In this document: one piece after another, positions 1 to 64,000 of the stretch
How the letters are laid out: each line of letters opens with the position of its first letter
How positions within the stretch are numbered: position 1 is the stretch's first letter
Source: Echinostoma caproni
Lineage: Eukaryota > Platyhelminthes > Trematoda > Plagiorchiida > Echinostomatidae
DNA length: 64,000 nt
Assembly: GCA_900618425.1 (NCBI GenBank)
Contig: UZAN01039937.1
Coordinates: 1-64,000, forward strand
Reading direction: 5' to 3'
Translations under genes and position numbers: made by a program
Notes under the pieces: generated by a model
What the model was told of the DNA's origin: nothing
Database searches by the model: none
Seen by the model: only the letters and a program-made list of their open reading frames with translations

Positions 1-430
1 TGTACGCAATCATGTTTGAATAGATGGATGAATGGATGGATAAATTATTGCATACACGCATGTACCTATGAATGGATGTTTCAAAGTATGCAAGTATGAA
101 CTTACGTACGTATGTATGTCATAAATTGGGCGTGTTTTTATACGTATATGTGTGTATGTAAGAACATATCTTTTACACATACATGCATGCATGTTTCCCG
201 TATCCAACAATTTTTACATTTTAAATATAGCGAAGATAATCAATAATTCGAAACAGTGGACCACAAGTATAAACTGTAAGGTAACGTGAAGCCAGCTGTA
301 GTATAGCTTCATTTTATGGGCCATTTTGAGTATGACTGATTGGATCTCTGGCCTACGGATGTACATTTTTATACGGTTTGTCTATTTGTGTAAGTATGCA
401 TGTTTCCATGTATATGTATCAATTGATTTA
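1..430. repeat. Low-complexity ATGG/GTAT-rich DNA
   Basis: Degenerate tetranucleotide runs: ATGG-type near 20-80 and GTAT/GTAC-type near 100-180 and 385-420. Open frames through here reflect the repeat rather than a gene. Confidence 0.6.
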
Positions 431-1529
431 TATTTCAGAATGAATATGTATCAACATATGTAATGAATTTGTGGGTAGATCCGAGCACTACTCCAGACTA
501 CTCTAGTCCACTATCTACAGTCGTCAAACCTTTGTCATCGAGTTGTTAGTTTCTCTTTGCTGTACAATGATCCTCCCCACTATCACGTTTCCGTCTCTTT
601 TCTTTGGAACGTTGAATGACTTTGTCTTAGCCAATGGTAGCACGCTGGGTTTTTGAGCGCGTCAGGTGATTTTAGTGCAGGTCTTGTGAATGTCATAAAA
701 CTATATTATTTTGCTTCAAACGTCGTCCGTTAATTGATTTTGGCAAATCCACTGGGAAATTTAGCAAGTTCAATTTCACAAAAAAACCGAAAATAATTAT
801 TAATTACCTTTAAAAGTATCCAAACAGACACACTCATTCTTTTCGCTGTGACCAAATATATAATCACAAAAACGCCTGACATCACAGTTTGTTCCGCTTG
901 TTTCCCTCTCACCTTTGAACAAATCGTGTCCGCACTAACAATTGCACGGCTATGAAAAGCGTAGACGTTTGTGTGGAATCCATACGGCCTAGAACCACTG
1001 ATACGCATCAGAGTGATTATTCGGTGGCAAAATACGTTAGTCAATTAATACGATAAGACGTCAAATGAATGCTTTTTTCAACGAGGTCAACAACAACGCG
1101 CGAATTAAAAAACGATTTCCACACACATTCGTGACAGTAAGTGACAAATAAGCGCGGGATTTCATTTTATTATCGGACTAATTGAAATCTGCGACCATTT
1201 CCTTACAACATCTGATCGGGTTCAGAAGGTTTCCAACCGAGCCATAACCCCAGAAATCAGTGCTGATATTTGTAAAATGTGACGTCTGTATTTGGCTCGC
1301 TAAATTTAGCCTGCGTTGTATGGCTTTGATCCAAAACGAAAAAATGGTTTGATCGCCTGTCAGGTCATCAGATATCTAGAAAACTTGCTTTCTACTTGCG
1401 AGGAACAGGGTTTGATCCTTGGTTGATTCACATTACGAATGAGAACCAATCAGTTCAAAAGTATTTTCTCGATTGATTCTCTGATTCTCAATTTATTTAA
1501 CAATTCATTCTATGGTGAATAACAATGAC

Positions 1530-1700
1530 AACGTTTTGAAACTTGAGATGGACTTGAGACGTGCCTCAAGACGTGTCCCCTTGCTCTTTGTTGGTTAAGA
1601 CAAACATTTTCACCGCATTTAAACGCATTCAAATAGTGGGGAATTAACGATCTCTCAAGGAGTGGAACCCAAGCCGAATATCAGCACCAGTGCCTGGTGC
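1530..1700 (-). mobile_element. Decayed short retroposon copy (hammerhead family)
   Basis: Read on the minus strand, the block from about 1700 to 1590 (GGCACCAGG..., a CTCCTTGAGAGATC-like segment, then an AATTCCCC-like segment) aligns with the copy at 4.1 kb and with the 5' side of the copy near 58.8 kb. The following GGGACA...GCAC segment aligns with the stretch entering the hammerhead at 58.5 kb. The ribozyme core is destroyed: CTGACGAG has become CTCAAG. This is an ancient, non-functional copy. Boundaries are approximate. Confidence 0.4.
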
Positions 1701-1951
1701 CTGTGAAAAACTGAATGTTTTAATCCAAACATTCACCATCTAAGTTGAGACTTTACTGATTCAAGCAATGGCCACAGGGTTGTAAGAAATCCACACCTGG
1801 GGAAAATGGTATGTCATACGTTTTAATTGAGTCGGCCAATTGTTTGTTTTGTTCTGTATCTTTCAATTGTTTCCATAGCGAATGAATTATCCTTTACAAA
1901 GTATGTCAAAAACGCTTATATTTTTTGATTATTTTTATTTCCAATGTTTAG

Positions 1952-2074
1952 GTCCCAGTTGCAAATCAGTTCGAAAAATTTAGACAAACATTTGCTTCTG
2001 ATGATGAATGTAGACTGTATCCGTACGCGGTCGCTTTTGCGAGCAAGCCTGCATTGTGCTACCCACATCTTTAG
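1952..2074 (+). CDS. Possible terminal coding exon (unknown protein)
   Basis: A T-rich tract ending in TTTAG at 1951 looks like a splice acceptor. From 1952 forty codons are open (begins VPVANQFEKF, ends KPALCYPHL) and stop at TAG 2072-2074. An AATAAA lies about 70 bases further on at 2142-2147. The acceptor AG coincides with an in-frame stop, so the frame could only be entered by splicing. I recognise no domain and cannot find the preceding exon. Chance occurrence is quite possible. Confidence 0.27.
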   Translation, partial: VPVANQFEKFRQTFASDDECRLYPYAVAFASKPALCYPHL

Positions 2075-2141
2075 TGACGGAGACCAAAGCAATGATCTTT
2101 CGGTGACTCAAATTATTTTTTTGAATTTTAAAATAACTACT

Positions 2142-2147
2142 AATAAA
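2142..2147 (+). promoter_or_regulatory. Possible poly(A) signal AATAAA
   Basis: Canonical hexamer downstream of the possible terminal exon at 1952-2074. AATAAA is common in AT-rich DNA, so it only supports the exon weakly. Confidence 0.25.
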
Positions 2148-2174
2148 ATTCCAAAGAGTTTATTTTAATGATTG

Positions 2175-4025
2175 CATCTAAAGTCATTTAAATTTCGCCC
2201 AAACTCCAATCGATGTCGGTCCTCTTCGACTATGTCCGTGTTCATGGATCTCCGAAATCGGAAGATTAGCGAGGAGCGTGTGGTGCAACAGTTTGTGAGC
2301 GATGGAAACAAAACACTTGAACGTTACAGCTCTAGGAAAAATCGTGGTTCGTTGTTCGCGGAATTCAGGTCCCAATTTAGGACTTTAAAATTAGGCAGGG
2401 CGCACACAGAATGAGATAGGCAGTGGGCGCGAGCGTGATGGCAGATAAACTATCATTAGTACGTCACTCACGCGAGCTAAATATGGGGACAGGTTGCTCC
2501 TATTATCGGTGAGAACAATAAAGCGATTAGAAAAGGACTCAACCAAAGAGGCGTACCAATACACTTAGATTGTGGTTTCCCGATGAAGTGATGTATGTTG
2601 TCCTTAAGATGAGTTACACATACGCACACACACACAAAACAGCGAATACCACACCCTTGAATGGCGATCAAAACAAGAATCAGATGAATAAAATTTATGG
2701 ATTCCGAATAAATGTAACCTGAGTCCAACTAGTGAAGCTATTATGATTGTCGACCTCTATCAGATAATCTGCCAATGCAATACAAAACCGAGTTAAATCC
2801 GGCAGAACGTGAAACCGAATCGCCCGTTGTGACGTGCGTGGGTATTGTGAGCAGCGAACGGTTGTGAGATATGTGAAAAGTGCATTCCACATGCATTTAG
2901 GGGTTAACCTAGTACCGAAGTGAATCCGTTTTATTCCGTATAAACATCACATTTCATGTGTGATGGAAAACCTGAAAGTTGATTGAAAACTGAAAGATAC
3001 ACATTTCGCGATTTTCTGCGATTATAAATGTATTCGATTGCATGCAACTGCAGCCCGATTGAACTTGTCACCACTGTCGAAGTACACCCTCGTGGTCATC
3101 GGTAATCTTTTCTTCAGTCATTTATTTGTTCGCGTGCTGGCCACATAGTACGTTAACAACTGAAGTGATGATAATAGCATGCGAGTGAAAGGAGAAACTG
3201 TTGGCATGCTCACTCACTGAATAAAACATTCATAAATTTCGGATGCATACAAAGTGGAGTCAAATCAGAAACTAAATTAGGAAAAAATGCAAGCAAACCA
3301 ATCTCACAGAAAGGATGAGAATATTCGTGATATTAAGGCATGAAAGGTGCATTTGTCTTGTCGGTTGAGAAAGGAAACTGGCAGTGACTTTCTCTTTGCG
3401 GTAAGGAACCGTCAAGAATGCATATTATTTTGGGTTTTCATCGGGACTTTGCGTTATTAACAGAAAGCAAGCAGCCCTTAGGGCTGATGGTTCGCCTAGG
3501 CGTCTACCAACCAACCGTGTAAATTATTTGATTAATCAATAGATGTAGCCTAAATATAATACCAATCAACAAGGATTTGTATTTGATCAACTGTATTCGC
3601 AACGGTAATATTTCGCATCATTCAGGCCTAAAAATGAGAAGCTGTTCCAGGTTTTATAGTTTATAGTTTATGGATACAAATAAACCTTTAAGTTTACCAA
3701 CGGAGTATATTATTCACAGGGACTACAAACTTATTTGATCTGATTAACAATACATGAAGCATTTTTATTCATCCCTGGCGAATGTGTAGAAAAGGAAGAA
3801 TCAGCAAATCGTAACAAATTTTCCCGATTCGGAGGCGAGAAAAACTAAATTACAGATAAATCATGGGTTAACAAAGGAATGGTTTGATACAAAGTTTATT
3901 CTTCCTACTTCCAAACACCTACGGATTTAACAAGAAAAATACCGTGAAGGTGTGATTGAACAGCATGGTTTTACACAGTTCATCGAGACACTCGTAAACC
4001 AGTTGAATAGTTATAGAAAGATTTC
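2175..4025. other. No supported gene
   Basis: The interval 2180-2420 is open on both strands (80 codons +, 63 codons -) but neither product is recognisable and no splice or start context favours one. A small AGCCC/GGGCT hairpin sits near 3468-3482. Nothing else is seen. Confidence 0.4.
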
Positions 4026-4029
4026 TGAT

Positions 4030-4175
4030 GAGTGACGGTGGTTTCCTCCTGTTTAGGACTCGTTAGTGGTGCGTACTTTTTCTGTCCCTGTACGTACTAA
4101 TCTTTCCATCGCTTTTGAATGCACTGAAATAAGGGAAAATCAATAATCTCTCAGTGAGTGAAACCCACACCAAAA
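4030..4175 (-). mobile_element. Old short retroposon copy with decayed hammerhead
   Basis: On the minus strand a CACTCACTGAGAGATTAT-type 5' segment is followed by ACAGGGACA, then GCACCACTAACGAG, TCC-loop-GGA and GGAAACC. This parallels base by base the 58.5 kb copy (GGGACA, GCACTGCTGACGAG, TCC-loop-GGA, CGAAAC). The core CTGACGAG has become CTAACGAG (conserved G lost) and the stem I partner is not complementary, so self-cleavage is not expected. Stem II (TCC/GGA) and GAAA remain. Confidence 0.5.
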
Positions 4176-7100
4176 TCCTGGTACTGTGAGTGAGTGAATG
4201 GATTGTTTCAGATTTGTCACTATCAGTTGACTAATTGTAAATTGGAAACTATTCAAAGTCTACACTGATTTGATGTAATTCAGTTGAGTAGGTGGACGAC
4301 GTAGATAATGACTCTTACGATATTCATCAACTTTGAAAGGGGAATGGAATTGGAAGTCGGTTAAGAACTAAACCTCCAAAATCATTCGATAGACCCAATC
4401 AAAATGCCGGAGTACTGAAATGAACGAACTCAAATTTCAGGCGAACCGGATAATTTTAGGATAGCACGTGTCAGGTCTATGGGATGGATACTGTGGTATA
4501 CTTTGGATACAGGAGATCTAAATGCTTGTGTGATGAGTTTAATTGTGACTCGACTCCAACATTCGGATCCACGGACACCGAAAAATTATTTGCATACACA
4601 TGAAAAGACGGTCCGATCTTAACAACGGCTTCAAATTTGCAGCATTATAAACGTTGGATGACAAGTAATCCTGAAGAAGTGCTGACGAGTGGTGAATAAA
4701 TGCAGCTGGAAAAATGTCAATATCAACCTAGTGCTCTAATTCGTCTCTCCTCATTCCACGAAGAAGACTGGTGGCTTGTATCGGGGACTTGCTACCCCAG
4801 TGCTCAGAATGTGATCGAAGAGCCATTCCTGTGGGCCGTGTTTATGGTCTTGAACAAGGAGTTTACACCATCAGCTCTATCGGACATATTTCCAAATTAA
4901 CAAAGGCCAGCCCCTGCCGTTGGGATAAATACAGACGTTGGAATAAGCACTATCATCCTAAACCGTAATAACCGTGTGAGAAAAAACGAACAGAGAAAAT
5001 CTGAACAGTGACAATAGAGCGAGCGAAAACCAAAAAGAAGGAGCTCTAGGAGCATCTTTGAGGAGAGAAATATTTGCGGGCCAGATGATACAACGCCATA
5101 ATTGAGAAGGAGATTCACGGTCACTGGTAACAACGGAATCTTTGACGTAAAGAAAAAGGTCAGGATATTTTTTGTTCGCTTGATTCGGTATATAATGATA
5201 GTTTAGGTTTGAGAGTAACCGCGACAGACCCTATCGAAAGATTTACGAGAGATAGAGCGGATGCTCGTATGTTCAAAGTTCCCCATTATTATAAACATCT
5301 GTTGATGTGACGGCGAGAGGTATAAATAAATCAAACATGGCATTTAGTAAATGTCCAGATGGAAATCAGTTACAGCTGGAATATCTTCGATAATTGTGCC
5401 TGGCCTTACGTTGGATATTATCCCAACAGTATTGAAAAATGGCGTAGGACTTGACACACCAGGAGGCTTTGCCGAATGCGTGAACAATGCCCCTGGTCCT
5501 AATTGCTTTATTTTGTGTTCTTACTGATCCGTTATCGGAGGACATTGGTTAAGTCTCACTATCTGGGAGACAGTGCGCCAATTCTGATGTGAAGCAATAA
5601 GACAAGAGTTAACATAATCAGAACAGGTGCAGCTTGTCACCCTATTTGCTTGCCTGTTTCGCCGGGAGATGAAGAGGAAGAACTTAGAGAGGCAGTCAGA
5701 TGTTCCGGTGAATTTTTGATGAGCTTAGCGATCTAACAGGTTTGTCGCCTAAGAACTCGAATAAAGGCTTTGAAATAATGCGAAATAATTGGGAAGTGAA
5801 TAAAATGAATTGGAAATTAGTTAGACCACCCTGACTTCGAGACACCAAAAGCATTTGGAGTCCCAGTGGATGCACCCGTTTCAATAATCCACATACATCA
5901 TCGATTGTACCCTGCAATCACAATGTAGTCGTACCGATTAGGCATAATCAGTGATAAAGAATTTTGTGTAGTTCATCTCCGTCGGGAAATCTATCACTTA
6001 GTATATGTTGTATGGAATGGTACTGATCTATTAGGGGTGATGCAGCAAGTCATCAAAATTGTTACACAAATATCAACTGTTTGCCGAAACCGAATAAGGT
6101 ATATTATTGACCAGAAAACCATAGGGTTCCTTTCAATCATTCATTACACTTTATTGGGATATCAAGCATATCACTGCATAAAACTGAAGTGTTTCTGTTG
6201 TACGTAAAACTTCAAGCTACCTGAATGACCTGGTTTCGTGAATCCCTCAGATTCGATCAATAGGGATAGACTACTGGATCTGTGTTATATATCTTCTTTA
6301 GAGTGAAGAGACGTTTGCGTCTGGGTACACTGAAAGCGTAAAGGTCGTATTTTGTGCATCCACTCGAGATAAAGCGGATTTATAGTTCATAAACAGTAAT
6401 TTAATTTACAAGGGCAAATAATTTGATACACGCTAGTTTTGTCTCGGTCAATTTAATACTAAAGAAATTTTGGGTCAGAATAACAACCTGATCTACTGTT
6501 TGATTGACAGTCAGAACGGGTTCATACCTTCTGTTGAATTAGTTCCACTGAAGCGAAACAAAATTATGTTCTGGGATGGAATGCATTTTTAATTTGCTGC
6601 TTTTTGTGTGTGCAAATTTAAGAGTTTTTGAAAAGTAATGTGCGGTCACTTCAAGGATGTTAGAGACGAGATCAACGATAACCCACGGAACTCCACCCAC
6701 CGACATCACTCACCATATTTCGTTATAACGAAAAACACAGCAGTAGCCCAACTAAGAATACTGCGTGACTTTACATCGATGAAACATTTCAACGTTCCCG
6801 ATGACGCATTACATTTGAAATATCGAATGGATTGTTGACAAAATGCTCGCAATATGATTTGTTAAATGATGTGCTTTTCGTCAAAGACTTGTAAGCCATC
6901 GCTATTGAAAAACTTCGCCACTTTTTATTGTAATGCAGGTGAGTCTTCCTAATAATCGAACTGCTTGATATAACAACGGTTGCAGAAACTCAATCATCTC
7001 ATACACGTTCAATCGAATTCCACTTTTTGGTCACCAGTAAAGTAGTACGTTCAGTCTATTGAGCTCTTCCAAGGCTTGTCAACTCCAGGCCCTCGAGTTC

Positions 7101-9061
7101 GGTAGCCGATTTCCATAAACGAATGTTTTGCCGTGGTTACCGTGAATGCCTCCGTTAAATTGTAGTAAAAGAAATCGATATATAAACAAAAACGAAATGC
7201 TTTTTTGTGCTACAAATGCGGGTGAGGTAACGGTGTAAACAGTGGGATAATGTGAAGGTTAAAGTTAATCATGTATTGAGACAACAAATCTCATTCAGTT
7301 CAACTTCCTTCTTGGCAGCTTCAGAGATTCAGTCTTATCGCAACTGCTCTCTAATCCGTGATTTTGGTGAACGTATAACAGTTCTCCTCTTTCCTCACAA
7401 AAGGAAAATAGCCGTAGTTCACTTGGATATTTAAAATAATTGGATCAGTGAAGCAGCATCTTCCTCTAATGCTTACACACATTCATGAGCGAAATTGCCG
7501 AATAAAGTCGATGTTTGACGATAAATTCAAACACTCGTTACCAATTTACAGCGTCTTGCTTTGGTTAAAATCCACCGTTAGTTCAATCCGTGGAAAAACC
7601 ACCGGATTGTGCGGGCACACGCTCAACTCCTCCGGACTCACCGATTCAGCTGCTCACGTTCACATCGTCCGTGAGGCTTCCGTGAATTGCCAGGAGAAAA
7701 AGAACTGTGCGATAGCTGAATTATTCAACAATCAACAGTTCGCATATAACGGCTTCCTCGATTCAGGATAGTGGTTCAGCTGCAATGTTGGATTGGTTGC
7801 TTGAAGGATGGACAAACGATACATCCCGGGAATTTACAACCACATACGTTCAAAACTCATCGTTTTCGTTTATACTCAGTTGTACAAATGCATAGAATGC
7901 CATCGATGCATGAATTGCCTAGTAATATATATAAACTCTTTTGTCTGAGTAACTACATCGTTTCTAAATTAAAGAATGATGCAAATTATGACGTGCTTTA
8001 TCCATCCACTTGTGTCCGAGTTTGAGTCCAAGTAGCTTCGATGAATATACACTACTAATTACCTCTAATATAAATGAAATACTAGCACAGTACTTTAAAA
8101 GCTTCTTAGTCTTGACTGTGCCTTATGAATCCACTTACATGATGACATTATCGATTACCTTCATTGAGAAAGCGCAGGTAAAGTCGGAGGATACAGCAAA
8201 AATGAGGTTACTAGTTGGTGGTTGGGAAGGGGCTTGGAATAGACGAGCTATAGGTGCTGACGACTGCCACTACTACTAAGAATACCACCGCTACATATCC
8301 GCAAAGTCAATGATAGACTGAGGAGGATCATTCGTTATTAAAAGACCGGCACAACTACAGAGCGGTTAATTGGAATATACTGAACAAACCACGTCATCGG
8401 CAAGATTTGATTTATAGTTTCAACAAAGGCACTTCATCATTCGTCAGACAGTTCGGTATTCCTTTCGAATCTTCTGTTGGCATACAAATAAGTCCGTTCA
8501 TTCGCTCTCAGATGTCTCGTTCATTTTGAAATGTCCCGAAAATTTACCGATCGACTCAGAATGAATGCACCAAACTTACTATTTGACGATGCTAGCAGTA
8601 TCTCCCTACACTAGCTTTCTGTTCCGGTGCGTTATATATCGATCCAAGTTACCAGACCTGCTATCAGCGGCTGAGGTAATGGGTCTATCTAAGGATTTTT
8701 CTTGATCGTAGTGTTGATACAAACCCAAGACAAAAGGCGTGTTAGTTGGTGTGATATATGCATTTCCCTCCAATATTCTCCGTGTTTTAAGCTCATTGCT
8801 TTACAATACGGAATTACATTCCTTTCATAAGCTTACGGATAGGATCGCAAAGTGTGACCACGTTTTACAAATTATTCCGTCATCTGACGAGCGACATGCG
8901 TATAATCCATAAAAGGTTCTATAAAATAACCTTTGAAACCTGTCTTTCGTTTGGCTATGATAATATTAAAAAGAAGCAAAAACAGAAGTAAAACTCACAA
9001 TTCAGATTTAGGGTGCTCCTATATGTTTCACTTTCAGATTAAAATCCAAGCTGCAAAATAG
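4176..9061. other. No supported gene
   Basis: Several medium open frames (4424-4620, 4733-4967, 7252-7434, 7448-7771, 8010-8279 on plus) have coding-like composition but no recognisable domain, no consistent chain of splice sites, and competing frames over the same bases. CAG|GTGAGT at 6930 is a good splice-donor match preceded by a short open frame of about 24 codons; no partner exon is evident. Confidence 0.35.
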
Positions 9062-9331
9062 TTTGATACAAAACTTCCTGATTCTTTCCCACATTTGTGC
9101 CGGGTCGATGTTCCGCATGTTCAGATTGAACCCGATTGGGGCTGCATGCAGATTAGCATTTGTCCACATCACAAACGCAAGCAGTATAAAAACCAATTGT
9201 TCACTGATTTCATTCAAAATGATATTTATTGCGCGGTCCAATGTTTGAAAGAGCAGTGTCCTCAATACACAGGCTGTACTTGGAGACAGACCTACGTAAT
9301 TAGCTGTCGTCACGACTCAGAAAAACTTTAA
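9062..9331 (+). CDS. Possible Cys-rich extracellular exon (unknown)
   Basis: An in-frame TAG at 9059-9061 doubles as an acceptor-like AG. From 9062 ninety codons are open to TAA 9329-9331. The peptide has eight cysteines, clustered as C-x3-C-x4-C-x4-C near residues 60-74, plus WGC and GCTW, typical of a disulphide-rich secreted module. A TAC|GTAATT donor is available near 9295. The other strand is also open over the same interval (9008-9313), so this is a candidate only. No family is assigned. Confidence 0.27.
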   Translation, partial: FDTKLPDSFPHLCRVDVPHVQIEPDWGCMQISICPHHKRKQYKNQLFTDFIQNDIYCAVQCLKEQCPQYTGCTWRQTYVISCRHDSEKL

Positions 9332-11340
9332 TTTTATGCACAGCTCGTGTTCATTAAAATCTATCATCGTCGGGAAAATGAAGTTGTCATGGATTTAGTT
9401 TTGTAGACACTCTTCACATGTATCTTGACAGTCCGGTGACAGCATAAGTGGTGCGTTGTAGATTGACGATGACATTACCAGAGACACACATATGACTACA
9501 AATCATGCTACACCAATATTGGTGACAAGGTTTATAGCGGAACTAACCTATTTTGGTCCAAAGAAGCTTGAATTACCAAGGGGCCTGTCCATTTTGACCG
9601 CAGTTTGATCAACGGTTCAGATAGGAACTATTTAGACCAACACGTCGTTTATCTGTCTGGCGAAATCACGTGCTCACAAGTGTGCACCCATCAGACGATT
9701 GATTGACCCAATTGACGGACATACGCCAGGCCATCAACAGATGGTGTAGCGACACAAATGATCTTAAACTTTATTGGTCATTCTTGGCAGATTATCCTGT
9801 AAGCAATATGTCTCTACTTGCATGCTCATTCTGTCTGTTTACAGGTTTCAATATTTACCTGGAGTACAGGGCGATACAAATGGGTCTAAGCGGCACTCAA
9901 CACGACTCGTTCTATGTAGCCAATGCTAGGCCTTGAGTTGGCATAGAGCGGAGTGTATACAAACCAGTGATACTAAATTATGGTCATTATGTAGAATGCA
10001 CTGAATGCTTTACGCAAATTGTTCGATTTCATCTTGAATTTTCATTCGATTTGAATTACACATTTCCGTTTCCAGTACTGCGGTACTAAGATTTAACGCT
10101 TGCTTAATCATGGACTACTTCTCGTCTGTAGCATTTACATGAAAAAGTAGAATACTGATGTTCTAGCGACATCAACGAAAGATCCATTCAAACCTAGTTG
10201 AGTACTCAGATGTTTACGATGAGTTAATCTATGTAAACACTAGAACAAATGCCATGTCGAAATCCCCTGGAAATACAGTTTAGTAATTTGGACCACTTTC
10301 CACATTTTCACCTATCAAACGAAGCAAGACATGCCCATTGTGGAGGATGGCTAACTGAGTTAGAAATAACCTCACTACCACGGATCATGGAAAATGTTTT
10401 AATAAATATCTATAACGTTAGTGACCAGGTTCTTTTAAAAATGTCGGATCTTTCGGAACTATGTAGTAATTTAACGAGACAGCAACACAGGAACACATTG
10501 CGATATCTACATGCTATAGGGAAGCGCATAGCTCGGTTGAAAGGAACACTGGAGCTGCTCTGACAGCTTTGTTTTTCCATTCGTTCAATAACAAACATGG
10601 CAAATATCGGACAAGTTACCGAAGGTGAAATACATAAGTACCACCAGTATCATCGATGAAAAAGCAATAGTTAATTTACCATTGCACACTGAAGTAAGCA
10701 TACAGTTGATTTCGCATTTGTTCTGTCATTCTAACAACTAACATTATTTCCCTTGCAAGCGTCCGATTTACGCAAAAAAATCAATACGTGGCGCAATTAG
10801 TGTGTGCTTTCCTTTTTACAATAAAGCTCATTTACCCAGAGAAAAAAATCAACCAAATTAGGTTTTCGGAAAATCAGAATAGCGTATTATGTGTAGTATA
10901 GCGATGTTTTGTCTGAAATAAAATGTACCAACTGAAGCGATACTAAATCAATACAGATGAATCTGACGGTGGGAAACGGCGTTGCTCGGGAGCCACGATT
11001 TACACATAGGGATGAGACGAAATGGACTTGTATTCCACACAAATGGACTAGAGACTACTGGATCTAATCATTTCACTCCTATGGTGATCTAATTTGTCTA
11101 AAATATATCAGACTTGAAATTTCATCAGCTGTATAGAAAGCACTAATGCCAAAAAGTGATACAATAGATCCGGTTTGTATCACAGAGAGAATTATATCGC
11201 CTTTTCAAAACCAAAACTCTCTTTGTAAGATTTCGAAATCGGGGAAGCAAGGTGTAACGTTCTTATTAAAATTATTAGTTGTTATGGGAGTGGATAATTT
11301 AAAATGAATACTTAGATTTTCGAAAAATAAAATTAATTGA
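9332..11340. other. No supported gene; one good acceptor context
   Basis: A pyrimidine-rich tract ending in TTTACAG at 9845 is followed by about 30 open codons ending at TGA 9934-9936. The plus frame 10249-10563 (104 codons, helix-forming C-terminal half ending RIARLKGTLELL) is also open. Neither can be joined to other exons or to a known family. Confidence 0.3.
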
Positions 11341-11347
11341 AAATTGT

Positions 11348-11650
11348 TTGTTTGAAGATCACTCGACTTACCACACATCGTTTGCCGCACGTGAAGAGTG
11401 CACACGTGAGGATTACGCTGATTTCAGACCCGGTCGAAGTTGTATCTACCACATATTGAAACTGCCGCTAATTCTCGAGTACATACATTCCTTTCATAGA
11501 CCCATCATCTCTATCTTCCTCGATCTGAACGTGGCCTTCGGCCCAGTCGACCTCTCTAAACTCAGACACCGTCTTTCCCGGAAATTTGTGCCCAAAAACT
11601 TTACTTCAGTATTACGACCCCTTTATATCAATGGTCCAAGCTGAAACATA
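11348..11650 (+). pseudogene. RTE-type LINE reverse transcriptase fragment
   Basis: The plus-frame peptide carries a non-LTR reverse transcriptase core: FRPGRSC-IYHIL (family FRPGRGCIDHIF), ILEY, then IFLDLNVAFGPVDLSKL (family FLDLKAAFDSVDR), LSRKFVP and LYINGPS. The acidic residue of the AFDSVD segment is G (AFGPVD). This is the palm region of an RTE-clade LINE; it would copy its own RNA at the target site. 5' sequence (endonuclease) is missing and the downstream palm with the YxDD box is deleted, so the copy is dead. Confidence 0.82.
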
Positions 11651-11990
11651 GCTCACGACAGCACAAAAGCTGTTCGTCAAGTTGCTCTCTGTTTTTTTTT
11701 CATATTTAACTTTTACCTCTTTAAAATTTTGCTGCAAGACAAGGGTTACCCAGGACCCACCTTCACTGTAACTGGAAAGATAATAAAACAAGTGGACAAG
11801 TTTTGTTATTCTGGCAGCTATGTATTCTTCCTTTGTTTTCTTGATTTCTGCCTCCCCTAAGTGATGTTGCATCTCGTAGGAGGAGCGAAGTGACCCACCA
11901 AAAGGGTTTCCATGCAACCCAGAAAGTAGAAAGTCCTGTGGTGATGGTGGGTTTTAATCACATTTTTCGGGTGATAATTTGGTGATTATA
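11651..11990 (+). pseudogene. Remnant linking LINE palm to C-terminal region
   Basis: In the same element a short stretch near 11778-11820 translates as VDKFCYSGSYVF, matching the VDSFTYLGS step that normally follows the YxDD region in RTE polymerases. Most of the sequence between LYINGPS and this step (several hundred bases in intact copies) is gone. A poly-T tract at about 11693-11700 lies in the junction. Confidence 0.5.
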
Positions 11991-12700
11991 CCACCGGATC
12001 ACCACTTCTCATTGGATCCATCACGGATGAAGTTTCAGCTCGCATACAGAAGGCTCAATTGGCATTGACCAGCTTGAGACATCTAAGGAGTCACTGCGAC
12101 ACCCGGAAGTCCGTCAGAGATGGAGTGTATGCCGCGGCAGTTCGGCGAGTTCTGCAATGCGGCGCACAAACTGGGTCATTAGAAATACAACATTATGATA
12201 GACTGTCGGTGTTTTAACAGCGCTATCAGAATTGCACGAATCTGGTGGGGTAACCGAACGAAAAAAGCAGAATTTTGGCGCAGAATTTTAAGTAACCTCG
12301 GTCGCCCACCGGGGAAAATGATAGATCTCCGTTGGTTACATTGACCGGGGCGTGTGTAACGAATGTCAGCAGATGGGGATTACCAGGGCAATTGATGTTT
12401 ACCCAGTCGGGTATTGAGTGGAAGAACGCCAAGGATGGCCCAATAAGACTTAACAAGAGGTATGAAAACCTTAAGCAGGAGACTTCTTTATACAGGTCAC
12501 GTTAGGCTCCATGGATGTTGACCGCGGGATCATTGTTGTCAATGGTTCAGGACAGTGAGATATATGACAGGTTATCGCAAACAATGGCGTTCGTTCATCT
12601 CAATTTCTCTGCAACCTTAGTCTTCTGAGAGTCTCCATTTTCACGTCGATTCTACTTTAAACCTCCCTGTCTTTCTCTTAATGTTCATCTAAATGGGCCT
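11991..12700 (+). pseudogene. RTE-type LINE C-terminal ORF and 3' end
   Basis: Plus-frame peptide reads ITDEVSARIQKAQLALTSL, RHLRSHCDTRKSVRDGVY and AAAVRRVLQCGAQTGSLE. This is the post-palm block of RTE polymerases (family: DEISARIQKAR, LRHLWRR, VYxAAVRxVLLYGxETWxLR). Frameshifted continuations give HYDRLSVF and IEWKNAKDGPIRLNKRYENL (family GWKKARGGQ-like segment). Together with 11348-11820 it forms one plus-strand LINE with an internal deletion. Confidence 0.8.
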
Positions 12701-13034
12701 CGCGGAGACAGCAATGCTAAAACGGCGCATACAAAAATGATAAGTGGTTGTAAAAACTGAAAACCTGAATAAACGTGATCGCATTTAAAACACTATAATA
12801 CCCTTACTTTCGCCTATCCATGAAAAATGAAAAAAAACATCTGTAATCTTTTCTTGCAAAACATATTGATAGTGCGGTGGCCAATAAACCCTTCACGAGA
12901 GTCTGTATCAGTCCGTATCACTGCAACTCGCATTGTTTAGCATCACGCTGAATCGAAGTTTCGCTTCGGGGAATCGGAAATAAAAGAAAACTGAATGGGT
13001 ATTTGGCGTTAAACACTGACTATTTCACTTCATA

Positions 13035-13140
13035 TATTTAAGTGTCAGTCTTCTTTCGAGTCTCCCGATTTTACGTTGGGACCTCTGGTTCGTTTATTCT
13101 CATCTAAATAGGTACTCAATCAACAGTCAAACGCATAACT
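13035..13140 (+). repeat. Second copy of the LINE 3' end
   Basis: The segment around GTCTTCTTTCGAGTCTCC...TTTTACGT and CATCTAAATAGG aligns with 12615-12690 (GTCTTCTGAGAGTCTCC, TTTTCACGT, CATCTAAATGGG) in the same order and orientation, about 420 bp apart. It is either a second 5'-truncated insertion or a local duplication of the tail. Confidence 0.5.
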
Positions 13141-13199
13141 CAACAGGTAATAAACAACCAAACTCTATTGAAACTCACTAAAACTGTTTTGACGCCTTA

Positions 13200-13262
13200 T
13201 TCGGAAATTAGTTCAATAAATAACAAATAAATAAATGTTTTTACATTGACATTTTTTTTTAA
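13200..13262. repeat. AATA-rich tract and poly-T
   Basis: AATAAATAACAAATAAATAAATG followed by a nine-to-ten base T run. Low-complexity sequence, possibly a retroelement tail. Confidence 0.5.
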
Positions 13263-16100
13263 TTTGAGTAAAGAAATGGACAATTCCTGTTCGGGAATGA
13301 GCCCTAGGGCATGAAAAGGTTAACTGGGCGGTGGCGCCAGAGTTTCACGTCAGGAATTCCATATCAATATTTTGATCACCACAAGCCGTTGACAATGGTT
13401 GTCAAATGAAATAAACGACTAGTCACACGGTTCGACGGTCCTCACTTCATATAGCCTTAACGCAGCTTCAGTGCACACATATTCAAACCAAGATTTGATC
13501 AATTTGAGAGTTTCCCTCAAACGGTCAACGTTTGACAATGGTTTCATTATTGAGAAAACTGATGAAAAATGAATTTGTTCAATGTACCCGTTTCTGGCTA
13601 AGCCCGATGTCACAGTCCAATCAACCCAATCCAGTTCGCTCTGCTACAAAGATTCGCCTTATGCTCCAATCGATCGGTCCATCCCGTTTTAAAGTTGAGC
13701 TATATAATGATTCGGGAAATCTCTGTCTCATGGTGAGTCATCGAATCAGATCTCTGACTCACACGATTAACCAGCGAGCATCACATGCGCTTACAGGCCA
13801 CTTCCCTGTCCAGTCTACCTGTGAGTTCTTTGTCGCTTGTTTATGCGCACTGACTATAACAATCCATCACAGAATCGACCCTAATTACTTCACTCATCTT
13901 CCCTTAGGGAACCAGGGGTGTGGGGCATCTTCGCCCCTAGCATTGATCCACTGTGGCAGCCGAACTCACTTGTCTGTTGGCCTTGGTGTGTTCTCACTCG
14001 TCTGGTCCTAGAAAATCTCATCGTTTTCTGTGTGTTGTAGTCAACGCTTAAGTGCACACACGGATAGCCGGATGACTGTGTGCGTGCAAAAGCTTGTTCG
14101 CCGGGGCAGGGATCAAATAAAGCATCGATCTACGCGCATAATATCTGAGACCCATTGTTTCTGTTTTTGTCTGGAAACTGAGCTTTAGACCTTGCTCGCT
14201 TCATCAAGAGACACCTTGGGATCCAAGGTATACTAACACCCCAGTAAGGTTTGAAATTCTTTTGAAACGTTTTCTTTACATTTGAGAAGACTTCCTATAA
14301 TTGTATGTCGTTGATGAAGAAATGTAAACGAGAATGCAGCCACATGTAGACGAAAAGAGCGCAATAATATTGTAAGAGAAAGTATAAAACTATACTTGAC
14401 AGTAGTACATGAATGATCATGTATACCGTTTTTCCCTAATTCATGCTGGGTAAAAATAGCAATAAAAAGACACCTTTCACCAGTGATTTCCACATTTATC
14501 TTCACGCTGTAAATCACTTAAGCATATCCTCATTTACAGTTTGGTAGTAGTGCATGTGACAGAATTGATTGGATGAACATTACAAGAAAGGGAGATTCAG
14601 TGAGCAGCAAGTATTACCAAATCCACTTTACGATTTTCGGGAAATATTTTGTTCCGTCGCTCCTACGTGGTTCAGCACCAACTCGCTGAGGTTACAGACT
14701 GATGGTTTAATTTAACTATTCGTAATACCTCTCAAAACTTAATTGACATAAAGTTGACGAACAGTAGTAGTACATTAATTTTTTCAGGTTCCTAAACGAT
14801 TAGTTGAAGACCCAAATTGTTTTTGTGTACACATTTATGTGTGAAACGAAAGACACGTTTTCCGGATTCAAGTAGAAAGGTACTAATGAAGAAATTTTAG
14901 GCGTATTTTTCACGGAAGAAGTTAAGGTTTATCGAGCCTATTGGCATTTCATTAAGGATTACTGATAACCTAGCGATGCACCGTAATCTGCAGAACACCG
15001 AAGAAGTACTGTTGTAAGATACTACTCACATTTCTGAGTAGTTGGCAAAAGTTGTGATCAACTGTTTCTTTCAACGTTCAAAAATGAAGAAGACCTGTTG
15101 GAGCGAATTGCTGTGGTTCAGTATGGTAACTACAAGAATGCGCATCTACTTCTGGGCCGTTCCATTACCTATCCCATGTTCGTGTGGGAATTCTATGGAC
15201 TCGTTCTAAAGGAGATAGTTTGTTGTATGAATACCCTGACCGCTTTTCAAACTAAAGCACTTTCCTCGATCAGGCATCACAACACCACAACAATATAACA
15301 CAAGGCTCTTTTCCTTATCCCAGTTTTACTGTTACAGACACATTCAGCGATTGCGGATTAGAAATAATCATTATTGATTTTTGTACCTTAGGCGCGAAAC
15401 TATGAACACACACTGCTGACGTATCCATTCCATGCACCTGAGTGTACTTCTAAGCGCTGATTGCAACTCAGATGACTGGCTGGGTGAAGGTGATTCTCAG
15501 TCGAGTTAGGCGGCTCGCAGACAACAACATACTGGCTCCCTGAGAAGTCGAGGACTAAAATCACGGCAGTCGATTTTGTGGATGACGGTTCTGCTTAATG
15601 CACAGGATCATGTGTCGAAGTGCACCAGAAGACTGGATCGCATAATGGTTTGTGGCATCGCGCGAACTCTGATAATTGCATTTTCTCCAGTAACCCAATG
15701 TCCAGTGGGGACATAGGCAAAGCAAAATTCCGGTCACCCGACGTGAACCTCACACAGCAGAAATCGGTTTTTACCGGGTTTAAGTTTAGGATCGATCCGT
15801 CAGAGACTTGATGCTTATGTACTTAGAAGTGCGTCGCCAAGGTATATAAGGCATCTGCATGGTCAGTTATACATTCCTCCCATCAACCTTTTGTTACATG
15901 AAACTAGTTATCTATCGGCCAATCAGTACACCCCTGTGGGCTCTCTTAAAACGAATGAAAAGCTGTATATTACAGCAACCAAATCCCAAATAAAAGTTAC
16001 ATTTTGCACTTGCACACATGACACTCAGTTGATTAAACTAAAAATAATTATAAATTAGTTCTTTTATTTAGTAGTGTGTAAGCTTTTCCTGAATCCAGAA
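13263..16100. other. No supported gene
   Basis: The plus frame 13532-14011 (159 codons) is the longest open frame here but has no recognisable domain. A strong pyrimidine tract with acceptor AG at 14788 is followed by 18 open codons (VPKRLVEDPNCFCVHIYV) and a stop. The GC-richer block 15440-15830 resembles repeat DNA but could not be assigned. Confidence 0.35.
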
Positions 16101-16124
16101 GTATATATATATATATATACATAT

Positions 16125-16167
<43 letters not shown>

Positions 16168-16168
16168 T
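16101..16168. repeat. (TA)n-(GATA)n compound microsatellite
   Basis: About nine TA units, then ACATATATA, then about ten GATA units. Perfect repeats, expected to be length-polymorphic. Confidence 0.95.
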
Positions 16169-18435
16169 AAAATGTATATACATACATAGTGCATTCAGTT
16201 TTCACTTGATGAATTAAACGGTAATGAATTCAAACCACGTTCGGGAGTCCATCTATGGTTTAAGTCGCTTCTTTGGATGTGAAAATACCTTCACAGAGTC
16301 ATGGTAATTAAATTTGGCTCACAATTGCCAGTGTTGATCCATTGACATAATATTCTCTGATTTCAGTTTGATCTCATAAGTGTTGGCTGACGACCAACAG
16401 AAGCATCCGGTTGGCCACACTTTCACCTCCGTAGACGGTCGGCTCAGCGGGATATTGAATTCTTAAAAGGTTTTCGGGATTCGGAAATATGTGCACTGCA
16501 TAAAGGTCTAGACTATAAATATCCTGATATTATGTTTTTGTTTTATGTTCTTCGATCGGGAAGTGTTCTTTGTTGATGTTTCGTAGTCAATTTAAAAATC
16601 GCCATTATCGAAGTATTCAAAATTCGATTCACTACGCTTTTCTATTTGATCAAGTTCAATAAACTGTCTAATCAAGTCCGATTGTGAACATAATTTCCAG
16701 CTACGTTTTCCAATGTTTGACAGCAAGAACGACAGAAAGATGAGATAACCGTTGACTAACACTCGTGAAATATGCTGAACTTTGGTTGTGTTATCTACAG
16801 AACTTTACGCATCTAAGAGGACAAAATGAACGTGCATTCGTAGACCCATAGTGGGAACAAAACCTTCAATCCTGACAAACGTCACGAATTTCGAAATTCA
16901 TAAAAACGTGTTTGGATATCCTAATGGCTTTGCTAATGTGACTGCTGGCTGATGCGTGTTTCTCTATCACGGTCTCGCCATGCAACGACAAACCCCAGCT
17001 TGTAAATTTTAATTATTCAAGCTCCTATATGAGCCAATATTATTGATTTTCGGAATCAACACGTCACCCATATGTAAGTATTGTGATACAAAGCTCCATC
17101 AACTTGTTTTATGGATGAAACTATTAAAAAAATATCATAAAATAACCAAAACATCAGAATCGTATCCTTGGTACTAATCATACTTAAATCGATGGAAAAA
17201 CGAACGCCTCAGTCATCTTCCGTTTTAACTTAGGCAAGTCAATTGGCACTCAGTTTTCAACATGCCAGTGGACAACCTCGCCGGTCACGGGGCATGAAAA
17301 TGACCAACCGATCATACTACTCACAATTACCGTCGAGAAACGAGGATGATTAAGTGTATCATCACTAATCGTCGTCAAAAGTGGGGCACTAGAAGAGGCT
17401 AAATGATATGGAGTAATCTAGCATTGAAATTTTTCATGACACCAATCGTAGCACGTTTGACGTACTCAGAAAAAGCAGCCCACTCGGGTCTCATTGGAAA
17501 AGGAAACAACCGAAAATCAGTCAACATTTGGATTAGACTCAGTAACTAACCTACTAGAAAAAGGTGGGTGCAGATAGTTACTTAAAGTCTCATACTGTAT
17601 GAGTTAAATGGAAATGGATGAAAACAGTGCGAACATAAAACAAACGCACACAGAACGGTCCCTGAATAAATCACGGAAAGACTCAAATACCTAAACCATT
17701 AACAATTCTAAAGAAATTATTTCCCATGGAGCTTAATTTATGTTATGCAGCAGAACAAACGGAGGGTTGATCAAGTTAGCGATGCAAGAAAGTGCACTGG
17801 AATCATTATCCTTTGTTGATCAGCATTGTCCCGACATTTGAGAAACCGAATATAAGTTTGCACTATATCCGACTTTTTATGTGGTCAGAAAAGGAAATTT
17901 TGTTTGAACCCATCATTCTTATAGGTTACGGTTTAGCGCTCAGGTGTCGATCAACCTTTGCCACAAAAGAGGTAAGGCAAACTTCATTTAGGTGGGAGCA
18001 AATGCGAACACCGGCCCAGTCTACAATCCTCAACCTGATGACTATTGAAAGCAGTTTTATTTACTACGTCTTTAGACGCCGTTTTGGGGCATAGGTTTAC
18101 AGATATTCTTTGAGGACTTTCATGAAGCTATCATTGGACAACAGGGTTCTTTGGGTATCTTGGTTGCGTTCAGTTTATCGGTTTTGAACACATTTTGTTT
18201 CAGTAACGAATACTTAAATCGTGGCATACAGATTATACACAATGTGAGAACAGAAATAGGGTTTCGATCAGAAATGCAAATCAGGATTTGCAGTGGAACC
18301 TGTGAAAATCTATAAGGCATGTATCACTGAATAAAACTCTCTAAAGTGGCCTTCTTTGGAGATAAAAGACGGAAATGAATCAATTGGTTTGTGTTCATTT
18401 CGTCCGTACTGGGAACCGATTTTTCTTTTCAACAG
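16169..18435. other. No supported gene
   Basis: A frame open from 17780 to an AAAGAG|GTAAGG donor-like site at 17966 (about 62 codons, begins RCKKVHWNHYPLL) is a weak exon candidate; its acceptor side is poor. Nothing else is recognised. Confidence 0.3.
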
Positions 18436-18508
18436 CGATGATCTTGATAGACAGCAGTTGTATTCGTTTCATTGTCTCCTCAAGAGGCTAACTCTACCAG
18501 ACTGCTAA
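18436..18508 (+). CDS. Possible terminal coding exon (unknown protein)
   Basis: The tract TTTTTCTTTTCAACAG ending at 18435 is one of the best acceptor contexts in the window. After one carried base, 23 codons (begins DDLDRQQLYS, ends KRLTLPDC) run to TAA 18506-18508. AATAAA follows at 18529-18534, about 20 bases after the stop, the expected layout of a last exon. Too short for domain recognition; upstream exons are not identified. Confidence 0.3.
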
Positions 18509-18528
18509 AATTCCTCATTTTCGTTCCA

Positions 18529-18534
18529 AATAAA
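18529..18534 (+). promoter_or_regulatory. Possible poly(A) signal AATAAA
   Basis: Hexamer directly after the possible last exon at 18436-18508. Confidence 0.3.
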
Positions 18535-19734
18535 ATAGATCTCATCCCAACTATAGAACTCTCCGTTTGACTATTTCATTCATTGATCAACAGGTTAGTA
18601 TGAAGCACCTCCGAATTACTATAACTATGAAATCACAGTATGGTTGATTATTTATCGATCGCAGACAATTTTGATTGTTGCATAATTTTTTTTCCCGTGC
18701 GTATGTGCAGAGCGTAGTGACGAAAACATCGTAGGTCCGTCCATAAGAGGACTGACGCGATGCTTTTTTCACTGAGTCCGATTGCTGTCTAGGTAACACA
18801 GTCGCCTAACCCATGTCGCCTACTCAGCCAACAGTAGTTGTAACCCACGCAACAATTGTATCTTCTGTCAAATGTGTTTCCATTCAATAGACACTTAACG
18901 TTTTCAATCAAGCATGCGTTATCCTGTAGTAAGGAAAACTATATAAATACGTTAACAAATGATGTGATAAACGGTAGTGGTTTCATCTCTCGTGTATCGG
19001 GGGTCATTCTTTTATATCACTACATACTCGGATTGTCAAGAAACAGACCTGAACCGGAACAGAGACCAGTTGCAGACGGATATAACAAAAGCGTGCTCAG
19101 ATGATGCAAATGGAAGGCACAGTTTTTACGAACCGGGAAGCTGATTTATTTATGTGCAAACGGAGATTGTTGCTAATTTATGTATTTTCAATCCAATTTT
19201 GTTAGACTATTCTAGGAAATAAAACCGGGAACCGTTAATGAAGTTTAGAGCCGCAACGGTAGTTCTGGAAACGAAGCAAATACTTGCAAACCACTAAAAT
19301 AGAAATATATTTATTGTACTTCAAATAAATGGATTGCCAATACGGTGATGACGTAATGAAGCATGGACTTTATGTAACGATGCATTATCTTCTGCCCAAA
19401 CAAAGGCAACATGAACGAAGAGATAGGAAGAGTAGAATCATCCGAGAATGGAGGCGAGGACCCTTCGGGTAAAATGTAAACCCTACGAGCAACTAATTTT
19501 ATTCATTCACTCTTTTACGCAACACACCGCAAGTTGTTTTGACAATCTCGATGGAATATCATCTCTGGTTTCTAGGCATTGCATACATGAATGTCAGTTA
19601 TGATTAATTAATGCAGAAATTGTATTTGAGTTCGATAGAAACTTCGTGGTAAACCTTTGCATTGATGAAATCGCATTGTTGATGGTAACCAACAAGCGGC
19701 TTAGTGGTTTATTCGCTGTGTTTGGTGTTCTTTA

Positions 19735-19885
19735 TACCCTGAGGTTCGATGTTCGATGTTTGATGGTAGACAGCTTTACTGATGCTCGTCTGCATACTAC
19801 GCCACTCCAATTTACGGGGATGAGGTAACCATCTACCATCAATTAACAGCAGGTCTTCCTGACTATGGGGTTTGCCCCGTCTGCT
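19735..19885 (+). repeat. Dispersed repeat, copy 1
   Basis: Homologous in opposite orientation to 34156-34360. Shared blocks are GATGGT(A/T)GACAGC, a GGTAACC/GGTTATCG block, and ACTATGGGGTTTGCCCCGTCTGC. One frame in both copies keeps the peptide TMGF(A/T)PSA, hinting at former coding sequence of a mobile element that I cannot name. About 35 bp present in copy 2 is missing here. Confidence 0.65.
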
Positions 19886-21671
19886 ATTTATCACACACTG
19901 GTGTAGTCATTTTCATTGCATAATATAATACGAAATTCACTGTGAGTTAATGGGAATAATCGAACCAGAATGCATGGGGATAAGATTAAAGAATAGTACA
20001 AAACACTGCTTGAACACGGATTATCAGCGCAGGTAATAACAAATGGAGCAAATGACTGCATATTGGAGGTGTCCGGAACGTTTCCTACTGTATCAAACAA
20101 GCTTTCAAATAAACTCAACAAACTAGCGCTCATAGACCACTGGAGCAATAGGGCTAAATTTGAGTCAAAACAAATATTGGTGAAAATAATTTTTCATCCG
20201 CACCCTCAATACACCGTTCTGTCTATTCTGCTCTAATACAATCGGGTGATATTTGCCCGGCAGTGCATTAAGGACCAGCTTCCAGAAAGATAACTCCGCC
20301 GAAAAATACCTACTTGACACAGGGAAAATATAGTAGAACCACGATTATATGCATGCGCTCAGGGATAAAAGGGATAAGATAACTAAGTTTCTGACAGGCG
20401 GAAAATGTACCAGAAAAGATTAAGCTGCTAGCTTACTTTTTTAAATATTCGTTTGAACATTAGAATTCGCGTTCGTACAAAAGATAGCGAATTGACCTGG
20501 ATGCAGGTCAACATAAATGTGAAAGATGGTGGTTGATGGTAAGCGAGTGGTAAAAAACGTATAAATGTTTAAAGTTGATGGTATAACGGCTACATCTGAC
20601 TCATAGATAAAGAGCAATATGGGAGAAATAACTATGTTGACATAGCAGAAAAGCTGGTGATCTTTGTTCCATTCAGGAGTCGAACATTTCTGATTTTAGT
20701 TCCATTTTTACCTGGATCTGTTGGACGATAATTATGTTTGAACAGAGAGAGGGAGGTAAATCCTTTTTTCAGGCCGTGCACAGGGGAAAGTCCTGACTTT
20801 TTTTTACTGAGAATTCCGTTTACGATTTCCGATAAAAGTGTGCATCGAATCTCAAATGTTTCTCTGTGAGAAGTAAATCAAAGGTAATTTTGCCTTTTAA
20901 CAGCAAAAAAACATTCAATTTATTACTGAGTACATATGAATGTACAGTTGGTTCCTAAACCCCTTGCAATTCTATATTATGTGATAGGTATCAATATCAA
21001 TGATGAACAACTACAGTAGTTATAATCCGGAATGCTATGAAACAGGATTAAGATACTCATCGGTTTTAATCTAACTGCTTCTGTACATCGGAATAAGTGA
21101 CAAAGTTTAATAGCTGATTTTATTACCGAAACGAATCGATAAAACCCGACTATTTAGCGTTAGTTTGATATTCCCTCCTTTTTTAACGAGATAATGAGTA
21201 GACAAGAGTCACTTGTTTAATTGTCATACAATATACCAAAAATAGTTCCAAATAACCCCATGATTCTTGGCCTTTGTTCACTACTGCGGTAATATGTGTT
21301 ATAAAAATTCGATTTATGCGGGTCTTTCAAATTTATTCATTAAAATAGGAAGGTAGTTGGTTTCCTCAGATTTGAAATGCAACTATTCTATCCAACTTAA
21401 CTCCATTACACTATTCAAACTATTCACTGTTACTTTGAATATACAGCAAAACGGATATTAACAAGTTTGTTATGAGTCCAACAGCTCATCCGTATTAGAC
21501 ACATCTGAACATGACACGGTCGAATCCTTATGAATCTAACTTCCATTTACCATGGAGTCCCGCTTTGTTTACAGAGTTAAATCAACATGACAAAACATCA
21601 GGTGCAATGTATCGGACAGTCAGTGAAAACAAAACGAGTATAATTGGTAATGGCAGTAGTGATAATAGTCA
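19886..21671. other. No supported gene
   Basis: AT-rich sequence without recognisable coding, RNA or repeat structure up to the assembly gap. Confidence 0.4.
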
Positions 21672-22335
21672 NNNNNNNNNNNNNNNNNNNNNNNNNNNNN
21701 NNNNNNNNNNNNNNNNNNNNNNNNNNNNNNNNNNNNNNNNNNNNNNNNNNNNNNNNNNNNNNNNNNNNNNNNNNNNNNNNNNNNNNNNNNNNNNNNNNNN
21801 NNNNNNNNNNNNNNNNNNNNNNNNNNNNNNNNNNNNNNNNNNNNNNNNNNNNNNNNNNNNNNNNNNNNNNNNNNNNNNNNNNNNNNNNNNNNNNNNNNNN
21901 NNNNNNNNNNNNNNNNNNNNNNNNNNNNNNNNNNNNNNNNNNNNNNNNNNNNNNNNNNNNNNNNNNNNNNNNNNNNNNNNNNNNNNNNNNNNNNNNNNNN
22001 NNNNNNNNNNNNNNNNNNNNNNNNNNNNNNNNNNNNNNNNNNNNNNNNNNNNNNNNNNNNNNNNNNNNNNNNNNNNNNNNNNNNNNNNNNNNNNNNNNNN
22101 NNNNNNNNNNNNNNNNNNNNNNNNNNNNNNNNNNNNNNNNNNNNNNNNNNNNNNNNNNNNNNNNNNNNNNNNNNNNNNNNNNNNNNNNNNNNNNNNNNNN
22201 NNNNNNNNNNNNNNNNNNNNNNNNNNNNNNNNNNNNNNNNNNNNNNNNNNNNNNNNNNNNNNNNNNNNNNNNNNNNNNNNNNNNNNNNNNNNNNNNNNNN
22301 NNNNNNNNNNNNNNNNNNNNNNNNNNNNNNNNNNN
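21672..22335. other. Assembly gap (664 N)
   Basis: Unresolved bases. Long frames crossing it are artefacts. Confidence 0.99.
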
Positions 22336-25300
22336 AACGGCTCAGAATAATGTTAAACAAGGAATTATAATCTGGCTGGCTCATAGAAGGTGATGATTTG
22401 AAGAGCTCTCATAGCCACCTGTTTCTTATGTAAATGGCACTGTATATTGGTCGACCTGGGTTTGAGCGAACTACAAAATGAAGGTAAACATCCACTGTCA
22501 CCAGCCACTTATCATCATTATGTTTCATCCAGAAATAATGAAGTTATTGATCGTGACCATTACCTACTTGCTATGCCAGCAACACAAGCATGTCTTACCA
22601 TTTCCTATCTTGCGACGACAATGTTGTCCTTGATCGATCCTAAATTTCTTCTACACATACACGCATGAACACTTGTCACCTAAGTGACCTAATCAATATT
22701 GCACATATTCTCGGTTCACAACATATATGTACCCGGGACTACTCGACGCATACGAAGGCTTCCTTACGCGCATCCTTCTGTTATGTCATTGTGGATGATA
22801 TAATGGTCTGTTTTCAACGGTAATCGAACAGCACATTTCATTGTCCAACACACTCCACTCTAACAACGACTCCAGGTGCCCTTAAGACACTTATTGAATG
22901 ATGCATGATATATAGAATACAATCCACCTCAGTTTTAGAAGACACGGAGAGCGAAACTTCACCATACCACGCCGACACGCACAAATAGACACACACACGC
23001 CGCGCTCTGCAGGTGGAACGAGTGACGGCTTAGCGGAGAAGGGATATCATACGTCAAAGTACAAATTATTATTATCTACAAAAACAACAGTACTTGAACA
23101 CAGTACGCCAGCTGTTCATATAGCTTGAATTATTACAAACCATATCAAACAACGCGACTAACCCGCCGGATAGTTGGCTGTACGGCGCGGTTGATTTATT
23201 GTCTTAAAACACCTTGCAAGCAGTTACAAGTAAACGGTAAATGTAACATGGTTTGTTTATGCACTGATTTATGCTAAATTGTATGAATACAAATATTACC
23301 CGTTTCTATGACTACTTACGAGTGATCAATCGATCTACACTCTATTCACGAGAGACATTTATCAAAATCTGATAACAGTTATTGGGAAAATATACAAGTG
23401 GGGATAGATCTGCTCATGTAGTTAAAACTTAGGTAAACCAATTCTCGGTGTATGAAAGTTATGGACACAATCGGTCAACTTACTGTGGGGCTTATTCGGC
23501 AACCCCCTCTCCTCTTCTGACTGTTGTCCTTCAAGCTAATGTGGTTTTCAAAACATCCTTGTACACCAAACAGATTGTTTTAAGTTATAGCAAATGAGAA
23601 GATCAAAATAATCGAAATAAACAAATTAAAACAAACAATCAAAATAAGGGTAACATCTCTCAGTATTTCATTCCACTCCGTTCTAACAAATTGTGTCAAA
23701 CGGTATCCGGTGTTTCAAATTATATTTCGTAAAACCAATTGATGAACACAAATCAGGATATTCCCACCACTGTTTTAATCGTATCATTTTAGCCACTGTG
23801 AAAACCAGAAAATATAGCTCTTTTTACAAATTAATGAGGGTAAATCATTGCAAAGTTGCTGATCTTTTAAACTTTCCCGGAGCACTAGTACTCTATACGG
23901 CAACAGGCAATCATTCGCGTACGGGGCCTGACAACTCACCATTGACTGGCAGTAGTGAGTCGGACCAGGTAATGCAGACTTATCACCTATTTGAGATCAA
24001 TTTTATGGGGGTTATTTCACAATGAGTTTGATCATGTGCACGATGCATAAATAAGAAACCCACGTGGTTACAAGCCATGTTTATTCAAATAGTTCATGAT
24101 TGTTCCCTGTCAAGCGGGATTGTACCTAATGACTGTTTTCAATCTTCCAGCCAAATTAGAAGAAGTATCCATTAACAACAAATCCAGGTCTTTTTGTATT
24201 AACTTCATTCCACAGCTGGATGAGAGGGACAGTAAAACACAACCAGGTGTCACAAGTGAAACCAAAACAATCAGTCTCACTGACTGAATATCCATGGGTT
24301 TTCCTGCTTTCATTCCGTATTTCAAGACATTATCCATTGCCTGTTCTGAGAGATTGAATAAACCGCGTTTTTTAGTGAGTTCAATCCATCATTTACCGTG
24401 AACCGAACAGGCCGTCTGTGTTAGATCCCCAGTGGACAACAAAAAATGGTGACCACCAAGAGTGTTTTTTCCATCACCTAGTTTTATAAATTAAGTTACG
24501 AGCTGGTAAACGAGCATTGGTTGGTGTCCAAACGTTCGTGCGCAAGTAGATTGTTACTGTTTAAAGTCTCAAGGGGCACAAGGCGGCCGCTGCTCTGTAA
24601 CTATGTTTATTTTGTTCGCGAGGGTGGGGGTGGGGTACACTCACTATGTTCCAACAGTAATACAGACTGAACAAGAACCGTATCCAAGCCTGTCGGTGCG
24701 GACCTGTTCTTCTGAAAGATTTTCAAATCTGGAAGAGAGTGAAATTAAAGCATAGCTCCTCTTGGGTTTCATTGTAAACGCCTTAAAAAGCACGAAGAAT
24801 GGTGCTTTTGTGATATACCGGTTGTTTTTGAACATAAATAAGGTTGTTCAGTTCTATGTTGGTGTTAGGAATTTCTAGTCTACAAACTGCAATCTAATAC
24901 TGTACTACAGAGTGGAGTGGAGAGTGACGAATAAACCCCTTCTCAGTGATTACCTTTTATGCTACAAATATCATCAAGTTGAACAGAAAACTCTTTTGGA
25001 GAAACTTTATATCACACATTATTGGAGGTCGGTGAAGGGATGGTGACTTTAGCGATGTAAAGTTCACAATAATCTCTCAGTTGATCGTCCATTTATCTGA
25101 CGATCAAAGTGGAATGGATGTTCCCAGGTTGAGGACGCTCAAAATCATGGGGATATCGTTTTGGGAACATTGTAGGGGGAGTTATACGGACATGAACTCC
25201 TACCGTTTGACTTTTGGCTCTTACGCGATAGCCAAACTGACTTAGTATTTAGTTGTTAACCTCATACAAGGCCCGCAAGGCTTCTAGCACGTTCATAATA

Positions 25301-26400
25301 CGATTAATCTCAGCTCAATGTTAAAAGTGGCCTGATTGTGTGTCGATGATAGTTTTGACCGATTCATTTGAATAACACAACCAGCTTGTAACACCGTGGA
25401 GAATATCAGGTTAGATAATTTTCAACGTAAACTGAGTCACCTTCAAATGAAGGCAGTTTTACTATTGTTTATTAACAAAGACTCACAGTTTGCTTCTGAG
25501 GCTTCGTTTGCCAGCTATCCTTTTCATAATCGACTGACATTTTTCAGATGCAACCCAAACTTTTTTATTCATTTTATCGTCACACACACATCAAAAGTAT
25601 GATGAAAATTTATTCCAACAAATGATCTAATTGAGCAAACCGAATTTACTGGAAATGTCATATTTGCTTACAATTCAAATTTTGTGAAGATCGTATTCGA
25701 TGGAATACGTACAGTGAACCTAACCATTGCAGTACCTGCTGGGGCACATGTTTCTTTGCATTGTGGTTACTTGATTAAGCATGGTTAACGTTCATGATAG
25801 CCCACCGGGTTTTTCCCATGTTTGTATTGCCTCATTTCTCGTTCCGTTGGCCGACCAGGTTTTCGTGAGACTGACTGGAGATTTGCAAACCATACAAGAG
25901 AAGAACGTTGAAAAGCTTGAATGGAATGTTGCTGTAATGCAAATGACCATATATACTGTTAGCTGTTACCAACGCAATTCAGAGTTAAATAAGGCAATGT
26001 GGCCAGTGTTGTAGTATTTGGTATACATATATATAGATAAAGATGAATAACACCACCGCTTCATACTATTTCCAGTCCTGCGTTGTACCACTTTTTCAAT
26101 CCAGTTATAAATGCATTGCTTATCAAACAAAAATGAAACAAACGTGATCGGTTATCACACAAGTGTTTCAATAATATATTTCAGATCCGTTATTGCTTTT
26201 ACACATTTTTCTTTTCCCATTTGTATGAGCGTTAATTGCGGGGAGTGACAAGGACAAACTGTTGCACTTGATATCGATCCGTCAAAAACCAACAGCTTTT
26301 CGATCCGCATTATCTGGCTAACTACGGTTACTTAGCCCGATAATATTCCCTGGGAGTCAGTCCGGGCACTCAATTATAGGAACTCTACCATACAAAAAGC
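22336..26400. other. No supported gene
   Basis: Scattered splice-like sites exist: minus-strand CACA|GTAAGTTG near 23480 behind about 30 open codons, plus GACCAG|GTAATG at 23968, and TTTTTCAG at 25547. They do not form a consistent chain. The frame 25604-25784 (KFIPTNDLIEQ to GYLIKHG) is coding-like but unassigned. Confidence 0.3.
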
Positions 26401-26408
26401 AGTCCAGA

Positions 26409-26640
26409 AACATACAGGATTCATCTCCGTACTGGTAGCTTGAGGAAAGCTCTTCGACACTATTGCACATCCTTGTGGACCCTCTGCGAAGTCACTCTGT
26501 TGACCGAAATTCGTATACATCAAACAGCTATTTGCCCCATCCTTACATATGGTTGCCAAACTCAACCGCTTAGAGCCCAGGATTTAAGTAAGATGGCCAG
26601 TGCCTTGACCATTGTTATCTCTGATATATGACAAAAGTTA
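26409..26640 (+). pseudogene. RTE-type LINE C-terminal ORF fragment
   Basis: Plus-frame peptide: RTGSLRKALRHYCTSLWTL, then EIRIHQTAICPILTYGCQTQPLRAQDLSKM. This is the post-palm block of RTE-clade polymerases (family: RVYxAAVRPILLYGCETWPLRAxDL). It is isolated: palm and 3' tail are not evident, and the frame is lost after 26630. Dead, 5'-truncated copy, different from the one at 12.0 kb. Confidence 0.72.
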
Positions 26641-28858
26641 AGTTTTTGGGCAGAATCCCCAAATGCGAAGTCCCGCAACGCAACTAGAGTGCAGAGGAAC
26701 CATGCACTATTTTCCGACAGTAATATCTGTAATGTTCCGACCACGTACCACTTGGTCCGGCAGGATATATTATATTGTATATAGTCGGTCAAGAAACACT
26801 CCGGAGCATTCCTTCGGAAACTTCTGGCAACTTATGTGTTCCTTTGAAACCGTCGTTTATCTATGTGACGCAGTGCCTGTCGTATTAAATTTTTATCACT
26901 GCCAACGCTTTCTGGCTAACAATATTATGTTGTCAGAATTTGGAACAGCAACATCAGTATGTAAATCTTGAGTGCCTTTCGTTTCAAAGGTAACCAATAC
27001 AATATATATACAACTGCGCAGGACGAAGAAGGTGAGCAGACAAAACCGTGATCCATTAGAAAATGTACATGGGCATCCCTTATTCATCAAATGTACCTTA
27101 AGTACAATTAGATGGCATGCGTAGTTACGTATTTCCCTGAAATCACATTGAACATTAGGAAAGAGAAATTCTGTTCGGGGAATCGTAAAGATGTGATTAT
27201 CTTGGACGCTTTCGTCCGTCGGTAAGATGTCTTCCATCAATCTGTGTATCGCATAACTTTGAATTGGGTTTATTATCACCAATAACGTAAGATAACTTGT
27301 GGGCTCTGTAGAACGAACTTGTTCATTCTTGTTAAAAAGCTATTCAGTTTATATAACTACTTGCATCCGTTTGATGAGCATTATCCTGGATTGGGAAACG
27401 CGAGTGAAATCGGTGCACTGTTTATAAAATAAATCAAGTGAGTGTTGCTCGTTACAATGTGTCTACTCCGTTTATGCAATCTTCAGTCAAACGTGTATAC
27501 TTAGCCTCGTTTTTATCTCCGTCTTACCTTATCTTTTTCCACTACATCTAACATCGTTTGTCATCGCAAAAGTGTCACTTTTCTCGTCATTATACCTGCA
27601 ATTTACTTTTTTAGAGAACAGAAGATTATAAAAACCGAACAGTTCCATTAATCCATGTTTGTGATCCCATGAGCATAGCTTTCTGGAGAAGTATTCTACC
27701 ATTAGTTCCATATTGTTTCAAACTCCATGTTCATCTATCAATCCCGTAACAACTATTACCGCATACCTCCATGTCACAGATGTGACGCTAGTATTGAGTG
27801 AATGAAAGCATTCTAGCTTAATTTCGATATTGACATGCCCACCTGTGTATCAGTATTAGTAATTTGATAAATACATTTATAGATTTATGCTCAATCCCTG
27901 ATTTCTGGCGGTTTTTTATCCGTATTCCAAAGTAGCGTATTATATCCAAAACTTCCAGTCACTTTTGTCCACTTTCTCTAACCTCAGATGAAATTTAGCC
28001 CCCTAATTAGAAGTTTGTATTCCCTTGAACACTTGTCTTTCAATGTGGCTTTCAGTCTTTTCAGTAGGCCTTCACTTCAAACGGGTGATCTATTATCTTT
28101 GTGGTGATGTTGGTTAGTGCTATGTCTAATTGAAATATATAACCGTCTCTTGATTATTCTCTCTACGTTTATATATATGTAGCGGTGATCGCATTTTGGC
28201 GTGTGTTGCTTCACTAAATTGAGTTCATTGAACAAGACAGGACAGACTAGTGTGGTTTCGGTAAATTTGCATCAAGTGTCCGTACTATTTCAGGCGTCTC
28301 AACCAGAATAATAACAACCGTTAACAGGGATATTCATGATTCAAACAGAATAGTGGAAATCGGTTGTTCCTTCTGGCAAACGACAAGACCTTTGGCAATT
28401 ATAGTGCAATATAAAAGTCACTTCACTTTTCCAATTGTTTTGTGATTGATAGAACAGTGTAATGTGTGCACCAGCAGAGAACACGTTTACCATTAAACAG
28501 GTTAAAGTGATCCTGGTCCCCAAAAAAATGGTACACCTTTTGCATCAAAGCACCAAACATTTACTCGATCGTGGCTTATCAATAGGTTGATTTTAATTTG
28601 GTATATTATTTGGTACATTGGTTTTGTGAACAAATTAGGGTGTTGTGTAGTTTTCTTTCATAACTGGAATGAATAGGATGTATCACAAACCTACTCGCTT
28701 TTTACGCACACCATTTTATCACTTGAAAACTATTGTATGGACAGGAGAACCTAAACGATCCAACGGCGGATGCCAGTCAACCACCAATTCATTGATATGA
28801 CATAACATCATACGACGGTCCTAATTATAGTTTTCTCCTCAGTCGTAAGTTATTTATT
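26641..28858. other. No supported gene
   Basis: Nothing recognised beyond ordinary AT-rich sequence and chance open frames. Confidence 0.4.
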
Positions 28859-28876
28859 TACTCACATATGTGAGTA
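28859..28876. repeat. 18-bp perfect palindrome
   Basis: TACTCACATATGTGAGTA reads the same on both strands. It could bind a dimeric factor or be chance. Confidence 0.6.
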
Positions 28877-28937
28877 TTACGCAAAAGGAAGCGTTTGGTG
28901 GTTTCTTCCAATGGTCAAATATAAACAAGGCTTTTGC

Positions 28938-28952
28938 GAGAGAGAGAGAGAG
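28938..28952. repeat. (GA)n microsatellite
   Basis: Seven to eight GA units. Confidence 0.85.
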
Positions 28953-29024
28953 AATTAATGTGTTCGGTCAGAACAGCGTGTATTCAATAAATCGTTTCTC
29001 GAGAGAACGTTTACTGTATCCTTT

Positions 29025-29405
29025 TTAGCAATTCCTCCACCAATGACCCAGGTTGCCGCATAAAAAGCACACATTCTTGTTCGTTCGTGCTCCGTAGTTT
29101 GATTTCAGTGCCACCTTTTATTCTGTCAGCTTTCTCAGGGTTGCCATAGCATCTTTTATCGGCTATCAATTTGGGAATTCTTGACCCTGGAAAGCCACAA
29201 CTTTATTATCGGTCAGGTGCCTCAAGAATTCAGCCATGGCCATGGAAATTGACACTTTTTCCCGTAGATTGTCCAGCAGACTCTCCACAAAATGCTTCAG
29301 GAATAATTCCGAGCGAGGGGTCTCGTTCAAAGTTGGTGGCGCTCTTTCTCTTAGGACCAAAATAACTGAACATAAGAGATAAGACAAACACCCGCCTACG
29401 AACAA
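29025..29405 (-). pseudogene. Gag-like fragment with CCHC zinc knuckle (LTR retrotransposon)
   Basis: On the minus strand a 79-codon frame (29405-29166; includes ERAPPTLNETPRSELFLKHF, then VESLLDNLREKV and MAEFLRHLTDN) ends in two adjacent stops. After a further stop, in the same frame, 29069-29028 encodes CFLCGNLGHWWRNC, a perfect C-x2-C-x4-H-x4-C nucleocapsid knuckle, then a stop. Same-frame placement about 45 codons downstream is the usual order of a Ty3/gypsy- or BEL-type Gag: capsid-like helical part, linker, knuckle binding packaged RNA. No protease, polymerase or LTRs were found. Several stops mark it as dead. Confidence 0.58.
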
Positions 29406-29501
29406 AACAACTCTGACAAAACTAGAACGAGACTCAGAAATCGCTTTTCAAGCAATAGCCGAAGGTCACATCATAGACTATGAAAACGCAAAAAATACTC
29501 A

Positions 29502-29640
29502 CAATGCCACCTGACCCCATCTGACAATGGGAGTTAGTATGCCAGGCAACAAATCATTCAGCCGACCCCAGGAATTCACACACACGAAGAAATATCTGTT
29601 GACACGTGATCCNCCCTTCCTCTTAGTCATTTGATTGTAA
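29502..29640 (-). pseudogene. Upstream open segment in the Gag-like frame
   Basis: Minus-strand frame through RVNRYFFVCVNSWGRLNDLL and PGILTPIVRWGQVAL, with a stop at 29501-29499. It is in the same frame as the Gag-like fragment (offset divisible by three), so it may be its upstream part. Alternatively the FF-x-W-x-L pattern resembles the C-terminal end of some LINE ORFs. It runs into an ambiguous base at 29613. Unresolved. Confidence 0.3.
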
Positions 29641-29743
29641 CACCTGCCGTGTAAAAGGTTATCCACAGTAACCGAACCGTCAGCAATTCTCTACCAACAT
29701 CGCTGTGTTATGAACCTTATAACATTCACAATAAAACAACACC

Positions 29744-29769
29744 GAGTGCATCGATTCTTCGATGCACTC
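29744..29769. repeat. Perfect 11-bp stem, 4-nt loop hairpin
   Basis: GAGTGCATCGA, loop TTCT, TCGATGCACTC. Stem-loop of unusual perfection for its context. It is not followed by a T-run terminator and does not match the histone mRNA stem-loop (6-bp stem). Confidence 0.75.
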
Positions 29770-29991
29770 CTACCATCATTTGATCCTTACTTCTAATACG
29801 AATCTTTACACTATGTTTAGTGTACATGTTTGGCTGGGTGCGACATTTTCTTGACGAGTAGAACCGTACATAAATATGTCATTTTTACTTTCCAACTTGC
29901 CACACAGAGCAGAGAACATCGGTTTTAATATCTACCACTGTAGATTTGCAAGAAGTCAGATGTAGAATTATTGTGTCCATCTCGAAGACTA

Positions 29992-30305
29992 TATATATGT
30001 TGATCAAACTAGTACGAAGTAACTTTCACATGTATATTGATGGCTATGGATAAATTATATTTATTTCGGAATTTATCTCCCACTTCCAAATTCTTCGTTC
30101 TCTTTTATCGCCCTTTAGATGTGCGTGATTTTGGGTGTCGCGATAAAACTTGTAGCAGTGCGACAAGCATCGCCGTCCAAATGCATTCGTGGGAAGCATA
30201 GTTTTCACTAATGTGTAACTGGTTTTGAAAGGCTGAACGGTGCCTGAAAGTAAGTATTTGAAGAACATCAAAGACCCATTCAATGTGCCCGAGTTGTGTA
30301 CCATA
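29992..30305. mobile_element. Older partial copy of the Tc1/mariner-like element
   Basis: GTTGATCAAACTAGTAC at 29999 matches the terminal repeat of the neighbouring element (GTTGACCAAACTCGTGC). It is followed by ATGGCTATGGATAAATTATATTTATTT (element: ATGGTTATGAGTAAATTGTATTTATTT), AATGCATTCGTGGGAAG and a CATTCAATGT block, all in the same order as in 30403-31000, but with a deletion of about 250 bp. No right end could be assigned with confidence. Confidence 0.6.
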
Positions 30306-30402
30306 TTTTATTTCATTGAATACTCGTGAACGCTACTCACTTAGAAAGTCATTTTACAGTTGATAAATTAGTGAAGTATTGAAAGCACTGATGGTACATA
30401 TA

Positions 30403-31518
30403 CAGGTGTTGACCAAACTCGTGCAACACCACCCTCATTTTGGAAATTCATTTCAGCTGGCAATATCATACCTATATTTAGATGGTTATGAGTAAATTGT
30501 ATTTATTTTGACTTTATCTTCAACATCTACGTGACATAAGCCGTTATTGAACGCCCAATAAGGCATAGCGCGTATTGATTTTACCATCAAAGTCAAATCG
30601 CGTCGCCGGCCTATTTGGTGGTCAACGATTAATTTACCATCTTGCGAAAGCTGGTCTACTGAGCCAGTTTTCTAGTGAATTTCTATTAACTGTCAAAATA
30701 AGTTAATATCTATTCCTCCTAACGAGTTGGAAGGGCATTGATTATTGAGCGGGTTGTTGTTGGTTTTCTGCATATGCCAATTTGGACATAGCAAAATTTC
30801 TTGCACTGATAGGGAAGGTTACCGTCACTGAGAAAATGCATTCTTGGAAGTCATATTTTTCACAAATGAAAGGTGGTATATCACCTCGCTTTAGGTTAGC
30901 GGTAGAAAACGGTTAGACCTAAATAAAGATTTTTTTCACACTTATGCAGCTTCTGGAGGGGTCTAGTTCAATGTCAAATTCGTTCAATTACCGCGCAGCA
31001 GCCGGGATTTTAATTTAATCAAAAGCTTTTCCCTCTATTTTAAACAGGGATAAGTCAGTTACCTTGCCATTGGCCGCCTGTGGTAAGGGTGTCCGGCATA
31101 TTAAAGGAAACTTGCGAATTCTGTTTGGCAGTCAACTTGGTGGATTCCATGCTAAATCAATTACCTCTAGTGCTCAAAAATGAAGAAGGTCAAATGGAAT
31201 ATGAATGATATCAAAGTACAATACCTGCATAAAGTTTATGAGTCATTTTCGTAAACAAATCACAATTAGGTTCGCTACTGTGACTCTGTTATCTCACAGT
31301 TGATGCACCAGCAACCATCGTCGAAATCGCAAAATTGCACATTTTGATTGTATGTGGCCAATAGAAACGATGACATGAATGGGTATTATGTCAGATATGT
31401 TGCGTCTGATGTGGGGTAATATCCTACACAATCTCCTGAATGAGGTTGGAAAAACGAAGCATTGAGAGGAACAAATGTGGTAAAAATTAGTATATTGCAC
31501 GAGTTTGGTCAATATCTG
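30403..31518. mobile_element. Tc1/mariner-like DNA transposon remnant, TA-flanked
   Basis: The left end CAGGTGTTGACCAAACTCG and the reverse complement of the right end CAGATATTGACCAAACTCG begin 28-bp terminal inverted repeats (30403-30430 and 31491-31518) that share TTGACCAAACTCGTGCAA exactly and differ mostly by transitions. TA abuts both ends (30401-30402, 31519-31520), the target duplication of the Tc1/mariner superfamily, whose ends also commonly start CAG. At 1,116 bp it is slightly short for an autonomous element. No intact transposase frame exists; minus frame 31512-31294 is open but unrecognised. Confidence 0.72.
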
Positions 31519-31520
31519 TA

Positions 31521-32340
31521 TTTTGGATTTTATTTCTCACACGTTTCGAAAAACTACGTTTTATAGTGATATTCATGAACAGATTGAACAGAACATCAAA
31601 AGCTTCGAGTGCAGCTCAATCCTCCAGACTCATTATAGTGTCCTACACAGCTGTGCATAGACTGGAAGCATTTTATTAACTAATAATTCGTTACTGGCCG
31701 GAATAGACTATATCCCCTTGAGAACTGCAGTTTTTAACCGATTGAACAATCTGAAATTCTGTTAATTCACCTCGAACATGCGTGCACGAGTTTCAGTGGT
31801 CACAAAGCTCCACAACATTAGCAAGGAAGGTTAGGGCACTCATTTTTCGTTAACTCACGCTTTCACTTATTTGGTTGGTGGTTTGAGTGAAAAACCCACT
31901 GAGCACTTGCCTTAATTCTTCGCTTACTAAAACTTTACTTTTTCAGTACATTTTGTGCTGTACTACACTGTTGTTTCCTTTCAGGTTAAAACTTGTCGCA
32001 TTTCATAGTAATCGAAAACAAAGTAAGGACATTGTATTATCATATTTCACGTACATCTGAGTCCAGACTTACACATCACGGTACACCCATCATAATGACG
32101 AAGGAGAATGTTCATGATTTGTTTGTGAGCACAATACTGCCAGTTTACCTGAGTAAATCATACCAGGAGCTATTGGTCAGTCAAAGCTTGGCACTCTGGA
32201 GAACGAGGCGGTGTCTGAAAACAGAAAGAACCGGTGTGCCGTCCATCGGACCGAACGCGTTGTGTTCAGAACAAACGCCCAATGTGCCTAAAACACTTGA
32301 ATTTGACGTCTGCCACAACCAGGAACGTGTGTGATCCGTA
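31521..32340 (+). other. Strong acceptor context and long open frame, unassigned
   Basis: GTTGTTTCCTTTCAG ends at 31984, an excellent acceptor, with an AAA|GTAAGG donor at 32022; the enclosed 38 bases could be a micro-exon (LKLVAFHSNRKQ). A different plus frame stays open 31993-32334 (ends FDVCHNQERV), and the minus strand is open over 32181-32414. No domain is recognised in any of them. Confidence 0.25.
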
Positions 32341-34155
32341 GACCTCTTCTTGATCGATCGGGAAGCAGCGTTTTTATTCAGCTTTCTTAAGTGACTTCTC
32401 ATTGGGGCAGCCACCCAGTTATGGCAATGAATATCGGTTTATTTTGATCACCCTGGCCAAAAATCATCTTTGACAAGGGAAAGTAGTTAATAGGCATTCT
32501 TCGGTGGAAGCTTTGTGAGACGCTTGGTCCGATACGAGCATTTTGCTAGTTGCAAGGGAAGAATGAGCAATAGCAACGCGAAATATCCACTTTCGATCAC
32601 ACCGAGGCTTTTAAATATCTGTTTTGTGCAATGTGTCTGTTACAATTTCAATTCAATTCGACATTGTTTCATATTGTGATAAACATTTAAACAATAAAAG
32701 GTTACAGGTTGTAAACAGGCCGTTTGGTGAAGATATAAATATTAAACGTAATGTCTTCAGGTGAATGAAATGGATTTAGAAAATTGATGTACGCTGTTGA
32801 TCACTTTTTATGTGAACAATTACTCCGTAAACAAGTTCATAAACGGAGTTGGTTAGTTCAGTTTGAGGTTATCTAAACAAAATACTGATATATACCAATT
32901 TTCAACACATTCCCTATTGTTTCGTTCTTTTCTTCTCTCATTCTCAGTTGTGGTTTAAGAATCATGCCTCTGAAAAATAATACAGTTAGGCAAACCATTC
33001 GATTTGCTAGATCGGAGATTACTTGTCTGGAAAGACAATGAGTTAGACGAGGGTTTGAACTTCAAGGAAACAACTTGAATGACCTGCGCATTGAAATAAC
33101 CGTCCCCTCTGAGGACTGAAAAATTGTCGAAATTCCTTTCGGAGGCGATGCACAATCAAAAGTGTAAACATAAACCCAACCGTGTAGTGATTGAGCCGGG
33201 ATTAGTGATTTCGTCTGCATCAGTTATCCGAATGAATTTAAATTATGGATCCAACTTTTGCAAGTTAGCCACATCAATTGTGACTTGTGTTCCTCAAATC
33301 CTCCGTGGTCTAGCATAAGTCGACAACAATGTGACAATTAAATTCTCGATTCAAAATAGGACTATGGTAAGAGGGGTTATCAAGTTATGACCCTGTGAAC
33401 AAATAGATTTTGATCTAATCCTCTGATCGCAGGTGGACCATGTAAGCCCGGCGGGGGGGAGGGAGTTTGGTCGTTTCAGGATATGGCTAATCCACTATTC
33501 CTGACCTGACACAAACCGCTCATTTCACGATCCACAACAAACATTCCATACAGTAGAAAATGAACCGTCAGATAGAAATAGGTAGGACAGCTCATTTCCA
33601 GCTGTCACTGTCGTGGCTAAGTTGAAAAACCAAAAACCGAAGGACGAGGACTGTAAACAAGATCATTTGTTTGGCGTGAGAAGAGCAACGACACTGAAGA
33701 ACACAATTCAATAAAACTTATGTCGAATATTTATCATTCTACCTTTTCTATCAGTGAACCAAGGTAACTGAAGCCGTACTTTAATTCACATTTTGTGCCT
33801 CCCAATTAAACCTAATCAGTTGATCTGATCCGATCATTGGCCAGAGGATTGAAGAGCGACTGCCACTGGCAATAATTTTTGACCATATATCAGTTCACCT
33901 GGTTTGGTTGAGGGAGCATTAAAAAGTGGTTTATTTTTCTCAGCATTTCCTCAACGAGGTTCAATTTTTCCCAATACATCAGTTCATATAAGTTCATTTT
34001 CGAGTTCCCCAATCATTCTGCCGTCAATACGGAACACGGCCGAAGTGCTAGGTGCTCCGATCCCCACTCAAAACTGTGGAAATCAAAACAGATTCCCCAC
34101 ATCCTGAAGTTGTCGTGGTCAGATAACTTGACATTATCAGCCGTTTTTTATTGCA
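32341..34155. other. No supported gene
   Basis: Contains a G-run (CCCGGCGGGGGGGAGGGAG) near 33449-33467 and otherwise ordinary sequence. Confidence 0.4.
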
Positions 34156-34360
34156 AACCGTCGTCTGACGAAAAGCAGACGGGGTAAACCCCATAGTCAC
34201 GAGGACATGGTGTTCAGTCATGGGAATCGATAACCTAATCACCGGGACATGGAGTGGTGAACAACGTCAGACCCCAATAGGTTAGTCGTGGTATTGAACC
34301 GGACGATAAAAAGGCTGTCAACCATCCACAGCATTTTCGCGACAGACCCGATAGGATTCG
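34156..34360 (-). repeat. Dispersed repeat, copy 2
   Basis: Opposite-orientation homologue of 19735-19885. The minus-strand frames keep short coding-like pieces, including EHHVLVTMGFTPSAFRQTTV and, in another frame upstream, SNPIGSVAKMLWMVDSLF. A degenerate mobile-element coding region is likely; the family is unknown. Confidence 0.6.
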
Positions 34361-37300
34361 AGACTTTAAGTCCCAGGACTCTGAAAACCGAATACCCCAG
34401 ATGAATCACAGGTTCCCATGATCATGAGATTGACTCTCTCTCTCATCACCAACACACACAAACGCACACTCAGACTCTTACCTTTCTACTACAAGAACAG
34501 GTGCAATAGAAAAACATGTGAACATGTTATGCAGCTCAAATAGTTGTTCCCGGTGAACAGTTATAAAATCCATGCCATCTTATTCACTTGGGCTCGAATT
34601 CAGAACATGAGGTGTTAACAGTCTAATGTGTTCTATGCTCAGAAGTCTTCTTGCCGATATCACGTAATATGACATTCTTCTGAAAGCACTCTATTAATGG
34701 TATTTGCATTACCAAATAATATCACTGTCCCCAAATCCAGTCTCTACACAAACTCACATAAAAACAGTTAATGAGTGTACTATTCGTAGGTCCATTAAAG
34801 GATAACTGAAGTTTGTAACGGGAGAAACATAGACCTTCGCCATGTAATATTTGCCGCGGTCGTAGTTAGTCAATGGTAGAGAATAGAATGTCACAGCAGG
34901 ATGGTCATTTATAAGTAAAATGTCAAACTCACTACCTGGGTAATAATGAACTTGGGGTGTAACGTTTTGGGGACTATAGACGTATCACTTGCATAGTTGT
35001 CTGACCATTGGACTATCACCCAATTACGATCGATAAATATATCAGCTTTACGTTCCATCACCATGATGTAATTGTATTTGCTATAGGCTGGAACGGTGAA
35101 CGAAAGAGGGGCATCAGATAAAACGTTCTGCTTTACGAACAATGGAGCAGAAGATAATCAGACATTGTTCTTCTTGATAAGCACAGTCTATAGTGAAAGG
35201 TTTTATGCAACTTTGCACAGCGCACTTCCCAGCTAGCGACGCCGTTGCTGATGGTTAAGAAATTTGTTCAGTATCCTGTCTCACTAGCGCAACAATGTGG
35301 GTGTAAATTTACCCTTGATTCCGCGCTGAAGCGACCCCACTCAGACCATGGTAAGAGTAGAAAGGATGTGTAAAACAGTCCCAGGTACTTTGGCCCTTCA
35401 GTTTCGCTTTGATAGGAGGATCAGCTCAAAACGGAATGACCAAGTTGCGCAACCAGTCCAATCAACTTATTGTGATTTGATTAGCCCTTAGCACCCCAGG
35501 TTTGTCTTGAATCTTGACTCGCTGCTACCCCACTATTGTATGATTTGTGAATGGGGCTCAAAATGATTAACCAAAAAGGAGTTATTCGTTTCTATTTTCT
35601 GTTCAGTGAATATTGAGAATTTAAACGGCGAAAGTTTAGAATTAAAGACTTGCAAAAATGGCATGGACCTCACGCTTAGGCGTTCGTCTGAACTTGTTGA
35701 AGAACCTCAACGAGTACCGTATTTAGTTTCATTCTGAGTCACCTGGCTGATGGTCAATAGAGAGATTGAACTGGAATGTACTTTTGATGATCCATACTCG
35801 GTTTCCCTTTTATCGCTCCAAGGTACCCTAATTTTGCCGTTTAATACGGTACAAACTATCGCTATTCTGACTATATCCTTTGACTTAAGTACTCCAAACC
35901 GATTTGTCTGCACGTTTGAATAGCCCAGTTAAATAGAAGGTCAACTGGATCCAGATGTGAGCACATCAACGAGGTAGACATATGGTATTAGTTACTCTTT
36001 CCTGACCTATCTATTTATCTCGAACCATATCTGTATTCGTCTAATTCTTTCAAGGAGTCACGATCTTTCCTCTCGGACAAGTCAGCATTGAACTAACCAA
36101 CGATCGCAGCACCTGGACTGTGTTTGCACATACATGAACCTTTAAAGTTCCATTTTGGATCTGTCAAATTCACCGTCTTCTAATCATATCCGGATTGTTT
36201 GGTCTTGCTGAAAGTGATGAACAGCATGAAGTGCACGGAGCTGCATGAACTCACATAGATTCATGCAATCAATGGGTTGCACACACGTAGACAGTTCCTA
36301 ATCGGCAGTTGTGTAACGGAAAGAAAAAAATCTTTTTTAGAATCCGGTTAGTTGGTTAGGACACACGCCCCTTAACCGTCTTGCCCTTAAATTCTTCTGA
36401 GTAAAAGAACTGTATAAGACTCCCGGAGTTCAATTTGTGTTAGATTTACTGATCCTTTATGTACAAGCCGTGTACTGAGAGAAATACCCGCACTAGTTTG
36501 GGTAATTCCGAATCGTACCATTTTCTGCATGGACTTGTTTCATTTGTGCCCGAGCGCGTTTATTTTACCCCGACTGAGGACCACTAAACGCAATAGGTGT
36601 GTGGCTTGTAAAAACAAATTATCATTTACACCATAATTACTTCCTGGTGGATATACTGTGCTGATTAGAATAATTGTCTGAAAAATGTTTTAAAGCTTTT
36701 TGCCAGTTTTTGTGACTGCTTTACATCGAAAGAAAAACAAACCATCTTCTAATCTGCTCGCATTACTCTCGAGACTTCCGTGGAGATGATACCAGTTTAG
36801 GGTGTAAATCTGGACAACTCGAGTTACAAGAAAGCTGATAGTTTTTACCAATTGGTTCTATTGGCCTTTCAACAAAAAACTTTTTTTGTCCCAAATATTC
36901 CCCGCTGAACCACGCCCAAATGATTATCAGATAACAACTCTTGTTCATTCAGACAATCCTGTATCGTGGTAATTTAACCAGTCCCTTTTCCACAAACTAA
37001 GAAATTTACATATTTGATGAAAATAATCTATGGTTCATCAGATGATGTTCGAATGTGAAAAAAATGGCGACACTGGAATCACCCAAGTAATCTGTATAAG
37101 TGTTTCGTTTTTATGAGACTAACACCATAAAATGGTAATCCCAGTGTTAAAAAGTGTTTTTGAGGTGCGTGTAACTCAAACTAATTCCAAATCTTACAAG
37201 GAACTATTAGGGGGTTCAATTCGTTTGCGCGATTACTTCCCGAGGTACACAGGGAAGGAAAGCCTCAACTGAGGAGTCGTGGACGACAACGATAATGGCT

Positions 37301-38640
37301 ATACACTTGTGATCTTATGGAGTCCTTGTGGTATTAGCCATAGGAGCAATGAAAATAAGAACTCACAATTGCATCACAAACATACTACCGAACTGACTAA
37401 TGAGCCACCAGTCAAACAGTTCCATTTTCTGTGTGTAACATATTAGTCTGAAACTTTGCAAGATATGGTCAGGGTTGTATATTTTCTAATCGAATCTTGT
37501 GCTGATGTCAGTAAACTCCAATGCTCCTTGGAAAATGAGTTGTGCGCACAACATATACAGAAAAACTGGCTTGATCTAACCATCTGCCCTCTCCCTGGCT
37601 GGGCATATCTTGGGTTTGCGATACCCAGGTGCTTTTAAAACTTCTCACAGATGATGGCATCTAGCAACTCAGTTAGTGCTTGTTTTGCTCTGTATACATC
37701 GGATGTCCTCCCGTCAATCAAACGCAATTAAACTACGTCAACTATTACGAAAATAATCAAAGTCATAACGGACTTCAACTGTCTTGAGTCTTGCTAAATG
37801 TATGTAGACTTGGTTCCATTATTCAAACACCTCGGCTGATAATCACGTTATTACCTGCTTAATAGGAACGTTCACTGATAAGATAACCACCAGCCTCTTC
37901 CATTGCAAATGGTTTGCTTAAAAGGCATTGGTTCGGCTTAGATACCGCGTCCTCGGTCATTCTATCCAACAAAAATTAACTTTTTCAAAACTGATCGGAA
38001 CTCAGAGATAGAAGCATAGTTAGTGTACACAAAAAGGGGCATTCGATACCTCTGTGTTGCCTTGATAAAAGCCATGACAATTGTAAACATATTAACTGTA
38101 ATTTTATCAATTTGTTGGGAACATTTATGCTTTATCGTGTTTTGTATGCATCAAATGAGAAACAGTTAAATATATCCGGACACAAATTTTGCAACGTAAT
38201 CCTACTGTATTCCCTATTCCGGTTCATTACGAGAAAAGTTGTTTCTATTTGCAAATGATAGGTGTTTTATGGAATCCAACCCTTATTTACAGCTGGTGGA
38301 TTGGAATTGATCAGTAAGGAATGCGAAACTGGTGTTCTTATTAAGTGCTTCATAAACTGAAACTGTCTGTATTATCGCCGAGAACAATATTTATTGGTCA
38401 TTCACTTGTATTTCTCAAACGTTTGGTGGTTACCCTTCGAAGTAAATAATGAAATAATAAATAAACAGATTTTGAAGTGCCAAATCAAATCACACATTAG
38501 GTTGTACATAATTATCTGATACAAGCTAATATTTATCTTCAGTTTTGGTTAGTTATAACTGTTGTTCTTTTTTTTGAATGTTCCCTCCAGCGAGTACAGA
38601 ATGTGTAAGAAAGCGAAGCCACCATCGTTGTGGTGGCCAT
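34361..38640. other. No supported gene
   Basis: A CT/CA-rich tract at 34434-34472 and a GC-richer block at 35220-35540 stand out. The latter may be repeat-derived but no motif was recognised. Confidence 0.4.
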
Positions 38641-38700
38641 GATATTGATGGTGGTGATGGTGGTGGTGGTGGTGGTGGTGGTAGTCATGGTGTTTCTCCC
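38641..38700. repeat. (TGG)n microsatellite
   Basis: Roughly a dozen GGT units with a few GAT interruptions. The threonine-rich minus-strand frame over it is a product of the repeat. Confidence 0.93.
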
Positions 38701-41700
38701 TCCAATGAGCAGAGGTGAAGATGCTGTTATTTTAATCGAGATGGGGTACAAATAAGATTATCTTTAAGCGAGAAATTGGGAATAGACAAACAGGGGTAAG
38801 TTAGTGTCTCAAGAATAGTGCTTCCGGCTCTGCGATTCCAACTGAAATTATTCGTGATGTTTTTTAGTTCATAATTTCAAATCCGATTAGTTTCACTCGG
38901 GTTAACTCGCGCAAATGAATTGCTAATGTGATTGCTTTCACTCCGGCATGAGCACGTACAATTAATCCAAATTGAAATTCATCGTCTGTGGTGCACATGC
39001 CAGGTCATTTGAATTTTTGTAACGGACATGGTGAGTTCGATCACCACGAACAGCTCCCAGGATTCAAAATAAAACAGGATTTCGGAATAACAATGAACTG
39101 CAATGAGAGCAACAGAAATCAAACATCTCGGATTTTAATCTCTTCACAATTGCTGACGTAGAACAATTTGGTGCATGTCCAGTTCACAGCGTTGATCAGG
39201 CCTGCGTGAACGGACGTGTATCGTTAGAGAGTGATTGTTCTCAGATGCTTTGAGAATACAATTAAATGTACATATAGTACAGTTTTTGATAAACAGATTT
39301 GATATCAGAAAAGCCGTAAACAACCAAATTTATTAGGGACTATACAGTTTCACTCCCTTTGTTGTCGTTTTTGAACAGGCTGAACAAATAACCCTGAAAA
39401 ACTGAAAAATTGAATTCCCCAGATAAACTTCAGGAGATAGAATAACAGAGCTAGATTACTCGAATTATACTAAGTCGTACTTCACTACTGTATCTCTGCC
39501 GTATTTTACCAATTAGGATGCAGCAAAATCTGCCTTGGCATAAATCATGTAACGTGAGAGTTGTTTTGTACTCTCTTCTCAACTATTTGTAGGCTTTGTT
39601 GCAAAAAATCAGTGTAAACCAGGAACGTTCAATTTTTATTCCCATCCAATTTTATCATCCGTTGCACAAAATCATAGATATCTCCATTTTTTGTTGTTGT
39701 GAGACTACAAGCCTACTGTCAATTCACCAAAGAGCTAGTCAGATTTGTTTGTACGCTTTATTCTAAACATAATTCTGAATCAATTTATCCAATCATAATA
39801 AACTGTTTACCGTTGATTCATGCGTGTGTGTGTATGTGAACTACCATCAAATGTTACTAATATAGCCCAGCGTTTTGGCACGTGCAGTCCGGGTTTTCTC
39901 CTCCATTACTATGCTTCATTCTGACATGAGTAGGGACAGACCAGTTGTGTTTTATTTGTCACTGTGAAACAGGGTAGTTCAACATTTTCGGAGTCTTCCA
40001 TTCAACACCTTTTGTATTCCCGTATGATGTTCACCGCATTAAACAACGTAACGAAACATGTAGCATTTGGGTAAAATAAATTACCTATATTGTCATTACA
40101 GCTAGGTACAAAAATGCCTAGTGTTAATGAGGCAAATCGCCAGGTAAACCTGTGAACCCCACATCGGAACGTTACATTTGCCGGCACAATTGGCGAGACA
40201 TCCTACAACAATCTTTGTCATTTTGGCTGTGCTACGAAGGGCATTTTCCCCCAATTTTTCTAATGTTTATGTTCAAACATACCAACTGCGTAATCAGCAT
40301 TCACTTTCAATAATGCTAATATACGGTCTTTGTTTATGAACCTCAAATCACTGTCCCGGTGCTACTACCACTGAGGCACTCTCTTATCACCTAATCGATC
40401 TCCGGTAGCATTTGTAAAGAACCGTCACCTTTTATGAAGTAACCTATTGTGTTAAACTTCACCATGTGGTAACCGCTCTCTGTTTATCCGTTTATTATTG
40501 TATTGTGATATATTCAAATCCCGATAAAACATCACCATAGAAACTTGTTGGTTCCTCTTCGTCAGTTTGGCTATTGGTTTACAGAAAACACTCGCTTGAA
40601 CTGTTTTGAGTACAATTGCATCTTTGGATTTTTTCACCATGAATCCAATCTCTGTGTTGAAGGTTCTTGGAGAATTAGTTCTTTAATGTTAGGGGAATCA
40701 TCGAACCATGTTCATGAATTGGTCAAATTTTAAAGAATCCACTTATTGTGGATTTAGACAAAGAACATTCCCATGGTAACCCAAAGTTGATTATTTGATC
40801 ACAAGTTGTATTCGTTCGGAACGTATATTTAGCATCTATTTCATTAGAGTTCGTGAAAATTGCTTTCACATCTGTTTTCCTATCTTTGCGTTTAGCAGTA
40901 CCTCTTCTCTTGTGTATTAGTCTTTGAACGAATGTATCGGTAGCATCTAATCGTACATAGTTTTTCTCAGTCTTTTGTTTCATTTGGTCTTTGATTCTCC
41001 ACATTTCATCTTTGATAAACCATAGCAAGTGAGTGATAAATTGCCAAACTCTTAAACAGCACGATTCAAACCGCTGACCAGCAAAACAGATCCTGACGTT
41101 TGTGAATTCGCATCGGATAAAATAATAACATTTAAAATTAGCAGCCGTAGTCAGACACTCGCTGATTTATTCGAAGACCCTGTAGTTCAGGGGTCAAGAT
41201 ATGACTATTAAACTATCTTGTTCATAAGTGGTCTACCAAGAGAGACACAAAAAGAATATGTACTGCTACGGAGGATGAAGCACATTCAGTGCCCTCGAAT
41301 TTCATTATAAACGAGCTCACCAAAGGGAATTTTATGCAGCTGTGAGAGAATGAATGAAATATCAAGACAGAGTGATTCACCTAGTAAGGTCAACGTACAA
41401 ACTTCGATATATGTGGGTTTGCACGGGATAAAATGTGAATGTATTTCACTAATCACTGAATACTCTCCACAGTACAAGGGACAATGCACTACAAATAAAC
41501 TGTTTTACAGCTGCCCATCACGTAACACGTGATGCAAGTAAAAATAAATCCCACTTTATTTAAACTACGTACGTAGTATTCGGACTGAATGTATAAATGA
41601 AGCATCCAACTGGTTGCAGTGTACTTTAATCAACCGTTTAACCCCGGATTAAATCTATACCTTCTCCCTACGTTTCACAATTGCGGATTGTACACTTTGA

Positions 41701-44700
41701 TTGAACAAGTACAACGGAACAGTTTACCTCACAGCACTTTGAGGTTCTGGCAATTGCGGTCCTTGTGGGGTAAACTGTTACCAGAATATCCATATTTTTT
41801 CCCATTGGCGACCATTGTAATATATTATAATTTTGGGATACAATCAGAGCATGGAATACACAAAAAATATATTGCCTGCAAAATGTCAAACTGATTTGCA
41901 AACCAAAGAGAAGGACCCGATTAGCGGACATTCGTTTATCAACGAGCTCTGCAATGTGAAACCACCCAACCCTTTGGAATGGGTATCAAAAACAGGGGCC
42001 AGCATGCGGTACAGAAACCACGAAATCACCATCAGTTGGTCCGTCACGGGGAACACAGGACGAGTTTCTTGATGGAGCGAAAAAAAACCAGGAGGCAGCC
42101 ACCACCACACGGTCAGTATCCTTACTCAACCGCTCCCACCCGTTCCCAAGCTTAACCAAATGACTTAACATCAGACAAATGTCCAACCACAAATACCACA
42201 TTTCTGCAAACGAATACGCGACAAAGAAAAATGCAACGAGGATAATGGAAACAAACAAAAAAAACAGAAATTTATAAATGATTTTATTTGCTTCATGCTG
42301 TTTTCCCGAGATAGTTTTGTGGACTTTAAATGTGGGTGCAGTAGTTTACAATAGCCTATATTTGTGACTAGTGAAGACAAAGCATTCATCCGTGCTCGGA
42401 TCCACTCTTTGTAAAACCGCTACATTGCTTTTCACAGTTTCATATCAGTTAAATTTTCAAGCAAATTTTGTTATCACTTTTAAAAGTAAAGTATTTAGTT
42501 TTCATTGTTTCATTATGAAAATAATTAGCCCATGGCTTGAATCAATCTGCAATTCGCTCATGTGTTATTGAACTCCTTTGTAGAGAGGAATAGTAAATGA
42601 AATTCAGAAATGTTTCAAAACGGTTGCCCATTCCATGCATTTTTGTTTGCTATTTCTCGATAATAGTTTCTGAAAAGCCGTGTGTGTTTCCTAGGGCAAT
42701 ATGAACTCCTGTTTCAAATTTGTTTTACGCAGCACGTACACCAAAAAAACTAGAAGCTCATAACAGATTCATGCACAAGACAAAAGTAACAGTTCCCTTT
42801 CCGACAAAGTCACGCATAGGTCAAATCATTGGCTCATTTTGATCTTCAGTGCTTCTAGCTATCACCCTCAGCTGCACCAATGCCACCAATCCGTAATCCG
42901 GTGCATGTACCTTGTTGGTTTCCTACTAACTTTATCTCGTATTATAAAAAAGCATAACAATTCAGTTCTGTTCGATACAGTGTACGGTATTTGCAAGGCG
43001 CAATATCTCAAGGATGAAACCGGGTAGCAATAGGGTGCATATAAGGTTACCAGTAATGTTTCTCAAAAAGAATGGTTTATCGCATCCCTCAGCATGATTA
43101 TCAGAAGAATGATTTTTTTTGAAGATCTTGGAGTTTAGTGCATCAGCATAATTGGCAGATATTGTTCAAGGTAGTGTACATGATTGATTAGAAGTAGAAA
43201 GTATCAATCTAAAGTGATGTGCTTGTAAGAGATAAGCTAACTTAATGCGGCTCTCTCTTCTAACTTTAAGAGACGTTATCCCCATTTGTCAACCTCGCCT
43301 TCACTCCGGACACTGTTCATAATCGACCGAATATTCATAATCAGCAATACAATCAATATTTTTGCCCGCATTCTCCTTGCTGACACGACTGGAAGATTAA
43401 GGTCATTATTTGCAAATATTTAAGTTTACTTCTGTCTGTCGAACTCAAATCGACTCAGTTTGTTGATGTGGATGAATTGATCTATCAAATTGGCCCATCT
43501 ATACACTAAACTGTGCACCGGACCATCTGATCGACATTCGGAAACAACATTTTGTTGATATGTTTCATTTCTATAGATGGCGGTATGTTCTGATGAACAG
43601 CGTTAAATCTGCTTAAAAGTTTGGCTGCAATGTGTGTTCCATTGATCAAAGAAAATACATTGCGTCTACATGCCGTGTTTGTGTGTGGTAAGCAGCCTTA
43701 AATTATTCATTGAATAATTGAGTAATCTCAAGTCTCATCGTAAATGAGTCCGCAGAAAGTCATCTCTCCGGAAGTAATCTCAGTCACGGCCTTCTTTATC
43801 AATAGCCTCATCCTAAGAATTCAATTGAATATTAACATGTAGGCAGAAAGCAGTTGTTAATCAGCGGAAGTTCCAGCCCTGTCTTATTTCTTTTTAAGTA
43901 ACGGCACAAGTTTCCCACGTTTTTAGTCATGGGCACATTTGTGAAAAACAAGCTCATGTCCAGCCAGAGATTTGTTTTATCCCCCAAGTCCATGTCATGA
44001 GGTTTGTTCAGGAAATAAACGCTTCGTTAAACCATTTTTAATAACCCAACTTCCATTTGTTCGAGCAGTTTATCCAAAGCATGTCAAAGTATGATTTAGT
44101 CCGGTCAGTATAAAGTTTTCGTTTTCATATCCCCAAAACAGTCTGCGCATGTGCTTCGAGTTCCCCTGGTCCAGCCCCACGGACCACACATTCCGAGTAA
44201 TCTCAATGATAGGATGGGTGAACAATGACTCCGACCACCAGTCTCATTGTGAAACGGGTTCTAGTTATCTATTACGATTGTATTTTTGATTTGCAAGGTC
44301 TTTTTTCTGAGGATTGTTTAACTCCTTATTTGTAATACGTGCTCTGAGGTACAGTCATGATTACGGAGAAAGGAAAACTGGCATGTCCACCTCAATTCCC
44401 CCTGTTCCGTATTGTCTATCAGCGCCCTGACTAGCCCCTTCCCGTGTCTGAAGCGAGTATCATTGAAAAGCATCCGAGGACAGTGGGGGGCAAGACAAAA
44501 TAGTATCCTGAACTATATTCTTCAGCACATGAAACCGTCTAAAATCGGAAATTCGGTAAATTAATGAGGCATACTACCACGGAAAATTTGAAATAAAATC
44601 CGTAAAGCACAGTGATTTTCTTCTAAAATGATGCTCTATATTGCACCTGTTATTGGCAGAGTTTATGTAAGAAAGGATATACATGCCCATACGAGTTTAC

Positions 44701-44715
44701 AAATATTTATTCTAG
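38701..44715. other. No supported gene
   Basis: The longest frame is on the minus strand, open about 145 codons from 41160 to 40723 (ends STISGFFKI). It has no recognisable domain, and frames of this length are expected once or twice by chance in the window. Nothing else is supported. Confidence 0.35.
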
Positions 44716-44823
44716 GCAGATATCCTGGAATCTCAAAGCTATCCCCCGATGGCGTTCGTGTAAACTCTTCGGGAAAGAGATTTTTCTGTTCATTAAGTAT
44801 ACATCAAAATGAAACCAGGTTCT
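44716..44823 (+). CDS. Possible internal exon, phase 1-1 (unknown)
   Basis: Bounded by TTTATTCTAG at the 5' side and TTCT|GTAAGT, a consensus donor, at the 3' side. The 108-bp interval is an exact multiple of three, open in one frame (RYPGISKLSPDGVRVNSSGK, then RFFCSLSIHQNETRF), and enters and leaves after the first codon base. Symmetrical phase 1 exons are typical of extracellular modules. No family is recognised; the frame also stays open beyond both sites. Confidence 0.3.
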
Positions 44824-45436
44824 GTAAGTTGCACCGTTATTCTACAGATAGTAATGGAATAAACATCATTAAAGATATAATAATAGTTTGTAGCTCATCT
44901 TATACTGTATTTTTGAGTATGAATAAAATCAAAAGAAATCACAATGAGCTAGGATACAAAATTCAATATTGCCTGTTTAAAGTATACTGTGACCTGTTAC
45001 TTTGGTTTCTTTTAAAGGAGTCTACAGGACAGAGTCAGAATACCGAATGGGTACATAATGTGTAGTAGCCATGCAAGAAATGGTTGGTAAATAGCTTATT
45101 GAAAGGGAATTATTAAAACGATATTAGTTACACAAAAGGATGTAATTACAAACACCATCCTAGAGAACAAGAACGTCATCAGAGTGAAAGACCCCATAAA
45201 TCATAGTGTTTTCTGGCTAGTTGAATATAAATATAAAAAAGGTGAAGGAAGTAGAGATTGGTTGCATGGTTGGCTTTTGATCGACCCGATATATCATTTT
45301 GCACTATAAATCAGCAAATTGCGAGTTAAACACTCCAAAGGAAAGCACCCATTTGGTGCTGTTGCTCCTCATCAGTTCCAAAGAAGATGAAAGAAAATTT
45401 AAACATCATTTCGTTCTCGAAAACCATACTATTCAG

Positions 45437-45495
45437 GAACAGGTATCACAGCCCATGTGGAGGATGCCTAAATGAGGCAAGGCCTTTCTGCCCAG
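45437..45495 (+). CDS. Possible short Cys-rich exon (unknown)
   Basis: CTATTCAG on the left and CCCAG|GTGAGA on the right. The 59 bp encode NRYHSPCGGCLNEARPFCP with three cysteines. Phase does not join directly to 44716-44823, so an intermediate exon or a different start would be needed if both belong to one gene. Confidence 0.25.
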
Positions 45496-47140
45496 GTGAG
45501 AATGTCTATGTCCACCACAGGTGTGTACCATTTACTGCGTTCAACAAAAGAAAAAAATCGTATTACTTTTAAATTAGTTCATTTGTTCACAACCCTAACC
45601 CCATTCTTACAAATACTCTATCGTTTCACAGTACATTTAATACCAGGAAGAAAGTTCACGTGACCAGTTTTTCACCTTTCCAGGAAAAGCTTATTTCAGA
45701 TACTTATTAGTATTCTTAATTAGTCAAAATGTTCCAAAGTACTCAACATCTATCCTTTAAAAGTACTGTATCATTAAGGCTGCGTTTTGCTTTCTTTAGC
45801 CTCAGCTGTGGCTAACATGTGATTGAGGATAACACTTGTGAGTCGTTTAAAATTGAAACCTTTGTTCGATTTCATCGGTTATGTTTTAAATTGATTCTTT
45901 GTAAAAACTACATCAACACAGATGCATGTCTGTCTATTTGCTGAAGTCCACCAGTGAGACTTTTAGTAAAATGTTGATGGTTTTCTGTTCGATTTCGAAC
46001 TGTTTTACTTTTGCACATTCTCGTCTGCGACTCAAAAGTTGTCTAATTCACTGAGAACTAAGTCTCCTAAAATCGAACTATTTTTGGAAAAATAAACATG
46101 TTCACCGCAATTGGTAAACTCCAGATCAGTTCGACTAACTCGTTCGCATTTGCTCCAACTTGGTCCAAAACGCGATTTTGTAAAACATACACGAATATTC
46201 CGATGCAGGTTGGCATATTATTATGCACCTGCCTATTTTTCTCCCAAACAGCAGCAGCTGCATTGTCCCACATGGTTGCCTAGGCGATACTTAGGCGCTC
46301 GGCGCTNNNAAAATTAAATAAATTGGTTCTTGTTTATACACACACGTTTTTGTGTGTTAACCATGGCTTTCGTGAATAATGCAGCCAAAGTTAAATAAAA
46401 AATTGCAACAACTTTCTTATATACATGATGATGTCCAGTGAATTCATTAAAAGCAGGAGATCATTTGATCTACCCTAATCTTCCTTGACAGCTGTTCCCA
46501 TTGATAGAGTCGAACAGGTTTTTGCTCAGACTTTCGCCCCATTTGGATATGTCTAATTGAAAAAAGTGGTGCTCACGACAGATGAATTGAATAATGGTCC
46601 CTGCATTTGATTAGTTTCCTCTTCTAAATGAAATTCGGAATGTATTCAACCAGGAGTAGGGTAAGTTACACATCGGATGAGTATAGGTTGAATTGATGAA
46701 AAGAAATAATCAACAATTACTGTGAATTTACAACGTTGAAAAAATAGGTGTCGCATAGAATTATCTGTTTAGATGACTTCCTTCTCAGATCGTCATGCAT
46801 AACCATGCATTCATTCAGTCAAACATTTGTTGGGGCAGAGGTACGAACTCAATTCATCAGGCTGGCATTCAAGCAACTTGTTAAAGGCGGGCTAGGGATT
46901 AGACACCGTCAATTCCTTTTGTGCGTGCATGCATCCGTTCTAAAGCACACTGATCCCGAGTGACGTAATATAATGTTGGTAAAGTGGGCTGAAGCTGGAA
47001 TTTATAAAATTCCCAAATTACTTGGGATTCATTTCTTTCTTGAAACTGAATTTGAGATCCACGACAACAAATAAGCGGGTCAACTATTAGTCAGAGCACT
47101 TCATGGAAGCTGTGGGACACTTTTAACTTTTGCCAATGAC
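45496..47140. other. No supported gene; 3-base N run
   Basis: NNN at 46307-46309. A short hairpin ACACAC-GTTTTT-GTGTGT lies near 46338-46358. Nothing else is recognised. Confidence 0.4.
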
Positions 47141-47151
47141 CGTTCTTCAGG

Positions 47152-47232
47152 AAGCCTCGTAACTGAGCTGGTAGAGCGTGCGCTGTAAAAAAGCGTAGAC
47201 GGTGTCCGTGAGTGGGTGTGAATCCCACCAAG
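47152..47232 (+). tRNA. tRNA-like sequence / SINE remnant (not a functional tRNA)
   Basis: CTGAGCTGGTAGAGCG matches the pol III A box and D arm. About 45 bases later GTGGGTGTGAATCCCAC forms a perfect 5-bp T-arm-like stem with a box B-like loop. The bases flanking these arms do not pair as a 7-bp acceptor stem, so it is best read as a tRNA pseudogene or the head of a tRNA-derived SINE. No hammerhead follows. Confidence 0.5.
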
Positions 47233-48239
47233 ACAATTAAACTTTCTATAATCAGCAGATATAAACCACTATCATTGATTTCCCTCCACCAAGATAGAGA
47301 AGGACAAGGGTTTCACTTCCAATCAGCGAAGAGTATCGACCGAGCCCGGTCAAAAAATACCAGAGAATTTCTTGAGGATTGGTACTCTTCAAATAACTCA
47401 ATAAACAGGCATATGGAACTGAAACACGTGTACACGCGAATGTAACTCAAGGATCAAATGATGCAACAGAAGAAGGTCATGCTGTGACCTGAGGACGGAC
47501 CAAAACCGCAATCAGGAGGGACGGCAAACCCATCTCCTCCCAAACTCGTCCCCTCGCACCGGTTTAACGGCGAACTGATTCGAACACAATGAGAATAAAG
47601 GATAAAAATAATCGATGGAGAAGAACACATATATAACCGAACTGATACAAGCAGAACGTTGCCACTTCACAAGCACTGATGATGTCACCTTGGCTGGTGA
47701 TGAAACGTTTGCAAACAAATTACTACGCTCCGCGAACAGAAGAAATGGATTTCTGTTCACCCAAGCTACGAGAACCTTTTTTCAATTATTTGTCAACAAT
47801 GGTGAGATAAATTCGTTGAATAGTTATGCGGCTTAATGTTCAAAGATCCGTTCCGAGAAACTACCTGACAGTGTGGCCTAGAAACGTTGGTCCAATAAAG
47901 ATTCAAAGATCGAGGATTTAATATGAGAATAACTTAAAAGCTTATGCTTTTCTCGTTTTATGGGTTCGGATTAAAAATCAGTGATACATACAATTCATTG
48001 TCTAAAATGCCATATGATACGAGCTTCTTGCACTACTGCACTCAGCTTTACTTATGTTGGAATGAAAGGTGTGCGAAGTCTCAGTTGGAAAGATTCAACG
48101 CCTACCGCATAGACTACGTGGAGTGGGAGAGAGTTCTAGATTGAACACATTCGGATTGCGAATAACTGACGCCGGCATTCAAATTGACATTTTTAGACCA
48201 CTAGTTTGAACGGATGTCCTCTAAGATGAATTTTGGATG

Positions 48240-49490
48240 ATAATTTTAGCTGCGGGCGACTTGGGTTTTACATCATTGGTATACCATAATCATGTCTCCT
48301 CTGATGCGCCCGTAATGATTGCAATATAACATCAATCTTTCTGCGTATGAATAACTATTCAATCACCTTGCCATTTTGATGGCCATCCTTTGTAGATGCT
48401 CCAGCATTTTATAATCACGCTGTAGCAATTGATTCCATGCCTGGATAGCGTACTCTGTGAGTGGGCAAATGTAACCTGACAGCAGACGCGGCGAAAGCGT
48501 TGACTCAAAACTATCCAAAGACCCGCCTAAGCAAACCGACATTCCTTCTAGCTGCATTCGATACCTTGGCGCAGTTGAGTAAGCAGATCATGTTTTCTTG
48601 AATGACGATGCCCAGGTCCTTTTCACTTGCGACGTGTGGTAGTTGTTCATTTCCGAGGAAATACGAAAGTCGCCCTCTGTGTCATAATGATATAACCTTA
48701 CACTTTGGCATATTGAATTCAATATCGTTCAAAAGAGACTGTAAATGAACTGCTTTCAGCTAGTAAGCCCGCTGGTTGCGTCACTGTATTCGATAATTTG
48801 GCGTCATCTGCAAACAGTAATGGCTTTGACCCGAGGCCAAAGTCACCGGTTAAGCACAGATCCTTGTGGAACCCAAGGGGTAACGTCCGTATAACTGGAA
48901 AGCAAATCAGAAACACTAACCGACACGGTCCGATATCGAAGAAATGATTTAATCCAATCCAATGAGGCCCCGAATACCGTGATTATAGAGTTTCCGCAGT
49001 AGAATGTAGTGGTTCACCCGATCGAACTCTAAGAATTCTAGAGAAATAACGTCTACCGCGTCGCCGTCACCAGCTGCTTTTGTCCATGCTTCTCGTGCGA
49101 TAGGCAAATTGGTAGCGGAAGATTGCTTCTGTCGGAATCCATAATGATTCTGTGACAGAATTTTGTACTTCTCTAGGTTTTCCATAAGGGAATCTGCTAC
49201 TATGGACTCCAGGACTTTGTACAGCACTGAAAGATGGGTGACAGGACGGTAGTTAACGGAATTGCTACGGCAACCGCCTTTGTAAATGAGTGAAAGCACT
49301 CTCTGCTTCCAGGACGGTTGGATTGCAGTGTGATAGAACATCCCCTGGAATAGGAAGGCTAGTAGCTCGGACAATTGATTTCCCAAGCAGATAAGGGTTT
49401 GGGGATGAATACTGTCTGCACCTAGTGATGAATTCTTCCTGAAAGCCCACAGCTTTGCTCCAATCTTTTCTGTAGTAAATTATACAATAG
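48240..49490 (-). pseudogene. CR1/jockey-type LINE reverse transcriptase, decayed
   Basis: Read on the minus strand from 49480: TEKIGAKLWAFRKNSSLGAD, QLSELLAFLFQGMF, QPSWKQRVLSLIYKGG, VNYRPVTHLSVLYKVLESIV, YGFRQKQSSATNL, then VISLEFLEFDRVNHYILLRK (49386-48949). After frameshifts come VPQGS near 48870, the FADDAK box at 48814-48797, and YAIQAWNQLLQRDYKMLEHL with a RRHDY-type tail at 48557-48240. This is the ordered palm and thumb of a CR1/jockey-clade LINE polymerase. The first catalytic Asp segment reads LEFLEFD instead of LDFSKAFD. Endonuclease and 5' part are missing. Confidence 0.9.
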
Positions 49491-51560
49491 TTGACTTAAA
49501 TTTACCTGACTGACTGACTATTGCGGAATATGATGCATCCAACGAGGGAGGTACAATCCTTCATTACTTGACGGATTAACTGAGTGTGTAAACGCACAAA
49601 GAGAAGACATGGGCCATTTTGTCTTTTAGTTAAAAACAACAAATTGGTTCACCGTAAATAATGAAAGCGGTGTGCAGTCTCCGTTGTATGACGTTAGGTG
49701 ATTTATCACACATGAACGGCGGAAAAATCTTTATTGGCTTTCTTTCGATTTGTCATTGGGAAATCTTTCTCATCACACTGACTCGTCATACTAGCTAAAC
49801 GATCCAAGATCCAAAGAAGCGATCTTAGAAACCTTGGTTTTTAGATTGTCTAATTGCTGAAATTATTTATTCGTTTATTCTCATAGAAAACAAACCATAT
49901 TGCATTTTACTATGAGCGGTATCAATCGGTGCAGATCAGTGTATTAGTGTCTCCGTACACCAAACGCTGCATTGAGGCATCCGAATTAGGACTGAGTCAG
50001 AAGTTAGTGGTTTCCATTTTCATAGTGGATTTCACTTTTTGTAAGCTTTGAACTATCGTGATCGTCCGGGTGGTTCCGAGACTGCATCAGTCTCACAAAG
50101 AATGGCATCCAAGTATCGGACGTATGCGACGTGATCATCATCGGATGCTCTGAGTTGCGTTCTTTTTATTTTAGAATCAAACAAGTCAGGAAACGGCAGT
50201 GATCGCGCTGCCACAGCATCTTTGTAGCACATTACATGTGCAGAAATAAAGCAACTGTTTCAAATACGCAACTGCACAGGTACCCGGAAGTTCAACTGAC
50301 ACAACCATTGTTAAGTAAGGACCCATAACCAGAAAAAACGTTAATTGATTGACCACGTTTAGACTGATAAAGTTGTGCATTATTAAGTTCTGAGTTATTC
50401 TTTTTTATCATATGCCTTTTCTTCTTTACTTTATAAGCTGCAATTGCTGCGATTGTCCCACTTCTCTTCTTCAATGGCTTGATGTATAATTTTCGCAAAC
50501 ATACCAGTACGTTAAATTGGGAGGAAAATATGCGATGAAGTCACTCAATCTTCAATGCATTGTTTTAATATCCTATCTTTATGCGAATTATGTCAGTAAC
50601 TTACTTATTACACCCTCTGGGCAACATTTTAAGTTTGCCGATGCTGTCGCCATTTCCTTTTCCTTGTCTAGCTATCCGGAGCTGGCACTATATGACAAAC
50701 ATATCCCGCCTCGTTAGGCACGTCGTTTAACCCGATCTCATGATTAAACTTGAAAATGTTTTGAATATATTGACACCTCGAACCGATTTCCCATCTCCTC
50801 CGAAAGTGCACATTGTACGTAAGTATCACTCCTGTGGGTAACCTTTGTTGGTCTTTTTATAGCCAAACTGTTGCTCGCAAGCTGAACGTCTTACCCTTTT
50901 TGATAGAAAAATTGCGACCTGCATGTTTCAATCAGTCAATGATATGAGCTTTTGTTCAACAGTACTTCTCGTATTACCCCTTTCCTCCTCCTCTGTGATG
51001 GTAGAAGGTCGGTTTTATACCAATGTGCCATGGCTCCAAAGTGATTAGCCTTGTTTCCCAAGTTACGTTTTTCGGTCTGTCAAACAATAACTTTGATGAT
51101 CATATCGATTCATGCTTGATGTTTGCTGACAAAATAATATTTGATTGCACCCATCCTTTATAAAACGACCTGTGTGCATATCAATCCCATCCCTTCAACC
51201 ATTTGACATGCGGACTTATTTCAACTGGAATATCTGCCTGGATAAACCCCTTGGTACCGCACTCTTGCCCGGGTACTAAACAATGTTCGTTCTGAGCTTT
51301 CTAAAACATTTAGTAGTTAATTTTACAATTTCATTCTTTACAAGTTAACCCTTTTTCCGTTTTGCCAATGTGGTAATATTGGTTTTTTTTTGGCCGAAAG
51401 CTTCTACCTAACTCGCTAAGGCTTTAAAACAATGTACGAACAAAATACGAACGAAACGTTTATTATGTTGTACTCAGCCATTACAAGCGGTATGATCAAA
51501 AAGTGATTTGACCAGTTGCACATGGGTCACAAGAGAACCCCAACTTGGTGTACTTTATAA
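49491..51560. other. No supported gene
   Basis: No recognisable coding, RNA or repeat structure. Confidence 0.4.
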
Positions 51561-51562
51561 GT

Positions 51563-51581
51563 AATAAATAAATAAATAAAT
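51563..51581. repeat. (AATA)n microsatellite
   Basis: Four to five AATA units. Confidence 0.85.
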
Positions 51582-51679
51582 AGATGCCTCTGTTTCCTTT
51601 TTATGTATTGGTTATAGAAATGTACAATAAACGTTCAGGAGGGGCTCCGACCGTCAATGGCTGTCTGGGGAAATACACA

Positions 51680-51770
51680 AAATGGAAGGTGGGCGGCGGT
51701 GCCGAGGTTCAAACTCAAGACGGCCAGGCGGTCATTCCTACGAACTTACCACCCGATCACCGCCACCCAA
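51680..51770 (-). repeat. tRNA-like / SINE remnant
   Basis: On the minus strand GATCGGGTGGTAAG resembles the A box and D arm of Leu/Ser-type tRNAs (GCCGAGTGGTTAAG), and GAGTTTGAACCTCGG about 40 bases later resembles box B. The GC content stands out from the flanks. No acceptor stem was found. Confidence 0.38.
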
Positions 51771-51789
51771 TCTGTAATTCGTAACCCTC

Positions 51790-53615
51790 GACTTTCTGTC
51801 CCCTATGACCAGGTACTCCAGAAAGTGAGCACAACCGTGACTTCTTTTCAAGCTTGCTTTAATAGTTCCTTTGTAATTGACGTGCTATTCTGAGATTGGC
51901 CAAAAGGACTTGATAAAAAGTGACGTGGGCTTTTCTAACTGTAAAAGCTGACGAAAAACGAGTCAGAAAGTGGTACTCACGGATTTTTGAATTTTACCTA
52001 CAAATATGTCTGCCTGGGTTTTAAAATGATGGTCCCTCGTATCAAATCACTTGCTGGATTCGATAAATGCCTTTGATTTCATATGACCATATAGTGGAAC
52101 TTGGACACCGATCCGGTCTACCAACACTCCTGAACTCACGTTTGGAGTCAGATCTAAACCATGTGACTACATTTCCGAACTCGGTATTTTGATATTGTTG
52201 ATCACACTGACTGTTGTCTTCTAATGCTTGCAACTAAACATAACGGATCTCGTTTAACCGTTTCTGTTGCTTTAATACGTCTATGATACTGTTTCCTTGC
52301 ATGTCGAGTTTAAATGACTTGATAATGAAATCGTTTGAATTTCAGGTCTCTTTTTAAAGGCTCGCATATTGTGATATTATTTTGAAACAATGTGGGGAAT
52401 CGTTAAGTTTTCAGACTAGGCTGCGACCTGGAACACATTTCCTATCCTATCAATCAAGTAGATTCGAGGGCACTAAAGCAGGTGGATCTTTGTGACAGAT
52501 AAACTTGATTACCAATCTACTCCTTCCACTCACATTGCTTGTTCCGACCTATCCTTATCTTAGTTTGTGAGGGGAAAGGAGAGCAATGAATAACTAGTTA
52601 TTTCAATGGAAACATTGCTTTCTGAACTATTTTGAAAATCCATTGACAGTACTGCGCTAGAGAGCAGTATGGAAAGGCAATGTGATTCATTTTCAAACGT
52701 GCAATTCATCATATAATGGCCTGATGAGTGTTTGGCAAGGGAAAGAATTAAACCAATTACGTTGCAAACTATCCCTTAACTTACAATGATAATTTATTGA
52801 ATGTAAAATATTCTCGTAGACAGTGTAGATAACTTAGCTTCTGATAAAAAAATATTTTATGTTCTGTGTCATCAGTTGGTGACATACATAAAGTTAGCTT
52901 TATGACATTTACTCGTTTTCTTCGATCGCCTCTGTCACCGTCATGACCAGGGCTGTAATCAACTAATCCGATTTCCGTATGATGACTGTGCGTTGGTACA
53001 CTGAACGAATAACAATGTAAGCAGAACATTTATCTATAACATATTGTTTATTGTAGTCCTTATAGGTGATTCGCGATCATTAATCGTAACAAAGTTCATT
53101 GTGAATGATCTGGGAGGTTATACCTCACCAGCGCAAATGTACAATGCCCCCGAGGTCGTGTTACGTCATTTGAATAGCATACACAACAGAAGTGCTCATT
53201 TTTAAGAGTCGGTCAACGTTCTTTTTCCTCATTTATTAATCCATTTTCAAAATGGGAAACCAAAACTTGGTGACTTAGTTGTATTGCTTCTCTCAGCGAA
53301 GCACGATGGTATACCACCCACCGAACTTTGAACTTTTTGAAAATTATTACTGAGCCTAACAGGAAAGATCGCTGGCGATGTATCATTGCTTACTTAGATA
53401 AGCATATCATAATTGTAGACTCTGATTCCTGACCCCATATACTCAGAGGCACTTGATCTGGTCAAAATTAAGACGATTCCTGCAGCTGAAGTGGCCACGT
53501 TAAGCAGCTCTTTCATTTCGGCATGCTTTTGAATCAGAGTTATAAATTTCAGAGTGTGCTGCATCGACCAGAGCGCAGCCTTTACATTTTTATAATAGGC
53601 TCCCCTATGAAGGAT
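51790..53615. other. No supported gene
   Basis: Nothing recognised. Confidence 0.4.
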
Positions 53616-53618
53616 GGT

Positions 53619-53645
53619 TCATATATATACATATATATATATATT
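53619..53645. repeat. (AT)n microsatellite
   Basis: ATATATATACATATATATATATATT, interrupted TA repeat. Confidence 0.85.
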
Positions 53646-56600
53646 GGAATACCAATTGAGTTCTACGAATCGTTCTATACTCACTCTTGTTTGGCTGTAA
53701 AGGGATAACTGTCAGGAGTCGAGGATGCTTTGAAGTTACACTTATTGGCTCAGTGATGTCTCCTGGACTTCATAAACTTCTTTTAGCGAGAGAGATCTTC
53801 AAATGTCAAGAATAAACGGATTTAGTTAGAAATCGAAACACTGACATTATTTATTCAAACCCATGTCCTTCACTACTAGAAGGTGTGACAGAATATCTTT
53901 CTTCATTTGACTCATTTGCAAACTGTCGTTACCATCCCTCCTGTCGACGAAGACTGTCTTCATCAAATCTAACAAGGAACTCCTATGAACCTACGGTTGG
54001 CATATATGTGACCGTGATAGGGTAGCAATCTTTACCGTTACCGCCACTGATTGCCGCGTGTGGACAGCTAATTTCATTGATGCTCTTGAAGTTGACTCAT
54101 TTGCAGTCAGGCGAATGTAAAAGTGAGTGCCCTTCATCCTGCATCAGAAGAAGGTTTACTATTTCAGTTTAGTTCTCTTTCAAAGGAGGGAAATGTATGA
54201 ATAGCAGATTCGATATTCGTAAATTAATAGTTAGCATTATTTCTATAAGTATTGAGGACTGTTGATTTCATTCATCACAGTTCAGACATCGGTTTCACTT
54301 GAACCATTGTAGCAAGGGAGGAGGCAATACAGAGCCTCTTTTCGCTGAAGCTACTCATTATTGGATTTCCACGTGCCCATCCATGCATTCGTTTATTTAC
54401 ATCCTAAGCAGTTTAATCCTTCTATTTGTTTAGTGCCTTTATAGCCCACCTTAAATCAACAGAAACAGTGCCTCATGCTATTTGAGACCTGTGCCTCACT
54501 TTGTTTCCCTTAGATGATTATTAACACCTTCATTCATAATTTTATCAACCACGTTCGCGTTTGATGGATTTGTCTTGTGATTAAGAACAGCACAGTTTCC
54601 ATAGAAATTAATTACAGCTTTTGCTCAATATGGTCTGTTGATGGACCTGTTTCTTTACTCACTGAACCGTTATTTTGTGTTTGCTGTGTAATTAAAAACC
54701 ATATTTCTCTTCATTTGTTTGGGTTGTAATCGATCAGTATCAATATCAGCAGTGTTCTTTAGGTAGCCAGGTTGGAGATTTCAGTCAAGCTATTATCACC
54801 ATGCTTTCACGGTGGCTAGCTTTGAGGCTTTCAGCTTCCACAGTATGATCCTCCGTTCTGAAACACCGAATTATCCGTCCCTCAGATTTAACGATTATCC
54901 TGGTTNAAACGGTGGTGCCTCGTTACAATGAGATAAATCCTATCTGCTCTTAATGCGGTTGAGGTGTGGAGAAAAGTATTCACCTGATCAGGTATTAGAA
55001 CGGAGAAAACGAAATACTTCAGATGAAGAGAAAACCACATTATCGATCATTCATCAAAACTTCTCTTTTCTCAACGTAACACTAATAAGCTATCGAAATA
55101 GCATGAAAAACGGAATTCCTTGATTGCTAATTCCGAAGTTAGGGTGGGAGTACATAATCATATATTTTAATTCTGATTACTTTTGAGTAACCGCACAGCT
55201 CTTGAATTAGATTAGTATATGTCATTAAAGGGGCACAATATCCAACAACTCACGTACAGCGGGTTTTCTCAATTATATTACTTGCACCACGTGATCTCAA
55301 CGTACACATTAGAACACTATGGACATTATGCAATATTCTTTGCCAAAATAGTCAGATATCTGCCTGCAAAACACTTCATCTTTTACTCTGTCTTATTTAC
55401 GCTTCACGGACTAGAAGAGAAGAAACGTTACAAAAAATGGACAAAGAGTTTTGTTTAAAATTTGAAGTAAGAATATCGAAAATTGTACCACGAGTTCCAT
55501 ATTACTGTAAGAACTTGACCCTGGTTGTATTATTTCCTCACGCCTTTTGTGCTAAGCATAAAAATTTATATAGACAAAGAGCTGCATAGTATACGGATCT
55601 AACTGTTCACCTTTTGTTATACGCTATTTTTGAAATACTGTGTGAGGATATGGGGAAACACAAGTTTGAACACCTCAACTTCTGTGCCGAAAGCTGAGTC
55701 AAAACTTCCAGGGATTTTACTGAGGAATCATACAAAACTTTTGAGCTTGAAGTCAGAAGTCCATACAATTGCACACACCCAAAAAAGAGCCTCCTTTTCT
55801 TGTTGCCAATTTAAACATTGGCCTCTGCAAACTCCATCCCAGCCGCATATGGCACAAACAACACATTTTAAACATTGTATTGATCTAACAACTTCTAGAG
55901 GGATTCTTTAACTTAACAATCGTCGATGCTCTTGAGAGATGAGCACGGACTACACTCACCAAGGCTCTGTGCATGCATGCAATGATAAGGGCTGTGGAAC
56001 ATTTCAAAACGACATAAATCTTAAACGGAAACGGTCTGACCGGTCAGAGTTATATAAAAATATTGCAAACACGGTGGTGCCCAGCAGTCGACGTTTCAGA
56101 GGTATGTTTTATTACGCCCTGTTCAGAAAATCTTAAAACCACAAAAGACTATGGGGTTTTGTCAGACCTCTCCATCACTACACCATAGGTAGTGCTGCGC
56201 AATATCTATCACAGAAATGAGCTAGCTTTACCACATAATTATAAAAATAGGTAAATGTAGCAGAAAGACATTACATCATCTTGTGAAAGACTAAAATGTG
56301 ATTAGTTTATCATCGGCTTAGTGCCTACGTGAGTTCAGATTTTTTTGAAAATAAAGAGTAAGTTTCTTTCATGTATAAATAAATTTTTTCTAAGCACAGT
56401 GCTCACAGATCCCAAAAGTTTTAGTTTGCAGTTTCTCAATAGATCCTTTTTTGCAGCCATTGTAAAAGCTGTTGTTAACTGTATTCTCATCCTTCGTCTG
56501 GATCGAATTTCTGATGAAACAACGAATGATTGTGTAAAGGTTGTTTGAGAAAATGCTTTGTGTAATTTTGAAAACCTCCAGTCCTCTCTCTAATTTCTGT

Positions 56601-57430
56601 GAACAGAGATTGAACTAGTATCGCCAAATGTTCCTTTTCATTTGATTTCTTCAGTTTCTGCAAAGTAGAGTAAGTTGGCATCTGCACGAGATAGTATTGC
56701 TAGATACAGTGGTACAACCGAAAGGGAATTGCTCTTACGGTAATTGGTTTGATCACACCGCAAATGGATATGCACACCGAATTACCACCTAGCGGAGTGA
56801 TTTTCTCGTGCAGATTTGTTATTGTTTTGGTCGAACTTCCATACCTATGTTCGTACACAATTGAAAATTATTTGAGTCTGACGCCCCAAAATGGACGTTA
56901 ACAGACAATCTCTTAGAAACACTTTATCCCTTGTAGTACCTACCAGTATACCGTTCTGTTCATTTCATATTATGGTGCTGAATACCAATGTTTGCAGTGC
57001 TTTTGCACTAATTTGTGTTTGCCTACTCACAAGTAACTATGAGTTAATAATCATTTTTTCATCGTTTATATTGCAGAACAACAAAAATTACTTTTGGTTC
57101 CTCTGATACATCAAGACATCAATAAATCCAAATTCTGGTCTCCAGTTGTGTAAACCTTAAGAGTAACTTGTAATTCATACCTTTTACCTTGGTAACACAT
57201 GTGAACCGTTGTTCTTAGTCTTTCTCAGCATAGTTTACTGTAAATCCTAACCACTTTTCACTGATCACAAAATTTTGTAGATTCATTGAAATAACTCAAA
57301 ATACATTTTAAAAACACCATTTTAGCTGCTCCATTCAACTTTTTATAAGGAGGTCATTCAACGAAAGAAAATCCTTTTTTAATTCGAAATGGGTGAATAT
57401 ATTCGAATCTTCATTGTGAAAAAATCTTTG
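53646..57430. other. No supported gene; single N at 54906
   Basis: The frame 55630-55911 contains YCVRIWGNTSLNTS, faintly like the C-terminal block of LINE polymerases (YxxxIWG), too short to call. Nothing else is recognised. Confidence 0.35.
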
Positions 57431-58208
57431 TTAACTTTCAGGGGACTATTTAACTCCGGGCGTGTCCTTTCGCGAACAATTAGAGACGCCGTTGTTAGAG
57501 ATGCTATCATATCTCTGCTAATACATGGGGCTAAAAATAAAGTAATCTGGAATCACACTTCAAGAGTACATCATTGTGATGTATATTCATCATAAGACTT
57601 TCATTCAGTGATACAATCTACAAACAGACAAATGATGTAACTGTGAGTTCTCAGGGTAGCTTGATTCTACCAGATGTCTTCATCGCCAAACTGAGAAGAA
57701 ACAAACTTCCTCTGATTTTCCTTCAATTTGCACTATTCTGCTGATCTATCAGTGGTATTTTTTTGTATTTCAACCAAAGATTTTATTAAACACTATGCAA
57801 CTTTACTATAACCGATTTAATCCAACAATTAGCTTTAGAACCAAGACACAAAATTGGAACCTCGGGAGTGAAGCATCTTTACAAGTATGTCGTTTGACTT
57901 CCCACAAGCAAACATACATCAGTCAGTAAATTTATTTAAATTACATCAAATATATACTAAACTTAATATAATCGTTGACCGACGCATATCTGCTTGCGGA
58001 GTTAATGGCAAAATTTGGAATAAACCTCAGATACAGACTACTGAATATTGGATCACCGGATCGTTTAGTTGAGGAAATCTTCACAGAAAGATCCTCATTA
58101 CACGAAGGTATTGGGGTAAAAGTAAAAGAACTGTTCCTACAGGTTCACGTCAAAGAAAAGTCGAGTAGCGATCCATTGAGAACCTCATTGGATAAGCCAA
58201 TCAAATAA
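57431..58208 (+). other. Two coding-like frames, unassigned
   Basis: An acceptor-like TTAACTTTCAG at 57441 is followed by 50 open codons (GLFNSGRVLSRTIRDAVVRD onward) to TAA 57593-57595. Separately, 57972-58208 is open for 78 codons (SLTDAYLLAELMAKFGINLR onward, ends DKPIK) with balanced residue composition. No domain can be named. They are among the better coding candidates by composition, but splice links are not evident. Confidence 0.25.
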
Positions 58209-58503
58209 AATCATCTAGACACCACCGTACGCGTTAAGTTCCAAAGTCTATCAACACTCTAAAAATCTTTACCGATAAGGTGTGTATTATATTCCTGCAC
58301 CTGTTCATATCCGAAAAGGGATAAAGGACAAATAACGAGACAGGCTCACGAAGGACCCATCACGGGATTTAAGTAAACAGTTACCGGTGCAATTGTAGCC
58401 TTGTCACTACAAAGGAAATGACGCGGTTAATTTCAGTACCCATGGACAATTGGAAGTAGTCACGAAAATGTCCTTCTCTCCTCGCCATGCGCTTCTCTAA
58501 AAA

Positions 58504-58720
58504 TTAGGAAAATCTGACATTCTCATGGAAGTGTTTGTGATAGTCGAAAATGAGCACTGGACATCTGTTTCGTCCTTTTTGGGACTCGTCAGCAGTGCAT
58601 ACGTTGTGTGTCCCTGACAGGACTCTAACCGAAAACTTTCGGGTGAGGACTTTCAAACTTACTCCTGTGCTGCAAGGTCGGCGGTCGTCACCTTGTGGGG
58701 ATGGCTGAATTAATTTCACG
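58504..58720 (-). mobile_element. Short retroposon with tRNA-like head and hammerhead
   Basis: On the minus strand a TTGCAGCACAGGAG segment (A box-like) is followed by GGTTAGAGTCC (box B-like), CAGGGACACA and the hammerhead at 58598-58554, then a TCGA-containing 3' part. The order and spacing match the 340-bp copies at 60.9 and 63.2 kb and the decayed copy at 4.1 kb. Ends are approximate; the 5' side merges with the near-palindrome at 58718-58886. Confidence 0.65.
58554..58598 (-). ncRNA. Type I hammerhead ribozyme
   Basis: Minus-strand order: stem I GCACTG (58598-58593), core CTGACGA (58592-58586), stem II GTCC-CAAAA-AGGAC, core GAAA (58571-58568), short stem III closed by AC/GT around AGAT, cleavage triplet GTC (58562-58560), stem I return CAGTGC (58559-58554). 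All conserved core positions (CUGANGA, GAAA, NUH) are present and stem I pairs perfectly over 6 bp. It should self-cleave after GTC when transcribed from the minus strand. The layout closely resembles the natural schistosome hammerheads of the Sm-alpha retroposons. Confidence 0.85.
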
Positions 58721-58886
58721 GTAGAAAGCTTGGATTGGTTCATTCGATTGTTAAGAGGCACCAGGCACGCTTCGGTGTGGGCTTCACTCCTTGGGAGATC
58801 GCTGATTCTCCAAGGAGGGGACCCCAAAACTAACAGTACCTGGTGCCCCTTAACAATCAAATGGGCTAATCGAAGCTTTCTGCCGT
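58718..58886. repeat. 169-bp near-palindrome (head-to-head repeat)
   Basis: 58718-58768 and the reverse complement of 58836-58886 match at about 43 of 51 positions (shared AGAAAGCTT, GATTGTTAAG and GGCACCAGG). The centre continues the symmetry: CTCCTTGG-GAGA faces TCTCCAAGGAG across about 7 bases. The same GGCACCAGG...CTCCTTG segment belongs to the hammerhead retroposon copies at 1.6 and 4.1 kb, so this looks like two 5' portions of that element fused head to head. Confidence 0.75.
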
Positions 58887-59040
58887 AAGATGATATTCTT
58901 TCCTGATGAATCAAACCAATAACTAACTTTCCTTTCGATCTCCTAAATAAAAGCACAACGCTGCGGTTTCCCGATGAAGAAGTTATGAAACATACTTGTT
59001 CACCATATAGTGTTGATATTTTCCATATTTTCAATTGAAC

Positions 59041-59990
59041 TCAGCCTTGTAATTATTAATGTCTTCCGGATTATGTAAATGTTTGTATTCCTTAGAAGGC
59101 ATTGAGAGTTCTCCATCGATTTCCCTTAACTTCGATCGCTGTTGGAAATAGATAAACGAGTTGTCCGGCATCAACCGTGATGCTCAAGCGGTACAGATCA
59201 GCAGCTTATCGCTTCACTGGACGTACATATGCTCGAATCTCACCATCATCGCCTAAATTTCTTCATTCTCTTTGCATTGCACCGCAGTCCTCGTAATGGC
59301 TGCTTTGCGTTCATGAAAATGGTGTCGATGAACATTTGATAAAAAAGAAAAAGTTAAAAAAGGAAAAGAAGAGCTATCCATTCTTATCGGATTTCAGTGC
59401 AAATATACACTGGTCGAGGAAATAACTGCTATGGTGACATGCGATTGAGCCTAAAATTAGATCATTGCAATTCATCAGTGGACGGGTTTTAAATAGAGAC
59501 TCTGAAAGCATATGGTTTCAACTGACTTTTTCAACCTATGATGAAGATCTGCATATGGTAGGTTAGACGGGTTTTAAAACCCACCAGACATTAGCGCAAA
59601 GAATTAACGCATAGCTTGAAAAGGAGCCGGAACAATTAAAGTGTTAGCATCAATACCTGTTCTACTAAAGACCAAAAAGAAAATCAGTTGAACGTCAAAA
59701 CCTTTCTTTGGATTTTATCACGGTATTTTCATAACTTTTTTACAAACATTATTTTGTATATTTGCGTTCATTGCACTCGTGCTAACTTGTGTAGCATTCA
59801 CATGGGATAATGACCTTAATGTCATTTAGATTGAGATACTGAATAACCCCAACGCGGTTTAATCACTTGTCTGATAATTATATTTACTTTTAATCCAATG
59901 TGGTTCCACTCGTACGATGGTAAAATAGCCCCTTTATTAGTTTAATGTGTTACGCAATTCGAGCGGTTGTTTTGCCAACTCTATTTTCTC
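59041..59990. other. No supported gene
   Basis: A weak tRNA-like string (GATGCTCAAGCGGT, then GCTCGAATCTC) near 59177-59240 lacks pairing arms and was not called. Confidence 0.4.
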
Positions 59991-59994
59991 GCCA

Positions 59995-60035
59995 CCCCCC
60001 CCCCCCCCCGCNTTTTCCCCCCCCCCCCCCCCCCC
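59995..60035. repeat. Poly-C tracts interrupted by an N
   Basis: Fifteen C, then GCNTTTT, then nineteen C. On the minus strand these are G-runs able to form quadruplex-like structure. The N and the run lengths suggest an unreliable or polymorphic consensus. Confidence 0.9.
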
Positions 60036-61027
60036 ACGCATCCCTCGCGCTCGGGCTGCAAATATGCTAATCGTGCAGCAGTCGTTGAATTCATTCCTCT
60101 CAACCGAACAGTATACGTAATGTGTTCCAGGTGACCCTTCGAGGCGGTACTTGTCTTGTTCCTTTTTGCCCAATATCGACCATTATGTTGATTTTCCTCT
60201 TTAACATAAATCCGACAATAATTCATTTTACATTTTAGCAGATTATGCTTACCAAGTGAGTGTTAATCAAATAGGGGATCTGCTTTTCACCTGTGAGAAA
60301 TCGAGAAACATGCTTCTCCTCAAAAGACTGTGTGCATTCGGGATTATCTCGATTTAACTTCGTGGGTGTATTCCTTTTTGTTAGACTAAAACACGACTGT
60401 TTTCTTCTTTTATGAGCACTTTGACACTCATTGATCAAACACTGTGGACTGAAAACCATTAGTTGCAGGATAACTGTGAAACCGGTTAGCATAGGCAAAC
60501 ACAAATCTTTACAGCATAGTGATCTTAAGAAATATGATCGCCAGTAATCCAAACACAATCAGTCTAAACCTAACGGAAAAACATAGAAACTCAGTAACTC
60601 GATACTACGTTAATCTACTCTACTGCAAGTGACCTGTCAATCGAGCGCTCAAATCTCTTAACATTTTCAAAATCTACAATTCTGGGGTAATTGAAATTGA
60701 CTGATATGACTATCTTTTCAAATTTACCTTCAGATACAATCCTCAGATCATCGTTTCAACCAAATAAACCAACATCGAGTATCCCACACACACTGCTCGC
60801 AATTAACTGTGAGTCAAATTCGAAGATAAATCAAGCCTGGTAGATATGTAGCAGGTCACCTCGTATCTTGCTTGGAAGTCCGACCTGATGAGAGGCTTTC
60901 AATTAGAGATAACAGATTGTCATCTGTGTCTCCATTCGTTGCTATCGGGCCAAATGAACTGACTGACTATCACTGAAGACGACACCTGAACAAACAAGAA
61001 TTGGCAACTTGGTTCAGCCATAGTATG

Positions 61028-61092
61028 AGCTGGTTGGCACAGTGGGAACGCACACGCCCTCCATGCGATGGGTCCGGAGTTCAAATCCCGGA
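61028..61092 (+). promoter_or_regulatory. Internal pol III promoter-like boxes (left arm)
   Basis: TGGCACAGTGGGAACG fits box A (TRGCNNAGTGG). GGAGTTCAAATCCCGG fits box B (GGTTCGANNCC) and is flanked by GTCCGG/CCGGAC pairing. The spacing of about 45 bases is tRNA-like. It would drive transcription through the hammerhead just downstream. Confidence 0.6.
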
Positions 61093-61107
61093 CGGGATGG
61101 TAGATAT

Positions 61108-61154
61108 GCACTGCTGATGAGCTGTAATAGGGGCGAAACTCAAGTTTTTAGTGC
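61108..61154 (+). ncRNA. Hammerhead ribozyme, weakened (left arm)
   Basis: Stem I GCACTG, core CTGATGA (61114-61120), stem II region GCTG-TAATAG-GGGC, core GAAA (61135-61138), C-TCAA-G stem III with GTT as cleavage triplet, stem I return TAGTGC (one G-U) after two extra T. Core residues are intact, but stem II keeps only two Watson-Crick pairs and one G-U, so activity is doubtful. Confidence 0.6.
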
Positions 61155-61231
61155 TTTCGAGTGTATTGTTGAATCGATGAACTGAGGATTGTGTGTGAAG
61201 GTGAAGTTCCAAGGATACTGAGTCTAATCAA

Positions 61232-61980
61232 ATAATTCTAGGGTACCCAAGCTGTAGTACTTTCCCCGTATTTATTTTCTGCGTATGTTAGTGACTTGTC
61301 TGCTGGAACCTTTACTTCTTTCTTTGAATACATCAATGGTGTGGTTTTATATCTGGTCATCTTCGATTCTTGTGGTCTTTCAGAATTTTCTAATAGCTTG
61401 GAAAACGTTCGACAATTTCATGCCACATCCGGCCTTTCTATTTATCGATCCAAATGTTTCGACTGTCTTTTTACATTACCCCGTTCTTCTTTCCTTTCCG
61501 AACCTATTGGATCGGAACAGGTATCCTGAGTAAACTGAAATAAATATCTGGGGGTATTTATCGATGCCAATCGTTATTGGACCTCTCAAATCCAACACAA
61601 CATCAGTAAGCTTCGATTATTTTTTTTCATGTCCGTACACTTCGTCAGCTAAGTATTTGACAAACATAATTATTTCCAAATCCATGTACCGGTGTGTGTT
61701 TCCATTTTACTTCATTGTTCATCCGTTGTTTTTTCTCACTCTCCGAAAACACTGTTTTGAACTGCTTCGACGTGGACTGACCATCATTAGCTGCGTCAAA
61801 CCCGCTGGAGGCGTAAGTAACCAACCTGTGCGAACGTTATTTAAATTCATGTGAAAAGGGTGCACATAAGATTTCTATCGACTTCACGCATCCAATAAGC
61901 ACAGATTCATTTTTCTCTTCCCATCCGTCCATTATGGCCCCCAATACCTTTGTATCAGAGCCTAAATAAAAATATTATAA
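61232..61980 (+). pseudogene. LINE reverse transcriptase fragment (CR1/jockey-like), dead active site
   Basis: Plus frames give TQAVVLSPYLFSAYVSDLSA (family GVPQGAVLSPLLF), then FTSFFEYINGVVLYLV where the YADDVV catalytic box should be, GLSIYRSKCFDCLFTL, KYLGVFIDANRYWTSQIQHN, and in a later frame LLRRGLTIISCVK. Both catalytic aspartates of YxDD are replaced (N and G), and frameshifts separate the blocks. The fragment begins at the GV(P)Q motif, directly at the inner edge of the left 340-bp arm. It is a different LINE from those at 11.3 and 48.2 kb. Confidence 0.8.
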
Positions 61981-63203
61981 ATCTGCGATACCTTCGTTAG
62001 CGTGTATTATAGTTAACAAGGAGTAGGTTTTCACAGACTGGTAACAGTTTTCTGATTTGAAACTCTTCCTTCCTTACAATTTGTAAATTTGAAGTGAGAT
62101 GCAGGCTTTATACCCACAGGAATCATTACAATAACAATAACAATGTGACCGGTATAGACAGTACTATAAGATGATGAAGACAGAATTTCGCCATCTGACG
62201 TTCCAATCAGCTTGATCCACGATTAGAACTACAAACTAATCAGTTATTTTTTGGATTTCTCCAACGGAAGGGAACCGGGATCAATAAAATGTAGAAATAA
62301 GTAATATCTTCTTCATTGTTATGAAGAAGGCCAAAATTCTGTGAATGAATATGGTTCCAGTGGTACGCTGTTGTGCTTAATTATGTGATACATGAATTCA
62401 GCTATATGCTGCATGTTACAATTAGCGGTAACATTATTACATGGGACGTAATTTCATCTTATAATTGGATTACCGTCAATCTTTCTTTAATCTCTTGTTC
62501 TTTCGTTTTGCTTGCTAAGCGTTAATCGAACCTAATGTTTTGGTTGGGGTATTTCAGGAATCTCGGTTTGCTCAGCTGTTTTTTTGGAGGACCAAAATTC
62601 ACTAAAATCTATGTGAGATGTCATTTCCATACCAGATTGCAGAGGTCTACTGCTGATGGTAAAGGGGTTCAGCACGGTTTGCTTACGGTTTTTCTGTCTC
62701 TTGGTACTAAAGTTCCTAATATTGAATATGTGGAACCGAAACTCTGAAGACCCAGTTACGGTGTCATTGGTCAACACCTTCGGCTGTGTGACAGACTGAT
62801 GTGGATCTCACTGCATGCATCAACTTTGGATCACTGTCTTTAATGTGGATCCTGCTATTTGCAACCTTAAAGCTTCACCTATTCACTTATTCCTCTACGC
62901 AGTCGTTTGGCTAAGCAATGACACTCCCCATAATTTACTACTCTCAACACATTGCAATGGATTACGCAAAACCAATCTAGAAATTAAAATAGACTCGAGT
63001 TAGACAGATGAGCATTACGACTGCGCGAACTATTGATCACTCCCAATGTTTGACATAAAATATCTTATTCCTCTACATGTATACTACCTTCTTTTATCTG
63101 CTCAATCCTATTTACTAGCACTGAGTCCAGGCTGATGGTTAATCCCGTTACGCATTGAACTCATAGGTACTTGTGAGTAGTGGTGTGGGATAATTGATAT
63201 CGA
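61981..63203. other. Spacer between inverted arms, no supported gene
   Basis: Small CAATAA-rich stretch near 62130-62145. The frame pair at 62532-62777 is open on both strands and unassigned. Nothing links it to the LINE fragment upstream. Confidence 0.4.
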
Positions 63204-63543
63204 TTGATTCGACTCAGTATCCTTGGAACTTCACCTTCACACACAATCCTCAGTTCATCGATTCAACAATACACTCGAAAGCACTAAAAACTTGAGTTTC
63301 GCCCCTATTACAGCTCATCAGCAGTGCATATCTACCATCCCGTCCGGGATTTGAACTCCGGACCCATCGCATGGAGGGCGTGTGCGTTCCCACTGTGCCA
63401 ACCAGCTCATACTATGGCTGAACCAAGTTGCCAATTCTTGTTTGTTCAGGTGTCGTCTTCAGTGATAGTCAGTCAGTTCATTTGGCCCGATAGCAACGAA
63501 TGGAGACACAGATGACAATCTGTTATCTCTAATTGAAAGCCTC
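63204..63543 (-). mobile_element. 340-bp hammerhead retroposon, minus copy (right arm)
   Basis: Mirror image of 60892-61231 (each left position plus its right partner sums to 124435). The shared 63-codon open frame in both arms translates identically, and no mismatch was seen by eye until the inner edge (GAATCAA versus TAATCAA). It contains the same tRNA-like boxes and hammerhead on the minus strand. Confidence 0.72.
63281..63327 (-). ncRNA. Hammerhead ribozyme, weakened (right arm)
   Basis: Identical to the left-arm ribozyme, on the minus strand: CTGATGA at 63321-63315 and GAAA at 63300-63297, with the same weak stem II. Confidence 0.6.
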
Positions 63544-64000
63544 CCACCAGGTCAGGACTTTCATGCAGGTTACGGACTGATTTGCCAAAGGACCTACAAC
63601 GATGATTATGCACAGGCCAGATCGTTTACCAGCATAGTTCCTTCTTTCTCAACTACCGGATTAATCGCAGTCTTGCAGTGTTCACATTCAGTTTTTCATC
63701 GCTAAGCTTTCGCAGATGGATATCCCTGTTCCTTCAATGATTCTATCGTTTTACATTGTTGAAATTCATTTTCATGACTTCTGCCATCTGACTTTACGGA
63801 TTTGGGTGGTCCAGAATTTGGGGCAAGAAAATTTATGTGTGCAGGAACTGTTTCCTTCGGGCATAGAGATTGTGGAGGTTCTTCTCACTGGAGTGGATAT
63901 AAGGTTCATACTTGCATTCAAGCAGGTGCGTAGTCATTGTTTTACTTGCCATTTAAATTATGTCAGCATTTACCTATGCAATCCAATGGTACGGAACGTC
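63544..64000. other. No supported gene
   Basis: Lower similarity to the outer flank of the left arm continues for a few tens of bases (ACCAGGTCAGGACTTTCATG region), then ordinary sequence. Confidence 0.4.

Follow-up and report, generated by a model that had tools for sequence, protein, structure and literature searches.

A type I hammerhead motif that very probably belongs to an old, diverged copy of a tRNA-related SINE

Hammerhead ribozymes (for hammerheads in general, see PMC6155905) are known from short repeats in blood flukes and other animals. Type I hammerheads are reported from the schistosome SINEs SMalpha and Sjalpha, with >38,000 hammerhead matches in S. mansoni and >5,000 in S. japonicum (PMC2770079); the S. 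mansoni unit is 333-335 bp long and variants of it cleave in vitro (PMC8490949); and in S. haematobium, 7 of 16 small RNAs that resemble hammerheads coincide with SINE/tRNA repeats (PMC5993326). Accounts of metazoan retrozymes describe repeats of 150-450 bp with a type I hammerhead (PMC7229834), and hammerheads with a palindromic helix III that act as dimers are described from newts, axolotl and Aedes (PMC7229834; PMC3088659, Figure S8 legend). Here we analyze a hammerhead motif within a 64,000-nucleotide stretch of DNA (the window; C994:1-64000) and conclude that it is very probably the hammerhead domain of one old, diverged copy of a tRNA-SINE (family 1, with a unit of ~320 bp) of the SMalpha or non-LTR retrozyme kind. 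Given the literature on schistosome SINEs, retrozymes and dimeric hammerheads, the family-1 element is therefore of a kind already known (SMalpha-like SINEs, animal retrozymes).

The hammerhead motif and the repeat unit that holds it

The sequence-only reading had placed a type I hammerhead on the minus strand at 58554-58598, and its coordinates, core, stems and cut site were all correct, with every part at the place claimed and the GTC at 58562-58560. The Rfam model Hammerhead_1, the check it had proposed, covered the motif end to end (model positions 1-45 of 45) and scored it at 51.8 bits, above the gathering score of 34; for a search of both strands of the 64-kb window this gives E 1.4e-10. 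The motif has the RF00163 features of a CUGANGA, GAAA and NUH core and an open stem I. Read from 58598 to 58554, the minus strand is GCACTG CTGACGA GTCC CAAAAA GGAC GAAA CAGATG TC CAGTGC, and its parts, identified from sequence and Rfam except where stated, are:

58593-58598 with 58554-58559, minus strand: stem I (6 bp, GCACTG/CAGTGC)
58586-58592, minus strand: CTGACGA
58582-58585 with 58572-58575, minus strand: stem II (GTCC/GGAC)
58576-58581, minus strand: loop II (CAAAAA)
58569-58571, minus strand: GAA
58561-58568, minus strand: helix III octamer ACAGATGT
58560, minus strand: C17, with the predicted cut between 58560 and 58559
58602-58605, minus strand: 5′ strand of distal helix Ib, partner 58549-58552 (columns 20-23/75-78 of alignment A2, described below)

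Stem III consists of ACAGATGT only, which as a monomer gives 2 bp and a 4-nt loop. Folded as a single strand, a 57-nt segment of the window containing the motif had a fold z of −2.67, a value reached by 4 of 200 shuffles, and its minimum-energy structure did not quite match the hammerhead, since the short helix III was replaced. Helix Ib, which would frame the internal loop of stem I whose predicted contact partner is loop II and which covaries in the families described below, has one C × A mismatch in the window copy.

We searched the window's own genome (426,516,399 bases, 426.5 Mb, in 12,689 contigs) with the minus strand of 58440-58920. The search gave 2019 first-look candidates, of which 40 were scored, with 111 matches for the unit. 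An alignment of the window copy with 30 other copies showed the order of family 1 to be a tRNA-like head, then the hammerhead, then about 30 nt, and direct hammerhead spacing gave the unit a length of ~320 bp. A strict core pattern occurred 526 times in the genome (273 + 253), compared with 0 for the reversed control, and the Rfam model run over the genome gave at least 74 scored matches from 66,429 first-look candidates, with 74 of 74 above the cut-off. The family-1 features in the window are:

58525-58812, minus strand: family-1 SINE unit holding the hammerhead (genome search with 58440-58920; alignment with 30 copies)
58620-58630, minus strand: pol III B box GGTTAGAGTCC, degenerate with 1 mismatch (several or many family copies read GGTTCGAGTCC)
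58662-58672, minus strand: A box CAGCACAGGAG, damaged (2 mismatches); it precedes the B box by 42 nt
58804-58898, plus strand: inverted partial family-1 copy, foldback partner of 58713-58794
1577-1768, plus strand: decayed family-1 unit junction, a unit end and then the next unit start (matches 1577-1612 and 1637-1768)
4034-4098, minus strand: decayed family-1 hammerhead with broken core CTAACGA, below the Rfam cut-off (25.4 bits, E 0.077, for 4034-4063)
4138-4230, plus strand: inverted family-1 piece adjoining the decayed hammerhead at 4034-4098

The tRNA head became clear only once the genomic copies of family 1 were aligned. The A box reads TAGCTCAGGGG in many copies and matches exactly in 19 of the 31 rows of the alignment, all of them from other copies than that of the window; 29 of 31 rows carry a B box with no more than one mismatch, and the distance from A to B box is 42-43 nt in five family-1 rows. 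Taken alone such box pairs are weak evidence, as 16 pairs with at most one mismatch in each box occurred in 20 shuffled windows. ARAGORN, run on the window and on 25 loci, called no tRNA. A tRNA head common to the window copy and a second family (family 2, below) was rejected on direct alignment, since the score of the window copy's upstream part against family 2 was not significant, being reached by 67 of 300 shuffles.

At some loci one unit directly follows another, with a linker of about 23 nt. Direct hammerhead-to-hammerhead spacings of 320, 320, 320, 321 and 331 nt were found in 5 of 55 loci, and 38 of the 55 have one hammerhead only. Inverted neighbours (12 pairs, one of them counted twice because loci L086 and L091 overlap) outnumber direct ones at unit spacing. 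In the window, 58713-58794 and 58804-58898 form a foldback with an 82-nt arm that is 78% complementary, and the fold z for 58739-58865 is −9.7. Foldbacks with an inverted partial family-1 unit beside a unit (58713-58891 in the window) were likewise seen at L056, L061, L068 and L082, that of L061 being centred on an N, and the linker of several family-1 copies contains a 12-bp palindrome, GCATTTAAATGC. A further stretch at 41067-41267 on the plus strand is weak and possibly a very old family-1 remnant (E 4e-4 with one query, unlisted at 1e-4).

Age and decay of the window copy

The description of the surroundings as otherwise decayed repeat DNA agreed with the comparison to the family majority: of 234 positions flanking the motif the window copy has changes at 39, and of the 45 within the motif at 2 (Fisher p 0.037). 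The sequence-only reading had taken this contrast to indicate either recent insertion or selection for self-cleavage, and neither explanation held up. A recent insertion is at odds with the distance to other copies: among the 40 candidates scored of 2019, the best-scoring other genomic copy is 82% identical to the window copy, and the longest matches of other family-1 copies are 74-83% identical. The terminal branch of the window copy is the longest of 31 (0.153, or 0.173 without the motif columns, where the median is 0.052), in a comparison with 30 other copies (L050 and L054-L082, with L045-L049, L051 and L052 left out) that were found largely through their similarity to the window copy, a choice that favours less decayed ones.

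Those 30 copies also bear on selection. They show only marginally fewer changes in the motif (58 of 1350) than in the flanks (405 of 6856; odds ratio 0.72, p 0.02), and 19 of the 30 have intact cores. The 12 core positions are changed in 20 of 360 cases and the rest of the motif in 38 of 990; because the core is thus no better kept than the rest of the motif, selection on single copies, including selection of the window copy for self-cleavage, is not supported. The reading in which the window copy itself is under selection as an active ribozyme, for example in processing a host transcript, draws on the excess of changes outside the motif given above and on a probability of 0.014 for two or fewer changes in 45 at the copy's own flank rate, and we consider it quite unlikely. 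The probability becomes 0.08 if the generally lower rate of the motif (0.72 times the flank rate) is used; the copy was picked out for being intact, and a copy noticed for its intact motif is expected to look conserved; damage is seen in its A box, in helix Ib and in the palindrome of helix III; and no gene was found around the motif in a scan that covered six of the window's ORFs.

Chance survival of the core, together with being noticed for it, suffices to explain an old copy with an intact core. We conclude that the window copy is probably a passive relic that owes its intact core to chance and has damage to the palindrome, the A box and a pair of helix Ib. In place of the palindrome ACAGCTGT, found in 18 of 31 aligned rows, it has ACAGATGT. 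Because the copy has lost the palindrome and one pair of helix Ib, we would give weak or absent cleavage the same odds as fast cleavage; a transcript of the copy may cut itself slowly as a monomer. As a locus it is unremarkable: nothing suggests that this old copy serves its host.

A second SINE family and covariation of the helices

The window also contains copies of family 2:

60881-61239, plus strand: family-2 SINE copy; it has tRNA-like boxes, and its hammerhead at 61108-61154 is degraded (genome search, alignment)
63199-63553, minus strand: second family-2 copy, inverted, with a degraded hammerhead at 63281-63327 (genome search, alignment)
60689-60769, minus strand: tail of a third, older family-2 copy (sequence matches)

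The hammerheads at 61108-61154 (plus) and 63281-63327 (minus) are identical and off-consensus, and neither was listed by an Rfam scan of 60600-63700 at E ≤ 10. The two copies that hold them are inverted with respect to each other and 99% identical over ~350 bp, with diverging flanks. We rejected the idea that this pair represents a young active subfamily: a genome search with family 2 (3133 first-look candidates, 40 scored) gave long matches outside the window that are only 84-89% identical. Their 99% identity points more readily to an inverted duplication within the locus, to gene conversion or to an effect of the assembly. A similar inverted, nearly identical family-2 pair is present on contig C3785 (L086/L091), and a weak match at 8001-8095 on the plus strand (E 3e-6) is possibly a very old family-2 remnant.

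In most of 22 family-2 rows, counting both copies of the window and two rows that repeat a place, the hammerhead reads GCACTA CTGATGA GCTC TAATAA GAGC GAAA CTCGAG TC TAGTGC, with individual differences. When three family-2 loci were scanned with Rfam, one hammerhead of L102 scored above the Hammerhead_1 cut-off (37.3 bits), and those of L094 and L099 and the second one of L102 matched a related hammerhead family below its cut-off.

For analysis of the helices we aligned 62 distinct hammerheads (alignment A2), 46 of family 1, including that of the window, and 16 of family 2. They derive from 78 hammerhead places in the loci and the window, two of which are the same places fetched twice (L086/L091 overlap); left out were six identical duplicates, seven sequences with length changes (among them the window's family-2 copy), two partial matches and L067:713-800. 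Across the three hammerhead helices and helix Ib, 90.1% of cells were paired, compared with a mean of 79.7 for shuffled alignments and 24.0-48.5 for slid controls; both-side changes numbered 121 versus 37.8 in shuffles, and the covariation score was 0.335 versus 0.161, the covariation being mostly the difference between the two families and so representing few independent events. Two of the five measures were not above the shuffles (pairs with both-side change, 10 versus 9.8; further pair types, 25 versus 26.9), and RNAalifold predicted no pairs on this alignment.

Between the families, both sides change at four helix Ib pairs, the last stem I pair and two stem II pairs, and also at both of the inner helix III pairs (AU/UA 44/16 and GC/CG 38/15). 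These inner pairs cannot form within one ribozyme because no loop would be left, and their covariation therefore points to pairing between two ribozymes. The helix III palindromes of the families are weak as monomers. When two molecules were folded together, the minimum-energy structure was a double hammerhead for both family sequences (the majority form being used for family 2), but for the window copy it was not. Extended copies folded as single strands gave structures that compete with the hammerhead. The two families share little sequence outside the ribozyme region. They have different palindromes, ACAGCTGT and ACTCGAGT, and each has a compensated distal helix Ib, which suggests that the dimer is the selected active form. 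We hold it a fair possibility, somewhat short of even, that a double hammerhead on tandem transcripts is that form and that cleavage is gated to multi-unit RNAs. Because the helices of the two families covary, selection does seem, on this comparison of sequences, to have acted on the families' master copies.

The two hammerhead-bearing SINE families, with their strong covariation and, for family 1, hundreds of strict cores, should be useful for testing monomer versus dimer action of SINE hammerheads and the role of helix Ib.

Other origins, a putative replication cycle and known relatives

An alternative origin is a Penelope-like element, the hammerhead then being part of its terminal repeat or of a fragment derived from it. 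Type I hammerheads are a feature of these elements, which often co-occur with retrozymes (PMC7229834), and direct and inverted partial units do occur here. The family-1 unit is instead ~320 bp long with tRNA-like A and B boxes, and whereas PMC7761336 describes the hammerheads of Penelope-like elements as minimal, with helix III or loop contacts missing, the families here keep helix Ib and a helix III palindrome, the latter weak as a monomer; we regard this origin as very unlikely. That the motif is a chance hammerhead-like string has a vanishingly small probability: a loose structural descriptor, which finds one site in the window (58554-58598), does by itself yield 1 match in 150 Markov-shuffled windows together, but chance is refuted by the genomic recurrence and the covariation, and the Rfam E-value also stands against it.

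A Pfam scan of six window ORFs gave one sub-threshold RVT_1 match, a reverse transcriptase fragment at 48949-49479 on the minus strand (26.3 bits versus a curated cut-off of 29.6), and a protein search with this fragment gave no match at E ≤ 0.001. IMG/VR contigs with hammerhead cores matching CTGANGAGTCNNNNNNNNGACGAAAC contained 47 motifs in 44 stretches (L001-L044), with two motifs each in L011, L027 and L041; in 28 of the 47, stem I is open and 5 bp or longer. A stricter pattern had 0 matches in IMG/VR. These contigs gave nothing that bears on the window motif and were set aside.

For the tRNA-SINE families, we envisage a cycle in which polymerase III would transcribe master copies from their internal boxes and the tandem RNAs would cut themselves after GUC at each hammerhead. 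Cleavage would proceed best as a double (dimeric) hammerhead, with the palindromic helix III pairing between two units. The resulting 5′-OH and cyclic-phosphate ends could be joined into a circle by tRNA ligase, and a borrowed reverse transcriptase would insert the copy. These steps are those of published models for animal retrozymes, as set out in PMC7229834 and PMC7761336. The frequent inverted partial copies and the linker palindrome suggest, although this is a guess, fold-back during reverse transcription.

Compared with known systems, the families resemble the dimeric hammerheads of newts, axolotl and Aedes (PMC7229834; PMC3088659) in having a short helix III palindrome whose full pairing requires two ribozymes; here the dimer is indicated by covariation and cofolding of two SINE families only, and the window copy is without the palindrome. 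With the metazoan non-LTR retrozymes of coral, mussel and axolotl (PMC7229834) they share a type I hammerhead and, at some loci, direct tandem units, but they differ in that their tRNA-like head, with its A and B boxes, is clear and in that most loci contain a single hammerhead or inverted neighbours and no long arrays. SMalpha and Sjalpha (S. mansoni W36.2) are alike in being short, tRNA-related, high-copy repeats with a type I hammerhead (PMC8490949; PMC2770079), and the unit of ~320 bp compares with 333-335 bp for SMalpha (PMC8490949), the likeness being one of description. In contrast to SMalpha, two families are present here, their stem and helix III sequences differ, and the window copy is diverged. 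The traits of the SMalpha type are nevertheless found: pol III boxes upstream of the hammerhead, the 526 strict cores in the genome and the ~320-bp unit.
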